Shown here: piece after piece, positions 1 to 64,000 of the stretch
How positions within the stretch are numbered: the stretch's first letter is position 1
How the letters are laid out: each line of letters starts with the position of its first letter
NCBI RefSeq assembly: GCF_017741815.1
Contig: NZ_JAGHMF010000003.1
Coordinates: 558,001 to 622,000 of the forward strand
DNA length: 64,000 bases
Direction: 5' to 3'
Source of the DNA: Rhizobium sp. 16-488-2b
GTDB lineage: Bacteria > Pseudomonadota > Alphaproteobacteria > Rhizobiales > Rhizobiaceae
Notes under the pieces: model-generated
Databases searched by the model: none
Seen by the model: the letters and a program-made list of their open reading frames with translations, nothing else
Told to the model about the DNA's origin: nothing
Program-made: the position numbers and the translations under genes

Positions 1-103
1 TGGCGGTGTCAGGAATGATGATGCCGCCCTTGGTCTTTTCTTCGGACTCAACGCGGCGAACAACGACGCGATCGTGAAGGGGGCGGAAGTTGGTGCTTGC
101 CAT
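1..103 (-). CDS. groES: Co-chaperonin GroES (Cpn10), N-terminal part
   Basis: Reading leftwards from an ATG at 103, the first 34 residues ([17 protein letters not shown], then [17 protein letters not shown]) are the start of a GroES subunit. The LHDRVVVRR strand and the TKGGIIIPD mobile loop, which docks on GroEL, are characteristic of the family. GroES forms the heptameric cap of the GroEL folding chamber. The gene runs off the left edge, where groEL would be expected next. A CIRCE operator lies 58 bases upstream, so the operon is very likely repressed by HrcA and induced by heat. Confidence 0.95.
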
Positions 104-161
104 TGTCTAATCCCTCGATCAAATGACACTCGCAGGCCGGTATGGCCCACACGGATGGGTG

Positions 162-188
162 TTAGCACTCTACCTTGGTGAGTGCTAG
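162..188. promoter_or_regulatory. CIRCE operator (HrcA binding site)
   Basis: TTAGCACTC, nine bases, GAGTGCTAG. This matches the CIRCE consensus (TTAGCACTC-N9-GAGTGCTAA) except for the last base. It sits upstream of groES on the minus strand, the usual position for HrcA repression of groESL in alphaproteobacteria. Confidence 0.95.
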
Positions 189-521
189 CGACCTGCATTT
201 AGGAGCGGCCATCTGGGGAGTCAAGGGAAGCTGTCGTAATTTTCCGACGCCCCGTGTCTATAGCCGTTTGATGGCAAAGTTGTGAACCTGCCGCGCGCAT
301 GTCGAGGTCATGAAAACGCTTCCATGGTTAATGCCGGAAAGGGCAGGGGCCGCCCGCATCTTCCGGCACCGAGCTTTGTCATAAACCCGTGTCCGGAATT
401 TGCGAAATGCCAACAGGAAGCGGCGTCTCGGTCGTGCCACCGGGCCGGGATTGTCCAGCCCTGACACGGGTGATATCGAGCGACAGGGGCAGCCGGCAGA
501 GGTCGGCAAAGGGGGGTATAT
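189..521. other. Intergenic region between groES and chrA
   Basis: This stretch separates the divergent groES and chrA genes. Apart from the CIRCE site next to it, no convincing gene, RNA or repeat is seen. The open frames crossing it have no family-like sequence. The purine-rich GGGGGG just before 522 probably serves as the chrA ribosome binding site. Confidence 0.6.
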
Positions 522-1937
522 ATGAGCGTGGACGGAGCGGTGATGGCGGATGACAGCGTGGCATCGGTGCCGTTTGGCGAGGCCGTCCGCGTCTGGGCCA
601 GGATCGGCTGTCTGAGCTTCGGCGGCCCCGCCGGCCAGATCGCCCTGATGCACCGGACCATCGTCGACGAAAAGCGCTGGGTCTCCGAGGATCGCTTCCT
701 GCACGCGCTGAACTACTGCATGCTTTTGCCAGGCCCCGAGGCGCAGCAGCTCGCCACCTATATCGGCTGGCTGATGCATGGCGTGCGCGGCGGCATCCTC
801 GCCGGCCTGCTCTTCATTCTCCCCGGCTTCGTGGTCATGCTGGGGCTTTCCGCCCTCTACGCCGTCTTCCAGGAGACGACCTGGCTTCCCGCCCTGTTTT
901 TTGGCCTCAAGGCCGCCGTCCTTGCCGTCGTCGTCGAGGCGCTGCTGCGCCTTGCGCGCCGCGCGCTGAAAACCCGCGCACACTATTACATTGCCGGCGC
1001 CTCCTTCCTGGCGCTGTTTATGCTGAACGCGCCGTTCCCCATCGTCGTGATCCTCGCCGGCCTCACGGGTTTCGCTCTGTACCGCTATGCCCGCCGCCAC
1101 GCGCAGGCCGAGGAAACCAAAGCGCAATCGCCCCGCCGCCTGCCCACGTTTACGACCCATGCCGTCGCCCGGCCGCTCCTCGTTCTCGTCTTCTGGATCC
1201 TCATCTGGCAGGCGCCGTTGCTTCTCGTCCGCAATCTGCACGCGCCATCCGATTTTATCGCCGAGGCGCTCAGCGGAGAGACCAATGTCTTCGGCGCGCT
1301 CTTCATCTTCTTTTCCAAGATGGCGGTCATCACCTTCGGCGGCGCCTATGCGGTGCTCACCTATGTCGCGCAGGTCGCCGTCGGTCATTATGCCTGGCTG
1401 CAGCCGGGCGAGATGCTGGATGGCTTGGCGCTGGCCGAAACCACGCCCGGCCCGCTGGTCCTCGTCCTCTGTTTCGTCGGCTTCCTCGCCGGCTACCGCA
1501 ATCCGCTCTTCATGGCGCCGCTGATGGGTGGCGCGCTCGGCGCCACGCTGGTCGCCTGGGCCACCTTCGTCCCGAGCTTCGTCTGGATCTTCGCCGGCGC
1601 CCCCTTCGTCGAGAAGCTGCGCGACAATGCCGCTCTGTCGGCGGCGCTGTCGGCCATCACATCAGCCGTCGTCGGCGTCATCCTCAATCTGTCGCTCTGG
1701 TTCGGCCTGCATGTGCTCTTCGCCGAGGTCGGCCGCGTCTCGCTTCTGTCGCGTGGTGCTGGCCTTCCCATCGTCAGCCTCGCCTGGCCCCAATGGGCCA
1801 CGATCGATATCGCGGCGCTGGCGATCTTCGTGATCGCGTCTGTCCTGCTGTTCTACGTGAAGATGGGCATGGTCAAGGTGCTGGGGCTTTGCGCTGTTGC
1901 CGGTCTCGCCATCAAGGGCGCCGAACTGCTGCTCTGA
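522..1937 (+). CDS. chrA: Chromate efflux transporter ChrA (CHR family)
   Basis: A 471-residue polytopic membrane protein with the two homologous halves of a long-chain CHR transporter. Each half begins with the family signature: SFGGPAGQ near residue 34, and TFGGAYAVLTY near residue 271 in the second half. PGP-type motifs follow (LLPGPEAQQ; TTPGPLVLV). Long ChrA proteins expel chromate from the cytoplasm and give chromate resistance. A GGGGGGT stretch precedes the ATG at 522; an alternative ATG lies at 543. It is a stand-alone gene divergent from groES with no chrB regulator beside it, so its physiological substrate here is not certain. Confidence 0.9.
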   Translation: MSVDGAVMADDSVASVPFGEAVRVWARIGCLSFGGPAGQIALMHRTIVDEKRWVSEDRFLHALNYCMLLPGPEAQQLATYIGWLMHGVRGGILAGLLFILPGFVVMLGLSALYAVFQETTWLPALFFGLKAAVLAVVVEALLRLARRALKTRAHYYIAGASFLALFMLNAPFPIVVILAGLTGFALYRYARRHAQAEETKAQSPRRLPTFTTHAVARPLLVLVFWILIWQAPLLLVRNLHAPSDFIAEALSGETNVFGALFIFFSKMAVITFGGAYAVLTYVAQVAVGHYAWLQPGEMLDGLALAETTPGPLVLVLCFVGFLAGYRNPLFMAPLMGGALGATLVAWATFVPSFVWIFAGAPFVEKLRDNAALSAALSAITSAVVGVILNLSLWFGLHVLFAEVGRVSLLSRGAGLPIVSLAWPQWATIDIAALAIFVIASVLLFYVKMGMVKVLGLCAVAGLAIKGAELLL

Positions 1938-2055
1938 AGGCCGTCGGAGCGCACCGGGTCGCAAGAATTTCATCGTTCTGCATTGCAAAATTTCTTGCCA
2001 TCGCGGCGGGGCTTTGCGATGTCAGCCCTCATCGAATGAAAACCGGGACTTTGAA

Positions 2056-2904
2056 ATGGCGCAGCGCATCGAGAATTTCGCAGAGATCACCAGCCACTAT
2101 GATGCGGTGTTCTGCGATGTGTGGGGCGTGTTGCACAACGGCGTTTCGCCCTTTCCGAAGGCCGCCGCGGCCCTGCAGGCCGCGCGCGAGGCTGGCCTGA
2201 CGGTCGTCCTGATCACCAATTCGCCGCGCATCGCGCCGCTCGTCGTCGATCAGCTCCGCATCATCGGCATCCAGGACGAAGCCTATGATCGCATCGTCAC
2301 CTCGGGCGACGTTACCCGTGGCCTGATCGCGGAAGGCCCGAAGAAGGTCTTCCTGCTCGGCCCGGATCGCGACATTGCCATCATCGAAGGCATCGGCGTC
2401 ACCCGAGTTTCCGCCGAGGAGGCCGATTGCGTCGTCTGCACCGGCTTCTTCGACGACGAGACCGAGACGCCCGAGGATTACACCGACATGCTCAAGGCCT
2501 TCCAGGCCCGCGACGTGCCGATGATCTGCGCCAACCCCGACCTGATCGTCGAGCGCGGCCACAAGATGATCCCCTGCGCCGGCGCCATGGCCGCCTATTA
2601 CGATCAGCTCGGCGGCAAGACCCGCATCGCCGGCAAGCCGCACAAGCCGATCTATGACGCCGTCCTCTCGGTCGCCCGCGAAATGCGTGGCGATCTCAAG
2701 ATGGACCGTATCCTGGCGATCGGCGACGGCATGCCGACGGATGTGCGCGGCGCCCTCGATTACGGTCTCGATCTTCTCTATATCAGCGGCGGCATCCACG
2801 CGGCCGAATACACGCTGAACGGCGAGACCGACGAGGCGATCCTCACCGCCTATCTCGAACGCGAGAAGGCAACGCCGAAGTGGTGGATGCCGCGTCTGGC
2901 CTGA
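2056..2904 (+). CDS. HAD-IIA family sugar phosphatase-like hydrolase (TIGR01459 type)
   Basis: A 282-residue HAD hydrolase. Motif I is DVWGVLHNG (nucleophile Asp21), the second motif is ITNSPR, the Lys motif is in GKPHKPIY, and the C-terminal acidic motif is GDGMPTDVRGA. This order matches the NagD-like class IIA HAD proteins and the TIGR01459 subfamily common in alphaproteobacteria. The substrate is unknown; a small phosphorylated metabolite is likely. The ATG at 2056 is chosen because the family-like sequence begins there. The frame stays open upstream into chrA but without recognisable sequence. It is followed 58 bases later by ribF, so co-transcription is possible. Confidence 0.85.
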   Translation: MAQRIENFAEITSHYDAVFCDVWGVLHNGVSPFPKAAAALQAAREAGLTVVLITNSPRIAPLVVDQLRIIGIQDEAYDRIVTSGDVTRGLIAEGPKKVFLLGPDRDIAIIEGIGVTRVSAEEADCVVCTGFFDDETETPEDYTDMLKAFQARDVPMICANPDLIVERGHKMIPCAGAMAAYYDQLGGKTRIAGKPHKPIYDAVLSVAREMRGDLKMDRILAIGDGMPTDVRGALDYGLDLLYISGGIHAAEYTLNGETDEAILTAYLEREKATPKWWMPRLA

Positions 2905-2962
2905 GCCTCCACGCACCTGAAGCCGCCTTGCCTAAGCCCGAAGCATCAGTAAAGTCTGCCCG

Positions 2963-3949
2963 ATGACCGTCTTCCACCGCAACGAAACGCGAGAGCCCTT
3001 GCCCGATCACCTGCACGGCGGTGTGGTCGCCATCGGCAATTTCGACGGTGTCCATCGCGGTCATCAGTCGGTGCTGGAGCGCGCGCTCGAGATCGCCGAG
3101 GCGCGTGGCGTTCCGGCCCTCGTGCTCACCTTCGAGCCGCATCCGCGGACGGTCTTCAACCCGCAGACACCGGTCTTCCGGCTGACGCCCGCGCCGCTGC
3201 GTGCCCGCATTCTCGAGGCCATGGGCTTCGGCGCGGTCATCGAATACCCGTTCGACCGCGCCTTTTCGCAGCGCTCGGCCGACGATTTTACCCACTCGAT
3301 CCTCAAGGATTGGCTGGCTGCATCCGAGGTCGTGACCGGCGTCGATTTCCATTTCGGCCGTGGCCGCGAAGGTGGCCCGGCCTTCCTCATGGATGCCGGC
3401 AATAAATACGGCTTCGGCGTCACCCTGATCGACACCTTTCGCGATGAGAACGCTGACGTGGTCTCTTCCAGCCGCATCCGCGCGTTGTTGAAGGAAGGCG
3501 AGGTCAGCGAGGTCGCCGGCCTGCTCGGCTATCACTACACGGTCGAATCCGAGGTGATCGGCGGCGAAAAGCTCGGCCGCCAGCTGGGCTTTCCGACAGC
3601 CAACATGCGCCTGCCGGCTGAGGTCGAGTTGAAGCCCGGCATCTACGCCGTCCGCTTCCGCTTCGAGGATGGCACGATGCATGACGCGGTCGCCAGCTAC
3701 GGCCGCCGCCCGACGGTCACCGACAATGGCGCGCCGCTGCTCGAAACCTTCGTCTTCGATTTCTCCGGCGATCTCTACGGCCAGATCTGTTCCGTCTCCT
3801 TCTTCTCCTACCTGCGCCCGGAGCTGAAGTTCGACGGCCTGGATCCGCTGGTGGAGCAGATGAACCGCGACAAGGAAGAGGCGAGGGCGGTACTCTCAGG
3901 CGTCCAGCCGATCAGCGAGCTCGACCGCAAGCTCTGCGGTCTCGTTTAG
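2963..3949 (+). CDS. ribF: Bifunctional riboflavin kinase / FAD synthetase
   Basis: RibF phosphorylates riboflavin to FMN and then adenylylates FMN to FAD. The N-terminal nucleotidyltransferase domain shows GNFDGVHRGHQ near residue 22, FEPHPRTVF, and SSSRIR near residue 170. The C-terminal riboflavin kinase domain shows GRQLGFPTANM, where the PTAN motif binds Mg-ATP. The length of 328 residues is normal. In many rhizobia ribF lies upstream of ileS and lspA; here a transporter/AraC/mctP block separates ribF from ileS. Confidence 0.95.
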   Translation: MTVFHRNETREPLPDHLHGGVVAIGNFDGVHRGHQSVLERALEIAEARGVPALVLTFEPHPRTVFNPQTPVFRLTPAPLRARILEAMGFGAVIEYPFDRAFSQRSADDFTHSILKDWLAASEVVTGVDFHFGRGREGGPAFLMDAGNKYGFGVTLIDTFRDENADVVSSSRIRALLKEGEVSEVAGLLGYHYTVESEVIGGEKLGRQLGFPTANMRLPAEVELKPGIYAVRFRFEDGTMHDAVASYGRRPTVTDNGAPLLETFVFDFSGDLYGQICSVSFFSYLRPELKFDGLDPLVEQMNRDKEEARAVLSGVQPISELDRKLCGLV

Positions 3950-3953
3950 GGCT

Positions 3954-4862
3954 TCATTCCTCTTCCGCATTGCGTTGAAGCAATGCCGCCACGGGATCCT
4001 CCGGCTCGATCGTCACGATGACGATCGACAGAAAGATCAGCGCTGCCCCGACGCAGGCCATTACAGGCGGCCGCTCCAGCAAGACGAGGCAAGCGCCGAT
4101 CGCGCCGAATATGCTCTCGCCGGAGACGAGCACCGCCGCCTTAGATGCCGGCACATGACGCTGCGCATAAGTCTGCAGCCCGAAAGCGGCCGCGGTGGAG
4201 AGAATGCCGAGCATCGCCAGTTCCGGTGCCGCCCGCCACATCATCTCGCCCGTCAGCGGCTCCAGCAGCGGCGCCACCGGCATCAAGAGCAGCGCGGCGA
4301 TCGCGAATTGCACGAAGGCCGACGTGAACGGCCCGCCATAACGCCGCGCGTGGCGCCCGAGGAGCACCATCCAGAAAGCATAAAAGACGGCGGAGACCAG
4401 GCAGGCGACATCGCCCGTGTTCAGCGCCGCGAAGCCGCCGATCCCATCGGCCATCAGCCCGATGCCCGCAAGCGTCAGGCAGGCCGCGAAGACGCCCAGC
4501 CGTCGCGTCGTCTCGCCGAAAGAAGCCCATGCCACGACAGGCGTGAGCACGGTGGCGGTGTTGACCAGGAAGCTCGCATTGACGACCGTGGCGTTGACAT
4601 AGGCCGTCTGCTGGATCGCGATCGCCACGGTGAAGGTCAGCGCAACACGCAGGATACTTTTCGTCCACCCCGCGCCATGTCCCCGCACATCGTTGCGCTC
4701 GAGGGCCGCCAGCGGCAGCATCACCAGCGCCCCGATCAGGCAGCGCAGCATGGTGGCCGATAGCGGGCCCATATGCGTCAGTACTGTCTTCTGTGCGATG
4801 TTGCCGAAGCCCCAGAAGGCCGCGGCGAGGATCAGCGAGACATAGGCGCTCCGCTTCGACAT
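3954..4862 (-). CDS. EamA/DMT-family transporter
   Basis: A 302-residue membrane protein with about ten hydrophobic segments in two EamA repeats: WGFGNIAQKTVL in the first helix and VLVSGESIFGAIGACLVLLERP in the second repeat. DMT proteins of this type export metabolites or amino acids; no substrate can be read from the sequence. It starts 6 bases after the stop of the LysE-type exporter upstream, so the two genes form an operon of two exporters. It converges on ribF with a 4-base gap. Confidence 0.85.
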   Translation of the reverse strand: MSKRSAYVSLILAAAFWGFGNIAQKTVLTHMGPLSATMLRCLIGALVMLPLAALERNDVRGHGAGWTKSILRVALTFTVAIAIQQTAYVNATVVNASFLVNTATVLTPVVAWASFGETTRRLGVFAACLTLAGIGLMADGIGGFAALNTGDVACLVSAVFYAFWMVLLGRHARRYGGPFTSAFVQFAIAALLLMPVAPLLEPLTGEMMWRAAPELAMLGILSTAAAFGLQTYAQRHVPASKAAVLVSGESIFGAIGACLVLLERPPVMACVGAALIFLSIVIVTIEPEDPVAALLQRNAEEE

Positions 4863-4868
4863 GGCGGC

Positions 4869-5513
4869 TCAGACCACGACAAGGCGGTGCGCCGCCCGCG
4901 CCGCCAGCATCGCTGCCGAGCCGAGCAGCAGGCAGCCCGAGATCATCGCGAACTGCCGTCGCCGCGCCGGATGCCCGAGCCAGGATCGCAGCATCTGCCC
5001 GGTCAGGCTCCAGCCGTAGAAACGCACCGCCGAGGCGAGCAGGAAGCCGGCGCCGAACCAGATGCGGATACGCGTTTCAAAGGCGGATGCGACAAGGCCG
5101 ACGAGCAGCACGATCTCGACATAGACGAGCGGATTGAGCCAGGTGACGGCAAGCATGGAGACGGTGGCGTTCCAGCGCGTGCGGCAGCTTGCGACGATGC
5201 CGTCGTCCGTCGCCGGTGTGCGCTGCAGGCTGCGGCGGATGGCGCAGACGCCGTAAAAGACGAGGAACAGGATACCGAGCAGGTGCAGCGCCGCCGTAGC
5301 GCCGGGATGGGCGCCGGGCGACGCTTGAAAGCCCATCAGCCCGATGCCGACAAGCACGATTTCCGAGACATAGCCGATGCTGGCGACGAGCAGCATGTGG
5401 TCGCGCGCGAGCCCTGCATTGATCAAGGCGAGGTTTTGCGGGCCGATCGAAAAGATCAGGCTGGCGCCGAGCAGAAATCCCGAGCCGGCCGCATGATATG
5501 GAAAGACGTCCAT
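4869..5513 (-). CDS. LysE/ArgO-family amino acid exporter
   Basis: About 214 residues with six hydrophobic segments. It carries the family signature FSIGPQNLALINAG near the N-terminus and TWLNPLVYVE in the middle, as in ArgO/LysE exporters of basic amino acids. The ATG at 5513 is preferred because GAGGG lies seven bases before it; an in-frame ATG at 5519 sits too close to that site, and the frame is open further upstream. It is the first gene of a pair with the DMT transporter. The AraC-type gene ends 170 bases upstream on the same strand. Confidence 0.85.
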   Translation of the reverse strand: MDVFPYHAAGSGFLLGASLIFSIGPQNLALINAGLARDHMLLVASIGYVSEIVLVGIGLMGFQASPGAHPGATAALHLLGILFLVFYGVCAIRRSLQRTPATDDGIVASCRTRWNATVSMLAVTWLNPLVYVEIVLLVGLVASAFETRIRIWFGAGFLLASAVRFYGWSLTGQMLRSWLGHPARRRQFAMISGCLLLGSAAMLAARAAHRLVVV

Positions 5514-5683
5514 GGACATGCCCTCGAAAAAGGAGATCGAACCGAGGGCGCAGTTGGGCATCCAGCACTTGCGGTCGCCGGTCGCCGCCGACGGCCGCAA
5601 GTGCAGCCCCTCAAACACCCTGTCTGCTATGTGGCATTGCGGGATACCGCCGATCGTGGCCGGTCTGCTCGCCCGGCCGTGTT

Positions 5684-6691
5684 CTACAGCTTTGCCACCC
5701 TCGCGTCGTGGCGATCCGCGAAATCGTCATTCTCGATCTGCGCAATCCGGCGAAATTCCCCAGGCGGTGCGCCAAAGGATTGCGCGAAGCTGCGGTAGAA
5801 GCTGCTCAGATTGTTGAAGCCGCAGGCAAGCGCCACGTCGAGAACGGACCGCTGCGGGCAATTGATGAGCATGCCCTTTGCCCAATCAAGCCGCGCTGCC
5901 AGGATCGAGCCCGCCACGCCCACACCGCTCGGTTCGAAAGCCATGTTGAGCGAGCGGACCGATACACCGAGATGATCGGCGATCGCCTGCGGGGTCAGCC
6001 GGGGATCATCATAGTGACGCGCGATGAACTGCTGCGCCCGCTGCCGTCTCGCATCGCGGACGGAGCCTTGAAGCTCGCCATGCGCAAGCGGATGCAGACC
6101 CTGCGCGATCATCACCAGCCGTGTCAGGGTGCTGAGAGCCGCCGTGCTGGCGGCGGGCTGCGGCTTCTGCATCGCGCAACACGCGGAGAAGCAGGCCACA
6201 AGCAGGCCGTAGAGCTCGTTGTCAGGACGCAGCAGCGCGGGATTGAGCAGCGTGGCATCATCGAGAAACGGCTTGAAATGGCCGCGCGGGACATAGGCGC
6301 ACGTGGTCACCGAGTGTCGGGCGAAGGAAACCGCCTGCGGTCCGTCGAGGTCTAGCAGCAGAATGTCGCCGGGGCCGGTGCGCGGAAGCGCTTCATGATA
6401 GCCGAACGTCTGCTCGTAGCTGCCGGTGTTCAGCATCGCCAGCAGCAGCATGTTGCTGGAGCGCTCGGATATCTCCTTCTCGCTGCGCGCCAGCACCACG
6501 GAACTCGCCTCGAAACGCGTGAGATAGGCATCCCCGAGCAGGCGGCCGCTGAAGCGCACATGAAAATCATCGTCGTCGAAACGCGATCGGGAAAGATCGA
6601 TCAACGGCAGGGGCGAGGCCTCGACAACCTCATGCAGGTAGACCGACCGACGGCCCTCCGCGACACGGTCGCTATCGATCACATGTTGCAT
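5684..6691 (-). CDS. AraC-family transcriptional regulator
   Basis: About 335 residues. The C-terminal 100 residues are a double helix-turn-helix of the AraC/XylS type: LTPQAIADHLGVSVRSLNMAF, then VLDVALACGFNNLSSFYRSFAQSFGAPPGEFRR, the classic signature. The N-terminal part resembles the AraC-binding-like domain of AraC/FeaR regulators. The start at 6691 follows a GAGAGGGG site; an upstream in-frame start at 6745 lacks one. It is divergent from the DUF3311/mctP genes and upstream of the LysE/DMT pair, so it could control either; the sequence does not decide. Confidence 0.85.
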   Translation of the reverse strand: MQHVIDSDRVAEGRRSVYLHEVVEASPLPLIDLSRSRFDDDDFHVRFSGRLLGDAYLTRFEASSVVLARSEKEISERSSNMLLLAMLNTGSYEQTFGYHEALPRTGPGDILLLDLDGPQAVSFARHSVTTCAYVPRGHFKPFLDDATLLNPALLRPDNELYGLLVACFSACCAMQKPQPAASTAALSTLTRLVMIAQGLHPLAHGELQGSVRDARRQRAQQFIARHYDDPRLTPQAIADHLGVSVRSLNMAFEPSGVGVAGSILAARLDWAKGMLINCPQRSVLDVALACGFNNLSSFYRSFAQSFGAPPGEFRRIAQIENDDFADRHDARVAKL

Positions 6692-6870
6692 CCGCGCCCC
6701 TCTCGCTGAAAACAGACAGCCCTTTGCGCGCGGCGATTTCGCCACGAGCCACCGCCTGGAACCATGTAACGCCAGATTGAAATCAACTTATAGTATATTA
6801 GCAATATTTGAATTGAATGTGAAGGCACGCGAGGAAAGCGGCGTGGCGAGGGAGGATCTGCACCTGACAC

Positions 6871-6920
6871 GTGCCTGCCCAGGCACAAACTGTGTCTTTT
6901 TCGCGGCAAGGATGCTTGCC
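6871..6920. promoter_or_regulatory. Two inverted repeats in the araC-mctP intergenic region
   Basis: GTGCCTG-CC-CAGGCAC (6871-6886) and GGCAAG-GATG-CTTGCC (6905-6920) are perfect inverted repeats between the divergent AraC-type gene and the mctP pair. They are candidate operators. The binding protein is unknown; the AraC-type regulator, or an MctR-like response regulator as in R. leguminosarum, is possible. Confidence 0.35.
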
Positions 6921-6999
6921 GAGCGAGCCGGCTGGCATATGTCATCTATCTGATAAGACGCGGATAAGCCGCGCCCGATCCGCGAAAGGCACTCTCCCC

Positions 7000-7197
7000 A
7001 TGGACAAAAGATTTGGAACGGCGGCCTGCTGGCTGCTCATCATTCCCTATATCGGGCTGCTCTGGGTCCCCTTCTACAATTTCCACGATCCGGTTCTTTT
7101 CGGCTTCCCCTTCTTCTACTGGTATCAGCTCCTCTGGGTGCCGATCACCGCCTTCCTGACCTGGATCGCCTACCGGAGCATGCGCAATGACGACTGA
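7000..7197 (+). CDS. DUF3311 small membrane protein paired with MctP
   Basis: A 65-residue protein with two hydrophobic segments and the DUF3311 pattern (IPYIGLLWVPFYN, PFFYWYQLLWV). Such proteins are encoded immediately before sodium/solute symporters and are thought to be accessory subunits. The start at 7000 follows a purine stretch, and upstream sequence in the frame is not family-like. The last 11 bases overlap the start of mctP, which implies translational coupling. Confidence 0.85.
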   Translation: MDKRFGTAACWLLIIPYIGLLWVPFYNFHDPVLFGFPFFYWYQLLWVPITAFLTWIAYRSMRNDD

Positions 7198-8662
7198 TCT
7201 CAACATCACGGCGCTCAGCGTCTTCATTTTCTTCTTTGTCCTCGTCACCGTCATGGGCTTCGTCGCCTCACGGTGGCGCCGACCCGAGACCATGGCGCAT
7301 ATCGACGAATGGGGCCTCGGCGGCCGCTCCTTCGGCACCTGGATCACCTGGTTCCTGGTTGGTGGCGATTTCTACACCGCCTACACCGTCATCGCTGTTC
7401 CGGCACTCGTCTACACCGTCGGCGCCTACGGCTTCTTCGCGCTGCCCTATACGATCGTGGTCTACCCATTCGTCTTCATGGTCATGCCGGTGCTCTGGAA
7501 GCGGGCGCGGGACTTCGGCTATGTCACGGCGGGCGACGTCGTCCATGGCCAGTATGGCTCGCGCGGGCTGGAGCTTGCGGTCGCGGCAACAGGCGTCATC
7601 GCCACCATGCCCTATATCGCCCTGCAGCTCGTCGGTATGACGGCGGCGCTGAAGGCGCTCGGCCTGCATGGCGAGGTGCCGCTCGCCATCGCCTTCATCG
7701 TGCTTGCGCTCTACACCTATTCGGCGGGCCTGAGGGCGCCGGCACTGATCGCCTTCGTCAAGGACATCATGATCTATATCGTGGTGATCGCCGCCGTGGC
7801 GCTGATCCCCTCGAAGCTCGGCGGCTACGCCAATGTCTTCGCTTCCGCCGACGCCGCCTTCCAGGCCAAGGGCTCCGGCAGCCTGCTGCTCGGCTCCAAC
7901 CAGTATGTCGCCTATGCGACGCTGGCGCTCGGCTCGGCACTCGCGGCCTTCATGTATCCGCACACGCTGACCGGCATCTTCGCTTCCAACAGCGGCAACA
8001 CCATCCGCAAGAACGCGGTGCTGCTGCCCGCCTATACGCTGCTGCTCGGCCTCTTGGCGCTGCTCGGCTACATGGGCCACGCCGCCGGCCTCAAGCTCGA
8101 CAGCGCCAATGACGTGGTACCGGCGCTGTTCCAGACGCTCTTCCCCAGCTGGTTCGCCGGCTTCGCCTTCGCCGCCATCGCCATCGGCGCGCTGGTGCCG
8201 GCGGCGGTGATGAGTATTGGCGCCGCCAACCTCTTCACCCGCAACTTCTGGAAAGCCTATGTCAACCCACAAGTAACGGATGCGGGCGAAGCAAAGGTCG
8301 CGAAGATGACGTCGCTGGTCGTCAAGGTCGGCGCGCTTCTGGTCATCATCTTCCTCCCCACCCAATTCGCCCTCGACCTCCAGCTTCTCGGCGGCATCTG
8401 GATCCTGCAGACGCTCCCGGCCCTGGTCTTCGGCCTCTATACCAACTGGTTCCGCGCCCCCGGCCTGCTTGCCGGCTGGTTCGTCGGCTTCTTCGGAGGC
8501 ACCTATCTGGTCTGGCTTAATGGCTGGAAACCTCTGCAGCCGGTGACGATGGGTGAGACCTCGTTCACGATCTACATCGGCCTCTTGGCGCTGGCGGTGA
8601 ATATCATCGTCGCGGTGGTGGTGAATGCGGTGGTGCCGGGCAAGGCTGTGGCTCGGGCTTGA
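7187..8662 (+). CDS. mctP: Monocarboxylate uptake permease MctP (SSS family)
   Basis: A 491-residue sodium:solute symporter with about 13 membrane segments. The N-terminus EWGLGGRSFGTWITWFLVGG and the central GALVPAAVMSIGAANLFTRN are typical of the SSS family and agree with MctP of R. leguminosarum, which takes up lactate, pyruvate, propionate, alanine and related compounds. The DUF3311 partner directly upstream supports the assignment. No mctSR two-component genes are next to it; the divergent AraC-type gene may substitute as regulator. Confidence 0.85.
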   Translation: MTTDLNITALSVFIFFFVLVTVMGFVASRWRRPETMAHIDEWGLGGRSFGTWITWFLVGGDFYTAYTVIAVPALVYTVGAYGFFALPYTIVVYPFVFMVMPVLWKRARDFGYVTAGDVVHGQYGSRGLELAVAATGVIATMPYIALQLVGMTAALKALGLHGEVPLAIAFIVLALYTYSAGLRAPALIAFVKDIMIYIVVIAAVALIPSKLGGYANVFASADAAFQAKGSGSLLLGSNQYVAYATLALGSALAAFMYPHTLTGIFASNSGNTIRKNAVLLPAYTLLLGLLALLGYMGHAAGLKLDSANDVVPALFQTLFPSWFAGFAFAAIAIGALVPAAVMSIGAANLFTRNFWKAYVNPQVTDAGEAKVAKMTSLVVKVGALLVIIFLPTQFALDLQLLGGIWILQTLPALVFGLYTNWFRAPGLLAGWFVGFFGGTYLVWLNGWKPLQPVTMGETSFTIYIGLLALAVNIIVAVVVNAVVPGKAVARA

Positions 8663-8715
8663 GCGTGTTGTGAGGGGAGGGCTGCGGGTGACGCCGCGGC
8701 CCTCACGCTATGAAG

Positions 8716-9153
8716 TCAGGAACGAAGTAGTCGGCTGTCAAACGGATATGTCTTGACGTCTTCGATGATGATCTCACCGGCTCGCGCATGCAGGGGATTG
8801 ATCAGCACATTGCGCGCCTCCGGCATGATCACGCACTGCACGTCGAGAAGGCATGCCTCTTTCTCTAGCAGCAAAGCCGATCCGAATTCTTGTGTGGCGT
8901 CCAGATCAGAAAGATCGACGTCACGATCGTCCAGTCTCCTTGTCGGGAGATTGTCGGGGCAATTGATCTTCAGGAGCGTGTATTCGGATGGAATGTCCTC
9001 AGGGTCCGTATGAACGATGACTTCCAGAAGTGTTGTTGACGGATGGTCGCAGCAATAGACGACAGGTAGGCCAGCGAAATTCCAGCGGCCCGATGCAAGC
9101 AGGCCGCCCCGTCCGCTCAAGTCAACGTGTTTCGATATTCGCCAGAGATACAC
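8716..9153 (-). CDS. RES-domain toxin (NAD+-degrading type)
   Basis: A 145-residue RES-domain protein. Conserved elements are the initial YLWRIS, GRWNFAGLPVVYCCD with the catalytic Arg and Tyr, and TLLEVIVH with the Glu. RES toxins of Xre-RES systems deplete NAD+ by phosphorolysis or hydrolysis. The start is GTG at 9153, two bases after the antitoxin stop and without a clear Shine-Dalgarno, so translation is probably coupled to the antitoxin gene. Antitoxin-first order is normal for this family. Confidence 0.88.
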   Translation of the reverse strand: MYLWRISKHVDLSGRGGLLASGRWNFAGLPVVYCCDHPSTTLLEVIVHTDPEDIPSEYTLLKINCPDNLPTRRLDDRDVDLSDLDATQEFGSALLLEKEACLLDVQCVIMPEARNVLINPLHARAGEIIIEDVKTYPFDSRLLRS

Positions 9154-9155
9154 GG

Positions 9156-9566
9156 TCAGATATAGATCCCGTGATCGATCCTGATTAGCTCCTCTTCGAC
9201 GAGCCGTGCTCCCGTTTCTGACTGTAACAGGTCAAAAGGCACGACCCCGTTCAGGGCTCGGCTGGGTTTGCGAAGCCAGCGTTGGGCCTTCTCACGCTCC
9301 CCGAAAACACGATCGGCATGTTGACTGACGCGTAGAAGTCTCTGCGCGCTGTCATTTTCGGCAAGAGTTAGCGGCTCGCCCAGTTCTAGCCGTCGCGCGA
9401 GCGTCCGGCGCGGCGCAACAAACCGGTAAATCTCATCCATCGAAAAGCCGTAGTTCTTCAGCGTCTCGATCGAGCCGCTATCAAACCGTGGTTGTTTGCT
9501 TCCGCTCGCCGTCTCCACAAGCGCCAGCGTAGAGTCGTCTCGAGCTTGCGCTGCGCTACTCACCAT
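9156..9566 (-). CDS. Xre/MbcA/ParS-type antitoxin with DUF2384 domain
   Basis: About 136 residues. The middle part (GFSMDEIYRFVAPRRTLARR) is an Xre-like N-terminal region, and the C-terminal part (RVFGEREKAQRWLRKPSRALNG, ending EELIRIDHGIYI) is the toxin-binding DUF2384 domain. The start at 9566 is chosen because AGGAGG lies five bases before it; the ATG at 9584 lies upstream of that site and would read through it. It neutralises the RES toxin encoded just downstream and probably autoregulates the operon. Confidence 0.88.
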   Translation of the reverse strand: MVSSAAQARDDSTLALVETASGSKQPRFDSGSIETLKNYGFSMDEIYRFVAPRRTLARRLELGEPLTLAENDSAQRLLRVSQHADRVFGEREKAQRWLRKPSRALNGVVPFDLLQSETGARLVEEELIRIDHGIYI

Positions 9567-9875
9567 CGAAGCCTCCTGTGCCATTTGCCCATAAATATAA
9601 GCGCAAATGGCCAGACTGCAAATGCAGCCTTCCGACGGTCGATCTCCTCTTCCTTTTCCCTGTAAAAGCGCCTATGAACCGGCGCGATGAACACATTCCG
9701 GCTGGCGATCACGATACGAATTATCGGCCCGGCCTTCCGCGCGCGCTAAGCGGCCGGAAGGTCCGGGTTTTCGGCGCTCGACCTCAGAGCGCTTCCGCCA
9801 CCACGATATTTCCAAGTCCGTTGCGCCCGTTTGCGAGGCGTAAAGCACGATCGCTAGAAGAGACGATTGCCAGAC
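9567..9875. other. Divergent intergenic region between toxin-antitoxin pair and ileS
   Basis: About 300 bases holding the promoters of the antitoxin operon (leftward) and ileS (rightward). An AT-richer patch around 9588-9610 lies just upstream of the antitoxin. No T-box or other recognisable leader RNA is seen before ileS, and no credible gene. Confidence 0.5.
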
Positions 9876-12776
9876 ATGACCGATACAGCCGAAAAGATCG
9901 ATTACTCCAAGACCCTCTATCTCCCCGAAACCGATTTCCCGATGCGCGCCGGCCTGCCGCAGAAGGAGCCGGAAACGGTCGCCCGCTGGCAGGAGATGGG
10001 TCTCTACAAGAAGCTGCGCGCGTCGGCCGCCGGCCGCGAGAAATTTGTCCTCCACGACGGCCCTCCCTACGCCAACGGCAACATCCATATCGGCCACGCG
10101 CTGAACAAGATCCTGAAGGACGTCATCAACCGCTCGTTCCAGATGCGCGGCTTCGATGCCAATTACGTTCCCGGCTGGGATTGCCACGGCCTTCCGATCG
10201 AGTGGAAGATCGAGGAAGAGAACTACCGCGCCAAGGGCAAGGCCAAGCCCGACCTCAAGCAGGCCGACGCGATGATCGAGTTCCGCAAGGAATGCCGCGC
10301 TTACGCTGAAAAGTGGATCAAGATCCAGGGCGACGAGTTCAAGCGCTTGGGCATCGAAGGCGACTTCGACAATCCCTATCTGACGATGAACTTCCACGCC
10401 GAAAGCCGCATCGCCGGCGAACTGTTGAAGATCGCCATGAGCGGCCAGCTCTATCGCGGCTCGAAGCCGATCATGTGGTCAGTGGTCGAACGCACGGCGC
10501 TGGCAGAAGCCGAGGTCGAGTACCACGACGTCGAGAGTGATATGATCTGGGTGAAATTCCCGGTCGTGGGTGGCGAAGGCGAGCTGGCCGATGCCCATGT
10601 CGTCATCTGGACGACAACGCCGTGGACGATCCCCGGCAACCGCGCCATCGCCTACTCGCCGAAGGTCGCCTACGGTCTCTATGAGATCACGGCTGCTGAA
10701 AACGACTTCGGCCCGCAGTCTGGCGAGAAGCTGATCTTCGCTGACGCGCTGGCCGAAGAGTCCGCAAAGAAGGCCAAGCTCACCTTCAAGCGCCTGCGCG
10801 GCCTCTCAGCCGACGAGATGGCATCACTCACGACCGCCCATCCGCTCAAGGGCCTCGGCGGCGGCTATGAATTCGACGTGCCGCTGCTTGCCGGCGACCA
10901 CGTCACCGATGACGCCGGTACCGGCTTCGTTCACACCGCCCCTTCGCATGGCCGCGAAGACTTCGAGGCCTGGATGTCCGGTGCGAAGGAACTCGAGGCC
11001 CGCGGCATCGACACGCGCATCCCGTTCCCGGTCGACGACAGCGGCACCTATACCGCTGACGCCCCCGGCTTCGAGGGCGCACGCGTCATGGACGACAACG
11101 GCAAGAAGGGCGATGCCAACGAGCGCGTCATCAAGACGCTGATCGAGCGCAATGCTCTCTTTGCCCGTGGCCGCCTGAAGCATTCCTATCCGCATTCCTG
11201 GCGCTCCAAGAAGCCGATCATCTTCCGCAATACGCCGCAGTGGTTCGTCTATATGGACAAGGACCTCAAGGACGGCACGACGCTGCGCACCCGTGCGCTG
11301 AACGCCATCGACGACACCCGCTTTGTACCCGCTGCCGGCCAGAACCGCCTGCGCGCCATGATCGAGCAGCGTCCGGACTGGGTGCTTTCGCGTCAGCGCG
11401 CCTGGGGCGTTCCGATCTGCGTCTTTGCCGATGAGGACGGCAACGTCTTGCAGGACGAAGAGGTCAACAATCGCATCCTCGAAGCCTTCGACGTCGAAGG
11501 TGCCGATGCCTGGTTCGCCGAAGGCGCCAAGGATCGCTTCCTCGGCAACGGTCACGACCATGCCAAGTGGACCCAGGTCATGGACATCCTCGACGTTTGG
11601 TTCGACAGTGGCTCGACCCATACCTTTACGCTGGAAGACCGCCCGGACCTTAAGTGGCCGGCCGATCTCTATCTCGAAGGCTCCGACCAGCATCGCGGCT
11701 GGTTCCACTCGTCGCTGCTGGAATCGGCCGCCACCCGTGGCCGCGCGCCTTACAACGCCGTTCTCACCCATGGCTTCACCATGGACGAGAAGGGCGAGAA
11801 GATGTCGAAGTCCAAGGGCAACGTCACCTCGCCGCAGGAGATCATGAAGGATGCCGGCGCCGACATCCTGCGCCTCTGGGTCATGACCTCCGACTATGCC
11901 GACGACCTGCGCGTCGGCAAGACGATCATCCAGACCAATGTCGACGCCTACAGAAAGCTGCGCAACACCATCCGCTGGATGCTCGGCACGCTGGCGCACG
12001 ACAAGGGCGAGACTTTCGCGGTTTCCGAAATGCCGGAGCTGGAGCAGCTGATGCTCCATCGCCTGGCCGAGCTCGACCAGTTGGTGCGCGATAACTACGA
12101 CGCCTTCGACTTCAAGAAGATCGCCCGCGCGCTGATCGATTTCGCCAATGTCGAGCTCTCGGCCTTCTACTTCGACGTCCGTAAGGATGCGCTCTATTGC
12201 GACGCGCCCTCGAGCCTGCGCCGCCGCGCCAGCCTGCATGTCATCCGCAACATCTTCGATTGTATGGTGACCTGGCTCGCCCCGATGCTGCCCTTCACCA
12301 CCGAAGAAGCATGGCTGTCGCGCAACCCCGGTGCCGTCTCCGTTCACCTTGAGCAGTTCCCGGAAGTTCCGGCCAGCTGGAGGAACGAGGCGCTGGCCGA
12401 GAAGTGGAAGAAGATCCGCGCCGTCCGTACGGTCGTCACCGGTGCTCTGGAAATCGAGCGCAAGGACAAGCGCATCGGCTCCTCGCTGGAAGCAGCCCCT
12501 GTCGTCCACATCGCCGACGCCGAGCTCCTGAAGGCGCTTGAAGGTCAGGACTTCGAGGAGATCTGCATCACCTCGGGCATCGTCATCGAGGGCAACGATG
12601 GCCCGTCGGACGCGTTCCGTCTGCCTGAAGTGGCCGGCGTCAGCGTCGAGCCGAAGCTTGCCGAAGGTGTGAAGTGCGCCCGCTCGTGGCGCATCACGAC
12701 GGATGTCGGCTCTGATCCCGAGTATCCCGATGTCTCGGCCCGCGATGCTGCCGCTTTGCGCGAACTTGCGGCATAA
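9876..12776 (+). CDS. ileS: Isoleucyl-tRNA synthetase
   Basis: A 966-residue class I aminoacyl-tRNA synthetase that charges tRNA-Ile. The HIGH-type motif is in [12 protein letters not shown] near residue 70 and the KMSKS motif is in EKMSKSKGN near residue 645. The editing domain includes [11 protein letters not shown]. The C-terminal region corresponding to the zinc-binding CPRCW and CGRC segments of E. coli IleS has only CARSW, and the second pair is replaced by SARDA, so this zinc site is not intact. The ATG at 9876 is chosen; a TTG nine bases upstream is an alternative with a better spaced AGAAGAG. Confidence 0.97.
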
Positions 12777-12787
12777 ACCGAAGAAAG

Positions 12788-12825
12788 TTACCGGATGAAT
12801 TGCGCTATCGCGGTTCATCCGGTAA
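12788..12825. terminator. Hairpin downstream of ileS
   Basis: TTACCGGATGAA and TTCATCCGGTAA form a perfect 12-bp stem around a 14-base loop that can itself pair (GCG-CTAT-CGC). It starts 12 bases after the ileS stop. There is no T-run after it, so it may be a 3'-end stabiliser or a factor-dependent terminator rather than a simple intrinsic terminator. Confidence 0.6.
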
Positions 12826-12913
12826 AAGCTGCCTGAAATTGGCCGGATTTTTCCGTCACGGGGAGGATGTCCGGTTTAGCATTGACTGCACCGGCATGGC
12901 TGGAAGGGTTTTC

Positions 12914-13543
12914 ATGTTATCGAAGCGTTGGTTCCGTTTGGGCGCATGCCTGACTGTTGCGATGGCAGGCACTGCGATGATGTCGAGCTGCACGAGCAGC
13001 CCCCGCTACGGCACGGACAAGACGGCATTTCAGCAGCTGACCGATGACCTTGGCCAGTCCACCTCGCTGACCGGCGCCGAGCCCAAGAACAAGGGCGTGA
13101 AGTACAATCCGCGTCCCGGCCTCGTGGTTCCGAAGGCCGGCGACAAGGAAAACCTGGTCGCGCCGCAGGAATCGATCGCCAGCAAGGACAATCCGCAGTG
13201 GGTCGAATCGCCTGAGGAAACCCGCGCCCGCCTCGTCAAGGAAGCCGACGAGAACAGCGACAAGTCCGGCTACCAGTCGCCGCTCGCCAACAACGAGGTC
13301 GAAGGCGGCCGCCGCACGACGGAAGCCCAGGCCAAGGCCTTCCGAGAAGCCCGCGCCATCCAGAAGGGCGCCTACATCGACCAGCGCCGCTACATCTCCG
13401 ATCCGCCGACCGAATACCGCCAGATCGACGATCCCGCCAAGCTCGACGATCTCGGCGAGCCTGAGCTGAAGAAGATGAAGAAGAAGAAAAAGGAAGCCGC
13501 GGTCGCCGGCTCCGGCAAGCAGTGGTGGAACTTGCTGCAGTAA
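12914..13543 (+). CDS. Predicted lipoprotein, function unknown
   Basis: A 209-residue protein with a short basic N-terminus, a hydrophobic stretch (LGACLTVAMAGTAMM) and a lipobox-like MSSC, so it is probably lipid-anchored after signal peptidase II cleavage. The rest is hydrophilic, ends KQWWNLLQ, and has a run of lysines (KKMKKKKKEAA) near residue 190. The start at 12914 follows GGAAGGG at five bases; the frame is open upstream without support. It follows ileS as it does in related rhizobial genomes. No enzymatic motif is seen. Confidence 0.75.
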   Translation: MLSKRWFRLGACLTVAMAGTAMMSSCTSSPRYGTDKTAFQQLTDDLGQSTSLTGAEPKNKGVKYNPRPGLVVPKAGDKENLVAPQESIASKDNPQWVESPEETRARLVKEADENSDKSGYQSPLANNEVEGGRRTTEAQAKAFREARAIQKGAYIDQRRYISDPPTEYRQIDDPAKLDDLGEPELKKMKKKKKEAAVAGSGKQWWNLLQ

Positions 13544-13616
13544 GGTTTTGGGCGAGGGTTAATCCCCCGCTTTCTGAGTTTCGTTCGGCACTGATGCTGG
13601 TGTTGTGCCGTGTGGC

Positions 13617-13766
13617 ACCCCCCTCTGTCCTGCCGGACATCTCCCCCACAAGGGGGGAGATCGACTTGCGGTGAGGTTTACGCCAACCAATCAACGTGGA
13701 GCGAGCGGCTGCGCCCATCCAATCTCCCCACCTGTGGGGGAGATGCCCGGCAGGGCAGAGGGGGGT
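13617..13766. repeat. Palindromic intergenic element, RIME-like, copy 1
   Basis: About 150 bp bounded by the inverted repeat ACCCCCCTCTG / CAGAGGGGGGT. The arms are internally palindromic: CTCCCCC-ACAA-GGGGGGAG on the left and CTCCCCAC-CTGTGGGGGAG on the right. The unique core includes GGTTTACGCCAACCAATCA. Copies 2 and 3 are at 26229 and 26897. The structure matches palindromic intergenic mosaic elements of rhizobia (RIME type). It lies between the convergent lipoprotein gene and tadA. Confidence 0.85.
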
Positions 13767-13805
13767 ACCGCACGGTAAAACCTCCCCTGAGCGCGCGAAG
13801 CGCCC

Positions 13806-14255
13806 CTAATCCCGCTTCCCCTGAAAGAACCCCCGCAGGATCTCCGCCGCCTGCACCTCGCTCATCCCCGAATACACCTCCGGCGCATGATGACATGTCG
13901 GTTGCGCGTAAAACCGCACCCCGCTATCCACCCCGCCACCCTTCGGATCCTCCGCCCCATAATAGAGCCGGCGGATGCGGGCGAACGAGATGGCCGCCGC
14001 GCACATGGTGCAGGGTTCCAGCGTCACATAAAGGTCGGCGCCCGTCAGCCGCTCCTGGCCGAGCGCCTCGCAGGCCATGCGGATGGCAGCAATTTCGGCA
14101 TGCGCGGTGATGTCGTTGAGCTCGCGGGTGCGGTTGCCGGATGAGGCGATTACGATGCCGTCGAGGACGACGACCGCGCCGATAGGCACCTCGCCGCGCG
14201 CGCCCGCGGCACGCGCTTCCTCAAGCGCCAGCTCCATAAATTGATTTGTCTTCAC
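13806..14255 (-). CDS. tadA: tRNA-specific adenosine deaminase TadA
   Basis: A 149-residue cytidine/deoxycytidylate deaminase-fold enzyme that converts A34 to inosine in the tRNA-Arg(ACG) anticodon. Zinc and catalytic motifs are visible: THAEIAAI (His and Glu) and LEPCTMCAAA (PCxxC). The GTG at 14255 is chosen because homologous sequence begins with KTNQFMELAL; an internal ATG at 14237 is possible. It is divergent from the pseudouridine synthase gene with a 71-base gap. Confidence 0.92.
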   Translation of the reverse strand: MKTNQFMELALEEARAAGARGEVPIGAVVVLDGIVIASSGNRTRELNDITAHAEIAAIRMACEALGQERLTGADLYVTLEPCTMCAAAISFARIRRLYYGAEDPKGGGVDSGVRFYAQPTCHHAPEVYSGMSEVQAAEILRGFFQGKRD

Positions 14256-14326
14256 GATCCGACAATTTCCACTTAACCGCAGGGGCGCGAACTGATAGAA
14301 GGCCCCAAAAGGCAGGCAAACAACAA

Positions 14327-16447
14327 ATGACATTCAAAGACAAGCCAAAACGGCCGGGTGGCAAGCCATCCCCGCGCGATACCGGCGCGAAATCGGGCGA
14401 GAAGCCCGCAAGGAAGTTCGCAAAATCGGCTGACAAGGCGGATGCCGTGTCCGACGTGACGAGCGACAGCAAGGCGGAACGCATCTCCAAGGTGATGGCG
14501 CGCGCCGGCGTTGCCTCGCGTCGCGATATCGAGCGCATGATCCTCGATGGCCGCGTCACGCTGAACGGCAAGCCGCTGGATACGCCCGTCGTCAACGTCA
14601 CGCTGACCGACAGAATAGAAGTCGACGGCATGCCGATCCGCGGCATCGAGCGCACCCGTCTGTGGCTCTACCACAAGCCCGCCGGCCTGGTGACCACCAA
14701 TGCCGATCCGGAAGGCCGCCCGACCGTATTTGACAACTTGCCGGACGATCTGCCGCGCGTCATGTCGATCGGACGTCTCGATATCAACACCGAAGGTCTG
14801 CTGCTCTTGACCAACGACGGGGGCCTTGCGCGTGCGCTGGAGCTGCCGACGACAGGCTGGCTACGCCGTTACCGCGTGCGCGCCCACGGAGAGATCGATC
14901 AGGAAGCGCTCGACAAGCTGAAGGACGGCATCGCTGTCGACGGCGTGCTCTATGGCGCCATTGAGGCGACGCTCGACAAGGTGCAGGGCTCCAACGTCTG
15001 GCTCACCATGGGCCTGCGCGAAGGCAAGAACCGCGAAATCAAGAACGTGCTCGGCGCGCTTGGGCTCGACGTCAACCGCCTGATCCGTATCTCCTACGGC
15101 CCATTCCAGCTCGGCGATATCCCCGAGCGTGCGGTGATCGAAGTGCGTGGCCGCACCCTGCGCGACCAGCTCGGCCCGCGCCTGATCGAGGACGCCAAGG
15201 CCAATTTCGACGCGCCGATCTACAACGCGCCCGCCGTGACCGAGGAAGAGGAAGCCGACGCCAGGCCCGAGCGCCGCGAGCGCTCGTGGAAGCCGGAAGA
15301 CAAGCGCGAACGCGCGCTGAGCCGCCTCGATACCAAGCGCGATGATAAACGCGACGACCGCCGTGGCGGCGATCGCGACCGTGGCCCAAGCCGTGGTGGC
15401 GACCGCAAGGATGAAGGCCCGAAGCGTCCCGCGCTCGGCAGCCGCCGCAATGCCAATGTCTGGATGGCGCCAGGCGCCCGTCCGCTCGGCGAAAAGGCAG
15501 CCGCCAAGGCCGAGAAGAACGCCCAGACGGCTCTGCGCCGTGGCGAAAAGCCCGGCCGTTCCAAGCCGCAGCCGACAAGCTACGACGAAGGTCCGCGCGT
15601 GCAGATCAACCGCGCCCGCGACGAAGAGGGCGAATGGATCCGCTCCAGCGATGTGAGCCGCGACGACGACCGCAAGCGCGGCGATCGCGGCTTCGGTGAC
15701 CGTCCCCGTGGCGACCGCTCCTTCGGTGATCGCGGTGACCGCTCCGGCGGCGACCGCACGGCACGCGGCGACCGGCCTTATGGTGATCGCCCACCCCGTG
15801 GCGACCGTCCCTTTGGCGACAAGCCGCGTGGCGAGCGCAAGCCCCGCGAGGATGGCGACCGTCCGCGCTCTTTCGGCGACCGCCCACCACGCGGCGATCG
15901 GCCTTTTGGTGATCGTCCTCCCCGTGGTGACCGGCCAGCCGGCGACCGCCCATTCGCAGGAAAGCCTCGCGGCGACCGACGTCCGCGTGAAGACGGCGAC
16001 GACCGTCCCCGTTCCTTCGGCGACCGCCCACCACGTGGCGATCGGCCTTTCGGGGATCGTCCGCCACGTGGCGATCGGCCGTTCGGCGACAAGCCGCGCC
16101 GTCCGCGCGAAGAGGGCGACGAGCGTCCCCGCGCCAACCGTTTCTCCGGCGAGGCTCGCTCCGAGCGTCCGGCCGGCGAGCGTTCGTATGGCGACCGGCC
16201 ACGTGGCGACCGTCCCCAGGGCGAGCGCCCGAGAGGCGATCGTCCCTTCGGCGACAAGCCGCGTGGTGACGGGCCGCGTGGCAAGAGCTTTGGCGGCAAG
16301 CCCGGTGGCTCCAAGCCGGGTGCGAAGAGTTTTTCGGGCAAGCCCTCGGGCGATCGTCCCGGTGGCGGTGGCAAGCCCTCGGGCGGGCCGTCTCGTGGTG
16401 GACCAAAAGGCAAGGGAATAGGACGCGGTGCGGATCGTCGGCGGTGA
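14327..16447 (+). CDS. rluB: RluB/RsuA-family pseudouridine synthase with long GDRP-rich tail
   Basis: A 706-residue protein. Residues about 45-105 form an S4 RNA-binding domain (ERISKVMARAGVASRRD). The synthase domain follows, with the catalytic Asp in GRLDINTEGLLLLTNDG near residue 151 and the conserved GLREGKNREIKNVL. Members modify a uridine in 23S rRNA (U2605 for RluB). The catalytic part ends near residue 300. The remaining 400 or so residues are charged and low complexity, with many GDRP/RGDRPFGD repeats and a Gly/Lys-rich end. Alphaproteobacterial homologues often carry such tails, but this one is longer than the enzyme itself. It overlaps rsmD by 20 bases. Confidence 0.9.
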   Translation: MTFKDKPKRPGGKPSPRDTGAKSGEKPARKFAKSADKADAVSDVTSDSKAERISKVMARAGVASRRDIERMILDGRVTLNGKPLDTPVVNVTLTDRIEVDGMPIRGIERTRLWLYHKPAGLVTTNADPEGRPTVFDNLPDDLPRVMSIGRLDINTEGLLLLTNDGGLARALELPTTGWLRRYRVRAHGEIDQEALDKLKDGIAVDGVLYGAIEATLDKVQGSNVWLTMGLREGKNREIKNVLGALGLDVNRLIRISYGPFQLGDIPERAVIEVRGRTLRDQLGPRLIEDAKANFDAPIYNAPAVTEEEEADARPERRERSWKPEDKRERALSRLDTKRDDKRDDRRGGDRDRGPSRGGDRKDEGPKRPALGSRRNANVWMAPGARPLGEKAAAKAEKNAQTALRRGEKPGRSKPQPTSYDEGPRVQINRARDEEGEWIRSSDVSRDDDRKRGDRGFGDRPRGDRSFGDRGDRSGGDRTARGDRPYGDRPPRGDRPFGDKPRGERKPREDGDRPRSFGDRPPRGDRPFGDRPPRGDRPAGDRPFAGKPRGDRRPREDGDDRPRSFGDRPPRGDRPFGDRPPRGDRPFGDKPRRPREEGDERPRANRFSGEARSERPAGERSYGDRPRGDRPQGERPRGDRPFGDKPRGDGPRGKSFGGKPGGSKPGAKSFSGKPSGDRPGGGGKPSGGPSRGGPKGKGIGRGADRRR
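15670..16290 (+). repeat. Coding GDRP-type tandem repeats in the rluB tail
   Basis: The DNA is an irregular array of units coding GDRP, RGDRPFGD and GDRPPRGDRPFGD. At least fifteen GDRP quartets are present. Two long blocks near 15870-15930 and 16015-16080 encode the same peptide string with different codons at several places. It is a protein repeat, not a CRISPR or intergenic repeat. Confidence 0.9.
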
Positions 16448-16988
16448 GTTTCGCGGACGGTCGCTCGCCGTGCCTAAATCCAACGACATCCGGCCGACTG
16501 CCGACCGGACGCGTGAGAGCCTGTTCAATATTCTGAGCCATGCCTATCCGGAATGCGTCGATGGCACCCGGATACTCGATCTCTTTGCCGGCACCGGCGC
16601 GGTCGGTCTGGAAGCCGTCTCGCGCGGCTGCCGCCATGCGCTTTTCGTTGAAAACAGCGTCGAGGGCAGGGGGCTGCTCTGGGAGAACATCGATGCGCTC
16701 GGCCTGCACGGCAAGACGCGCATCCTGAGACGCGACGCGACCGATCTCGGCAGCGTCGGCAATCTCGAGCCGTTCCAGTTCCTCTTCGCCGACCCGCCCT
16801 ATGGCAAGGGTCTCGGCGAAAAGGCAATGGCTGCGGCCGCGAGGGGTGGTTGGCTGTTTCCGGGCGCGATTGCCGTGCTTGAGGAGCGCGCCGACGTTGC
16901 CGTTTCGGTCGATCCTTCCTATCTGTTCTTGGAAAGCCGGATTTTCGGCGATACCAGGGTGCATTTCTACCGCTACCAGCCGGAGTAG
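16428..16988 (+). CDS. rsmD: 16S rRNA (guanine(966)-N2)-methyltransferase RsmD
   Basis: A 186-residue SAM-dependent methyltransferase. It shows MRIVGGEFRGRSL at the N-terminus, RPTADRTRESLFNIL, the SAM-binding LDLFAGTGAVGLEA, and the catalytic ADPPYG motif for N2-methylation of guanine. It modifies G966 of 16S rRNA. The start is GTG at 16428 within the end of the pseudouridine synthase gene, so the two rRNA-modifying enzymes are translationally linked. Confidence 0.94.
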   Translation: MRIVGGEFRGRSLAVPKSNDIRPTADRTRESLFNILSHAYPECVDGTRILDLFAGTGAVGLEAVSRGCRHALFVENSVEGRGLLWENIDALGLHGKTRILRRDATDLGSVGNLEPFQFLFADPPYGKGLGEKAMAAAARGGWLFPGAIAVLEERADVAVSVDPSYLFLESRIFGDTRVHFYRYQPE

Positions 16989-17011
16989 GTAGCGGCTATC
17001 GGGGGTAAAGG

Positions 17012-17920
17012 GTGACACAGCAGGCCGAAAAGACCAGTTCCGCGTTCCCTGCTCTCGAAGATGTCGCCTCCGGCGCGTCGCCGCGTATCGCGATTGCGTT
17101 CGGCGGCGGTGGTGCCCGCGGCCTCGCTCACATCCACGTCATTGAAACGCTCGACGAGCTCGGTATCCGCCCGGTGGCGATATCGGGTTCATCGATCGGC
17201 GCCATCATGGGCGCCGGCATGGCGGCCGGCATGACCGGCGAGGCAATCCGCGAACATGCGCTGATGACCGTCGGCAACAAGACCGCCGTGGTGAGCCGCC
17301 TCTGGGGCCTTCGCCCGCAGACGGTGCGTGATGCGGTGGCGAACGGCGTGCGCATCGGCCAGTTCAACCTCGAACGTATCCTGAAGGCCTTCTTGCCCGC
17401 CGATCTCCCCGATCGCTTCGAGGATCTGCCGATCCCGATGACGGTGACCGCCACCGATTATTACGGCCAGCAAGAAGTGCTGGTGAGCGAAGGCCAGCTG
17501 TTTCCGGCGCTCGCAGCCTCTTCCGCCATCCCCGCCGTCTTCATGCCGGTCCGGCTGCATGGCCGGGTGATGATCGACGGCGGCATCAGCAATCCCGTTC
17601 CCTATGAGTGCCTGATGGACCGCGCCGATATCGTCATCGGCATCGATGTCGTCGGCGCGCCCGAGGGCGACGGCACCCATATCCCGAACCGCATGGAGAG
17701 CATCTTCGGCTCCGGCCAGTTAATGATGCAGACGGCGATTACCCTCAAACTCCGCATCCAGCCCCCCCACATCTTCCTCCGCCCCGCCGTCGGCCGCACC
17801 GGCGTCATGGATTTTTTGAAGGCCCGCGAAGTGCTGGCCATGTCCCAAGGCGTCAAGGACGAGCTGAAATATGCGCTGGATGGGGCGATCGAGGCGCATG
17901 CGAGATCCGAGCGGCTGTGA
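17012..17920 (+). CDS. Patatin-like phospholipase family protein (RssA type)
   Basis: A 302-residue patatin-fold hydrolase. The oxyanion loop is FGGGGARGLAH near residue 31, the nucleophile is in GSSIG (GxSxG) near residue 60, and the Asp of the dyad is in IDGGISNPVP. No signal peptide is evident, so a cytoplasmic or peripheral location is likely. The substrate, presumably a lipid ester, is not defined. The GTG start at 17012 has GGGGGTAAAGG before it. It follows rsmD by 23 bases, in the same direction. Confidence 0.88.
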   Translation: MTQQAEKTSSAFPALEDVASGASPRIAIAFGGGGARGLAHIHVIETLDELGIRPVAISGSSIGAIMGAGMAAGMTGEAIREHALMTVGNKTAVVSRLWGLRPQTVRDAVANGVRIGQFNLERILKAFLPADLPDRFEDLPIPMTVTATDYYGQQEVLVSEGQLFPALAASSAIPAVFMPVRLHGRVMIDGGISNPVPYECLMDRADIVIGIDVVGAPEGDGTHIPNRMESIFGSGQLMMQTAITLKLRIQPPHIFLRPAVGRTGVMDFLKAREVLAMSQGVKDELKYALDGAIEAHARSERL

Positions 17921-17943
17921 TAACGTCCGCGTAGGAGGGCGTC

Positions 17944-18219
17944 ATGAGCAACGCGAACCCACCAATGCGTACAGTCACATTGAAAGCGTCCGACGACGTC
18001 TGGTCACTGATCGACCGCGCCGCGAAGCTACGTGGGCAGACAGGCGCCGAGTTCATAGTCGATGCCGCGCAGCGCGTCGCCGAGGATGCCCTTGCCGATT
18101 GCCCGGTCGCGTTGGTCTCGGCCTCAAGCTACGACCACTATCTCCAAATCTTGGATCAGCCGCCATGCAATGATGGTTTTCGACGGCTCATGCGCGTGGA
18201 AAAGCCCTGGCAGGACTAA
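17944..18219 (+). CDS. DUF1778 (TacA-type) antitoxin, no toxin partner seen
   Basis: A 91-residue protein with an N-terminal ribbon-helix-helix region (RTVTLKASDDVWSLIDRAAKLRGQTGAEFIVDAA) and the DUF1778 C-terminal pattern ending FRRLMRVEKPWQD. DUF1778 proteins normally neutralise a GNAT acetyltransferase toxin encoded immediately downstream. Here the next gene is the convergent antiporter, whose stop codon overlaps this one, so no toxin is present. An AGGAGG-like AGGAGGGCGTC precedes the ATG. Confidence 0.8.
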   Translation: MSNANPPMRTVTLKASDDVWSLIDRAAKLRGQTGAEFIVDAAQRVAEDALADCPVALVSASSYDHYLQILDQPPCNDGFRRLMRVEKPWQD

Positions 18220-20024
18220 GCATCCGCCACCGCATCCCCCGTTCCCGCCAGCGGGTCCTGCGAGAAATCCATCGTCCGCTTCGGCTTGACCAGCGGTTCC
18301 GGCTTGACCGGCTGCGAGTAGAGCATGTCGCGGCCTGCCTGCAGTCCCTCGGTGACCTGCAGCACCAGTCGCTGTTCGTCGCGGCGGCGGATGTCTTCGC
18401 CGATCTCGTAGGCGGCGGCCTCGCTGATGCCGAGTGCTTCCAGCGTCCGGCGGCCGAACAGCAAGCCCGATTCCAGCGTCTCGCGCAGTTCGTAGTCGAC
18501 ATTGAGGTTGCGCAGCGCGATCGAGTGGACGCGGTCGTAGGAGCGCACGAAGAGCTTGGCTTCGGGATAGTCGGCCTGCACTAGCTCGACGATCTTGTCG
18601 GTCACTTCCCGCTTCTGCGTGCAGACGACGACGATCTTGGCGTGGTCGATGCCGGACGCCCGCAGCACGTCCTTGCGCGTGCCGTCGCCGAAATAGATGC
18701 GAAAGCCGAAGGACGAGGCCTGGCGGATACGATCGGCGGAGGTATCGATGACGGTCACCGCGCGACCACCGGCGAGCAGGATCTGCGCCGCGATCTGGCC
18801 GAAACGCGAGAAGCCGATCATCAGCACGTCGGCGCCGGCACCTTCGAAATCCTCTTCCAGCGTCTCCTTCGTCTCGCTGCTCTCGAGCCTTCTGGCAAGC
18901 TTGGTGCCGATGGGCGTCAGCGCCATGGAGAGCGTCACGATGGCGATCAGGAGAGACGCCGTGCTCGAAGGCATGAGCGACGAGGCGCCTGCCGTCGAAA
19001 ACAAGACGAAGCCGAATTCCCCACCCTGCGGCAGCAGGAAGGCGATGCGGATCGCGTCATTGTGATCGGAGCCGGTCAGCCGGCAGAGCCCGTATATGAT
19101 CAGCGCCTTCGCCGCCATCACGACAGGCACGGTGACGAGGATGACCAGCGCGTTGTCCCAGAGAACGTCGAGCTGCAGCGACAGGCCGACGGCGATGAAG
19201 AAGATGGCGAGAAGCACGCCGCGGAAGGGCTCGATATCCGCTTCCAATTCGTGCCGATAAGAGGATTCTGCCAGCATCACGCCGGCCAGAAACGCCCCCA
19301 TCGCCATAGATAGCCCGGCCATCTGCATCAGCGCCGCCGATCCCATGACGACGAAAAGTGCTGCCGCGATCATCGCCTCGCGCGCGCCGGTGCTGGCGAT
19401 GATCTGGAACAGCGGCGTCAGCAGATAGCGCCCCATCACGATCATCGCGCCGACGGCGCCGATGGCGATCCCGAAGTCGACGATCGGCGTGCCGTGGCCC
19501 TTGCCGGTGTCGAGAATGTTGATCAGCGCCAGCAGCGGCACGATGGCGAGGTCCTGGAATAGCAGCATGGAGAAGGAGCGCTGGCCATAACGCGTGCTGA
19601 CATCGCCGTCATCCTCAAGGATCTGCATGGCAAACGCGGTGGAAGACAGCGCCAGCCCGAAGCCGGCGATGATGCTGCCGCGCCAGTCGAGCAGGCCGGA
19701 GAGATCAGCGAGCGCCGTCAGCACCAGCCCCGTGAGGATCACCTGCGCCGTTCCTAGCCCGAAGATGTCGCGCCGCATCTGCCAGAGACGGCTCGGTTTC
19801 AGCTCCAGCCCGATGATGAAAAGCAGGAAAACGACGCCGAGCTCGGCGACGTTGAGGATCTGCTCGCCATCCGTCAGCCCGTGAAAAATCGGGCCGATCA
19901 CCACGCCGGCGGCGAGATAGCCGAGTACCGTTCCAAGCCCCAGCCGCTTGAAGATCGGGGCCGAAACGACGGTGCCGCCGAGCAGCAGGATCGTTTCGGT
20001 GAAGAGGGCGTTGGGCTCGGACAT
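18216..20024 (-). CDS. Kef-type monovalent cation:proton antiporter (CPA2) with RCK domain
   Basis: A 602-residue protein. The first 380 residues form a CPA2 transmembrane domain with about 12 helices, including GLGTVLGYLAAGVVIGP and ALSSTAFAMQIL. A TrkA-N/RCK nucleotide-binding domain follows (VLMIGFSRFGQIAAQILLAGG near residue 400). This architecture is that of KefB/KefC/YbaL glutathione- or nucleotide-gated K+/H+ antiporters. No KefF/KefG ancillary gene is adjacent. Its TAG stop overlaps the stop of the DUF1778 gene on the other strand. Confidence 0.9.
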   Translation of the reverse strand: MSEPNALFTETILLLGGTVVSAPIFKRLGLGTVLGYLAAGVVIGPIFHGLTDGEQILNVAELGVVFLLFIIGLELKPSRLWQMRRDIFGLGTAQVILTGLVLTALADLSGLLDWRGSIIAGFGLALSSTAFAMQILEDDGDVSTRYGQRSFSMLLFQDLAIVPLLALINILDTGKGHGTPIVDFGIAIGAVGAMIVMGRYLLTPLFQIIASTGAREAMIAAALFVVMGSAALMQMAGLSMAMGAFLAGVMLAESSYRHELEADIEPFRGVLLAIFFIAVGLSLQLDVLWDNALVILVTVPVVMAAKALIIYGLCRLTGSDHNDAIRIAFLLPQGGEFGFVLFSTAGASSLMPSSTASLLIAIVTLSMALTPIGTKLARRLESSETKETLEEDFEGAGADVLMIGFSRFGQIAAQILLAGGRAVTVIDTSADRIRQASSFGFRIYFGDGTRKDVLRASGIDHAKIVVVCTQKREVTDKIVELVQADYPEAKLFVRSYDRVHSIALRNLNVDYELRETLESGLLFGRRTLEALGISEAAAYEIGEDIRRRDEQRLVLQVTEGLQAGRDMLYSQPVKPEPLVKPKRTMDFSQDPLAGTGDAVADA

Positions 20025-20142
20025 CAGCTAAGCTTCTTTCAATGGTCATGGTTGCGCAAGCAGCGCGAAAAAGAATCGGCACTGTCGGCCTTGATGCTTT
20101 CCGTAGCGCACAATAAATGGAACGCGAAGGAAAGGCCAAACC

Positions 20143-21489
20143 ATGTCCTCTGAAATTGATTCCTCGACGCTTCTCTCCCGCGCCAGCCAGCTGATCGATC
20201 TCGCCAAGAAGGCGGGTGCCGATGCCGCCGATGCGGTGGTCGTCCGCTCTCGCTCGCAATCCGTCAGCGTGCGGCTCGGCAAGGTGGAGGAAACCGAATC
20301 CTCCGAGAGCGATGATTTTTCGCTACGCGTCTTTGTCGGCAAGCGTGTCGCCAGCGTTTCGGCCAATCCGGGCTTCGACATGTCGGTGCTCGCCGAGCGC
20401 GCGGTCGCCATGGCCAAGGTCTCGCCGGAAGATCCCTTCGCGTGCCTCGCCGATGAGAGCCGGCTCGCCAAATCCTATCCAGACCTGCAGTTGCTCGACA
20501 GCACCGAGGTCTCCGCCGATCAGCTGCGCGAGGCAGCGCTTGCAACGGAAGCAGCCGGCCTTGCGGTCAATGGCGTCACCAATTCCTCGGGCGCCGGCGC
20601 TTCGGCCGGTCGCGGCGGCATGGTGCTTGTCACCTCGCACGGCTTTGAAGGCAGCTACATGGGCTCGCGCTTCGGCCGCTCCGTCAGCGTCATCGCCGGC
20701 GAGGGCACCGGCATGGAGCGCGACTACGATTTCGACAGCCGCATCTATTTCTCCGAGCTGGACGATCCCGCCGAGATCGGCCGTCGCGCCGGCGAGCGCG
20801 CCGTCAAGCGCCTGAAACCGCGCCAGGTCGATACCGGCAAAAACGTCACCGTCATCTTCGATCCGCGTATCGCCCGCGGCTTCGTCGGCCACATCGCCGG
20901 CGCCATCAACGGTGCATCGGTTGCCCGCAAGACCAGCTTCTTGCGCGACAAGATGGGCGAGCAGGTACTGAAATCCGGCCTCTCGATCACCGACGATCCG
21001 ATGATCGTGCGCGGCCCCGCCTCGCGCCCCTTCGATGGCGAAGGTGTTTCCGGCGAGCGCATGGTGATGATCGAGGACGGCGTGCTGAAGCACTGGTTCC
21101 TTTCGACGTCGACTGCCCGCGAGATCGGCATGGAAACCAACGGCCGTGGCGTGCGCGGCGGCAATGCCGTGACGCCAGCCTCGACCAACCTGGCGCTTGA
21201 GCCCGGCGATATCTCGCCCGAGGACCTGATCCGCGGCGTCGGCAACGGCTTCTACGTCACCGAGCTGATCGGCCAGGGCGTCAACATGATCACCGGCGAA
21301 TACAGCCGTGGCGCCACCGGTTTCTGGATCGAAAACGGTGAATTGACCTTCGCGGTTTCGGAAGTGACCATTGCATCGAACCTCAAGGAGATGTTCATGC
21401 GGGTAACGCCTGCCAACGATATCGACCGCAAGTACGGGGTAGCTGCCCCGACCATCGCGATCGAGGGAATGACGCTGGCCGGACGGTGA
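20143..21489 (+). CDS. pmbA: TldE/PmbA-family metalloprotease component
   Basis: A 448-residue protein of the TldD/TldE family. TldD and TldE form a heterodimer that degrades unstructured peptides; in enterobacteria it matures microcins and the CcdA antitoxin is a substrate. Visible family features are GVTNSSGAGASAGRGG, VIFDPRIARGFVGHIAGAINGASVARKTSFL and GVRGGNAVTPASTNL. The HExxxH metal-binding motif of TldD is absent, as expected of PmbA/TldE. GAAGGAAAGG precedes the ATG. No tldD is in the window. Confidence 0.92.
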   Translation: MSSEIDSSTLLSRASQLIDLAKKAGADAADAVVVRSRSQSVSVRLGKVEETESSESDDFSLRVFVGKRVASVSANPGFDMSVLAERAVAMAKVSPEDPFACLADESRLAKSYPDLQLLDSTEVSADQLREAALATEAAGLAVNGVTNSSGAGASAGRGGMVLVTSHGFEGSYMGSRFGRSVSVIAGEGTGMERDYDFDSRIYFSELDDPAEIGRRAGERAVKRLKPRQVDTGKNVTVIFDPRIARGFVGHIAGAINGASVARKTSFLRDKMGEQVLKSGLSITDDPMIVRGPASRPFDGEGVSGERMVMIEDGVLKHWFLSTSTAREIGMETNGRGVRGGNAVTPASTNLALEPGDISPEDLIRGVGNGFYVTELIGQGVNMITGEYSRGATGFWIENGELTFAVSEVTIASNLKEMFMRVTPANDIDRKYGVAAPTIAIEGMTLAGR

Positions 21490-21496
21490 TCGCGGG

Positions 21497-21604
21497 CTAA
21501 AGTGCGTCGCGATCTTTCAGATTCGCTCGTTGCGCTTTAGGTCTTTCTTTTACCGCATGTCTTCATCGCAAAACCGCTTCACACTTTTGCGCGACATGCT
21601 CTAG
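21497..21604. repeat. Palindromic repeat family B, copy 1
   Basis: About 108 bp with two linked parts: CTAAAGTGCGTCGCGATC, an AT-richer spacer, and CTTTTGCGCGACATGCTCTAG. It is a near-inverted copy of the element at 24211. The terminal part folds (GCATGTC / GACATGC around CGCAAAACCGC). It fills the gap between pmbA and the CysQ-like gene. Confidence 0.8.
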
Positions 21605-21627
21605 CCGCTGACGGATTGGAACTTGGG

Positions 21628-22422
21628 ATGAGCGACGTGGACAATGCCCGCTGGCAGAGCGATCTGGACCTGATCGCCGACGCTGCAAAGCGGGCGGGTG
21701 CCGTGGCGCTCAGCCATTTCAACCAGTCGCCGGAGGTCTGGTGGAAGAACGAGGGCCGCTCGCCGGTCAGCGCCGCCGATTTCGCCGCCAATGAAATCCT
21801 CGAAACCCTGCTGCGCGCCGCCCGGCCGGATTACGGCTGGCTATCTGAGGAGACCGAGGATAGCGCCGATCGCCTGTCGCGCGACACGCTCTTTATCATC
21901 GATCCGATCGACGGCACGCGCGGCTTCCTCGCCGGCCAGAAGCTCTGGTGCGTCAGCGTCGCCGTCGTCCACAAGGGCCGGCCGGTGGCAGGCGTGCTCA
22001 ACGCGCCGGCACTCGATGAACTCTATGAAGCGGTCGCCGGTGGCATCGCCTTGAAGAACGGCCTGCCGATCCGCGTATCGGAGCCGAAGCCGCCCGTTCG
22101 CTTCGCCATTGCCGAGGATGTGCTAAACGGCTTTAAAGAGCCGCTGCGCAGCAGGATCGAGCGCGTCAAGCACGTGCCCTCTCTTGCCTATCGCGTCGCC
22201 ATGGTGGCCGATGCGGCGATCGACGGCACCTTCGTGAAGCGCAATTCCCATGACTGGGATCTGGCCGCCGCCGATCTCATTCTGGAAAGGGCAGGCGGCC
22301 GTCTCGTCAATCTCGACGGAACGGCGCTGACCTATAACCGCGCGGATGTGAGACACGGCGAGCTTTGCGCCGGCTCCGAGCCGCTGTTGAATGAATTTCT
22401 ATCCCCTATCGCCGCGCGCTGA
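21628..22422 (+). CDS. cysQ: Inositol monophosphatase-family phosphatase, CysQ-like
   Basis: A 264-residue Mg-dependent phosphatase of the IMPase superfamily: WLSEETEDS (metal-binding Glu), IDPIDGTRGFLAG (DPIDGT signature) and SHDWDLAAADLILERAGG (the WD-x-AA motif). The GTRGF variant is typical of CysQ 3'(2'),5'-bisphosphate nucleotidases, which recycle PAP in sulfate assimilation, so CysQ is the best guess over inositol or fructose phosphatases. The ATG at 21628 is chosen; the frame is open a few codons upstream from a TTG. It is followed by the DUF4170 gene after 50 bases. Confidence 0.8.
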   Translation: MSDVDNARWQSDLDLIADAAKRAGAVALSHFNQSPEVWWKNEGRSPVSAADFAANEILETLLRAARPDYGWLSEETEDSADRLSRDTLFIIDPIDGTRGFLAGQKLWCVSVAVVHKGRPVAGVLNAPALDELYEAVAGGIALKNGLPIRVSEPKPPVRFAIAEDVLNGFKEPLRSRIERVKHVPSLAYRVAMVADAAIDGTFVKRNSHDWDLAAADLILERAGGRLVNLDGTALTYNRADVRHGELCAGSEPLLNEFLSPIAAR

Positions 22423-22472
22423 GCAGTTGACGTTTCCGTCAAAATCCCTCAGATGAAACGGCGGAGGAGCAG

Positions 22473-22736
22473 ATGAAGGAAGTGACTGAAATGACCAAGT
22501 CCGGTGAAAAGAAGCAACTGTTGCACCTCGTGTTTGGCGGCGAACTGGAAAGTCTCGATGACGTGCAGTTCCGCGACCTCTCTGGCCTGGATATCGTCGG
22601 CATCTTCCCTGATTACGCATCTGCACTGACGGCCTGGAAGTCCAAGGCGCAGTCGACCGTCGATAATGCCCACATGCGCTATTTTATTGTCCATATGCAC
22701 CGCTTGCTTGATCCCGAAGACAAGTCCGGCAAATAA
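22473..22736 (+). CDS. DUF4170 domain protein
   Basis: An 87-residue soluble protein matching the DUF4170 pattern: LLHLVFGGELESLDDVQFRDLSGLDIVGIFPDYASALTAWKSKAQSTVDNAHMRYFIVHMHRLLDP. Its function is unknown. In rhizobia it is found directly upstream of waaA, which suggests a link to lipopolysaccharide synthesis, by inference only. A GGAGGAG site at a good distance supports the ATG at 22473. Confidence 0.85.
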   Translation: MKEVTEMTKSGEKKQLLHLVFGGELESLDDVQFRDLSGLDIVGIFPDYASALTAWKSKAQSTVDNAHMRYFIVHMHRLLDPEDKSGK

Positions 22737-22893
22737 TTTTCGGCCCTTGCGGCCCTGTTTTACCCAGCCGCCTGCCTTATCCGGGCATAGGGGTGGTTGT
22801 TGACGCATTCTGAACAAACTGATCGGTCATTTCGGCCGCAATGATATTTGGGAATGGGTTGATGTCGATCATCGTTGATCGGAGACGTGTTAT

Positions 22894-24213
22894 ATGAGCG
22901 GCCGCATGGCGCGTTTGGCGCTGGGCGCTTATCAGGCGGTTGGGACGTTGATCACGCCCTTCGTCGGCGGCTACCTGACCTATCGCGCCGCCAAGGGCAA
23001 GGAAGACAGGGCTAGGCGGCTTGAGCGCTCCGGTTACGCGAGCGCCGATCGCCCGGCCGGCCCGCTGGTCTGGTTCCACGCCGCAAGCGTCGGCGAAATG
23101 AACGCCGTCATTCCCCTTATCCGCGAGATACGTCGCCGCGACGTCCACGTCATCCTGACCACAGGCACCGTCACCTCCGCCAAGCTCGCCGCCGAGCGCG
23201 TCGGCAACGAAGTCATCCACCAATATGTGCCGCTCGACCTGAAGCCCGCCGTGAGCCGCTTCCTCAATTACTGGCAGCCCGATTGCGCGCTGATCGCCGA
23301 ATCCGAGATCTGGCCGGCAACCGTCATGGAGCTCGGCCGCCGTCGCATTCCGCAGATCCTCGTCAACGCCCGCATGTCCGACCGCTCCTTCGCCCGCTGG
23401 ACGCGCCGCCAGGCGCTGGCCGAGGCGCTGTTCGAGAACCTGGCGCTTGTCATCGCCCAATCCGATGTCGATGCCGAGCGCTTCCGCGATCTGGGCGCTC
23501 GCCAGGTGCTGATGTCTGGCAATCTCAAGGTCGATACCGACGCGCCGTCCTATGACCCCGCCACCTTCGCCCGCTACCAGCAGCAGGTCGGCGACCGCAA
23601 GACATGGGCGGCAATCTCCACCTTCGATGGCGAGGAGAAGGCCGCCGGCATCGTGCACCGCACGCTGAAGGAGCGCAACGGCCAGCTGACGATCATCGTG
23701 CCGCGCCATCCCGAGCGCGCCGATGCGATCGAGGCGGAGCTGGTCAAGCAGGGGCTGAAAGTCGCCCGCCGCACCCGCGACGATGCGCTGACACCCGATA
23801 TCGACGTTTTCCTCGGCGATACGATCGGCGAGATGGGGCTCTATCTGCGCATGACTGAGGTCGCCTTCGTCGGCCGCTCGCTGTTCGGCGAGGGCGGGCA
23901 GAACCCGCTGGAGCCCGCCATGCTCGGCTGCGCGGTGCTGTCGGGCAGTAACGTCCAGAATTTCCGCGAGGCCTATCAGCGCCTCGCCCGCCGTGGCAGC
24001 GCCCGCATGGTGCGCGACACCGAGATGCTGGCCAAAGGCGTGCATTATTTGCTGACCAACGACCCGGCGCGCCGCAATATGATCGAGGCCGGAGCCGCCG
24101 CCGTGCAAGAAATGCGCGGTGCGCTGACGGCGACGATGAAGGGTCTCGAGCCCTACATCAACCCGCTGACGGTGAAGGCCAGACTGCTGCCGAAGGCGGC
24201 GGCGCAACGCTAG
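22894..24213 (+). CDS. waaA: 3-deoxy-D-manno-octulosonic acid (Kdo) transferase
   Basis: A 439-residue GT-B glycosyltransferase (KdtA) that adds Kdo to the lipid A precursor at the inner membrane. An N-terminal hydrophobic anchor is followed by VWFHAASVGEMNAVIPLI, the family signature near residue 60, then VPLDLKPAV and IAESEIWPATVMEL. The C-terminal half has VPRHPERADAIE and the donor-binding GEGGQNPLEPAMLGCAV. GGAGA lies upstream of the ATG. The TAG stop coincides with the first bases of a family B repeat. Confidence 0.95.
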   Translation: MSGRMARLALGAYQAVGTLITPFVGGYLTYRAAKGKEDRARRLERSGYASADRPAGPLVWFHAASVGEMNAVIPLIREIRRRDVHVILTTGTVTSAKLAAERVGNEVIHQYVPLDLKPAVSRFLNYWQPDCALIAESEIWPATVMELGRRRIPQILVNARMSDRSFARWTRRQALAEALFENLALVIAQSDVDAERFRDLGARQVLMSGNLKVDTDAPSYDPATFARYQQQVGDRKTWAAISTFDGEEKAAGIVHRTLKERNGQLTIIVPRHPERADAIEAELVKQGLKVARRTRDDALTPDIDVFLGDTIGEMGLYLRMTEVAFVGRSLFGEGGQNPLEPAMLGCAVLSGSNVQNFREAYQRLARRGSARMVRDTEMLAKGVHYLLTNDPARRNMIEAGAAAVQEMRGALTATMKGLEPYINPLTVKARLLPKAAAQR

Positions 24214-24316
24214 AGCATGTCGCGCAAAAGTGAAGCGGTTTTGCGATAACGACATGCGGTAAAACAAACAGCTAAAGCGCAACGAGCGAATCTGAAAGAT
24301 CGCGAGGCGCTTTAGA
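24211..24316. repeat. Palindromic repeat family B, copy 2
   Basis: It begins TAGAGCATGTCGCGCAAAAG, continues through GGTTTTGCGATAACGACATGC and ends with AAAGATCGCGAGGCGCTTTAG. It is inverted relative to copy 1 at 21497 and shares its two-part structure. Its first three bases are the waaA stop codon, and it ends 15 bases before the HAD gene. Confidence 0.85.
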
Positions 24317-24331
24317 GCTAGGGACAAGGCT

Positions 24332-25045
24332 ATGCAGGCGATCAAGGGTATCCTGTTCGACAAGGACGGCACGCTTCTCGACTACGATGAGAGCTGGCTG
24401 CCCGTGAACCGCGAGCTGGCACGCATCGCCGCCAGGGACGACGCTGCATTGGCCGACCGCCTGCTGCTTGCCTGCGGCATGGATCCCGTCACCGGCCACA
24501 TCGTTCCCGACAGCCTGCTCGCCGCCGGCAATACGCGCCAGATTTCGGATGGCCTCGTCGCCGCCGGCTCGACGGTCCCGGTCGACGAGCTGACGGTAAG
24601 GCTCGACGAACTCTTTGCGCATGCCGCCGATTTCTCCGTGCCGGTCACCGATCTCGCCGCTTTCTTCGCGCGCCTGCATGCGCGCGGCTTCAAGCTCGGC
24701 GTCGCCTCCAGCGACAATGAGCGCTCGATCCGCCAGACGGCCAAGCGCTTCGGCTTTGCCGATTACATCGATTACGTCGCCGGCTACGACAGCGGCCACG
24801 GCACCAAACCGGAGCCAGGCATGGTGCTCGGCTTCTGCGCGGCAACCCGTCTCGACCCCTCGGAAGTCGCTGTCGTCGGCGACAACAACCACGATCTGCA
24901 CATGGGCCGCAACGCCAAGGTGGGGCTGACGGTCGCTGTTTTGACCGGCACCGGATCGCGGGAATCGCTCGCCGCCGCCAGCGATCATTGCCTCAACGAT
25001 ATCACCGAACTCGAAGGGCTGCTGCCCGACCTGCAGTTCGCCTGA
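24332..25045 (+). CDS. HAD-family hydrolase (phosphoglycolate phosphatase-like)
   Basis: A 237-residue haloacid dehalogenase-type phosphatase. Motif I is [11 protein letters not shown] (Asp nucleophile near residue 9), motif II is GVASSDN, the Lys is in [10 protein letters not shown], and motif III is [12 protein letters not shown]. The helical cap inserted after motif I places it with Gph-like subfamily IA enzymes. The substrate is unknown. The gene lies between waaA and lpxK but is separated from both by a repeat or a spacer. Confidence 0.87.
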
Positions 25046-25151
25046 TCGACCAAAGGCTTGCTTTTTCTTGAAAATTGCCTTCTCTTTTCGCCCGGTTAGG
25101 GGTGACGTCCGCGTTGAGCGGGCCGGTGGCGCGAAAGGCAGGACGGCAAAG

Positions 25152-26192
25152 ATGGTATCCGAAGCGCCACCGTTCTGGTGGACGAAAGCCGATTGGCGCG
25201 CCTGGACGCTTTATCCGATCTCCTTTCTTTACGGCCGTATCTCCGGCTACCGCATGGTCAACGCCAAGCGCGCTTCCGTGCCTGTGCCCGTCATCTGCGT
25301 CGGCAATTTCACCGTCGGCGGCGCCGGCAAGACACCGACCGCGATCGCGATTGCCCGTGCCGCCAAGGCCAAGGGTCTGACCCCCGGCTTCCTCAGCCGA
25401 GGCTATGGCGGCTCGCTCGATGTGACGACCGTGGTCGATGCCGGCCACCACCGCGCCGTGGCCGTCGGCGATGAACCGCTGCTTCTCGCCCGCGAGGCGC
25501 TCACCGTCATTTCCCGCCGCCGGGTAGAGGGCGCCAGGCGCCTCGTCAAGGAAGGCGCCGACCTGATCATCATGGATGACGGCTTCCAGAGCGCGCGCCT
25601 CGCCATCGACTACGCGCTGCTCGTCATCGATGCCACGCGCGGCCTCGGCAACGGTCACATCGTTCCGGGTGGCCCGGTGCGCGCGCCGATCAAGTTGCAG
25701 CTGCGCTACGCAACAGCACTTTTGAAGGTCGGCGCGGGTGCCGCCGCCGACCAGATCGTGCGCATCGCGGCCCGCGCCGCCAAGCCCTATTTCACCGCCA
25801 CCGTCACCGTCTCCGACGGCGCCGACCTGAAGGGCCGCCGGGTGCTCGCCTTCGCCGGCATCGCCGATCCCTCGAAGTTCTTTCGCACGGTGGACGGCAT
25901 CGGCGCCGAAACCGTCGCCCGCCGCTCCTTCGGCGATCACGAGCACCTGACCGACGACGAGATCGACGACATCCTCGAAACCGCAGCCCGCGACGACCTC
26001 CAGATCGTCACCACCTCCAAGGACTTCGTGCGCCTCACGGGTCATCACGGCAAGGCCGAGACACTGGCCTCCAAGTGCCGGGTCATCGAGGTGGAAATGA
26101 CCTTCGAGGACCATCTGGCGCCAAGCCTGATCATCGACCGCGCGCTCGATGCCTGCAGGGAACGACGGCTGAAGGAGAAGGCGGCGGGGTAG
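25152..26192 (+). CDS. lpxK: Tetraacyldisaccharide 4'-kinase
   Basis: A 346-residue inner-membrane kinase that phosphorylates the 4' position of the lipid A disaccharide. The N-terminal helix region ([13 protein letters not shown]) is followed by [24 protein letters not shown], the LpxK P-loop near residue 50. Further motifs are [18 protein letters not shown] and [11 protein letters not shown]. The start at 25152 precedes EAPPFWW, where family-like sequence begins; the frame is open to 25068 from a TTG. Confidence 0.94.
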
Positions 26193-26228
26193 GGGACGTC
26201 CGTCTGAGCGACCGTTGTGTCGCGGGGC

Positions 26229-26379
26229 ACCCCCCTCTGTCCTGCCGGACATCTCCCCCACAAGGGGGGAGATCGACCCGCGGTTGAGGTCTACGCCAAA
26301 CAATGAAGGTCGAGCGAGCGGGCACGCCCAGCCAATCTCCCCACTTGTGGGGGAGATGCCCGGCAGGGCAGAGGGGGGT
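26229..26379. repeat. Palindromic intergenic element, RIME-like, copy 2
   Basis: 151 bp with perfect terminal inverted repeats ACCCCCCTCTG / CAGAGGGGGGT and the same arms as copy 1. The core reads GGTCTACGCCAAACAATGAA in the same orientation as copy 1. It lies directly downstream of lpxK. Confidence 0.85.
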
Positions 26380-26509
26380 AATCCTCGCTCCACGCCTGCC
26401 CGGGGCACCGTTGCGCCACGCCAGCCTCATCAGCCCCCACACCACAAAACATGTCGGATGCCGCCATCCCCAATCGTCTCTACAATAGGTTCAACATGGA
26501 GGAGACGTC

Positions 26510-26851
26510 ATGCCCCGCTATCTGGTAGCCATTCACCACCCTGACGACTACGACCCCGCCGTCTCGGAAGACGAGGCGATGCATCGGGCGATCGATGCGC
26601 TGAACGACGAAATGGTCGCGGCCGACATCCGGCTCTTCGTCGGCGGCCTGCATCGGGCGCACACCGCCAAGTCGTTGCGCGCCGATGCCGATGGAAATGT
26701 GTCGGTGAACGACGGTCCCTATCTGAAGACCCGCGAGCATGTCGGCGGTTTCTGGGTGCTGGAGGCGGATGGCATGGACGAGGCGCTGGCCTGGGGCCGC
26801 AAGGCTGCCATCGCTTGTCGCGCTCCTGTCGAGGTGCGGGCGTTTCATTAG
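26510..26851 (+). CDS. YciI-family (YCII-related / DGPF domain) protein
   Basis: A 113-residue ferredoxin-like-fold protein. It starts PRYLVAIHHPDDYD, contains FVGGLHRAHTAKSLRADADGNVSVNDGPYLKTREHVGGFWVLEADGMDEALAWGRK, and so carries the DGPY/F and GGFWVLEA patterns of the DGPF subfamily. These proteins often accompany ECF sigma factors; none is seen here. The function is unknown. GGAGG precedes the ATG. It is flanked on both sides by RIME-like elements. Confidence 0.85.
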   Translation: MPRYLVAIHHPDDYDPAVSEDEAMHRAIDALNDEMVAADIRLFVGGLHRAHTAKSLRADADGNVSVNDGPYLKTREHVGGFWVLEADGMDEALAWGRKAAIACRAPVEVRAFH

Positions 26852-26896
26852 GGCGCTGTCATGCCGTGGAGACGAGGCGGTGTTGTGCCGTGTGGC

Positions 26897-27046
26897 GCCC
26901 CCCTCTGTCCTGCCGGACATCTCCCCCACAGGTGGGGAGATTGGCTGGGCTTGCCCGCTCGCTCAACCTTCATTGTTTGGCGTAGACCTCACCGCTGGCC
27001 GATCTCCCCACCTGTGGGGGAGATGCCCGGCAGGGCAGAGGGGGGT
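26897..27046. repeat. Palindromic intergenic element, RIME-like, copy 3 (core inverted)
   Basis: About 150 bp with the same outer arms (CCCCCCTCTG left, CAGAGGGGGGT right). The core reads TTCATTGTTTGGCGTAGACC, the reverse complement of the core in copy 2. Copies 2 and 3 enclose the YciI gene. The outer ends are not fully identical: the first base is G rather than A. Confidence 0.85.
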
Positions 27047-27077
27047 AATCCTGGCTCCAGCCTCGCGGCAAGCCGGC

Positions 27078-27869
27078 CTACTCCACCACCCCAAACACCG
27101 GCCCATACCCGCCATGCCAGGAAAAATCACTGCGCCCCAATTCCGCGCTATAGAACCCCGCACCACCCCCGCCATCGAGAAACAGCGCATCGGCGCACTG
27201 CAGGTGATCGCGAAACAGCCGCGCGAAATCGTGGAAATTGACCGGATCGTCGCTGACCGCAAAGCGCACCATCCCATCCGCGCAGACACCCACCCCGCTG
27301 CGCCGCGTCCGGTCGGTGGAGCCGACGATGAAGATCGGGTTGATCTTGTTTGCAATCACCAGCATCGGCCCCGACTGCGTGGCAAGCCTGACATCGGGAC
27401 GCTGCTTCTCAAACGTCGAGGTCGGCAGGATGCCCGCGCCCTTGTCACCGATAAAGAATATGCCGTTGGGGTTCTTGTAGAAGTTCGGCACCGGCCCGCT
27501 CGCTTTGGGTGCCTTGACGCTCGCCACCGGCCGCAACTCCTGGCCATCTTCGACATAAAGCCCGATCGGCGAGAAATCCTCGTGGTACATCCCGGCATTG
27601 AGCGCGAAGACGAGCGTCTTGCCCTTGGCGGTCATGGCATCGGCGATGCCGGGGAAGGAACGGTAGGGCGCCCCTTCGTCGCCCTTCCAGAAGAGACGCA
27701 GATCCGCCTTGGCGGGATCGACGGTGCAGATCACGTAGTTGGTGTTCTCGACCGTTTCCGGCGCGCAGGGGCCGGCAAGCGCGAAGCCCGCGGAACCGAA
27801 TGCAGCACCCAGCAGAATGGCCATCCCGGTGAGGGCGGCGGAGAGCAGGGCGGATGAACGGATAGGCAC
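27078..27869 (-). CDS. Phosphodiester glycosidase-family (DUF2233) exported protein
   Basis: A 263-residue protein with an N-terminal signal peptide (hydrophobic LTGMAILLGAAFGSAGFALA, then AGP). The mature part has the DUF2233/NAGPA pattern: LVFALNAGMYHEDFSPIGLYVEDGQ, NFYKNPNGIFFIGDKG, ATQSGPMLV and CADALFLDGGGGAGFY. Relatives remove N-acetylglucosamine from phosphodiesters; the substrate in rhizobia is unknown. The start is GTG at 27869. It is the last of four same-strand genes after mutL. Confidence 0.85.
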   Translation of the reverse strand: MPIRSSALLSAALTGMAILLGAAFGSAGFALAGPCAPETVENTNYVICTVDPAKADLRLFWKGDEGAPYRSFPGIADAMTAKGKTLVFALNAGMYHEDFSPIGLYVEDGQELRPVASVKAPKASGPVPNFYKNPNGIFFIGDKGAGILPTSTFEKQRPDVRLATQSGPMLVIANKINPIFIVGSTDRTRRSGVGVCADGMVRFAVSDDPVNFHDFARLFRDHLQCADALFLDGGGGAGFYSAELGRSDFSWHGGYGPVFGVVE

Positions 27870-27915
27870 CAGTTCTCGTCCTTTGCGGTGTGAGAAAGGT
27901 CGCGGTGGCCCCGGT

Positions 27916-28128
27916 TTAGCTCTTGCGCGCTTCCAGGCGCCGGCGGTCGCGCTCGACGGTCTGGAAGCCCATTGGCGTCAGGCGGAATTGCCGCTTCTGG
28001 AATTCGCCGCGGATCTCGACGAAGCCCTGCGCTTCGGCTTCGTACAAGGTCTTCAGTCCCATCTCCTTGGGAGGAGTCTGCCAATCCCGGCCGACGGCGC
28101 TGTGCAGCAATGCGAGGATCTTGATCAT
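27916..28128 (-). CDS. Small hypothetical protein
   Basis: About 70 residues, basic, soluble, with no known motif recognised: MIKILALLHSAVGRDW, then TPPKEMGLKTLYEAEAQGFVEIRGEFQKRQFRLTPMGFQTVERDRRRLEA. The helix-turn-strand pattern ending RLTPMGFQTVE resembles the wing of a small winged-helix domain, but this is a guess. GGAGA six bases before the ATG at 28128 supports that start. It lies between DUF2093 and DUF2233 genes with short gaps. Confidence 0.6.
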   Translation of the reverse strand: MIKILALLHSAVGRDWQTPPKEMGLKTLYEAEAQGFVEIRGEFQKRQFRLTPMGFQTVERDRRRLEARKS

Positions 28129-28188
28129 TGTTTTCTCCATGGCCGAGGCACGGCTTCGACCGTCTCGCCAAAGCGGTCAGGCTTGCGG

Positions 28189-28419
28189 CTAGCGCTTCTG
28201 GTTCGGCAGCACGCCGGCGCGCTTGTCGGCCTCGAAGGAGGAGACGGCGTCGGCATAGGGCTCCTGACGGGCGACGCTCCAGTAGCGCAGTTCGTCGAGC
28301 GGGATCTGCTTGCCCGTCATGGCGCAGACGACGTACGAACCCGGCGACAGGATCTGAAAATCCGCATCGAGATAGCGTATCTTCGCTTCGCGGTTTCCGT
28401 TTCCTTCAAACAAGTTCAT
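28189..28419 (-). CDS. DUF2093 domain protein
   Basis: A 76-residue protein matching DUF2093: MNLFEGNGNREAKIRYLDADFQILSPGSYVVCAMTGKQIPLDELRYWSVARQEPYADA. The function is unknown; the family is almost confined to alphaproteobacteria. It contains only one Cys. TTGGAG precedes the ATG at 28419. It follows mutL by 84 bases on the same strand. Confidence 0.85.
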   Translation of the reverse strand: MNLFEGNGNREAKIRYLDADFQILSPGSYVVCAMTGKQIPLDELRYWSVARQEPYADAVSSFEADKRAGVLPNQKR

Positions 28420-28503
28420 GCGCTCCAATCCTTAAAGCCAATCCTCAAAACGAGGCCGTCATCGGATTGCCATAACCCGCCACAGCCGCCATTGCCAGCG
28501 TTT

Positions 28504-30384
28504 TCAGCTCCGGCCGAACAGCCGCTCGATGTCGGAAAGCTTGAGCTCGATATAGGTCGGCCGGCCGTGGTTGCACTGCCCGGAGCCCGGCGTCACCTCC
28601 ATCTGCCTGAGCAGCGCGTTCATCTCTTCCGGCCGCAGCCGCCGCCCGGAGCGCACCGATCCGTGGCAGGCCATGGTCGCCGCCACATATTCGAGCTTGG
28701 CCGAAAGCCCCGAGGCCGTATCCCATTCGGCGATCTCGTCGGCCAGCTGCCTGATCAACCCGGATGCATCGACCTCGCCCAGCATTGCCGGCGTCTCGCG
28801 CACCGCGATCGCCCCCGGCCCGAAGCGCTCGATGCCGAGGCCGAGCTCGCCGAATTCCGATGAAAACTGCATCAGCCGGTCGCAATCCTCTTCCGGCAGG
28901 TCGATGATTTCGGGGATCAGCAGCACCTGCGATGCCAGCCGCTTGGAGTGCAGCGCCTTGCGCATCGCCTCGAACACCAGCCGCTCATGCGCCGCATGCT
29001 GATCGACGATCACGAGCCCGGTTTCGGTCTGCGCCACGATATAGTTCTCGTGCAGCTGCGCGCGCGCCGCGCCAAGCGGGAACCGCGACGGTGCCTCCGC
29101 CTCGGAGGCGGGCGGTGGCGCCGTCCAGGACGAAGTCTGCGCGGTCTCGGCCCGTGCCGTCGGCATGGTTAGTCCATCGAAGGAGGCCTGCGGCCGCTCG
29201 CCGAAGCCGTTACCAACAGGGCGTTGATAGGATGAGGAATAGGCCGACGAACCGGTAGCGGCGGCGGAGAAAGGCCGTGACGGTGAAGTCTCGGCGCTCC
29301 ATGGTTGTTGGGGTTGTTGCTGCGGCCGGTAGCCGTTCGGCTGGAAGCCGGGGCGGAAGGCGCGCAGCATGCCGTCGGCGCCTGTGGTCGCCGCCCGGCT
29401 GCCGTCGCGCGCCAGCGCCTCGCGAATCGCGCCGACGATCAGCCCGCGCACCAGCTGCGGATCGCGGAAGCGCACGTCGGACTTGGCCGGATGCACGTTG
29501 ACGTCGACGAGCGCCGGATCGAGCCCGATCGATAGCACCGCCACCGCGTAGCGTCCCGATGGGATCGTCTCGGCATAGGCGCCGCGGATTGCCGAGAGCA
29601 CCAGCTTGTCCTGCACCGGACGGCCGTTGACGAAGGCATATTGATGCGCCGCGTTGCCGCGATTGAAGGTCGGCACGCCGGCAAAGCCCGTGAGCGTCAC
29701 ATCTTCGCGCTCGGCATTGATCTCGATCGCGTTGTCGCGGAAATCCTTGCCGAGGATCTGCGCCATGCGCGCCAGATGGTCCTCGCCGGTCGCCGGAAAT
29801 TCCAGTGTCGTGCGGTCGGTGCCGGATAGCACGAAGCGCACCTGCGGGAAGGCGATCGCCATGCGCTTGACGATCTCGGTGATCGCGGCCGCCTCGGCCT
29901 TTTCCGTCTTCAGAAACTTCAGCCGCGCCGGCGTCGCGAAAAACAGGTCGCGCACCTCGACGATGGTGCCCGGATTGAGCGCCGAGGGCCTGAGATGCTG
30001 CCGCTTGCCGCCCGCCACCGCAATCTCCGCCCCGCCATCGCTGTCGCGGCGGCGGCTCGAAATCGTCAGCCGCGCCACCGAGCCAATCGAGGGCAGTGCC
30101 TCGCCGCGAAAGCCGAGTGTGCTGATATCGTCGAGCGTATCGGTGATCTTCGAGGTGCAGTGCCGGCGCACCGCAAGCTCCAGATCGCGCTCGTCCATGC
30201 CCGAGCCGTTGTCGGTGACGCGCAGCAGGCTCTTGCCACCGCCGGAGGTGGCGATCTCGATGCGCGTCGCACCTGCGTCGAGCGCGTTCTCGATCAATTC
30301 CTTGGCCGCACTCGCGGGCCGTTCGATGACCTCGCCGGCGGCGATTTGGTTGATGAGCGTTTCGGAAAGCTGCTTGATCGACAT
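28504..30384 (-). CDS. mutL: DNA mismatch repair protein MutL
   Basis: A 626-residue protein. The N-terminal GHKL ATPase shows [35 protein letters not shown] and [17 protein letters not shown] variable Pro/Gln-rich linker follows at about residues 345-435. The C-terminal dimerisation domain has the endonuclease motif [12 protein letters not shown] (DQHA-x2-E-x4-E), an ACHGS element and [11 protein letters not shown]. It is therefore expected to be a nicking MutL, as in organisms without MutH. The ATG at 30384 begins the conserved [12 protein letters not shown]. Confidence 0.96.
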
Positions 30385-30475
30385 GCCGCCATTTTCGCGG
30401 ATTCGACGGGGATAGGGAAGGGTGAAAACGTCGATCTCGGGGCTTGTCCAAACCCTGGGATTCCGCTGCTTAATG

Positions 30476-30490
30476 TTAAGCACGCCTTAA
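30476..30490. promoter_or_regulatory. Candidate CtrA binding site
   Basis: TTAA-GCACGCC-TTAA fits the full CtrA box TTAA-N7-TTAA of alphaproteobacteria. The left TTAA is also part of the palindrome GCTTAATGTTAAGC (30468-30481). It lies about 75 bases before the PAS/receiver gene and 92 bases before mutL on the other strand, so either could be cell-cycle controlled. Confidence 0.5.
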
Positions 30491-30564
30491 GACAAAACTG
30501 GCATTTTGCCGATAGTACCCCGCCGAGAATACAATCCATTCGGACAGATGTAGGACGCGTAAGT

Positions 30565-32283
30565 ATGAGTGCCGGTCGCGATCAAGCGGACACAGCCCCG
30601 CAGGAGGGCGCGGTTGAAACCGCGGCTGGCCTCCAGGCGGCGTTGTTCGACGCGGTCTGCGAAAGCCTGTCTTCCGCCTTCATCGTCTATGACAAGACCG
30701 ATCACATCGTCTTTGCCAGCCGGCAGGTGCTCGATTTCTTTCCGATCTGTGCCGATCTCCTGCAGCCCGGAACGCGGCTTCGCGATTTTCTCGGCGCTGT
30801 CTACGAGACCGGCATCCGCAGCCGCTCGGCTGGCAAGCAGGGCGCGCTCAGCCGCGAGGATTGGCTGTCGCAGAAGATCGCGACGCACTGGCGCGAGCGC
30901 TACGAAGCGGTCGAGCGCTACGGCAACGATTGCTGGGTCGGCTTCCAGAAGCGCCGGCTCCCCAATGGCTTTGGCGTCTGCGTCATCTCCGATATCTCTG
31001 AAGTGAAGAAGCGCGAGGAGCAGTGGCGGCTCGATCTCGAGCGCGTGCAGCTCACCGAGGATATTCTCGACAATCTGCCATTCCCGCTCTTCGTCAAGGA
31101 CCGCAACCTCGTCTACGTCGCCGTCAACGTCGCCTTTTGCGAGAAGTACCAGACGACGGCCGACGAAGTGCTGGGCCGCAGGAGCATCGAGCTTTTCTCG
31201 CCCGAAGTCGCAGCGCGCTTCGAGGAAAGCGATCGCCACGTTCTTGAAACCGGCGAGATGTCGGTCGTGCGCCAACGCCAGATCGCCCGCGATGGGTCGG
31301 AACGCGAGATCATTTCGCGCAAGCACCGCATCGGCAAGCCGGGACGCTATTTCCTCGTCTCGACCATGCAGGACCTGCCGCGCGAGGGGAGTGATCTCGA
31401 GGAATTCGAAAAGGCTTCGAGCGTCACGACATCGGCCAAGAGCACCTATCGCCGCGCCTATGTTCCGATGAACGACGACAGCGAGCGCCGCGAGCCGGCA
31501 GCCATGGAAGCCATCGTGCCCGAGAATTTCTCCGGCCGCCGCATCCTTGTCGTCACCGGCGATATCGCCGCCGAGACCGCGGCGCTGAGAACGCTTGCCA
31601 AATATGGCTTCGAGGCCTGCTCGGTTCGTAATGAGGACGAGCAGGAGCAGTTTCTGGAGATCGCCTCGTCGGCCGGCCTGTCGCTCGATCTCGTCATCAT
31701 CGACAACCAGATGGGCATGCGCTGCCTTGAGCTTGCCGAGCAGTACGGTATCTCGTCGCTGGTGATGGATGGCTTCCAGATCTCCACCGAGCTCACCTTC
31801 CAGATCGCTCGCCATTTCAACCGCAACAATCGCGGCGCCATGGCCGACCGGATCGATAGCGACTGGGAGATCACCACGTCGGACGATCAGCTCGAGCTCG
31901 ATGTGCTGGTGGCCGAGGACAACGATATCAACCAGATCGTCTTCTCGCAGATCCTTGAAGGTCTCGGCTACCGCTACCGCATCGCCGCCACCGGCGACGA
32001 AGCCGTACGCATGTGGACCGAGCACCGGCCGAAGATCGTGCTGATGGATATCTCGCTGCCGGGCTTCAACGGTTTCGAGGCCGCCCGCCTGATCCGCCAG
32101 GTGGAAGGCGATGGACCCCGCACCCCCATTATCGGTGTGCTCACCCAGGCCTTCGAGCGTGACCGCGCCGAATGCGCTAATGCCGGCATGGACGACGTGA
32201 TCATGAAGCCGGTCAGCCCGGATATTCTGGAAACGGTTTTCCAGAAATTCATGCAGCCCGAGGCACAGCGGGCCTCAATTTAG
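30565..32283 (+). CDS. PAS-PAS-receiver protein without kinase domain
   Basis: A 572-residue signalling protein. Two PAS-like domains begin near residues 25 (ALFDAVCESLSSAFIVYDKTD) and 162 (LTEDILDNLPFPLFVKDRN). A degenerate receiver-like region begins near 322 (GRRILVVTGDIAAETAALRTL), with IDNQMG at the expected acceptor position. A good receiver domain begins near 445 (LDVLVAEDNDINQIVFSQIL), with the phosphoacceptor in LMDISLPGFNG near residue 494 and the conserved Lys in MKPVSP. No HisKA or HATPase_c domain is present. It is divergent from mutL and upstream of the GGDEF-EAL gene. Confidence 0.85.
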   Translation: MSAGRDQADTAPQEGAVETAAGLQAALFDAVCESLSSAFIVYDKTDHIVFASRQVLDFFPICADLLQPGTRLRDFLGAVYETGIRSRSAGKQGALSREDWLSQKIATHWRERYEAVERYGNDCWVGFQKRRLPNGFGVCVISDISEVKKREEQWRLDLERVQLTEDILDNLPFPLFVKDRNLVYVAVNVAFCEKYQTTADEVLGRRSIELFSPEVAARFEESDRHVLETGEMSVVRQRQIARDGSEREIISRKHRIGKPGRYFLVSTMQDLPREGSDLEEFEKASSVTTSAKSTYRRAYVPMNDDSERREPAAMEAIVPENFSGRRILVVTGDIAAETAALRTLAKYGFEACSVRNEDEQEQFLEIASSAGLSLDLVIIDNQMGMRCLELAEQYGISSLVMDGFQISTELTFQIARHFNRNNRGAMADRIDSDWEITTSDDQLELDVLVAEDNDINQIVFSQILEGLGYRYRIAATGDEAVRMWTEHRPKIVLMDISLPGFNGFEAARLIRQVEGDGPRTPIIGVLTQAFERDRAECANAGMDDVIMKPVSPDILETVFQKFMQPEAQRASI

Positions 32284-32407
32284 GCTCTGATTGCGGTCAA
32301 CTCCCCAATTCTTGGGAGGCAATTCACGATGATCCAGGGTTGTCGAATATCGAATTTTTAAGACTTGCCCGCCATTCTGCCGGGTATTGGGGAAGCTCTG
32401 GATCAGA

Positions 32408-33766
32408 ATGATGATGTTGGCGGATATGCCATTGGCGCCGGTGAGCCAGAACGAGCTTCAGACGATGGCCTATACTGACCCGCTGACCGGGCTCGGAAAT
32501 CGCTATCGCATGCGCGACCGTATTGCCCAGATCTCGGCCGAACGCGCCGACGATCCGGCACCGTTTACGATAGGCATCGCCAATCTCGATAGTTTCAAGC
32601 CGATCAACGATCTCTTCGGCTCGGCCGCCGGCGACGAAATTCTCTGCCAGGTCGCCCACCGCCTGAAAGCCTGCATTCCCGATGGTGCCGTCGTCACGCG
32701 CCACGACGGCGACGAATTCGCCTTCGTCCTGCCGCTAGTCTTCGAGCGCGCCAGCGCCGAGAAATTCGGCCAGATGATCCGCGAGGTCCTCTCGGCGCCC
32801 TATGATCTCGGCGACCGCAACGTCCGCCTCTCGGCCTCCTTCGGCTTCGCCATCTATCCCTTCGCGGGCGAGGAGTTCGAGGAACTGCTGAAGAGCGCCG
32901 AGACCGCGCTCTATCGCTCCAAGCGCCGCGGCCGCAGCCAGATCACCGTCTATTCGCGCGAGATCGCGCAGGAAATGAAGCGCGCCACGCAGCTTGAGCA
33001 GGCGCTGAGAAACGCCATCATCTCCGATGCCATCGACGTGCATTTCCAGCCGATCGTCTCGCTCGCCACCAGCCAGGTCCTCGGCTTTGAGGCGCTGGCC
33101 CGCTGGAACGATCCGGATCTCGGCTTCGTCTCGCCCGGCGTCTTCGTGCCGCTCGCCGAAGAACGCGGCTTCATCGATGCGCTCTCGGAAGCACTGCTGC
33201 GCAAGGCGGCCGAAGCGGCACTTTCCTGGCCGCGCGAGATGTTCCTGTCCTTCAACCTCTCATCCGCGCAGCTGATGGACCCCGGCACCAGCGCCAACGT
33301 GCTCTCCATCCTCGGCCGCGTCGGCTTCGATCCGCACCGCCTCGAGCTCGAGATCACCGAGACCGCCGTTATGGGCTCGGCCGATACCGCAAACCGCATC
33401 ATCGCCGACCTCAGACAAGCCGGCGTGCGCATCTCGCTGGATGACTTCGGCACCGGCCAGTCCAGCCTCGGCCGCCTGCGCGATTTCATGTTCGACAAGA
33501 TCAAGATCGACCGCGCCTTCGTCTCGCGTATCAATTCAGACCGCGCCTCCGAGCACATCATCAAGGCGATCCTGACCATGTGCGAAGGCCTCGATCTCGA
33601 AGTCGTCGCCGAAGGCATAGAGGATTATTCGGAAGCCGCGAAACTGCGCATGCTCGGCTGCGGCATGGGGCAGGGCTACTATTTCGGCAAACCCGCCGAC
33701 GCCATCGCGACGCTCAGGTTCCTGCACGAGAACGAATACGACACCGGCGAACGGGCTATGGCGTAA
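32408..33766 (+). CDS. GGDEF-EAL cyclic-di-GMP protein, GGDEF motif altered
   Basis: A 452-residue cytoplasmic protein with no membrane segment. The N-terminal GGDEF domain (YTDPLTGLGNRYRMRDRI) has DGDEF at residues 100-104 instead of GGDEF. The C-terminal EAL domain is intact: GFEALARW (EAL at 228-230), FNLSSAQL, LEITETAVM, SLDDFGTGQSSL, KIDRAF, VVAEGIED and QGYYFGKP, all the metal- and catalysis-related residues. It is therefore probably a phosphodiesterase, with uncertain cyclase activity. The ATG at 32408 is one of three successive ATGs. It follows the PAS/receiver gene by 124 bases and may act with it. Confidence 0.88.
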   Translation: MMMLADMPLAPVSQNELQTMAYTDPLTGLGNRYRMRDRIAQISAERADDPAPFTIGIANLDSFKPINDLFGSAAGDEILCQVAHRLKACIPDGAVVTRHDGDEFAFVLPLVFERASAEKFGQMIREVLSAPYDLGDRNVRLSASFGFAIYPFAGEEFEELLKSAETALYRSKRRGRSQITVYSREIAQEMKRATQLEQALRNAIISDAIDVHFQPIVSLATSQVLGFEALARWNDPDLGFVSPGVFVPLAEERGFIDALSEALLRKAAEAALSWPREMFLSFNLSSAQLMDPGTSANVLSILGRVGFDPHRLELEITETAVMGSADTANRIIADLRQAGVRISLDDFGTGQSSLGRLRDFMFDKIKIDRAFVSRINSDRASEHIIKAILTMCEGLDLEVVAEGIEDYSEAAKLRMLGCGMGQGYYFGKPADAIATLRFLHENEYDTGERAMA

Positions 33767-33858
33767 GCGCCGCAAATCGAGAAATAGAAGCACAAAAGCC
33801 GATGGCGCCCTCTCGGACGCCACCGGTTACGCATGCACTGCGACTAACGATGCAGTGT

Positions 33859-34464
33859 TTACTTGTTGGTCGTTGAGCCGGTTGCGGTGTTGTCCATCGC
33901 ACCCGGAGCCGGGGCCTTTTCAGCCGACTGCATCTGCAGCGTCTTGAATTCCGGCGCTGCCTTCAGCGTTTCGGCCGTTTCCGAGGTCGTCAGCTTGACG
34001 CTGCCATCCGTCGTGTTCTGGGCCACGGTGATTTTTTCCATCGGCACGGCGACGTTCTTTTCGCCGATGCCAAGGAAGCCGCCGACACCGATCACGGCTG
34101 CGACAAGGCCGCCATCCTTTTTCATGATCAGGTCGTTGACGTTACCGATGCTTTCGTTCGTGCCGTTATAGACGGCCTGACCGATATAGGTGTTGGCGCT
34201 GACCTGGTCGGCGGACTGCTCCGTCAGATAGGTGCCGCCGCCCGCCTGTGCGGTATCGGTGGTGGCGGCCGGTGCGGGCGCCTGGGCGGCATCACCTGCC
34301 GGCTTCATGGCATCCGGCTTCGGCGCTGCCGGGTCGGCCGGTGCCGACATGGACGGTGCGCTCGGCGAGGCCGGCTGGGTCGCGCTCTGCGAGAAAGCGA
34401 CCGGTGCGAAGGCCGTGGCAAACAGGGCGCCAGCGGCAACGGTGGTGAGAAGTTTGCGTGTCAT
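33859..34464 (-). CDS. Exported PRC-barrel domain protein
   Basis: A 201-residue protein with a signal peptide (LLTTVAAGALFATAFAPVAFSQ). A Pro/Ala-rich linker (residues 27-75) follows, then a PRC-barrel: YIGQAVYNGTNESIGNVNDLIMKKDGGLVAAVIGVGGFLGIGEKNVAVPMEKI. Many rhizobia carry several such periplasmic proteins; the function is unknown, and stress or envelope roles are often assumed. It is flanked by convergent GGDEF-EAL on the left and a 256-base gap on the right. Confidence 0.85.
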   Translation of the reverse strand: MTRKLLTTVAAGALFATAFAPVAFSQSATQPASPSAPSMSAPADPAAPKPDAMKPAGDAAQAPAPAATTDTAQAGGGTYLTEQSADQVSANTYIGQAVYNGTNESIGNVNDLIMKKDGGLVAAVIGVGGFLGIGEKNVAVPMEKITVAQNTTDGSVKLTTSETAETLKAAPEFKTLQMQSAEKAPAPGAMDNTATGSTTNK

Positions 34465-34720
34465 ATCGTACCTACTTTCAGTGTCCTTGGGTGATCTCTG
34501 GCCGCGCTTTTCTCTTCTAGCGAGAGCTGTGTCAGCTCGGCCGGTTCGTGAAGTAAATGAATGGGTTGGCTAATGGTTCCCAGAAAAATACACGCAGAAA
34601 CTGACGGAATTTTCGGAACTTTTCCGGCGCTGGGACAGCGTGGACGAAAGATTGTCGCGCGCTCGCAACGCAAAAAGGCGCCCCGAGGGACGCCCTTGAA
34701 AACACATCCTGGAAGATGCT

Positions 34721-35608
34721 TCAGAGAATATAGGCCGCGTCGAAAACGCCGCGGACACTGACGCCGAGCTCAAGCAGGGCGCCGGCATCCGGCTGGTTGG
34801 CGCGGGCCGCGTCGTCGAGGCCTTCCCAGGCGGTGGTGACCGCCAGCCGGTCGGCATCCGGGCCGATGAAGGCGGGGCAGGAGGGCTGTGCCGCGGGCAC
34901 CTTGTAGCGGGCGATGCGCAGGCCGTCGGGGCTGTAGCGATCCACAGTGCCGGCACCCCAGCGCGCGTTCCAGATATAGCCGTCAGCATCGACCACCGAG
35001 CCGTCGATCCCGCCCTCTTCTTCCATGCTGTCGACAAGCACGATCGGCTCGCCGGTCGGCAGGCCGGTCTCGCGGTCGACCATCACCCGCATCAGCCGGC
35101 TGAGATGCGTATCGGTGAAATAGCCGACAGAGCCATCGGGCGAAAAGCAGATCGAGTTTGGAATGGTGATGCCGCCGAAGAGCTTCGTCACCTTGCCGCG
35201 CGCCACATGATAGATCGCACCGGCCTGGGTTTCGGCACGCTTGCTCATCGTGCTGATCCACAGGCTGCCCGAGGGATGCATGCGTCCGTCATTGGAGCGG
35301 TTTTCCGGCCGGTCGTTTTCGAGCGCCGCGTAAAATGTCAGGCCGCCGCTTTCGATATCGCGCACGAACAGGCCCTGCTCAGTCGCGAGCAGCTGCCGCT
35401 TGGCGTCGATCCGCGCCAGCACGCTCGCCATGACAGGCAGCGTGTGCACCTTCTTCTCTTCGGTCGAGAGGTTTAGCTCGTGCAATTCCTTGCCGAGAAT
35501 GTTGAACCACCAGATGGTATTGGTATCGGGATCGTAGGTCGGTCCTTCGCCCAGCGCCGAATTGGTGCTGGAAAGGGTCCGCCCCGCGAACTCATGAATG
35601 TCGGTCAT
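34721..35608 (-). CDS. SMP-30/gluconolactonase-family sugar lactonase
   Basis: A 295-residue six-bladed beta-propeller lactonase. Metal-site elements are SALGEGPTYDPDTNTIWWFNI (Glu), PENRSNDGRMHPSGSLWISTM (Asn/Asp), TIPNSICFSPDG and EEGGIDGSVVDADGYIWNARWG (Asp). In this cluster it most likely hydrolyses galactono-lactone to galactonate. The ATG at 35608 follows GGAGC and is four bases after the dgoA stop; the frame remains open upstream inside dgoA. It is the last gene of the operon. Confidence 0.87.
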   Translation of the reverse strand: MTDIHEFAGRTLSSTNSALGEGPTYDPDTNTIWWFNILGKELHELNLSTEEKKVHTLPVMASVLARIDAKRQLLATEQGLFVRDIESGGLTFYAALENDRPENRSNDGRMHPSGSLWISTMSKRAETQAGAIYHVARGKVTKLFGGITIPNSICFSPDGSVGYFTDTHLSRLMRVMVDRETGLPTGEPIVLVDSMEEEGGIDGSVVDADGYIWNARWGAGTVDRYSPDGLRIARYKVPAAQPSCPAFIGPDADRLAVTTAWEGLDDAARANQPDAGALLELGVSVRGVFDAAYIL

Positions 35609-35612
35609 ACGC

Positions 35613-36245
35613 TCAAGCTCCCACTGCTGCGTCGTATGCGTAAATGGTTGCCTTGGCGCGCTCGGCAACCTCAGCGACAGTCATTCCCGGCTTGTAGATG
35701 CTCGTTCCGAGACCGAAGGCCAGGATTCCGGCCTTGGTGTACTCGGCGAAATTCTTGTCGGAGACGCCGCCGACGGCCGCGATCGTCAGTTCCGGCGGCA
35801 GGATGGCGCGGATCGCCGTGATGCCGGATGGGCCAAGCACGCTGGCCGGGAAAAACTTCAGCCCGGTGGCGCCGGCGCGCGCCGCGGCAAGCGCTTCGGT
35901 GGGCGTGAAGACGCCGGGCATCGTCACCATGCCGTAGTTTCGGGCGCGGATGATCACGTCTGGCTCGACATTCGGCGTCACCAGAAGCTTGCCGCCGGCA
36001 TTGTGGAGATTATCCACCGCCTCGGTCGTCAAAACGGTGCCGGCGCCGATCAGCACGTCGGCGGGCGCCATCTTGGCGGCGATCTCGATCGACTTGAACG
36101 GCTCTGGCGAATTCAGCGGGATCTCGATCGCGGTCAGGCCGTTTTCGATCAGTGCGCCGACGACGCCTTCGGTCTCCTCGGGCTTGATCCCACGTAGGAT
36201 GGCGATCAGCGGGCGCTTCATGGCGGGGAAGGGGATGCGGTTCAT
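35613..36245 (-). CDS. dgoA: 2-dehydro-3-deoxy-6-phosphogalactonate aldolase
   Basis: A 210-residue class I aldolase of the KDPG/KDPGal family. It shows PLIAILRGIKPEE with the catalytic Glu in IEIPLNSPEPF, VLIGAGTVLT, KLLVTPNVEP and the Schiff-base Lys in GATGLKFFPASVLG. It cleaves 2-keto-3-deoxy-6-phosphogalactonate to pyruvate and glyceraldehyde 3-phosphate. The preceding dgoK gene points to the galactonate, not the gluconate, pathway. Confidence 0.92.
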   Translation of the reverse strand: MNRIPFPAMKRPLIAILRGIKPEETEGVVGALIENGLTAIEIPLNSPEPFKSIEIAAKMAPADVLIGAGTVLTTEAVDNLHNAGGKLLVTPNVEPDVIIRARNYGMVTMPGVFTPTEALAAARAGATGLKFFPASVLGPSGITAIRAILPPELTIAAVGGVSDKNFAEYTKAGILAFGLGTSIYKPGMTVAEVAERAKATIYAYDAAVGA

Positions 36246-36269
36246 CGCTCTGTTCTTTCTTGATTGGGC

Positions 36270-37187
36270 TTAGTTGGGCCAGATGGCGTTTGCGGCGGCC
36301 GAAAGGCCGGCAAGCACCGCCGTATCGGCATCGATGGTCGTGACGTTGAGCGAGAGCGCCTTGAAGGCGGTCTCGTAAAGCTTCTGCAGGCGGCCGGAGG
36401 CGACGAGCGCGATCGGCGTGTCGTTCGCGGCATCCGCCAGCGCGCCCGATATCTCCAGGCCGATCAGCGTGCCCGAAATCCGTGCCTGCGCCGCCGAAGC
36501 GGTCATGCCGTGCAGCAGCTGGCCGGAGCGCGCCGTGAACAACAGGTTGGTCGCCATCTGCGGCTGGCGGAAGGCGGTCGAGACCGATGCCTTGAAGGCG
36601 GAGTTGTCGGCCGGCGATTGCTCGGCGCCGGCAACCGCATGCGACAGGATCGTGTGCTTGGTGATCGCGTCGAAGAGTTCGCCGGTCATGAAGGTGGAGA
36701 AGCCGATGACCTCGCCTTCCTGCACATGCACCCATTTGGAATGCGTTCCGGGCATGCAGACGGCCTGCGCGCCCGTACTGTCAGGGCCAAGCGCGCCGAG
36801 AAGCTGGGTTTCTTCGCCGCGGATTACATCGGGCGATGCCCGGTCGCGCTGGGCAAGGCCCGGCAGGATGCGGATGTCGCGGCTCTGGCCGGGTACCGGC
36901 ACGGCGCCGGTCAAGATCGCCGAAAGCGACGTGGGCACGTCGACATAACCGGCCTCGACCCAGCCCTGCTTGGCGCCGGCCATGCCGCAGACGATGGCGG
37001 GGATATCGTCGGGCGCCTCGACCTTGGCGAGATGCTTGGCCAGCACCTCGGCGAAACCGATCTTGGCCGCTGTCGTCATGCCCTCGTCGCTGCGGCTTTC
37101 ATTCAGCACGCTGCCATCGCTGCCGATCAGCCACAGCCGGAAGCTGCTCGTGCCCCAGTCGACCGCGATATATCGGGGTGTTGCCAT
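36270..37187 (-). CDS. dgoK: 2-dehydro-3-deoxygalactonokinase
   Basis: A 305-residue DgoK-type kinase: YIAVDWGTSSFRLWLI (ATP phosphate-binding) at the N-terminus, VCGMAGAKQGW, PGTHSKWVHVQEGEV and FMTGELFDAITKHTIL. It phosphorylates 2-keto-3-deoxygalactonate ahead of DgoA. Its ATG overlaps the TGA of the upstream SDR gene by one base (TGATG), showing tight coupling. The dgoA gene begins 24 bases after its stop. Confidence 0.93.
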   Translation of the reverse strand: MATPRYIAVDWGTSSFRLWLIGSDGSVLNESRSDEGMTTAAKIGFAEVLAKHLAKVEAPDDIPAIVCGMAGAKQGWVEAGYVDVPTSLSAILTGAVPVPGQSRDIRILPGLAQRDRASPDVIRGEETQLLGALGPDSTGAQAVCMPGTHSKWVHVQEGEVIGFSTFMTGELFDAITKHTILSHAVAGAEQSPADNSAFKASVSTAFRQPQMATNLLFTARSGQLLHGMTASAAQARISGTLIGLEISGALADAANDTPIALVASGRLQKLYETAFKALSLNVTTIDADTAVLAGLSAAANAIWPN

Positions 37188-37957
37188 CAGAAAATGCCTC
37201 CATCGACAATAAGGGACTGCGCCGTCACCGCGGAGGCGCCGTCGGATGCTAGAAACAGGCAGGGTCCGACAATGGCGTCGGCCTGCAAAACGCGTTTGAT
37301 GCACTGCCGCTCGATCATGCCGGCGATGCCTTCTTCGGTCAGCCACAGCTTCATCTGCCGCTCGGTGACGATCATGCCCGGCAGGATGCAGTTGACACGG
37401 ATGTTGTCGGGGCCGAGCTTGCCGGCCAGGCTCTTCGTCAGCCCGATGATCGCCGCCTTCGCCGTCGTGTAGGCCGGGAAGTCGGGCATGTTGAGCATGA
37501 AGGCGATCGACGACATGTTGATGATCGCCCCGCCGCCGGCCTCGCGCATCGATGGCGCCACAGCCTGCGCCGCGAAGAACACGTGCCGCAGGTTGGTCGC
37601 CTGATTGTTGTCCCAGTATTCGGGCGTCACCTCATCGAAATCATGCCGGTCGTCGCGCGCGGCATTGTTGACGAGCACGCCGATCGGGCCGGAATGGGCA
37701 ACGATCGCCTCGATGGTCGCACGGATCGCCGCGACATCGCGCAGGTCGGCATGGTGGAAGCGCACCGGGTGCAGGCTGTCGCGCGACAGGCGGTCGACCA
37801 GAGCGTGGCTTTCTTCCTCGGCGATGTCGATGAACGAGACCTTGGCGCCCTGGCGCGCGAACCCCTCGACGATGGCAGCACCTATGCCGGAGCCGCCGCC
37901 CGTCACCACCACGCTTCGATCCCTGAATTCGGGATATTGCGCTTCAAGCTCCGCCAT
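37187..37957 (-). CDS. SDR-family dehydrogenase, probable D-galactose 1-dehydrogenase
   Basis: A 256-residue classical short-chain dehydrogenase: VVVTGGGSGIGAAIVEGFA (NAD(P) binding), LVNNAARDD, catalytic INMSSIAFML and YTTAKAAIIG (Ser, Tyr-x3-Lys). The operon (dgoK, dgoA, lactonase) suggests it oxidises galactose to galactono-lactone, like GalD of S. meliloti; this is inferred from context. GGGAGGGTA precedes the ATG at 37957; a GTG lies three bases earlier. First gene of the operon. Confidence 0.8.
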   Translation of the reverse strand: MAELEAQYPEFRDRSVVVTGGGSGIGAAIVEGFARQGAKVSFIDIAEEESHALVDRLSRDSLHPVRFHHADLRDVAAIRATIEAIVAHSGPIGVLVNNAARDDRHDFDEVTPEYWDNNQATNLRHVFFAAQAVAPSMREAGGGAIINMSSIAFMLNMPDFPAYTTAKAAIIGLTKSLAGKLGPDNIRVNCILPGMIVTERQMKLWLTEEGIAGMIERQCIKRVLQADAIVGPCLFLASDGASAVTAQSLIVDGGIF

Positions 37958-37974
37958 CACTACCCTCCCGATGG

Positions 37975-38009
37975 TTCCATTATTCAGAACTCAATTTGAC
38001 TATATGGAA
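37975..38009. promoter_or_regulatory. Inverted repeat between SDR and iclR-type gene
   Basis: TTCCAT (37975-37980) and ATGGAA (38004-38009) form a spaced inverted repeat within an AT-rich region between the divergent catabolic operon and its regulator. This is the expected place for an IclR-type operator and overlapping promoters. Binding is not shown by the sequence itself. Confidence 0.4.
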
Positions 38010-38053
38010 TTATCGGATTAGCCTTGGGTCTCTGTCAAGGCATGAGGGCCAGC

Positions 38054-38866
38054 ATGGGCGCGACTGATGGCGACATCATGGATAAAAATGAGTCTGCGGA
38101 CAAACGCGAAACAGGCACGCTCGGCAAGCTGATGGTGCTGCTCGATATCGTCACGCACGCCGACAGCCCAATGCGTTTCACCGACATTCTTGCGGTCGCC
38201 GGCCAGCCCCGCGGCACGCTGCATCGTCAGCTTGGCCATCTCACCGAGGAAGGCCTGCTGGAAGTGCTGGCGGACGGGCGCTACGCACCCGGCCTCCGCC
38301 TCCTCGATCTCGCCTCGCGCAGCTGGGCGCGCAACGAATTCCGTCTGATCGCCGAGCCGCATCTCAACGCCCTGCAGCAGCTGACCGGCGAGACCGTGCA
38401 TCTCGGGGTCCTGCGCGGCGCCTCCGTCATCTATCTCGACAAGGTCGAGGGCAGCCAGCCGGTCAGGATGTATTCGCAGATCGGCAATGCCTCGCCCATC
38501 TATTGCACCGGCGTCGGCAAGGCGGCGCTCTCGGCGCTGCCGGATGATCGGCTGGACGCGATCATATCAAGCGTCTCGTTCCAGCGCTTCACGGATAATA
38601 CGCTGACGCCGGAGACGCTCCGCGGCGAGATCGCCGACATCCGTCGCTCTGGCAATGCCTTCGACCGCGAGGAACACGAGGTCGGCATCCGCTGCGTGGC
38701 CGCCCCCGTCTATTCCGAGGACCTGTCTTTCGTCGGCGGCGTTTCCGTCACCGGACCGGCTTATCGGCTGACATTTGAGCGCTTGGAGGAGTGGGCGTTG
38801 CCCGTCCGCCGAACCGCCGAGAGCATCATGAGCGGCATGCGGATCGGGCTTGGCCCCCGCCGCTGA
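38054..38866 (+). CDS. IclR-family transcriptional regulator of the galactose/galactonate cluster
   Basis: A 270-residue IclR-type protein. An N-terminal winged helix (GTLGKLMVLLDIVTHADSPMRFTDILAVAGQPRGTLHRQLGHLTEEGLL) is followed by the effector domain (LTGETVHLGVLRGASVIYLDKVEGSQPVRM, PIYCTGVGKAALSALP, REEHEVGIRCVAAPVY). The ATG at 38054 is chosen because AGGG lies a few bases before it; ATGs at 38042 and 38078 are alternatives. It is divergent from SDR-dgoK-dgoA-lactonase, which it probably represses in response to a pathway intermediate. Confidence 0.87.
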   Translation: MGATDGDIMDKNESADKRETGTLGKLMVLLDIVTHADSPMRFTDILAVAGQPRGTLHRQLGHLTEEGLLEVLADGRYAPGLRLLDLASRSWARNEFRLIAEPHLNALQQLTGETVHLGVLRGASVIYLDKVEGSQPVRMYSQIGNASPIYCTGVGKAALSALPDDRLDAIISSVSFQRFTDNTLTPETLRGEIADIRRSGNAFDREEHEVGIRCVAAPVYSEDLSFVGGVSVTGPAYRLTFERLEEWALPVRRTAESIMSGMRIGLGPRR

Positions 38867-38876
38867 TACACGGCAA

Positions 38877-38981
38877 ATTTGACAATCGTCAAATCCAGAG
38901 GCGTTTCGTCACCTTTCGTACAGAAATATGCTCATTTTCAGTGCTTGGGCATATTGTGATTTTGTGAAGAATCGTCACAAT
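38877..38981. promoter_or_regulatory. Palindromes between iclR and luxR-type genes
   Basis: A perfect 18-bp palindrome ATTTGAC-AATC-GTCAAAT lies at 38877-38894, ten bases after the iclR stop. A second, spaced inverted repeat ATTGTGA-N15-TCACAAT lies at 38953-38981. Neither has a T-run. They may be operators for the LuxR-type gene at 39107; CCCCA-GTCT-TGGGG at 38996-39009 adds a small hairpin nearby. Confidence 0.4.
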
Positions 38982-39106
38982 TGGCAGTTGTCAATCCCCA
39001 GTCTTGGGGTGTAGTGCCGTAGGCTATATTGACGGCGATGCCGCCGTCGGCATGCGATTTGAGCAGGCCACTTACGACGTTCCTGATTTTTTGAGCTGAT
39101 GACACC

Positions 39107-39838
39107 ATGAACCCTTTGCCGCACCAGACTTCCGTGAACGTATACGTAAATGAGGTATCGGGATTAAACACCCAGTTCGATATCTTTCGTTTCATGAAAA
39201 GGCTGACGGAAGCCTACCGGGTTCGCGCCTTCATGGTGCTCAATCTGCCTTCGGCCACGGCGCGCGACCTGCAGAGCAACACCGTCATCACCAACTGGCC
39301 GGCCGAACTGCTCTCGGCCTATGATCATGAGGCGCTGCTGACCAACAGTCCTGTCATGGGCAAGCTGCGCTCGTCGACCGTGCCTTTCTTCAACGACCTG
39401 TCGAAGGCGAAGCTGGATCGATCGGACGGCAAGTCGGGCATCGTCACGGCTCTATTCGAGCGCTTCCGGATGATGCGCTGCGCGTATTTCCCGACGCACG
39501 ATCCCTCGGGCGCCCGCGGCGCAGTCTCCTTCTCCGGCGATCGCGAGCCCTTCGCGCCGGAGGAGATGCTGGAGCTTCATTATATCTCGACGCATGTCTT
39601 CGACAGGCTGGCCGAGATTCGCGCGCTCGACAACAGGGTGGTCGATGCCCTGACAGACCGCGAGATCGATTGCCTCAACTGGACCGCCGCCGGCAAGACC
39701 AGCGTCGAGATCGCCGATATTCTTGGCCTGTCCGAACACACGGTCAATCACTACCTCAACCGTGCCACGAAGAAGCTCGACACCGTCAATCGCACCCAGG
39801 CGGTTGCCAAGGCATTGCGCATCGGCTTGATCAAGTAG
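39107..39838 (+). CDS. LuxR-type solo regulator with divergent autoinducer domain
   Basis: A 243-residue protein. Residues about 20-165 resemble an autoinducer-binding domain (FMKRLTEAYRVRAFMVLNLP, TNWPAELLSAYDHEALLTNSPV). The C-terminal LuxR HTH is clear (LTDREIDCLNWTAAGKTSVEIADILGLSEHTVNHYLNRATKKL). Trp and Tyr at TraR-like positions are kept, but the Asp of the acyl-homoserine-lactone DP motif appears replaced (NSP) and the following Trp region reads VPFF. No luxI gene is nearby. It may bind a different ligand or none. Confidence 0.8.
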   Translation: MNPLPHQTSVNVYVNEVSGLNTQFDIFRFMKRLTEAYRVRAFMVLNLPSATARDLQSNTVITNWPAELLSAYDHEALLTNSPVMGKLRSSTVPFFNDLSKAKLDRSDGKSGIVTALFERFRMMRCAYFPTHDPSGARGAVSFSGDREPFAPEEMLELHYISTHVFDRLAEIRALDNRVVDALTDREIDCLNWTAAGKTSVEIADILGLSEHTVNHYLNRATKKLDTVNRTQAVAKALRIGLIK

Positions 39839-39851
39839 CTGCCCAAATAGT

Positions 39852-39868
39852 GTGCGCTATTGTCGCAC
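39852..39868. promoter_or_regulatory. Inverted repeat, possible enhancer-binding site
   Basis: GTGCG-CTATTGT-CGCAC is perfect. It is centred about 90 bases upstream of the -24 element at 39950, a normal position for a sigma-54 enhancer-binding protein. A second inverted repeat, CGCCG-GGGCAT-CGGCG, lies at 39883-39898. The protein that would bind is unknown; neither matches the standard NtrC or NifA consensus well. Confidence 0.35.
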
Positions 39869-39947
39869 CAGCCCAAAAAATGCGCCGGGGCATCGGCGAA
39901 TGCTGGCTCTTTCGCTGAGGTTTCCGCCGAATTCGCCCTATTTCGAG

Positions 39948-39965
39948 TTGGCACGCTTCCTGCTT
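39948..39965 (+). promoter_or_regulatory. Sigma-54 (RpoN) promoter
   Basis: TTGGCACGCTTCCTGCTT matches the consensus TGGCACG-N4-TTGC(A/T) in all but one position (CTGC for TTGC). The invariant GG (39950-39951) and GC (39962-39963) have the exact 10-bp spacing. Transcription would start near 39975 and run rightwards into a non-coding region. Confidence 0.6.
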
Positions 39966-39974
39966 CCTAATTGT

Positions 39975-40087
39975 CAGCGGTCCAGAGGGGACTTGGCAAC
40001 GACGCCATAGTAAAGGCGCGACCTTCACCCGCCGCTCGATCCCGGCAGCCCTGTGCGCTGGACATCGAGCGGCGGGTTGTTGTTTTT
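39975..40087 (+). ncRNA. Candidate sigma-54-dependent small RNA
   Basis: The interval from the predicted start of the sigma-54 promoter to the T-run after a strong hairpin is about 113 bases. No credible reading frame lies in it. Its first half is predicted to be mostly unpaired (purine-rich AGAGGGGAC, then AACGACGCC), and its second half is the terminator hairpin. The mrp gene starts 265 bases further on and lies beyond the terminator. Start, end and function are inferred. Confidence 0.45.
40028..40087 (+). terminator. Intrinsic terminator
   Basis: CCCGCCGCTCGAT (40028-40040) and ATCGAGCGGCGGG (40064-40076) form a perfect 13-bp stem. The 23-base loop can pair further (CAGC-N7-GCTG). TTGTTGTTTTT follows. 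It could end the proposed small RNA or, less directly, the LuxR-type gene. Confidence 0.8.
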
Positions 40088-40352
40088 GGGATACGCCTCC
40101 CGGCCTATAAGCGCGAGCTGATGCATTTTTCCCTTAATTCTGACTGGTCTTTCAGATCTGACGCCCTAGAAACCCCTTATCCACTTGGGTGACCGTTGTG
40201 CTATCAGGGCGAAAGCCCGGCGGACTTGATGGCTCAGCGGTCTCCTTTGGAGATTCCCCCCTTCTTCCCAGGTTTTTGCCTAGCACCGATTTTGTTTGGC
40301 GATCACTTCGCGCTCCTCTATCTACAGAGCCAGATAAGGGTGTGAGGACGAT
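40088..40352. other. Leader region of mrp, possibly structured
   Basis: No gene is seen. CGCCCT (40162-40167) and AGGGCG (40206-40211) can close a stem that encloses a smaller ACCCC/GGGT pairing, followed by AAGCCCGGCGG and GGCTCAGCGG. No known riboswitch class was recognised. GTGAGGAC just before 40353 is the mrp ribosome binding site. Confidence 0.35.
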
Positions 40353-41519
40353 ATGACTGAAGTCACCAAGGAACAGGTGCTGGAAACGCTGGCAACGGTG
40401 CGCGGCCCCGATCTCGAACATAATATTGTCGAGCTCGGCATGGTCTCCGATGTGTTCATCTCGGATGGCAAGGTCTACTTCTCGATTACCGTCCCCGCCG
40501 AGCGCGCCAAGGAGCTGGAGCCGCTGCGGCTCGCCGCCGAGCGCGTCATCAAGGAAATGCCCGGCGTCAAGGGCGCGCTGGTCGCGCTGACCGCCGACAA
40601 GAAGGGCGCGCCATCGGGCGCTGCCACCGCCCGCACGCCACCCCAGGCTGGTCACGGCCATGCCGGCCATGGGCATGAAGGCCACGCACACGCGCAGCCG
40701 CAGCAGCGTGCCGGCAAGATCGGCGTGCCCGGGATCGGTGCCATCGTCGCCGTCGCCTCCGGCAAGGGCGGCGTCGGCAAGTCCACCACATCGGTCAACC
40801 TTGCGCTCGGCCTGCAGGCAAACGGCCTGCGCGTCGGCATTCTCGACGCCGATATTTACGGCCCGTCCATGCCGCGCCTCCTGCAGATCTCCGGCCGCCC
40901 GACGCAGACCGATGGCCGTATTATCAATCCCATGGAGAATTACGGTCTCAAGGTCATGTCGATGGGCTTCCTCGTCGATGAGGAAACCGCGATGATCTGG
41001 CGCGGCCCGATGGTGCAGTCGGCGCTGATGCAGATGCTGCGCGAAGTCGCCTGGGGCGAGCTCGACGTTCTCGTCGTCGACATGCCGCCCGGCACCGGCG
41101 ACGCGCAGCTCACCATGGCCCAGCAGGTGCCGCTCGCCGGCGCCGTCATCGTCTCGACACCTCAGGACCTGGCACTCATCGATGCCCGCAAGGGGCTGAA
41201 CATGTTCAAGAAGGTGGAAGTGCCGGTTCTCGGCATCGTCGAGAATATGAGCTACTTCATCGCCCCCGATACCGGCGCGCGCTACGACATTTTCGGCCAT
41301 GGCGGCGCCCGCGCCGAAGCCGACCGCATCGGCGTGCCCTTCCTCGGCGAAGTGCCGCTGACGATCAACATCCGCGAAGCCTCCGACGCCGGCACCCCGC
41401 TGGTCGCCAGCGAGCCGAACGGCATTGTCGCCGGCATCTATCGCGACATCGCCGCCAAGGTCTGGGCGCAGCTCGAGCAGAAGCCGCAGCGTGCCGCTCC
41501 CGCGATCGTATTCGAGTAA
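40353..41519 (+). CDS. mrp: Mrp/ApbC-type P-loop ATPase, iron-sulfur carrier family
   Basis: A 388-residue protein. An N-terminal MIP18/DUF59-like domain (residues 5-80) is followed by a His-rich linker (HGHAGHGHEGHAHA at 101-114) and the deviant Walker A ASGKGGVGKSTTSVNLA near residue 137. DADIYGPSMPR and VDMPPGTGDAQLT follow. Mrp/ApbC proteins transfer Fe-S clusters. The CxxC pair that usually binds the bridging cluster is not present; the corresponding loop reads MSYFIAPDTGARYDIFG. GTGAGGAC precedes the ATG. Confidence 0.92.
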   Translation: MTEVTKEQVLETLATVRGPDLEHNIVELGMVSDVFISDGKVYFSITVPAERAKELEPLRLAAERVIKEMPGVKGALVALTADKKGAPSGAATARTPPQAGHGHAGHGHEGHAHAQPQQRAGKIGVPGIGAIVAVASGKGGVGKSTTSVNLALGLQANGLRVGILDADIYGPSMPRLLQISGRPTQTDGRIINPMENYGLKVMSMGFLVDEETAMIWRGPMVQSALMQMLREVAWGELDVLVVDMPPGTGDAQLTMAQQVPLAGAVIVSTPQDLALIDARKGLNMFKKVEVPVLGIVENMSYFIAPDTGARYDIFGHGGARAEADRIGVPFLGEVPLTINIREASDAGTPLVASEPNGIVAGIYRDIAAKVWAQLEQKPQRAAPAIVFE

Positions 41520-41936
41520 AGTGTGCCGTTTCAGGGCGTGCGGCTAGACTCCCAATTGCGGGCAAAATGTGATCAAACAACGCAGTTCACGTAAGATGTC
41601 TTGATTCTTGCGTGGGTTTCCGTCATATGGCGCGCCGTCGCCATGAGGGCGGCGTGTGCGAATGCTCGATGATAGCCAGCCCTGCAGCGGCGAATGCCAG
41701 CTGCATGTTCGGAGTTCTCTTGTCGATCGAAGGATTGGTGACTGCGATGCGGTTGAGCATAGTGCATACCCGAGCTTCGGCCGGCTATGACGGGATATTG
41801 ATGAACATTCTTCAGCCGCTTTCGTTAATCTCGAAGACTTGCAGCTTGAGCGCCGCTTTTTCTGGCGCTTCGCGGAAGGTTTTTTGATGCGAACGGCAAT
41901 GGCCCTTACAGCCCTGGATCACGGGAGACGCGCCCG
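41520..41936. other. Intergenic region upstream of corA
   Basis: About 417 bases. A frame of 91 codons at 41612-41887 is open but lacks a ribosome binding site and any family resemblance. A small hairpin AGCGCC / GGCGCT (41849-41869) precedes GGTTTTTTG and could act as an attenuator in the corA leader. Otherwise nothing is recognised. Confidence 0.4.
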
Positions 41937-42914
41937 GTGATCACTGCCTATTGCTCCAATTGCCAATCGGTCGAGCTCGGTGATCTCACCAAGGTCGAGA
42001 CCATGCGCGACGATATCGTCTGGATCGACATGATCGAGCCGACGCGCGAGGAAGAGGCCTATGTCGAGAAGGCGCTCGGCATCGAAGTGCCGACCCGCGA
42101 GGACCTGAAGGACATCGAGCCCTCAGCCCGTCTCTATACCGAAGGCGACGCGGTATTCATGACCGCCTCCCTGGTCTGGAAGGCCGAGACCGATGCCCCC
42201 GTCCTGACCGATGTCGCCTTCATCCTTGCCGGCAAGCGCCTGATCACCATCCGCTACGCCCAGCCCAAGTCCTTCGCGCTCTTCATCGCAGCCCTTCATC
42301 GCATTCCAGCCCACTGGCGCAACGGCGCCTCGCTGCTGGCCAAGCTGTTTGAGACCATCATCGATCGCACGGCGGAAATTCTCGAAATCTCGGTCGCCCG
42401 CATCGATATCCTCTCGACCCACGTCTTCGGCGATCGCGCCAAGAAGGTCCGCAAGCCCTCGAACTATCTCGAGGAGAAACTGCGCGATATCGCCGCCCAT
42501 CAGCGCCTCGTCAGCAAGGTGCGTGACAGCCTGGCCTCCATGTCGCGGCTGATGACTTTCTTCTACAACGTTCCGGCCGTGCAGCAGGACCGGGCGACGA
42601 AGGAACTCTGCCGCACCGTCTCGCGCGATATCCAGTCGCTGAACGAGCACTCGTCCTATATCGCCGGCAACATCACCTTCCTTCTCGATGCATCGCTGGG
42701 TCTGATCAATATCGAACAGAACTCGATCATCAAGATTTTCTCGATCGCATCGGTGGTCTTCTTGCCGCCGACGCTGGTCGCCTCCATCTATGGTATGAAT
42801 TTTGAATTCATGCCGGAACTGCATTTCGCCCAGGGCTATCCCTATTCGCTCGGGCTGATGCTGGTTTCCGCCGTTATTCCCTTCTTCTTCTTCCGTTGGA
42901 AAGGCTGGCTCTGA
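41937..42914 (+). CDS. corA: CorA-family magnesium transporter
   Basis: A 325-residue protein with a large cytoplasmic N-terminal part and two C-terminal membrane helices. The signature YGMNFEFMPEL between the helices is the GMN selectivity loop, and the protein ends in the basic FFRWKGWL. It mediates Mg2+ (possibly Co2+ or Ni2+) uptake. The start is GTG at 41937 with GGGAGA upstream. kup starts 18 bases after its stop, so these two cation transporters may share a transcript. Confidence 0.9.
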   Translation: MITAYCSNCQSVELGDLTKVETMRDDIVWIDMIEPTREEEAYVEKALGIEVPTREDLKDIEPSARLYTEGDAVFMTASLVWKAETDAPVLTDVAFILAGKRLITIRYAQPKSFALFIAALHRIPAHWRNGASLLAKLFETIIDRTAEILEISVARIDILSTHVFGDRAKKVRKPSNYLEEKLRDIAAHQRLVSKVRDSLASMSRLMTFFYNVPAVQQDRATKELCRTVSRDIQSLNEHSSYIAGNITFLLDASLGLINIEQNSIIKIFSIASVVFLPPTLVASIYGMNFEFMPELHFAQGYPYSLGLMLVSAVIPFFFFRWKGWL

Positions 42915-42932
42915 AGAGCCTGTTTTTGTTTC

Positions 42933-44831
42933 ATGTCCGCAGACAGCCATTCACACGACCAGAATATGAGCCCGCGCAAGCTCTTCTATCTTGCGCTGGG
43001 TTCTGTCGGCGTCGTCTACGGTGACATCGGTACCAGCCCGCTCTACGCGTTCCGCGAAGCGCTGAAGCCCGTCGCCGCCGATGGTCTCACCCGTTTCGAG
43101 GTCATCAGTGTCGTCTCGCTGATGATCTGGGCGCTGACCATCATCGTCACGATCAAATACGTCCTGCTTCTCTTGCGCGCCGACAACGAAGGCGAGGGCG
43201 GCACGCTGTCGCTGCTGGCGCTTCTGTTGAAGACCGCCAATGGCCACACCGCGCTTCTGATGATGCTCGGCCTCGTCGGCGCCGCACTCTTTTTGGGCGA
43301 TGCGATGATTACGCCGGCGCTGTCGGTTCTCTCGGCCGTCGAAGGTCTGAAGCTCGTCGCGCCGCAGCTGAGCAGCTATATCGTGCCGATCTCGGTCGCC
43401 ATCCTTGCCGTGCTCTTTGCCGTGCAATCGCGCGGCACGGGAACGATGGCGCGCTATTTCGGGCCGATCACCGCGCTCTGGTTCATCGTGCTCGCCGTCG
43501 TCGGCATCTCGCATATCTCAGACGATTTCGGCATCCTCGCCGCCTTCAATCCCTATTATGCCGTGAGCTTCCTCATGCATGAGGGCTTCTTCGGTGTGAT
43601 CGTGCTCGGCGCCGTGTTCCTGACGCTGACCGGCGCCGAAGCGCTTTATGCCGACCTCGGCCATTTCGGCCGCCGCCCGATCCAGTGGGCGTGGTTCGTG
43701 CTGGTCTTCCCGGCGCTGACGCTCAACTATCTCGGCCAGGGCGCACTGGTGCTCGGCAACCCGCATGCCATGTCGGACCCCTTCTACCTGATGTTCCCAA
43801 AGTGGGCGCTGCTGCCGGCCGTTATCCTCGCCACCGCCGCCACCATCATCGCCAGCCAGGCGGTCATCACCGGCGCGTTTTCGCTGATCCGCCAGGCGAT
43901 CAACCTCGGCTTCCTGCCGCGCATGGAAATCCTCTTCACCTCGGAAACCAATACCGGGCAGATCTTCGTGCCGTCGGTCAATCTGTTGCTGTTCCTTGGC
44001 GTGATCTTCCTGGTCATCTCCTTCGGCTCGTCGGATTCGCTGTCGACGGCCTATGGTATCTCCGTCACCGGCGCCATGGTCGTGACGTCGATCATGGCCT
44101 TCGAGTTCGTCCGCGTCCGCTGGAACTGGTCGGTGCTGACGGCAACCGCCGTGCTGGCCCCGCTCTTCGTGCTGGAAATGATCTTCCTCGGCGCCAACCT
44201 CATCAAGATCCACGATGGCGGCTACATCCCTGTCTTGATCGCCACCGCCTTCGTCGTCGTCATGTGGACATGGCGCCGCGGCTCGGCGCTTTTGATGGAA
44301 AAGACCCGGCACACGGATATTCCGCTGGCCTCGTTCATCTCCTCGATCGAGCGCAAGAGCGACCACTCGCCCGCCCATGTGCCCGGTACCGCGATCTTCC
44401 TCACAAGCGATCCGGAATCCGCACCCGCGGCACTGCTTCACAATCTGAAGCACAACCACGTCCTGCACGACAAGAACGTGATCCTGACGATCCGCACGGT
44501 CAACAAGCCGCGCGTGCCGAGCGCCGATCGTTACAAGGTCGAGCAGATCTCCGAGCGCTTCTCGCGCGTCGAGCTTCTGTTCGGCTTCATGGAATCGCAG
44601 AACGTCTCGCAGGCGCTGGCGACCTTGCGCAAGACCGGGCTGAAGTTCGACATCATGTCGACCTCCTTCTATCTCGGCCGCCGCAAGCTGGTGCCGGATG
44701 CGAAGTCGGGTATGCCCTATTGGCAGGACCGCCTCTACATCGCGCTCGCCAACGCCGCCGCCAACCCGTCGGACTATTTCCGCCTGCCGGCCAACCGCGT
44801 GGTCGAGCTCGGCTCGCACGTCATCATCTGA
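42933..44831 (+). CDS. kup: Low-affinity potassium transporter Kup
   Basis: A 632-residue KUP/HAK/KT-family K+:H+ symporter. About 12 membrane helices are followed by a cytoplasmic C-terminus. Motifs: [24 protein letters not shown] near residue 20, [32 protein letters not shown], and [16 protein letters not shown]. The ribosome binding site is weak (GAAGAG at a distance), which suggests dependence on upstream corA translation. A strong terminator follows. Confidence 0.94.
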
Positions 44832-44852
44832 CGGTGCCCGCCCATCCCCTCG

Positions 44853-44879
44853 AAAGCCCGGCCTCGCGCCGGGCTTTTG
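44853..44879 (+). terminator. Intrinsic terminator after kup
   Basis: AAAGCCCGGC-CTCGC-GCCGGGCTTTT is a perfect stem-loop with a T-rich 3' side, 22 bases after the kup stop. Confidence 0.88.
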
Positions 44880-44926
44880 CGTTTCAGGCTCTATAAGCAT
44901 TCGCTGTATGAATTCGGAGCACTGCA

Positions 44927-44947
44927 TTAACCAAGCATCAAGGTTAA
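44927..44947. promoter_or_regulatory. Inverted TTAACC repeat upstream of the wall hydrolase gene
   Basis: TTAACC-N9-GGTTAA lies 47 bases before the GTG of the hydrolase gene. TTAACC is a CtrA half-site sequence, but the spacing and inverted order differ from the standard TTAA-N7-TTAA box, so the assignment is tentative. Confidence 0.3.
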
Positions 44948-44993
44948 TGAGACATTTTTATCGGCATGTTCATGCGTCCCATGCCGGAGTCTG

Positions 44994-46211
44994 GTGTTGC
45001 GTCGAAATAGTCGTGTCCCTGGCAAATCACGCACCCCTGGTGCGCCGCGCCGCTTTGATAAGCTGCGCCCCTTGCTGCAAAGATGGAGTTCCCCCGCGCT
45101 CTTCGGCGTCTGCGCGTGGCTGGCATTTCCCACCATGGCCTCGCATGCCGATCTGGCGGCCCTTCTGGCCGGCCTCGACCAGGGCCGCGAGAACTGGCGC
45201 ATGGTGCTGACAAACTCGCCCGCCGGCTCCATCCACCAGGCCGAGCTCGCATTTGCCGATCCAGCTGTCACCGGTGCCATCGCATCCGGCGCGGGCATGG
45301 TGCTGCCCGATGGCCGCAAGGTCGCCTTCACCGCCGAGAACAAGGGCCACGAAGACACGCCCGATGAGGACCGCGTCAACCGTGCCACCAAGAAGGGCAG
45401 GGTGGTCGCCGTCGAGCAAGTGCAGCCGCCGAAGGATTTCTCCGCCGGCTCGATCCTGCAGCGGACCCGTCTTCTGTTTCAGCCGACCTTCAATCTGAAG
45501 GACAAGTCGGCCTTCGTGAAGCCGAAGATCCGCGGCAAGGAAATCGAGATCGCCACCAATTTCTATCGCAAGCAGCCGCCGAAGCCCGCAGCCGACATCT
45601 CGCCGATGCTGGCCGATCTCGTCACCAGCAACAAGTCCGACGTGCTCGCCACCGCGTTTGCGCCTGCCGCTCCCGATTACGCCCGCCAGTCCCCCTTCGA
45701 TTCGATCCTGACGGAGAAAGCCGACAATGGCCGCTTCGTGCCGCAGATCGGGCCTAAGGATCACGCCTGGGCGGCCAGCATCCTGCCGGCCAGCGTCTTT
45801 TCTCCCGCCGAGCAGCAGTGTCTGGCGTCAGGCATCTATTTCGAGGCGCGTGGTGAGACCGTGAAGGGTCAGGCGGCCGTCGCCCAGGTTATCCTCAACC
45901 GCGTGCGCAACCCGGCCTATCCGAAGACCATCTGCGGCGTCGTCTATCAGAACGAGGATTGGCGCAACCGCTGCCAGTTCTCCTTCGCCTGCGACAACAT
46001 CAAGGACCGCGTGAACTCGCAGGCCCATTGGAGAATCGCCCGCGATGTGGCGATGGCGGTCACCGCCGGCCGCATCTGGTTGCCCCAGGTTGGCTCCGCA
46101 ACCCATTACCACGCCGTCTACGTCCGCCCGAAATGGGCAAAGACCATGGAAAAGGTCGGCCGCATCGGTCTGCACGTCTTCTACCGCACCTATGGCGGCG
46201 GCTGGAGCTGA
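44994..46211 (+). CDS. SleB-type cell wall hydrolase
   Basis: A 405-residue protein. An N-terminal hydrophobic segment (SSPALFGVCAWLAFPTMASHA) after a basic region is probably an export signal. The C-terminal 130 residues are a Hydrolase_2/SleB domain: EQQCLASGIYFEARGETVKGQAAVAQVILNRVRNPAYPKTICGVVYQ, then CQFSFACDNI, with the catalytic Glu in FEARGE. Members cleave peptidoglycan and act as lytic transglycosylase-like enzymes. The GTG start at 44994 has CGGAG nearby; other starts downstream are possible. Confidence 0.85.
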   Translation: MLRRNSRVPGKSRTPGAPRRFDKLRPLLQRWSSPALFGVCAWLAFPTMASHADLAALLAGLDQGRENWRMVLTNSPAGSIHQAELAFADPAVTGAIASGAGMVLPDGRKVAFTAENKGHEDTPDEDRVNRATKKGRVVAVEQVQPPKDFSAGSILQRTRLLFQPTFNLKDKSAFVKPKIRGKEIEIATNFYRKQPPKPAADISPMLADLVTSNKSDVLATAFAPAAPDYARQSPFDSILTEKADNGRFVPQIGPKDHAWAASILPASVFSPAEQQCLASGIYFEARGETVKGQAAVAQVILNRVRNPAYPKTICGVVYQNEDWRNRCQFSFACDNIKDRVNSQAHWRIARDVAMAVTAGRIWLPQVGSATHYHAVYVRPKWAKTMEKVGRIGLHVFYRTYGGGWS

Positions 46212-46360
46212 CAAAAACCCGGTAAAAGGCGCGTTTTCGCGCCTTATTGCCGCGTCTGCCCGCGGATTCTTTCCCCCGATTCCGCCACAACCCGCCCGTA
46301 TCGATCTAACCATATGTTTTTGATCGCTTATTTTATGGCTGGACATCGGCCTGCTACGCC

Positions 46361-46389
46361 TTGACTATGGATTTTGCTAAAACTATGTT
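46361..46389 (+). promoter_or_regulatory. Sigma-70-type promoter of the atp operon
   Basis: TTGACT, a 17-base spacer and TATGTT. It lies about 105 bases before atpI in a 282-base intergenic region with no other gene, so it probably drives the atpI-B-E-F'-F operon. Confidence 0.5.
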
Positions 46390-46493
46390 GCGCGCGACTT
46401 CAAAGCGGGCCGGAAGGTTCTTCAGCCTTGGGGTCGTTGTCCGGTAAACCGGGGTAGCGGCGTAGCGGACGGCGGCAGGCGGAGGAGAGCACG

Positions 46494-46838
46494 ATGGCGG
46501 ATGACCGCGAGGAGAGTCTGGAAAAGCGCCGTGCGCAACTGGGAGCGGAACTCGCGACCAAGCGCATCGAGGCGGGGAAGGACGAGGCCGACGAGGCCCG
46601 CGCCGAGGTAAGCCGCAAGGGCTACGCCCAGGCGATGAAGCTTTCGAGCGAGTTCATTTCCGCAGTCGTGGTCGGCGCTGTCCTGGGCTATCTCTTCGAC
46701 CGTTTTGTCGGCACTGCGCCTTGGGGATTGATCGTACTTCTTCTTCTTGGATTTGGTGCCGGCGTGCTGAACGTGATGCGCGCTGCGGGCAAGGTTGCGA
46801 AACCTGATCTCGATATGCGCGAAAGCGACCGGAAATAG
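46494..46838 (+). CDS. atpI: ATP synthase accessory protein AtpI
   Basis: A 114-residue protein with a charged N-terminus and two membrane segments (FISAVVVGAVLGYLFDRF, GLIVLLLLGFGAGVLNVM). The GxxxGYxxD-like sequence in the first helix and the gene position before atpB identify AtpI/AtpQ, which assists c-ring assembly or Mg2+ supply. GGAGGAG precedes the ATG. Confidence 0.9.
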   Translation: MADDREESLEKRRAQLGAELATKRIEAGKDEADEARAEVSRKGYAQAMKLSSEFISAVVVGAVLGYLFDRFVGTAPWGLIVLLLLGFGAGVLNVMRAAGKVAKPDLDMRESDRK

Positions 46839-46913
46839 GGCGGAACGTTCAGGCGTTCGATCCAGTGCAATAATCCCGTCTCGTGCGGGTATAAGATATA
46901 GAGAGAACAAGCG

Positions 46914-47666
46914 GTGTCTAACGATCCGACTCATCAGTTCCTGATCCAGAAGATTGTGCCGATCGAAATCGGCGGGATTGATTTCTCGTTTACGAACGCC
47001 TCGCTGTTCATGGCGGCGTCCGCTGCCGTGGCCGCCGGCTTCCTCTATTTCTCGACGTCGAACCGCGCCATCGTGCCGGGCCGCTCGCAGTCGGTCGCCG
47101 AAATGTCCTACGAGTTCATCGCGGGCATGCTGAAGGAAGGCGCCGGATCCAAGGGGATGAAGTTCTTCCCGCTGGTCTTCTCGCTCTTCATGTTCGTGCT
47201 GACCGCAAACCTGCTCGGCATGTTCCCATACTTCTTCACCATCACCAGCCAGATCATCGTCACCTTTGCTCTTGCTCTGCTCGTCATCGGCACGGTTCTG
47301 GTCTACGGCTTCTACAAGCACGGCTTCCACTTCCTGAATGTCTTCGTGCCTCAGGGCGTTCCCGGCATCTTGCTGCCGCTGGTCGTCGCCATCGAAATCA
47401 TCTCGTTCCTGTCGCGTCCGATTTCGCTCTCCGTTCGTCTCTTCGCCAACATGCTGGCCGGTCACATCACCCTTAAAGTGTTCGCGGGCTTCGTTGCCTC
47501 GCTTGGAGCCATGGGTGCTGTTGGTATCGGTGGCGCCGTTCTTCCCCTCATCATGACCGTCGCCCTGACGGGTCTCGAGTTCCTCGTCGCCTTCCTCCAG
47601 GCTTACGTCTTTGCGGTGCTGACTTGCATGTACCTCAACGACGCGATCCATCCGGGTGGCCACTAA
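46914..47666 (+). CDS. atpB: ATP synthase Fo subunit a
   Basis: A 250-residue membrane protein. The functional helix with the essential Arg is in [20 protein letters not shown] near residue 180. [10 protein letters not shown] and [24 protein letters not shown] are also conserved. It forms the proton half-channels against the c ring. The start is GTG at 46914 with AGAGAGAAC before it. The distal part of the protein is as expected in length for alphaproteobacteria. Confidence 0.96.
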
Positions 47667-47680
47667 GGGATACCGACATT

Positions 47681-47696
47681 GACGCCCGCGGGCGTC
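47681..47696. other. Perfect palindrome between atpB and atpE
   Basis: GACGCCCG-CGGGCGTC, a 16-bp palindrome in the 69-base gap between atpB and atpE, 40 bases before the atpE start. In the transcript it would form a short hairpin that could influence mRNA processing or translation of atpE. Confidence 0.55.
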
Positions 47697-47735
47697 AGTC
47701 AATTCGCCGCAACAACCATTTCAAAGGAGTACAAC

Positions 47736-47963
47736 ATGGACGCGGAAGCAGCAAAATTCATCGGTGCAGGCCTCGCTTGCTTTGGTATGGCCGGTACGGC
47801 TCTCGGCCTCGGCAACATCTTCGGCAGCTACCTGTCGGGCGCCCTGCGCAACCCGTCTGCCGCTGACAGCCAGTTCGGCCGTCTGGTATTCGGCTTCGCC
47901 GTTACGGAAGCTCTGGGCATCTTCTCGCTGCTCGTCGCTCTCCTTCTGCTGTTCGCCGTTTAA
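47736..47963 (+). CDS. atpE: ATP synthase Fo subunit c
   Basis: A 75-residue two-helix proteolipid. [31 protein letters not shown] is the N-terminal helix and loop, and the proton-carrying Glu58 is in [27 protein letters not shown] at good spacing supports the ATG at 47736; the frame is open upstream. Hairpins lie both before and after the gene. Confidence 0.96.
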
Positions 47964-47978
47964 TTTCGGCGCACTGAG

Positions 47979-48015
47979 GGATCACGGCCTGCGAACAGCG
48001 AGCCGTGATCCTTTG
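47979..48015 (+). terminator. Hairpin between atpE and atpF'
   Basis: GGATCACGGC (47979-47988) and GCCGTGATCC (48002-48011) form a perfect 10-bp stem with a 13-base loop, followed by TTTGTATTT. It looks like a partial terminator or a 3'-end stabiliser that would favour atpE messages over the downstream b-type subunits. Confidence 0.65.
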
Positions 48016-48041
48016 TATTTGCAGTACACCTGGAGGTGAGC

Positions 48042-48680
48042 ATGTTTTTTGTGACCCCGGCTTACGCTGAAGAAGCCCCGGCGGGAACCGCAGAAACTGG
48101 TGCAGCGACCGGTACAGACGCGCATGCTGCCCCGGCCGCAGGCGAGGTTCATACCGAGACCGGCGTGCCAGCCGAACACCATGGCGGTGTTTTCCCGCCT
48201 TTCGATACTTCGACGTATGCGTCCCAGCTGCTCTGGCTGGCGATTACCTTCGTCATTTTCTTCGTGCTCATGCAAAAGGTCATTGCACCGCGCATCGGCG
48301 GTATCCTCGAGCAGCGCCACACGCGCATTGCCCAGGACCTCGATGAGGCTGCACGCCTGAAGGCGCAGGCAGACGCAGACGTCGCTGCCTACGAAGCCGA
48401 ACTCGCAGAAGCCCGCGCCAAGTCGAACGCAATCGGCACGGCAGCGCGCGACGCCGCCAAGCTCAAGGCCGAGGCCGACCGCCGCGCGGTTGAAGCCGCT
48501 CTGGGCGAAAAATTGAAGGCTGCGGAAGGCCACATCGCCGATATCAAGGCGAAGGCATTTGCAGACGTCGGCACGATCGCCGAGGAAACGGCAAAGGCCG
48601 TCGTCGAGCAGCTGATCGGTGGCACCGCCACCAAGGCTGAAGTCACGTCCGCCGTTACCGCGGCCAAGAAGGGAGCTTGA
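48042..48680 (+). CDS. ATP synthase Fo subunit b' (AtpF')
   Basis: A 212-residue protein with a hydrophilic Ala/Glu/His-rich N-terminus, a single membrane helix ([23 protein letters not shown] near residue 65) and a long charged coiled coil. It is the first of two b-type stalk subunits, as in other alphaproteobacteria and photosynthetic bacteria. GGAGGT before the ATG at 48042 decides the start over the GTG at 48036. The N-terminal extension before the helix is longer than in subunit b. Confidence 0.93.
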
Positions 48681-48683
48681 TCG

Positions 48684-49175
48684 ATGGAATTTGCACTGGA
48701 CGCAACATTCTTCGCATTCGTCGGTCTCGTCCTGTTCCTGGCGTTGGTCGTCTACCTCAAGGTTCCCGGCATGATGGCGACGTCGCTCGACGACCGCGCC
48801 GATCAGATCCGTAACGAGCTGTCGGAAGCCAAGCGTCTGCGTGAAGAGGCCCAGCACCTGCTGGCCGAATATCAGCGCAAGCGCAAGGAAGCCGAAGCGG
48901 AAGCTGCCCATATCCTGGCAGCCGCCGAGCGCGAAGCGGAAATGTTCACCGCCGAAGCCAAGAAGAAGACCGAGGAATTCGTCGCCAACCGCACCGCGGT
49001 TTCGGAAGCGAAGATCAAGCAGGCCGAAGCCGATGCGATGAAGGCGGTTCGTTCCGCAGCCGTCGACCTCGCCATCGCCGCCGCTGAAACGGTTCTCGTC
49101 AAGAAGGCCGATGCCAAGGTTCAGTCCGAACTCTTCGGCAACGCCCTCGGCCAGGTAAAGACCCGCCTCAACTGA
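48684..49175 (+). CDS. atpF: ATP synthase Fo subunit b
   Basis: A 163-residue stalk subunit with an N-terminal membrane helix (FFAFVGLVLFLALVVYLKVPG) followed by a long Ala/Glu/Lys coiled coil (SLDDRADQIRNELSEAKRLREEAQ and on). It starts 3 bases after the b' stop, so the pair is translationally coupled. The F1 genes (atpHAGDC) are not here; the split is usual for alphaproteobacteria. Confidence 0.95.
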   Translation: MEFALDATFFAFVGLVLFLALVVYLKVPGMMATSLDDRADQIRNELSEAKRLREEAQHLLAEYQRKRKEAEAEAAHILAAAEREAEMFTAEAKKKTEEFVANRTAVSEAKIKQAEADAMKAVRSAAVDLAIAAAETVLVKKADAKVQSELFGNALGQVKTRLN

Positions 49176-49195
49176 GATCGGTCCTGTCGCATTTC

Positions 49196-49222
49196 AAAGC
49201 CCCGGTTCGCCGGGGCTTTTTG
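49196..49222 (+). terminator. Intrinsic terminator after the atp operon
   Basis: AAAGCCCCGG-TTCG-CCGGGGCTTTTT: a strong stem with a TTCG tetraloop region and T-run, 20 bases after the atpF stop. Confidence 0.9.
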
Positions 49223-49273
49223 CGTTTTGGAGATGTTGTCGCGGTAACGCTGAAACGACGTGCGAGGTGTCGC

Positions 49274-49945
49274 CTACTCGCCGTCGGTGACCAGGAACTG
49301 TTTGAGCCGCCCGAAGCTCATGCGGTGCAGCGGGCAGGGGCCATGGCTGTCGATGCCGGCGCGGTGGCGTGCCGTGCCGTAGCCCGCATGCGCGGCGAAA
49401 CCATAGGCGGGGAAGATGAGGTCGGCGCGCGTCATCATCCGGTCGCGCGTGACCTTGGCGACGATGGACGCGGCGGCGATCGACACGGAGCGGGCATCGC
49501 CCTTGACGACGGCCTGGCCGGGGCAATCGAGTCCCGGGGGCACGTCCAGCCCGTCAGTCAGTACATAACTTGCCGGGATGGAGAGGCTCAGGATCGCGCG
49601 GCGCATGGCATCCAGGCTCGCCTTGCGGATATCCGTCTCGTCGATGCGGCGCGAGCTGGATGAGGCGATCGCGACGGTCGCGGTGGCAAGGATCTGCTCG
49701 AACAGCTCTTCTCGTCTCTGCGCGGAAAGCTGCTTGGAATCGTTCAGGCCATCGGGAATACGCTTGGGATCGAGAATGACGGCGGCGGCAACGACTGGCC
49801 CCGCCAGCGGCCCGCGCCCCGCCTCGTCGGCGCCGGCGACCGGCCAGTGGCCGGCCTTGCGCGCCTTCAGCTCCAGCCGGAAATCCGGAAGCAGCGGGAC
49901 ATCTTCGAAAAGCATGGGAGAATCGGGTGGCGTGCGACGTTTCAT
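49274..49945 (-). CDS. rnhB: Ribonuclease HII
   Basis: A 223-residue type 2 RNase H. It shows [24 protein letters not shown] (first catalytic Asp-Glu) near residue 36, [38 protein letters not shown] (second Asp cluster) and [24 protein letters not shown]. It removes ribonucleotides and RNA-DNA hybrids from DNA. It converges on the atp operon. Confidence 0.95.
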
Positions 49946-50055
49946 GCGGCTGAACTTCGCACGCCAACCCGATTTCCTGCAAGTCCCCGGATCAGGGCGG
50001 CGGGCCGGGGACTTGAGAACGGAAGGCCAGGGTCAGCCGTCCGTAAGGGAATGTC

Positions 50056-50112
50056 AGAGCATGTCGCGCAAAAGTGTGCAGCGGTTTTGCGACAACGACA
50101 TGCTACAAAACT
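50056..50112. repeat. Palindromic repeat family B, copy 3 (short form)
   Basis: AGAGCATGTCGCGCAAAAG, GCAGCGGTTTTGCGACAACGACATGC and a trailing ACAAAACTAG. It has only the first half of the element seen at 24211. Its right end reaches the stop codon of the radical SAM gene on the minus strand. Confidence 0.8.
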
Positions 50113-51268
50113 AGAGCAGCGACAGCTGCACGCCGCTGCCGTTTGGCGGCACGAAGAGGTCGTCGCGCAGCGGCATGCTCCGGCGGGTCATGCCGAGCCG
50201 CTTCGTGGCCATCTCGAAGCGCCGGGCGATCTGCCAGGCATAGGGACCGGCGCCCTTCATGCGCTTGCTGAAATCGGCGTCGTAATCCTTGCCGCCGCGC
50301 ATCGAGCGCACCAGCGACATGACGTGCCGGTAGCGGTCGGGATAGTGCTGCAGCAGCCAGTCGCGAAACAGCGGCGAGACCTCCAATGGAAGACGCAGGA
50401 TCACATACCCGGCTTCCGTGGCGCCGGCGGCATGCGCCGCATCGAGCACGCGCTCGATCTCGTGGTCGTTCAGCGCTGGAATGACCGGCGCCATCATCAC
50501 AGATGTGCGAATGCCGGCGTCGCTCAGCGCCTTCAGCGCATCGAGCCGCTTCGACGGGGTTGAGGCGCGCGGCTCCATCGTCCGCGCCAGCTTGCGGTCC
50601 AGCGTCGTCACCGACAGCGAGGCGCGCACCAGGTTTTTCTCCGCCATGCGCTGCAGGATATCGAGATCGCGCAGGATGAGTGCCGACTTGGTGACGATCG
50701 AGACAGGATGGTTCGCCCGCTCCAGCACCTCAAGGATATCCCGCATGATCCGCCACTCCTTCTCGATCGGCTGGTACGGGTCCGTATTGGTGCCGATGGC
50801 GATCACTCGCGGCTTGTAGCCGGGCTTGGCGAGTTCGCGCTCTAAAAGCTTGGCCGCATCCGGCTTGGCAAACAGCCGCGCTTCGAAATCCAGCCCCGCC
50901 GACAGGCCCATATAGGCGTGTGTGGGCCGTGCGAAGCAATAGATGCAGCCGTGCTCGCAGCCGCGATAGGGGTTGATCGAACGGTCGAAGGGAATATCCG
51001 GCGATTCATTGCGGGTGATTGCCGTACGCGGCTTTTCGATCTGTACCTCGGTCTTGAACGGCGGCAGCTCTTCCAGCGTCTGCCAGCCATCGTCGAAGCC
51101 TTCGCGGCGCTGCGGTTCGAAGCGCCCGCTCGGGTTCAGCCCCGCACCACGGCCACGCCGGCGGTCGACCTCGATTCTGAGGCCGGAAGAAACGATCATC
51201 GCGTCGGCAATATCCGCCGTATTGGCAGGCGCGAATGCGGCCTGCCCTGCAAGGGACTGTTCGTTCAT
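50111..51268 (-). CDS. PA0069-family radical SAM protein (SPL-like)
   Basis: A 385-residue radical SAM protein. The cluster-binding motif is CEHGCIYC (C-x3-C-x2-C) near residue 105, preceded by DRSINPYRGCEHGC. Later conserved parts are IGTNTDPYQPIEKEWRI and VTKSALILRDLDIL, found in the group related to spore photoproduct lyase. The reaction is unknown. It has no operon partner; its stop lies at the edge of a family B repeat. Confidence 0.85.
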   Translation of the reverse strand: MNEQSLAGQAAFAPANTADIADAMIVSSGLRIEVDRRRGRGAGLNPSGRFEPQRREGFDDGWQTLEELPPFKTEVQIEKPRTAITRNESPDIPFDRSINPYRGCEHGCIYCFARPTHAYMGLSAGLDFEARLFAKPDAAKLLERELAKPGYKPRVIAIGTNTDPYQPIEKEWRIMRDILEVLERANHPVSIVTKSALILRDLDILQRMAEKNLVRASLSVTTLDRKLARTMEPRASTPSKRLDALKALSDAGIRTSVMMAPVIPALNDHEIERVLDAAHAAGATEAGYVILRLPLEVSPLFRDWLLQHYPDRYRHVMSLVRSMRGGKDYDADFSKRMKGAGPYAWQIARRFEMATKRLGMTRRSMPLRDDLFVPPNGSGVQLSLL

Positions 51269-51409
51269 CGGGTTTCTCCGTCGATGGAAGACTCGTCGTC
51301 CCCATCCGTTCTGGTGATTAAATTCCTATCGCCGAAATGAGAACAATGCAAGAACAAATTTGGAAAACTGTCGCTGGTAATGTTTTGTGCGTCGCACTAT
51401 AAATGAGCA

Positions 51410-51928
51410 ATGTTGACTGTCGTATTGGAATGCCGGGATCAGGAACCTGAGCTGGCGCAGACATTATCGGTGTTGGTTGCTGGTGCCGTGGAGGGGCTGG
51501 TGAGCGATGTGGTGGTGCTCGACCACGGCTCGCGCGATGGCTCGTCCAAGGTCGCGGACGCCGCCGGCTGCCGCTTCCATCAGCATTGGGATATCAAGGA
51601 CATACTGCGCTCGGCGCGCGGCGAATGGCTGTTATTCGTCGAGCCAGGCGCCCGCCCGCAAAGCGGCTGGATCGACGAGATCGCCGAATATGTGGCGCTG
51701 AACAAGCTGCCCGCCCGCTTCACCGCGTCGCGCGGTTATCGCCGGCCTTTCTATCAGCGCCTGCGCCGTCTGGCGCCGCTGGAACTTGGCCTGCTGCTGC
51801 CGAAGAAACATGCGCTGGCGACGGCGCGCAGCGGCATGCAGCTGGCGGAATTCGTTAAGGGGCAGAAGCTGCGCAAGCTATCGGCCGAGCTTATCCCGTC
51901 CTGGGTCGCGCGTTCGGCGCGGAACTAG
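51410..51928 (+). CDS. Short GT2-like glycosyltransferase
   Basis: A 172-residue protein resembling the front half of a family 2 glycosyltransferase (GT-A): TVVLECRDQEPELAQTLSVLVAGAVEGLVSDVVVLDHGSRDGSSKVADAAGC, then RSARGEWLLFVEPGARPQSGW. The DxD element is replaced by VEPG. The length is about half of a normal GT2, and the ribosome binding site is weak. It may be a truncated or regulatory relative. It converges on moaB with a 4-base gap. Confidence 0.65.
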   Translation: MLTVVLECRDQEPELAQTLSVLVAGAVEGLVSDVVVLDHGSRDGSSKVADAAGCRFHQHWDIKDILRSARGEWLLFVEPGARPQSGWIDEIAEYVALNKLPARFTASRGYRRPFYQRLRRLAPLELGLLLPKKHALATARSGMQLAEFVKGQKLRKLSAELIPSWVARSARN

Positions 51929-51932
51929 TTTT

Positions 51933-52478
51933 TTAAGCGCCGCGCTTCAGGTGCTCGTCGAGCCTGGGCATGATCTCCACGAAATTGCACGGCATGTGGC
52001 GATAATCGAACTGCGCCTTCAAGATGCCGTCCCACGCGTCCTTGCAGGCGCCGGGCGATCCCGGCAGCACGAAGACGAAGGTGGTGCCGATCAGCCCAGC
52101 CGTCGCGCGCGACTGCACGGTGGATGTACCGATCTTGTCCTGCGAAATGCGGTGGAAGACGGCCGAAAAGCCGTCCATGCGCTTGTCGAACAGTGGCTCC
52201 AGCGCCTCCGGCGTCACGTCGCGGCCGGTAAAGCCGGTTCCGCCGGTGGTAATGATCACGTCGACATCCGATTGCGCCGTCCAGGCCTGCACCTGCGCGG
52301 CGATCACTTGTCTGTCGTCGGGCGCAATCGCCCGCGCGATCAGCCTGTGTCCGGCCTCTGAAATGCGCGCCGCCAGCGTATCGCCGGAGCGGTCGTCGGC
52401 GGGGGTGCGCGTGTCTGAAACCGTCAGCACGGCAAATCCCACCGGAATGAACGGACGCGTGTCGTCAACGCCTGTCAT
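51933..52478 (-). CDS. moaB: Molybdenum cofactor biosynthesis protein MoaB
   Basis: A 181-residue MoaB/Mog-fold protein: VGFAVLTVSDTRTPADDRSGDTLAARI, then DVIITTGGTGFTGRDVTPEALEPLFDK, the molybdopterin-binding signature, and FVLPGSPGACKDAWDGIL. MoaB-type proteins adenylylate molybdopterin. The ATG at 52478 follows GGGAG; the start overlaps the 3' end of ispE by 14 bases. Confidence 0.92.
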   Translation of the reverse strand: MTGVDDTRPFIPVGFAVLTVSDTRTPADDRSGDTLAARISEAGHRLIARAIAPDDRQVIAAQVQAWTAQSDVDVIITTGGTGFTGRDVTPEALEPLFDKRMDGFSAVFHRISQDKIGTSTVQSRATAGLIGTTFVFVLPGSPGACKDAWDGILKAQFDYRHMPCNFVEIMPRLDEHLKRGA

Positions 52479-53370
52479 CATCGTCTCCCGCCAATGTTTC
52501 GGTTGCCTCGAAATACCAGTCCGGCCGCTTGCCGTGAAGCGCACGCGCCGCGGCTTCCGCTTCGTCCATGTTGGCGAATATGCCGAAGCACGTCGCGCCC
52601 GATCCCGACATCCGCACGAAGAGCGCGCCCTGATCGCGCAGCATATCCGAGATCTCGGCGATTTCAGGCAGTATTGCGCGTGCCGGCCGTTCGAGATCAT
52701 TGCGCATGGCGCGCAGCGCCTCAAGCCATGATATTCCCGACGCGATGGCAAGCGCGCCATTGGTCTTGCGATCCAGCCTGCGGAACACATCCGGTGTCGA
52801 AACCGCCTTCAGAGGATTGGCAAGCACCATCGGGAAAACGGGCATGTCGCGCACCGTCTCGATCCGCTCGCCGATCCCACGTGCAATCAGCGGTCGGCTC
52901 GCCAGACACATCGGCACGTCGGCACCGAGCTCGATGGCGATCGCGTCGAGCGTCGCGGCGGGCAGGGGCATACTCCAGAGCCGCATCAACCCGCGCAGCG
53001 TGGCGGCAGCATCCGCAGAGCCTCCTCCGATGCCGGAGGCGATCGGTAGGTCCTTGCGCAGATGGATCATCACTGGTGGCGCCGTTCCGCCGGCGTCGAG
53101 AACAGCCAGGCGCAGCGCATCGCGCGCCTTCAGCACCAGATTGGTGCCGCCGTCGCCCGTGAGCGCGTCGCCGAAGCGTCCGGAAATGCGAAATTCGTCA
53201 TGCGCGGCGGCTGCAAATTCAAGCTGGTCGCCGCAGCGGGTAAAAGTCACCAGCATTTCGAGCAGATGATAACCGTGACTTTTCTGGCCCGTGACATGAA
53301 GGGCCAGATTGATCTTGGCAAAGGCATGCTCGCTGATCGCAACGCCGTCGGCGAAGCCTGTGTCAGCCAT
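52465..53370 (-). CDS. ispE: 4-diphosphocytidyl-2-C-methyl-D-erythritol kinase
   Basis: A 301-residue GHMP kinase of the MEP isoprenoid pathway. Motif 1 AFAKINLALHVTGQKSHGYHLLEML is at residue 17, and motif 2 LPIASGIGGGSADAAATLRGL (phosphate loop) near residue 107. RMSGSGATCFGIF is motif 3. The neighbouring prenyl diphosphate synthase uses the isoprenoid units it helps make. It is encoded 6 bases after the TPR gene. Confidence 0.94.
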   Translation of the reverse strand: MADTGFADGVAISEHAFAKINLALHVTGQKSHGYHLLEMLVTFTRCGDQLEFAAAAHDEFRISGRFGDALTGDGGTNLVLKARDALRLAVLDAGGTAPPVMIHLRKDLPIASGIGGGSADAAATLRGLMRLWSMPLPAATLDAIAIELGADVPMCLASRPLIARGIGERIETVRDMPVFPMVLANPLKAVSTPDVFRRLDRKTNGALAIASGISWLEALRAMRNDLERPARAILPEIAEISDMLRDQGALFVRMSGSGATCFGIFANMDEAEAAARALHGKRPDWYFEATETLAGDDDDRR

Positions 53371-53376
53371 GGATGA

Positions 53377-55209
53377 TCAGGTCTTCTTGTCGGCCGGCTT
53401 CGGGCCGACTGGCGCCGGATCGGGCATCTTCTTGTCGACGGTCTTGGCGTCGTCGGTCACGGCAGGCAGGCCGTTGGCGATCTTGTCCTTGATCTTCGGG
53501 ATCTCGGCGGCCTCGGGCTCCGAGCCCAGCGCCCTGTTCCACTGGTAGACGGCCTCAAGCTTGCGCCCGACGCGCCAGTAGGCATCGCCCAGATGGTCGT
53601 TGATCGTCGCGTCGCCGGCCTTGATCTGTGCCGCGCGCTCCAGCTCCTCGGTGGCGTCATCGAACTTGCCGAGGCGGAAATAGGCCCAGCCGAGCGAATC
53701 GATGATGTAGCCATCGTCGGGGCGCAGATCCACGGCCTTCTTGATCATCTCCAGGCCCTCGTCGAGGTTCCTGTTCATGTCGATCCAGGAATAGCCGAGA
53801 TAGTTCAAGACCTGCGGCTGGTTCGGGTTCAGCTCAAGCGCCTTGCGGAAGCTCGGCTCGGCCTTGTCCCACTGCTTCAGCCGCTCATAGGCGATGCCGC
53901 GCTGGAAGAAGACAGTCCAGGTGTTTTTGCCCGGCAGCGGCCCGATAACCTCGACAGCCTTGTCGTAGTTCTCGGCCATCGCCTTGTAGTCCTTGGCGTC
54001 GGAGAGAACGCTGCCATAGGCGAGGTAGCTGCGAATATCCTTCGGATCCGATTGGATCAGACCACGCAGATGCGTGCGGGCTTCCTCGACCTTGCCGCCT
54101 TCGGCAAGAGCCAGACCGAGCTGCAGTTCGGAGATGCGGCTCATCGGCGAATTGTCGGGCACTTCCTTGTAGAGCGCGATGGCGCGATCCAGCTGGTTCT
54201 GCTTCTCGGCGAGGCCGCCGAGCATGACCAGCGCGTCGGCGCTGTCAGGATCGAGCGCGCGGGCGATCTGCAGGTAGAGCGAGACGATGTCTTCCGCCCC
54301 ATCGCGGTTCAGCGCACCGGCAAAGGAGAACAGCACGCCGGCCGCACCCTGCTTGGCGGTGGTGATCTGCTGCACCTGCTTTTCGTCATTGGTGATGCTC
54401 TGGCGCAGCGCGTTGAGCGGCGCGTAGTTGGGCAGCAGGTTGTCGCCGACCGAAACCGTGTCGAGCGCCTTCTGCTTGTTGCCCTGCGTCGCTTCCAGGC
54501 GAGCGAGCGCCATGATGGCACGCATGAAGGTGTCGGGCGCAGTGGCGGCGCCATCCTTGTCGAGCACGGCGTCGTTCAGGTGCTTGCGGGCAGAGCGCAC
54601 GTCACCGTTGACGATGGCGATTGCGCCGGCATTGTAATTCTGGAAGATGGCGAGCCATTCCGGCCCCTTCAGCTTCTCGACCTGCGACAGTGCATCCTTG
54701 CCCTTGCCGGCGCCAAGTCGCGCCCAGGCGGCCATCAGGTCGTTCATGACGCGGTCGAGATCGGTCGGGCCGGTGGTCTTCAGCGCGCTCTCGGCCGTCT
54801 TGTATTCGCCGCGGCGGATCGCGTCGGCGCCGCGCACGATGGTCGACAGCCGCTCGATGCTCGGATCGTTCTTCAACTCGTTGGCGTAGCGCACACTGTC
54901 CTTGATGTCGCCATTGAGCAGCAGCGAGATCATCAGGCGCTGGCGGATCTCCGGATTGCCGGGCTCGATCTGCAAGGCCTTCTTGTAAAGCTCGATCGCC
55001 GTTTCGTAGTCGTGGTCGACATCGGCGGTGCGGGCAGCAAGCAATGCGCCGGAGAAGGTGTTGACGCTGTCAGGATCGAAGATCACGGTCGCGCTGGCGT
55101 CGTCCTTCTTGGCCGCGTCTTCGGCATTGGCGCCGCCGAGCACGCTCAGCGACAGAACTGCCGCAAGCGACGCGCTCGAAAGAAGACGTATGGCAAATTT
55201 CCGCCGCAT
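53377..55209 (-). CDS. Exported tetratricopeptide-repeat protein
   Basis: A 610-residue protein. The signal peptide is FAIRLLSSASLAAVLSLSVLGGANA. The rest is largely TPR: DHDYETAIELYKKALQIEPGNPEIRQ near residue 62 and four or five clear repeats in the last 250 residues (WDKAEPSFRKALELNPNQPQVLNYLGY, GLEMIKKAVDLRPDDGYIIDSLGWAYFRLG, and others). No enzyme domain is present. It probably acts as a periplasmic or outer-membrane scaffold. The gene is followed by ispE after 6 bases. Confidence 0.85.
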   Translation of the reverse strand: MRRKFAIRLLSSASLAAVLSLSVLGGANAEDAAKKDDASATVIFDPDSVNTFSGALLAARTADVDHDYETAIELYKKALQIEPGNPEIRQRLMISLLLNGDIKDSVRYANELKNDPSIERLSTIVRGADAIRRGEYKTAESALKTTGPTDLDRVMNDLMAAWARLGAGKGKDALSQVEKLKGPEWLAIFQNYNAGAIAIVNGDVRSARKHLNDAVLDKDGAATAPDTFMRAIMALARLEATQGNKQKALDTVSVGDNLLPNYAPLNALRQSITNDEKQVQQITTAKQGAAGVLFSFAGALNRDGAEDIVSLYLQIARALDPDSADALVMLGGLAEKQNQLDRAIALYKEVPDNSPMSRISELQLGLALAEGGKVEEARTHLRGLIQSDPKDIRSYLAYGSVLSDAKDYKAMAENYDKAVEVIGPLPGKNTWTVFFQRGIAYERLKQWDKAEPSFRKALELNPNQPQVLNYLGYSWIDMNRNLDEGLEMIKKAVDLRPDDGYIIDSLGWAYFRLGKFDDATEELERAAQIKAGDATINDHLGDAYWRVGRKLEAVYQWNRALGSEPEAAEIPKIKDKIANGLPAVTDDAKTVDKKMPDPAPVGPKPADKKT

Positions 55210-55338
55210 TAGAAAACCTTTCGTGAGAACAGCCCACCAGCGTCGACTGCAAAATCAGTTGAAAAGACTGATTCACGACAGGATGGCTTTTTTGAAGCGA
55301 CCCCGCAAGAAAATCAGCCTTGGACCAATGATCGTCGG

Positions 55339-56379
55339 TTAATTGACGCGCTCGATGCAGAAGTCGATGACTTCCATCAGTGCGGATTTCCATGCCGTAT
55401 CGGGAAGCGGCGCCAGTGCATCGCGTGCAATCGTGCCATAATGGATCGCCCGACCAATGGTATCGTTCAGCGTTCCGTACTTGGTGATCAGGCCAAGTGC
55501 CTTTTCGAGGTTCTGATCGTTGCTTTCGCCACCCTCGATCGCCTTGCGCCAGAAGGCGCGTTCTTCCTCGGTGCCGCGCCGGTAGGCGAGGATGACGGGA
55601 AGCGTGATCTTGCCTTCGCGGAAGTCGTCGCCGACATTCTTGCCGAGATCGGCAGCCTTGCCGCCGTAATCGAGCACGTCGTCGACCAGCTGGAAGGCCA
55701 GCCCAAGGTTCATGCCGTAGGATTTCATCGCGTTGCGCCCGGCCTTGCCGGCATCCGCCACGATCGGGCCGACTTCGGCAGCGGCCGCAAACAGCGCCGC
55801 CGTCTTGGCGCGGATGACCGAGAGATAGTCGTCCTCGGTGGTTTCCATGTTCTTGGCGACGGAAAGCTGCAGCACTTCGCCTTCGGCGATCACGCAGGCC
55901 GCCGACGAGAGGACGTCGAGCGCATCGAGCGAGCCGACATCGACCATCATGCGGAAGGCCTGGCCAAGCAGGAAGTCGCCGACCAGCACGCTTGCCTGGT
56001 TGCCCCAGATCATGCGGGCGGTGGACTTGCCACGGCGCAGGTCGCTTTCATCGACGACATCGTCGTGCAGCAGCGTTGCCGTATGCATGAACTCGACCGC
56101 GGTCGCGAGCTTGATATGATTTTCGCCCTGATAGCCATAGAGCGCGGAGGAGGCGAGCGTCAGCATCGGTCGCAGGCGCTTGCCGCCGGACGAGATCAGA
56201 TGGTTCGCCACTTCGGGGATCATCTGCACGTCTGAACCGGCCTTAGAAAGGATCAACTGGTTGACCCGCTCCATGTCCGCCTTGGTTAGATCCACCAAAG
56301 GCTTGACGGATGCCAGTTTGTTTTTGCTTTCTTCAAGCGGTATGACCACGCCCAACGACCCGGACTCCTGTTCACTCAT
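55339..56379 (-). CDS. ispB: Trans long-chain polyprenyl diphosphate synthase
   Basis: A 346-residue IspA/IspB-family enzyme. The first aspartate-rich motif is LLHDDVVDESDLRRGKST near residue 128 and the second is LVDDVLDYGG. The Lys-Arg motif GGKRLRPMLT is at about residue 70, and YGMNLGLAFQLVDD precedes the second motif. It makes the side chain of ubiquinone, octaprenyl or decaprenyl; which length is not clear from the sequence. The ATG at 56379 precedes SEQESGS. Confidence 0.88.
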   Translation of the reverse strand: MSEQESGSLGVVIPLEESKNKLASVKPLVDLTKADMERVNQLILSKAGSDVQMIPEVANHLISSGGKRLRPMLTLASSALYGYQGENHIKLATAVEFMHTATLLHDDVVDESDLRRGKSTARMIWGNQASVLVGDFLLGQAFRMMVDVGSLDALDVLSSAACVIAEGEVLQLSVAKNMETTEDDYLSVIRAKTAALFAAAAEVGPIVADAGKAGRNAMKSYGMNLGLAFQLVDDVLDYGGKAADLGKNVGDDFREGKITLPVILAYRRGTEEERAFWRKAIEGGESNDQNLEKALGLITKYGTLNDTIGRAIHYGTIARDALAPLPDTAWKSALMEVIDFCIERVN

Positions 56380-56464
56380 TGGATTTGACAATAGAAAGGG
56401 GCGGCTTGAGCGGCAAGAGGCGAAATTGCCACGTCGCGGAAAATTGAAAGGGATTTCACGGTAA

Positions 56465-56692
56465 ATGCATGAACTTATCCGCGCCAACGATCCCGTGCTG
56501 CTCTCCTTCGCTGAAAGCCTGATGAAGGATGCCGGCATCCATTGCTTCATCGCCGATCAGGGCATGAGCATATTGGAAGGCTCGCTCGGCATGCTGCCGC
56601 GCCGCCTGCTGGTCGAAGACGATCAGGCCGACCGTGCCCGCCGCATCCTCATCGACGCCGGCCTTGGCGACGAATTGCGCGAGCAGAAGTGA
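56465..56692 (+). CDS. DUF2007 domain protein
   Basis: A 75-residue DUF2007 (GlnB-like fold) protein: MHELIRANDPVLLSFAESLMKDAGIHCFIADQGMSILEGSLGMLPRRLLVEDDQADRARRIL. The function is unknown. It is divergent from the polyprenyl diphosphate synthase gene. Its TGA overlaps the GTG start of the following methyltransferase gene (GTGA), so the two are co-translated. Confidence 0.88.
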   Translation: MHELIRANDPVLLSFAESLMKDAGIHCFIADQGMSILEGSLGMLPRRLLVEDDQADRARRILIDAGLGDELREQK

Positions 56693-57486
56693 GCGACGCC
56701 GTGACCAGCGAGCCTCAGCCCGTCACCGAAACCATCGACGCCTTCCACCGCGGCGCCTTTCATATTCTCCAGCCGAAGGGCAGGGGGCATCGCTCCGGCA
56801 TGGACGCCATGCTGCTTGCTGCATTGGTGGACGATGAGAGAGCGGTGAAGGTTGCCGATCTCGGCGCCGGCGCTGGTGCGGCGGGTCTCGCCGTCGCCTC
56901 GCGGCTGCCGAAGGCCGAGGTCGTGCTCTTCGAGCGCTCCGCCGAGATGGCGGACTATGCCCGCCGCAGCCTCGAACTTGCGGAAAACGCCCACATGCTG
57001 GGCCGCGTCACCGTCATCGAGGCGGATGTGACGCTGAAGGCCAAGGCGCGCAACGACGCCGGCCTCATCGACGAGAGCTTCCACCACGTCATCCTCAACC
57101 CGCCCTTCAACGATCCCGGTGACCGCAAGACTCCGGATGCGCTGAAGGCGGAGGCGCATGCGATGACGGAGGACCTGTTCGAAAGCTGGCTGCGCACGGC
57201 CGGCGCCATCATGATCCCCGGCGGCCAGCTGTCGCTGATCGCCCGCCCGGAATCGATCGCCGAGATCATCGACGCCTGCGGCCGTCGCTTCGGCGGCATA
57301 GAGATCACGGCTATCCATCCACGCGAGGGCGAAAATGCCGTTCGCATCCTGGTGACCGCGATCAAGGGCTCGCGCGCCCGTCTGTCGCTGCGCGCGCCGC
57401 TGATCATGCACGAAGAGGGGAGCCACAAGTTCTCCCCCTTCGTCGACGACCTCAACAACGGCCGCGCGGCTTACTCCAGGCGTTAG
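56689..57486 (+). CDS. TrmN6-like methyltransferase
   Basis: A 265-residue SAM-dependent methyltransferase. Early [29 protein letters not shown] is typical of the tRNA1(Val) A37 N6-methyltransferase group. [16 protein letters not shown] is the SAM-binding motif near residue 63, and ILNPPFND is the catalytic NPPF. Substrate tRNA or other RNA is inferred from the family. The GTG at 56689 overlaps the DUF2007 stop. Its TAG stop overlaps the mntH stop on the other strand. Confidence 0.82.
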
Positions 57487-58763
57487 CCGATCACGAAGTC
57501 GAACAGCAGCTTGATGTTCAGCCCGGCGATGACGATGGCGATCGTGTAGGCGATGGCGGACAGCCAGCGCGGTGCCACGAGGTCGTCCATCTTCGCCTTG
57601 TTGGCGGTGAACATCACCAGCGGGAAGACCGCGAAGGAGAGCTGCAGGCTGAGCACGACCTGTGTCAGGATCAAGAGCTCGGCGGTGCCCGCATCGCCAT
57701 ACCAGATGGTCACGAAGCCGGCCGGCACGATGGCTATGGCGCGGGTGATCAACCGCCGGATCCAGGGCTGCAGCCTGATCTTCAGGAAGCCTTCCATGAT
57801 GATCTGCCCGGCCATGGTGGCCGTCACCGTCGAGTTCAGACCGCAGCACAAAAGCGCGATGCCGAAGAGCGTCGGCGCCAGCGCAAGCCCGAGCAGCGGC
57901 GCCAAGAGCGAGGAGGCTTCGCCGAGTTCGGCGACATCGGTGCGTCCATTGGCATGGAAGGCTGCGGCGGCGAGGATCAGGATCGAGGCATTGATCAGAA
58001 GCGCGAAGCAGAGCGCCACGGTGGAATCGATCGTCGCATAGGTCAGCGCCTCGCGCTTTTCCGGCAGGCTGTGCCCGTAGTCGCGGGTCTGTACGATCCC
58101 TGAATGCAGGTAGAGATTATGCGGCATGACAGTCGCGCCGAGAATGCCGAGCGCCAGATAGAGCATCTCCGGATTGGAGACGATCTCCGTGGTCGGGAAG
58201 AAGCCGCGGATGACTTCACCCCACTGCGGATCGGCCATGAAGATCTGCACGCCGAAGCAGACGGTGATGATCCCGAGCAGCGCGATTACGAAGGCCTCGA
58301 CCCAGCGGAAACCGATCTTCTGCAGATAGAGGATGAGGAAGACGTCGAGCGCGGTGATGAGAACGCCGAGTTCGAGCGGAATGCCGAACAGCAGGTTGAG
58401 GCCGATCGCCGTGCCGATCACCTCGGCGATATCGGTGGCGATGATCGCGATTTCAGCAAACAGCCAGAGCGGGATCGATACCCAGCGCGGGAAGGCATCG
58501 CGGCAGGCCTGCGCCAGATCGCGGCCGGAGCCGATGGCAAGGCGCGCACAGAGCGATTGCAGCACGATCGCCATCAGGTTGGAGAGCAGCGCCACCGTCA
58601 GCAGCGTGTAGCCGAACTTCGAGCCGCCGGCGAGCGAGGTCGACCAGTTGCCGGGGTCCATGTAGCCGACGGCCACCAGATATCCGGGGCCGACGAAGGC
58701 GATGGCGCGGCGCCAGCGCGAGGCGTGCTTCTGCGTTCCGATCGTACGGTGGACATCGGCCAT
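57483..58763 (-). CDS. mntH: NRAMP-family manganese transporter MntH
   Basis: A 426-residue, 11-helix divalent metal:proton symporter. The metal-binding sequence [21 protein letters not shown] is in the first helix and the [13 protein letters not shown] motif in the sixth. [20 protein letters not shown] is also conserved. AGGAGG six bases before the ATG at 58763 decides the start; an in-frame ATG at 58823 has no such site. A Fur/Mur-like site upstream suggests Mn-dependent repression. Confidence 0.92.
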
Positions 58764-58868
58764 CGACGCCTCCTCGCGCTCGTGGCGCCAGCCCGTCTTG
58801 GCCTTGGGTGTCATAATGTCCATGCAGCATCCGCCTGTTTAACTGATAAAAGCAATATGGCCGATTAG

Positions 58869-58887
58869 AATGATAATGCAAGTCATT
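58869..58887. promoter_or_regulatory. Candidate Mur/Fur operator of mntH
   Basis: AATGA-TAATGCAAG-TCATT is an inverted repeat resembling a Fur-type box (GATAATGCA... CATT). It lies about 105 bases upstream of the mntH start at 58763. In rhizobia Mur, a manganese-responsive Fur homologue, controls mntH or sitABCD. AACTTG-AAGC-CAAGTT at 58898-58913 is a second inverted repeat in the same gap. Confidence 0.4.
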
Positions 58888-58996
58888 CGCAACAAGAAAC
58901 TTGAAGCCAAGTTGTTTTGTGTCCCGCCCATTGCGTTTGCCGTTCCGACGCATACATGGAGGTGACGTTTCACGCAGCCTATAAGAAGGAATGGGA

Positions 58997-59854
58997 ATGG
59001 CCGGATTTTTGAGAAAGCTGATGCCGAAGCGCTTCCGCAAGGAGGGCATCGTGATCCCGGTTGTCAGGCTCCAGGGTGCGATCATGACCGGCGGCAGCCA
59101 GTTCCGCCCGGCGCTGAACCTCGCCTCGACCGCGCAGGTGCTTGAAAAGGCATTCAGCTTCAAGGACGCGCCGGCCGTCGCGATCTCCATCAATTCGCCC
59201 GGCGGTTCGCCGGTTCAGTCGCGGCTGATCTTCACCCGCATCCGCGAGCTGGCGCGCGAAAAGCAGAAGAAGGTCATCGTCTTCGTCGAGGACGTAGCGG
59301 CCTCCGGCGGCTACATGATCGCGCTTGCCGGCGACGAGATCATCGCCGACCCGACCTCGATCGTCGGCTCGATCGGCGTCGTCTCCGGCGGCTTCGGCTT
59401 CCCTGAACTCTTGAAGAAGATCGGCGTCGAGCGACGCGTCTACACCGCCGGCGAAAACAAGGTGATCCTCGACCCGTTCCAGCCGGAGAAGGAAAAGGAC
59501 ATCGAATATCTGAAGACCCTGCAGCTGGAGATCCACCAGGTGTTCATCGCGATGGTTCGCGAACGCCGCGCCGGCAAGCTGAAGGATGACACGACGGTCT
59601 TCTCCGGCCTGTTCTGGACAGGCACGCGCGGCCTGGAGCTCGGCCTGATCGACGGCCTTGGCGACATGCGCCAGGAACTGAAGAAGCGCTACGGCTCGAA
59701 AACCAAGCTCGAGCTCGTAACCCCTGCAAGGGGGCTTTTCGGACGCCGCATTCCCGGCATATCATCATCGCTCGAAGGAGCCGCCTCCGGCTTCGCGGCC
59801 GGTCTTGTCGAGATGGCCGAAGACAAGGCATTGTGGAGCCGATACGGGCTCTGA
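58997..59854 (+). CDS. S49-family serine peptidase (SppA/SohB type)
   Basis: A 285-residue protease of the signal peptide peptidase A family. The nucleophile Ser is in VEDVAASGGYMIALAGDEI near residue 105; the general-base Lys is probably in TAGENKVILDPF near residue 153. SINSPGGSPVQS is the conserved oxyanion region. No membrane segment is evident at the N-terminus, so it is soluble or peripheral. The ATG at 58997 is favoured because AAGGA lies six bases before it; another is at 58991. Confidence 0.88.
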   Translation: MAGFLRKLMPKRFRKEGIVIPVVRLQGAIMTGGSQFRPALNLASTAQVLEKAFSFKDAPAVAISINSPGGSPVQSRLIFTRIRELAREKQKKVIVFVEDVAASGGYMIALAGDEIIADPTSIVGSIGVVSGGFGFPELLKKIGVERRVYTAGENKVILDPFQPEKEKDIEYLKTLQLEIHQVFIAMVRERRAGKLKDDTTVFSGLFWTGTRGLELGLIDGLGDMRQELKKRYGSKTKLELVTPARGLFGRRIPGISSSLEGAASGFAAGLVEMAEDKALWSRYGL

Positions 59855-59927
59855 CGCACTTGCAAAAGCACAGCGCGGCTGTGCGTCGGCAATTGCGTTA
59901 ATATAACGAGGGGTGAAGACAGACGAC

Positions 59928-60119
59928 ATGCCGCAGCTTTTGATCATGGGTGTGCTCGTCCTGGGCGCCTGGCTCCTCTACCGCCGCTTCGTGGCCGAAG
60001 CCAAGCGCCTGCAGGAAAAATCCCGCCGCGCCCAGAGGGAGCAGCAGACCGGAGCGATCGGCACGCTGGTGAAGGACCCGGTGACGGGGGAGTATCATTT
60101 GAAGAAGGATGAGGATTGA
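59928..60119 (+). CDS. Small membrane-anchored protein
   Basis: A 63-residue protein: an N-terminal membrane helix (LLIMGVLVLGAWLLYRRFV) followed by a charged segment (AEAKRLQEKSRRAQREQQ) and a C-terminal TLVKDPVTGEYHLKKDED. The pattern KDPVTGEYHL is found in small conserved alphaproteobacterial proteins of unknown function. It follows the S49 peptidase by 73 bases in the same direction. Confidence 0.7.
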   Translation: MPQLLIMGVLVLGAWLLYRRFVAEAKRLQEKSRRAQREQQTGAIGTLVKDPVTGEYHLKKDED

Positions 60120-60134
60120 GGGGCAGGGCTTTGA

Positions 60135-60449
60135 TCAGCTGCGTTCACGAACCCGCGCCTGCCAATCCGCTCCGCCATAGCTGATGCAGAGAACAAAGAC
60201 GGATTGGGCTTCGTCATTGACGGTAAAGCAGACGGTCGCTTTATCCGAGGCAGGAATGGCGCGCAGATGCGGGTGAAAGTCGCTTCGGATGGTGCCGATA
60301 TGAGGAAAGTCGGCAAGAGAGCGGAGCTTTCGCTCGATCAGGTCGATTTTATCCTCGGCAACTTCATAGCCGGCGTACTCACCGACCAGAATGGTGATGT
60401 CGAGAAGATCGTTCTTAACGAGAGGATGGCGGGTAACCCTATACGCCAT
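60135..60449 (-). CDS. ParE/RelE-superfamily toxin
   Basis: A 104-residue protein: YRVTRHPLVKNDLLDITILVGEYAGYEVAEDKIDLIERKLRSLADFPHIGTIRSDFHPHLRAIPASDKATVCFTVND, typical of ParE-type toxins with FPHIG-R and the VxF strand. Members inhibit DNA gyrase or cleave mRNA. Its start lies 11 bases inside the antitoxin gene, so it is translated with the antitoxin. Confidence 0.82.
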   Translation of the reverse strand: MAYRVTRHPLVKNDLLDITILVGEYAGYEVAEDKIDLIERKLRSLADFPHIGTIRSDFHPHLRAIPASDKATVCFTVNDEAQSVFVLCISYGGADWQARVRERS

Positions 60450-60726
60450 ACTTCCTCGTTGCTTTACGTTCGCGGATGAATGCTCTCACCTCATCGAACA
60501 TGGTGTCGCCTTCCAGCGATATCCGCTGATCCTCGGGCAACTCCATTCGCCGGCGGATCTCGTCGGCCATTCCCGCAAGAGGATCGCTTGAGGCATCGCG
60601 CTTCCTCATCCGCGCCAGCCCTTCTTTGACGACGTCCGACACGCTCGCAAACCGTCCATCCTCGACGAGCTTCTCCGCGTAGCGAAGATCCTCATCCGAC
60701 AGCATCACGGCGTTCTTGGCGTTCAT
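60439..60726 (-). CDS. ParD-type ribbon-helix-helix antitoxin
   Basis: A 95-residue protein: NAKNAVMLSDEDLRYAEKLVEDGRFASVSDVVKEGLARMRKRD is the ParD/CopG DNA-binding half, and the remainder (FDEVRAFIRERKATRKYGV) is the toxin-binding tail. The ATG at 60726 begins the recognisable domain; the frame is open upstream. It precedes and overlaps the toxin gene. Confidence 0.82.
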   Translation of the reverse strand: MNAKNAVMLSDEDLRYAEKLVEDGRFASVSDVVKEGLARMRKRDASSDPLAGMADEIRRRMELPEDQRISLEGDTMFDEVRAFIRERKATRKYGV

Positions 60727-60886
60727 AGTCGTCTCCAAGGCAAGGTCTGTACTCACTATAAGGCAACCGACACCGCTTGTCCTCCCTACAAACTGTGGGG
60801 AAGAGATCGGGATGCGAAACCCTTGACCCTCATCGCCGCTCGTGGCACCTGTCGCCCATCGAACCAATTGAATGGCGACTAACCTC

Positions 60887-61849
60887 ATGTCTGCACCCAG
60901 CATCCCCGACCACATGAACCCGAAGCGCTCGTTTCAGGCGCTGATCCTGACGCTGCACAGCTACTGGGCGGACAAGGGTTGCGCGGTGCTGCAGCCTTAC
61001 GACATGGAAGTCGGCGCCGGTACGTTCCATCCGGCGACCACGCTGCGCGCGCTTGGCCCTAAGCCCTGGAAGGCCGCCTATGTGCAGCCCTCGCGCCGTC
61101 CGTCCGACGGCCGCTATGGCGAAAACCCGAACCGTCTGCAGCATTACTATCAGTATCAGGTCATCCTGAAGCCGAACCCGCCGAACCTGCAGGAGCTCTA
61201 TCTCGGCTCGCTCGCGGCGATCGGCCTTGATCCGCTTCTGCACGATGTCCGCTTCGTCGAGGACGATTGGGAAAGCCCGACGCTCGGCGCCTGGGGCCTT
61301 GGCTGGGAGTGCTGGTGCGATGGCATGGAAGTCTCGCAGTTCACCTATTTCCAGCAGGTCTGCGGCCTTGAGTGCTCGCCGGTCGCGGGCGAGCTGACTT
61401 ATGGTCTCGAGCGCCTCGCCATGTATGTCCAGGGCGTCGACAACGTCTACGACCTGAACTTCAACGGCCGCGAAGGCGACGAGAAGATCAGCTACGGCGA
61501 TGTGTTCCTGCAGGCAGAGCAGGAATATTCGCGCCACAACTTCGAATTCGCCAACACCGAGATGCTGCATCGCCACTTCATCGATGCCGAGAAGGAATGC
61601 CAGGCGCTGCTCGCCGCCGGCGCGCCGGGTGACAGCGATAACCAGAAGCTGCACAAGTGCGTCTTCCCGGCCTACGACCAGTGCATCAAGGCCAGCCACG
61701 TCTTCAACCTGCTGGACGCGCGCGGCGTGATCTCGGTCACCGAGCGCCAGAGCTATATTCTGCGCGTGCGCACGCTCGCCAAGGCCTGCGGCGAAGCCTT
61801 CCTGTTGACCGACGCCGGTGGCGTCAATCTCGCCAGCAAGGCTGCCTGA
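60887..61849 (+). CDS. glyQ: Glycyl-tRNA synthetase alpha subunit
   Basis: A 320-residue class II synthetase subunit: [45 protein letters not shown], then [32 protein letters not shown]. It forms an alpha2-beta2 enzyme with GlyS. No glyS is adjacent; lemA and aroA follow in the same direction, so glyS must be elsewhere. The start at 60887 ([15 protein letters not shown]) is chosen over 60872 by comparison of the N-terminus with the family; a strong ribosome binding site is absent. Confidence 0.95.
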
Positions 61850-61853
61850 TTAA

Positions 61854-61970
61854 TCAGCGGCGTCTGTCTGCCTTCACCTCAACGGTGCGCGCTGCCGGAC
61901 GCGGCGCGCCCTTGAGCATGAAGAACGAAGCGATGGCAAGCATGTTGAGCAGGAAGATGGCTGCGCTCAT
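61854..61970 (-). CDS. Possible 38-residue membrane peptide
   Basis: MSAAIFLLNMLAIASFFMLKGAP, then RPAARTVEVKADRRR: one hydrophobic segment and a basic tail, the layout of a small membrane protein. GAGGA lies ten bases before the ATG. It is convergent with glyQ, in a 312-base gap before lemA. Its reality is uncertain. Confidence 0.4.
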   Translation of the reverse strand: MSAAIFLLNMLAIASFFMLKGAPRPAARTVEVKADRRR

Positions 61971-62161
61971 GGCTGATTGATCCTCGTGACGTGGTTCGGA
62001 TCCCGCCGCCGTCGGCCGATCCATCATCAAAATAGGCCTTATCCGGCCGCCGCGGTATCGCGAGATCTTGGGATGCGCCAGATTGCAAAGGCGGGAGATG
62101 ACAAGCGCCGCCAAGCCGCATAGTCTCCCGGCCGACCTTGCGTCGTAACGGGGGATTCGCG

Positions 62162-62713
62162 ATGTATATTATTCTTGGCCTCATCGTCCTGATCGCGCTC
62201 TATGCGGTCTTTGTCTACAACGGCCTCGTGCGCGCCCGGCAGATGGCCGAGGAGGCTTGGTCCGGCATCGATGTCCAGCTGAAGCGCCGCGCTGATCTGA
62301 TCCCCAACCTGATCGAAACGGTGAAGGGCTACGCCACCCACGAAAAGATGACGCTTGAAGAGGTCATCAAGCTCCGCAACCAGGCACAGACGGTTCCGGC
62401 AGGCGATGTCGCCGGCCGAGCGCAGGCGGAAGGCCTGCTCGGTGCAGCGCTCGGTCGCGTCATGGCGCTCGCCGAAGCCTATCCGGATCTGAAGGCCAAC
62501 GAGAATTTCCGTGAGCTGCAGACCTCGCTCGAAACGATGGAAAGCGAGATCCAGATGGCGCGCCGCTATTACAACGGCTCGGCCCGCGATCTCAACGTCA
62601 AGGTCGAAAGCTTCCCCTCGAACCTCGTGGCCAACCAGTTCGGTTTCACCAAGCGCGAGTATTTCGAGATCACCAACGAGGCCGATCGCGCCGTGCCCAG
62701 CGTAAAGTTCTGA
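62162..62713 (+). CDS. LemA-family protein
   Basis: A 183-residue protein with an N-terminal membrane helix (YIILGLIVLIALYAVFVYNGLV) and the LemA domain: EEAWSGIDVQLKRRADLIPNLIETVKGYATHEKMTLEEVIKLRNQAQ, later ELQTSLETMESEIQMARRYYNGSARDLNVKVESFPSNLVANQFGF. The function is not clear; members are membrane-anchored four-helix bundles. GGGGGA precedes the ATG at 62162. Confidence 0.92.
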   Translation: MYIILGLIVLIALYAVFVYNGLVRARQMAEEAWSGIDVQLKRRADLIPNLIETVKGYATHEKMTLEEVIKLRNQAQTVPAGDVAGRAQAEGLLGAALGRVMALAEAYPDLKANENFRELQTSLETMESEIQMARRYYNGSARDLNVKVESFPSNLVANQFGFTKREYFEITNEADRAVPSVKF

Positions 62714-62817
62714 TCCCGAAGTTCTGACAACAGGCATTTGCCTTTGACGAAAAGCTGCTATGAGCAGGGCAAGATCGCGGCCGGCTAGGGCCGCGCGCAT
62801 TTGCCGGATAAGACGTA

Positions 62818-62853
62818 ATGAGTAAAGACAAGCCCATGAGTAAAGACAAGCTC
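62818..62853 (+). repeat. Tandem duplication of the aroA start region
   Basis: Two adjacent 18-bp units, ATGAGTAAAGACAAGC plus CC or TC, give the protein MSKDKP followed by MSKDKL. The second unit begins at 62836. The duplication is in frame and provides two start codons. Confidence 0.85.
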
Positions 62854-64000
62854 ACCATCATCCCGGCGGCCAAGCCGCTGTCCGGCCGCGCCGTGCCTCC
62901 CGGCTCGAAGTCGATCACCAATCGCGCGTTGCTTCTGGCTGGTCTCGCCAAGGGCACCAGCCGGCTCACCGGCGCGCTGAAGAGCGACGATACGCGCTAT
63001 ATGGCGGAAGCCCTGCGCGCCATGGGCGTGACGGTGGACGAGCCCGACGCGACGACCTTCGTCGTCACCAGCTCCGGCGAGCTCAAGGCGCCCGCAGCAC
63101 CGCTCTTCCTCGGCAATGCCGGCACCGCCACCCGCTTTTTGACGGCAGCGCTCGCGCTCGGCCACGGCCGCTATGTCGTCGATGGCGACGAGCATATGCG
63201 CAAGCGTCCGATCAAGCCGCTGGTCGACGCGCTGAAGTCGCTCGGCGTCGCAATCGAAGCGCCGACCGGCTGCCCGCCGGTGACGATCGACGCCAACGGC
63301 CGTTTTGCGAACAACAAGGTCGTCATCGATGCCGGCCTCTCCAGCCAGTATGTCTCCGCTTTGCAGATGGCGGCGGCCTGCGGCTCCGAGCCGTTCACGA
63401 TCGAGCTTGCCGGTGCCGATATCGGCGCGCGTGGCTATATCGACCTGACACTGGCCGTCATGCGCGCCTTCGGCGCCAAGGTCAGTCAGCCGACGCCGTC
63501 CTCCTGGGTGATCGAGCCGACCGGCTACACCGCCACCGATTTCGTCATCGAGCCGGACGCCTCCGCCGCCACCTACCTCTGGGCCGCCGAAGTGCTGACC
63601 AAGGGCGCGATCGACCTTGGCGTTGCCAATGAGGACTTCACCCAGCCGGACGCGAAAGCCTACGACGTCATCAGGCAGTTCCCGCATCTGCCCGCAGAAA
63701 TCGACGGCTCGCAGATGCAGGACGCGGTGCCGACCATCGCCGTGCTGGCCGCCTTCAACGAAACGCCGGTGCGCTTCGTCGGCATCGCCAACCTGCGCGT
63801 CAAGGAATGCGATCGCATCCACGCCGTCTCGACCGGCCTCAACAACATCCGCGCAGGCCTTGCGACCGAGGACGGCGACGACCTGATCGTCTCCTCCGAT
63901 CCGGCTTTGGCCGGCCAGCACCTGCCGGCCGATATCGACACCTTCGCCGATCACCGCATTGCCATGAGCTTCGCGCTCGCCGGCCTGAAGATCGATGGCA
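62818..64000 (+). CDS. aroA: 3-phosphoshikimate 1-carboxyvinyltransferase (EPSP synthase), 3' end beyond window
   Basis: 394 codons are visible and no stop is reached at the window edge. PLSGRAVPPGSKSITNRALLLAGLAKGTS and LGNAGTATRFLTAALAL (residues near 100) are the substrate-binding motifs, then DGDEHMRKRPIKPLVDAL. Later LRVKECDRIHAVSTGL and DTFADHRIAMSFALAGLKI are also characteristic. It makes EPSP in aromatic amino acid synthesis. The start region contains a duplicated 18-bp unit, so translation may begin at 62818 or 62836. No sequence-based start preference is strong. Confidence 0.93.
   Translation, partial: MSKDKPMSKDKLTIIPAAKPLSGRAVPPGSKSITNRALLLAGLAKGTSRLTGALKSDDTRYMAEALRAMGVTVDEPDATTFVVTSSGELKAPAAPLFLGNAGTATRFLTAALALGHGRYVVDGDEHMRKRPIKPLVDALKSLGVAIEAPTGCPPVTIDANGRFANNKVVIDAGLSSQYVSALQMAAACGSEPFTIELAGADIGARGYIDLTLAVMRAFGAKVSQPTPSSWVIEPTGYTATDFVIEPDASAATYLWAAEVLTKGAIDLGVANEDFTQPDAKAYDVIRQFPHLPAEIDGSQMQDAVPTIAVLAAFNETPVRFVGIANLRVKECDRIHAVSTGLNNIRAGLATEDGDDLIVSSDPALAGQHLPADIDTFADHRIAMSFALAGLKIDG

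Follow-up and report, generated by a model that had tools for sequence, protein, structure and literature searches.

The 64,000-nt stretch of DNA analysed here (the window) contains a 514-nt gap between a gene for a LuxR-type regulator (39107..39838, plus strand) and the mrp/ApbC gene for an Fe-S carrier (40353..41519, plus strand; ApbC model 362 bits, cut-off 348). Within this gap lie a promoter (from 39948), a start inferred at 39975 and a terminator whose stem ends at 40077, which raises the question whether the gap holds an RpoN-controlled small RNA gene, as the original prediction had proposed, and what such an RNA would do. The regulator gene lies outside the RNA, and both neighbours are considered as context only. 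On sequence grounds the first part of the question can be answered with near certainty: the gap very likely holds a conserved gene for an sRNA, preceded by NtrC-type boxes and a sigma-54 promoter, an inference that rests on sequence alone.

The sRNA gene, its structure and its distribution

The sigma-54 promoter occupies 39948..39964 of the plus strand, with the GG element at 39950-39951 and the GC element at 39962-39963. Its sequence, TTGGCACG-N4-CTGCT, has one mismatch to YTGGCACGN4TTGCW and had been described as near-perfect. Taken alone, such a match is at chance level: allowing up to two mismatches, the pattern occurs three times in the window versus 6.3 times in shuffled sequences, and TGGCAYGN5TGCW yields 18 matches in the window's own genome, exactly as many as the reversed control. 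The case for the promoter thus depends on comparison between genomes. All 110 loci fetched from the genus, which were retrieved with a similarity query that itself contains the promoter, carry TGGCAYRN5TGC with exact -24/-12 spacing. It is this conservation across the genus that makes the match significant, and the predicted promoter with its exact spacing is confirmed in this respect. The RNA gene therefore has GG and GC at exactly the -24/-12 distance of a sigma-54 promoter, while its dependence on RpoN is inferred from the sequence.

Promoter geometry, terminator, fold and the covariance model R1 together delimit an RNA of about 113 nt (39975..40087, plus strand). The start at 39975 was not mapped but placed 12 nt downstream of the GC element by inference. 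The RNA folds with -55.3 kcal/mol (z = -3.8), outperforming 200 of 200 shuffles, and R1, in which the window copy is included, assigns this copy 45.5 bits. Hairpin 1 (39979..39993, plus strand; GGUCC-AGAGG-GGACU) begins about 4 nt past the inferred start. In an alignment of 47 genus copies that were not selected for this hairpin (A1) it is nearly invariant including the loop, of which four bases never change and the fifth is kept in at least 90% of the copies. Some species have CCCAGAGGGGA as hairpin 1, and at locus L381 the second stem pair is changed from G-C to A-U with the inner 11-mer retained.

Hairpin 2 (40000..40020, plus strand) has a variable stem with compensatory changes, as seen in a second alignment (A2) of 63 diverse copies selected on the hairpin-1 motif. 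Two-sided changes were found for five of its six pairs, and 95.9% of the hairpin 1 cells are paired in A2. The A2 structure as a whole pairs 89% of cells, compared to 30-53% when it is slid along the alignment. None of 500 shuffles reached the values for paired cells, double-changed cells or covariation score; 80 of 500 reached the count of double-changed pairs and 54 of 500 the number of pair types, so that two of the five measures are not beyond shuffles. RNAalifold put hairpins 2 and 3 in the wrong place on A1. The counts for hairpins 1 and 2 therefore come from A2 and follow a structure that we had named ourselves, which such a count favours.

The terminator hairpin (40027..40077, plus strand) is formed by arms at 40027-40040 and 40064-40077, followed by TTGTTGTTTTT, with the T-rich tail reaching 40087. 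The predicted intrinsic terminator was thus confirmed, with a stem of 14 bp instead of 13 bp. A simple terminator scan with a loop limit of 8 gave no call for it. A loose scan detected a hairpin with a T-rich tail in 108 of the 110 genus loci, not always at a homologous place. The terminator loops of many genus copies contain the anti-SD-like sequence CUUCUCC. Pairing of hairpin 1 with this loop of the same RNA was considered by eye only, and L001 is without that loop. The apex GAUYCCGGAUGUACGGACAC is common to loci L371-L376, L379 and L382 from several genera and is absent from the window copy. The original prediction had also stated that no reading frame lies between promoter and terminator. 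One mechanical TTG-start frame of 73 amino acids (39971-40192) does cross the RNA; the conservation observed is that of the hairpins, and no formal coding test was made.

The 161-nt unit matches 136 of 148 genus genomes, the 110 fetched loci being a part of these, and the conservation in relatives that the original prediction had required is present. With model R1 (E ≤ 0.001) matches were obtained in 161 of 394 genomes of the family and 52 of 109 genera; among the weak matches, many of the 20 fetched represent a variant RNA type described below. A strict pattern of promoter plus hairpin matched 44 of the 247 family genomes scanned, among them G162, where the match is a glnB leader. Throughout the order the strict pattern matched 6 of 297 genomes, five in the family and one (G499) in another family. 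Titled records with pattern matches included Rhizobium, Neorhizobium, Shinella, Ciceribacter, Pseudorhizobium, Pararhizobium, Xaviernesmea, Agrobacterium vitis, Nitratireductor and Mycoplana. This organism list is partial, and the scan also gave chance matches in unrelated taxa. From one tally 19 loci were excluded, namely four genus loci in which the hairpin fails the strict pattern (L050, L071, L082, L096) and 15 pattern matches (11 in records titled as other taxa, a further three, L229, L234 and L255, and one from Shinella, L190). The glnB leader (L128), L168 and L232 were removed as chance matches before the tallies of 242 loci. Outside the genus, copies were found with patterns or a model containing hairpin 1, and the constancy of this hairpin there is consequently in part a product of selection.

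The window's own genome has one copy of the sRNA. In 107 of the 110 genus loci mrp lies downstream, starting 237-540 nt from the promoter; the short stretches fetched for the other three (L058, L069, L085) gave no mrp match. The luxR gene was not matched in upstream stretches of about 550 nt at L073, L088, L097, L104 and L110, and is more than 1 kb away from the sRNA at L162 and L149; at the other genus loci it was matched upstream. In several copies from other genera mrp was not found within the DNA fetched, 8 kb in the case of L142. Genomes called Sinorhizobium-like here on account of their gene order show luxR, luxR, sRNA, mrp (L371-L376, two genera); the predicted RNA in L374 has about 124 nt. 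No name above a cut-off was obtained for the LuxR-type protein of the window, the best NCBIfam match being VisR with 94 of 300 bits. Judged by position, its Sinorhizobium counterparts might be SMc00877/SMc00878, which have been termed AviR-like (PMC5977203). The sRNA-mrp loci L264 (G499) and L073 (G122) are nearly identical and without luxR in the fetched stretch, and the two genomes are assigned to two different families. Transfer or misplacement may possibly account for this.

The sRNA is most likely the orthologue of SmelC165 of S. meliloti, without proof from the sequence itself; the assignment is inferred from the shared promoter type, RNA length, number of copies, taxonomic range and conserved gene neighbourhood. 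SmelC165 is encoded in one copy on the plus strand (910182-910297), and RpoN is its only predicted promoter (Table 1, PMC7143759). By its coordinates it has 116 nt. Its family has members in Sinorhizobium, Rhizobium and Agrobacterium, with the exception of A. tumefaciens and A. radiobacter, and the microsynteny of both neighbours is complete (PMC3927594). The window RNA shares the RpoN promoter, the single copy, a length of about 113 nt and the conserved luxR and mrp neighbours. The parts of the two papers bearing on SmelC165 do not name these neighbours, nor do the papers state a function, NtrC boxes or AbcR pairing, which are proposed here. The catalogue entry with its predicted RpoN promoter was thus known, and the AbcR complementarity is new.

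MmgR (alpha-r8), which the original prediction had raised as a possibility, was ruled out: there is no Rfam match, and the coordinates of SmelC165 differ from those of MmgR/SmelC689. The features disagree as well, MmgR being about 77 nt long with an anti-SD in its first loop, compared to about 113 nt and an AGAGG loop 1 in the window RNA. At gathering score Rfam gave no match, either in the window or in five relatives, and ar15 (RF02345) and ar14 (RF02344) were absent at the locus up to E = 10. Rhizobia have nitrogen-regulated sRNAs in MmgR, induced by NtrC (PMC7143759), and NfeR1 (alpha-r14), repressed by NtrC (PMC10746234). Both carry anti-SD motifs, whereas the window RNA has an SD-like complement and differs in locus, length and seeds. 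NrsZ (P11) of Pseudomonas is a nitrogen-controlled sRNA. It resembles the window RNA in its working, as an sRNA gene with a -24/-12 promoter and nitrogen control, but homology could not be shown, as its match was sub-threshold (14.7 bits, gathering score 70) with identities mainly on the promoter-like part. Sub-threshold matches to miRNA and SNORD88 families were located on the terminator palindrome and were dismissed.

NtrC-type boxes upstream of the promoter

Two inverted repeats 50-100 bases upstream of the promoter had been proposed as sites for an enhancer-binding protein. Repeats are indeed present, the conserved ones being two 17-bp imperfect palindromes 62-108 bp upstream of the -24 element, and the proposed role is supported; their NtrC type had not been identified in that prediction. 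Box 1 (39840..39856, no strand assigned; TGCCCAAATAGTGTGCG, TGC-N11-GCG) is centred at about -127 and scores 15.7 bits with the full matrix and 15.6 bits with a matrix trained on non-genus copies only. Box 2 (39870..39886, no strand assigned; AGCCCAAAAAATGCGCC) is centred at about -97, 30 bp from box 1. Its score of 10.1 bits with the full matrix falls to 8.8 with the non-genus matrix, just under the tandem threshold of 9 bits.

The palindrome motif TGCnCAAAATTTGnGCA was obtained de novo upstream of 87 non-redundant copies. At least two sites are present in 68 of these 87 regions, mostly between -80 and -180, versus a mean of 5.2 and a maximum of 13 in shuffles. This count used a matrix trained on the same 87 regions. 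With the held-out matrix, trained on 54 non-genus copies only, tandem sites turned up in front of 21 of the 33 genus copies and 16 of the 20 glnK-type genes; background windows had them in 5 of 3532 cases, and no shuffle set gave more than one. Here, glnK-type stands for the second PII gene, named from its lower model score; amtB was seen beside it only in the window's own genome. Upstream of glnB of this genome the held-out matrix found no tandem boxes. TGC-N11-GCA has been described as the NtrC motif (PMC10746234), and the genome encodes a true NtrC (697.7 bits, cut-off 558.6) among four strong matches to sigma-54 activators. By our reading of names, and for the first by its place near NtrC, the other three are NtrX, a DctD-type and a TacA-like activator.

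DctD was considered as the activator and rejected. The repeat TGTGCG-N7-CGCACC (39851-39869) resembles a DctD site, but it has not been retained in relatives such as L010, and the region upstream of dctA in the own genome does not score with the held-out NtrC matrix. For the family as a whole the presence of NtrC-type boxes is established, with a strong box 1 and a weak box 2 in the window copy; binding or expression data are not available. A tiling array study of R. etli reported no RpoN sites upstream of the ncRNAs it detected (PMC2881028), a finding that counts against the model.

Complementarity to the aSD2 region of AbcR

The original prediction contained no target. We found that the 11-mer UCCAGAGGGGA within hairpin 1 (39981..39991, plus strand) matches AbcR (ar15) at the aSD2 seed, being perfectly complementary to UCCCCUCUGGA there. 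The 9-mer CCCCTCTGG, complementary to the invariant hairpin, occurs at 20 places in the own genome and is not enriched genome-wide (26 in the reversed control). Five of these places are ar15 copies and one is the sRNA itself, and only those six have the full UCCCCUCUGGA. The five copies share the element GTTCCCCTCTGGAGGTT and were identified by Rfam as ar15 (AbcR) with 46-117 bits at a gathering score of 40. Two of the five ar15 copies of this genome are arranged in tandem (handles L393, L400, L407, L409), and six ar14 matches, one below cut-off, are also present (L411-L416). In S. meliloti the aSD2 of AbcR, UUCCCCUC, lies within a stretch called ultraconserved, serves regulation of SMa0495, prbA and aapQ and is the seed for repression of amino-acid transport mRNAs (PMC8844928). 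UCCCCUCUGGA overlaps this aSD2.

Conservation of the complementary stretch was assessed first of all in the genus, where the loci were not selected on hairpin 1. The core CCAGAGGGG is present in 106 of 110 loci and the 11-mer in 85. The remaining 25 loci deviate mostly at an end, where the first U is changed to C with loss of one pair, or have A changed to G in the loop or at an end, giving a wobble; L089 has an internal mismatch. The 11-mer is exact in 198 of the 242 canonical loci, which were selected on a looser hairpin pattern. All of the best 30 matches of R1, a model whose source copies had been chosen by their hairpin-1 motif, have promoter and core, and 29 have the 11-mer.

At least 11 contiguous pairs with one AbcR copy are expected with P = 0.00049 for composition shuffles of the 15-nt hairpin and P = 0.00014 for random hairpins. 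This null is partly post hoc, as the genome had been viewed first, and it is not corrected for other RNAs. A crude net pairing energy of -9.1 kcal/mol remains after both sites are opened, and cofolding selects pairing of hairpin 1 with AbcR. With the five ar14/NfeR1-type copies above cut-off, complementarity extends over 4-6 nt at most, and with the 5' half of AbcR, which includes aSD1, over 4 nt. Pairing of the first 50 nt of the RNA with the ar14 copies of the own genome was no better than with shuffles, and these were rejected as partners.

In 3.54 Mb of fetched DNA (both strands counted, chosen for sRNA and ar15 loci, with a simple context rule) UCCCCUCUGGA occurs 195 times as antisense of the sRNA, 45 times in ar15-like contexts and once elsewhere, with 0.8 expected. 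The single place elsewhere belongs to genome G721, where a sigma-54 RNA has the complementary 11-mer at the tip of its terminator hairpin. AbcR keeps UCCCCUCUGGA in all 14 tested genomes with the canonical RNA; of 15 genomes picked because the canonical copy is missing or its hairpin altered, 9 keep it too. Fisher's test for this difference gave P = 0.017; it was not relied on, being confounded by phylogeny and with hairpin 1 left unchecked in G226 and G321. According to the nine latter genomes, AbcR is constrained by other partners as well. Conserved complementarity, as expected for an AbcR sponge, is thus met, while titration or decay of AbcR in the cell is inferred.

Sponge model, rival explanations and a second RNA type

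Sponging of AbcR is the best-supported mechanism, and we give it a modest preference in the absence of expression, binding or mutant data. In the model, which we hold at a probability of about 0.64, the RNA is the product of a stand-alone sRNA gene and ends at its own terminator. Under nitrogen limitation NtrC would act on the tandem boxes to activate sigma-54 RNA polymerase, as inferred from the motifs. The SD-like mimic UCCAGAGGGGA in the 5' hairpin may then pair with aSD2 of AbcR1/AbcR2; the complementarity is shown, the pairing in the cell is inferred. Titration of AbcR would lift repression of mRNAs for amino-acid and other ABC transporters, as inferred from the published AbcR regulon, and nitrogen scavenging would be raised when nitrogen is short. 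A bolder reading, towards which the balance also leans slightly, is that of a core-genome sponge disarming AbcR1/2 in many Rhizobiaceae genera, the 11-nt mimic being selected for AbcR pairing.

If true, nitrogen status would be wired directly to nutrient uptake through an NtrC-controlled sponge, and SmelC165 would gain a function. In S. meliloti 225 mRNAs were captured by AbcR1 and 356 by AbcR2, and the authors described the hunt for sponges of AbcR as open (PMC8844928). A sponge offers one reason for the strict conservation of AbcR beyond aSD2; that stretch is also kept in some genomes without the canonical sRNA. The increase of branched-chain amino-acid transporters under nitrogen stress in S. 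meliloti RNA-seq data (PMC8829014) agrees with the model. As abcR1 itself is induced under nitrogen limitation when phosphate is also limiting (PMC8829014), the circuit is possibly not one of simple relief. The term SmelC does not appear in that study. A precedent comes from enteric bacteria, in which AgvB and SroC are sponges of GcvB. A GcvB sponge derived from a target mRNA has been described (cited in PMC8844928), and GcvB, like AbcR, is a repressor of ABC transporters titrated by complementary RNA. AgvB and SroC are unrelated in lineage and sequence, and the putative sponge described here would differ from them in belonging to the core genome and in having a sigma-54 promoter preceded by NtrC-type boxes.

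The most serious rival, which we consider unlikely, accepts the same NtrC/sigma-54 sRNA but has it act as ordinary antisense on mRNAs or by binding a protein, the AbcR match being incidental, for example as an SD-like copy. As aSD2 is itself an anti-SD, conserved purine-rich loops will often complement it. An antisense role is further supported by the CUUCUCC sequences of the terminator loops and by CCCCTCTGG places near possible starts of long frames, five of them with a start at most about 50 nt downstream (L397, L400, L406, L407, L408) and one with a start 24 nt upstream (L403); L400 and L407 are ar15 copies themselves. On the other hand, the match of 11 nt extends past aSD2 into the AbcR flank, ar14 and the AbcR 5' half give no more than 4-6 nt, and loop bases that the stem does not need barely vary in the 47 genus copies. 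It is even less probable that the complementarity works in the reverse direction, with AbcR as the regulator marking the sRNA for decay without any effect on AbcR. The direction cannot be read from the sequence and the same pairing would be seen, but we noticed no conserved frame in the RNA, and the fact that it has NtrC-type control of its own points to it as the active partner; both points are inferences only.

Two further explanations concern the neighbours. A leader or attenuator of mrp, with a sigma-54 transcript reading through the hairpin into mrp in some condition, is very improbable. The position of mrp downstream in nearly all genus loci speaks for it; the strong terminator about 260 nt before mrp in the window and the copies of other genera without mrp in the fetched stretch speak against it. 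The alternative named in the original prediction, that the hairpin serves as terminator of luxR and the promoter resemblance arose by chance, can be all but excluded. The pattern alone would allow for it, but the promoter spacing is kept at every genus locus, the RNA is conserved across genera and luxR is not adjacent in some loci. Persistence of the unit where luxR is distant or unmatched, or where mrp was not found, disfavours this reading. The prediction of an RpoN-controlled sRNA gene is accordingly supported by comparison, with promoter, start distance, hairpins and terminator kept over many genera, and AbcR sponging remains the preferred function of this RNA.

A second type of sigma-54 sRNA was also observed, with a hairpin 1 lacking the AGAGG loop, a hairpin 2 like GCGUCCAANGACGGGCGC and often CCCGGAUGNACGGA as terminator apex (L377, L378, L386, L387, L447, L448, L450, L451, L453, L455, L457, L462, L464, L466). 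Other genera have this type, and Sinorhizobium-like genomes carry it as a second copy. NtrC-type sites precede it at L386, L387, L447, L450, L453, L455 and L457, and weakly at L462; none were found at L451, L464 and L466. Some of the loci scanned had only short upstream stretches. In genome G162 (L128/L296) a glnB gene has a sigma-54 promoter directly followed by GGCCCAGAGGGGGCC, a look-alike of hairpin 1 that is absent from the other PII loci examined. The inspected copies of the second type are without the 11-mer except in G721 (L465), where UCCAGAGGGGA is missing from hairpin 1 and is found at the terminator tip, as if the mimic had been relocated from hairpin 1 with its function kept, which is no more than a possibility.
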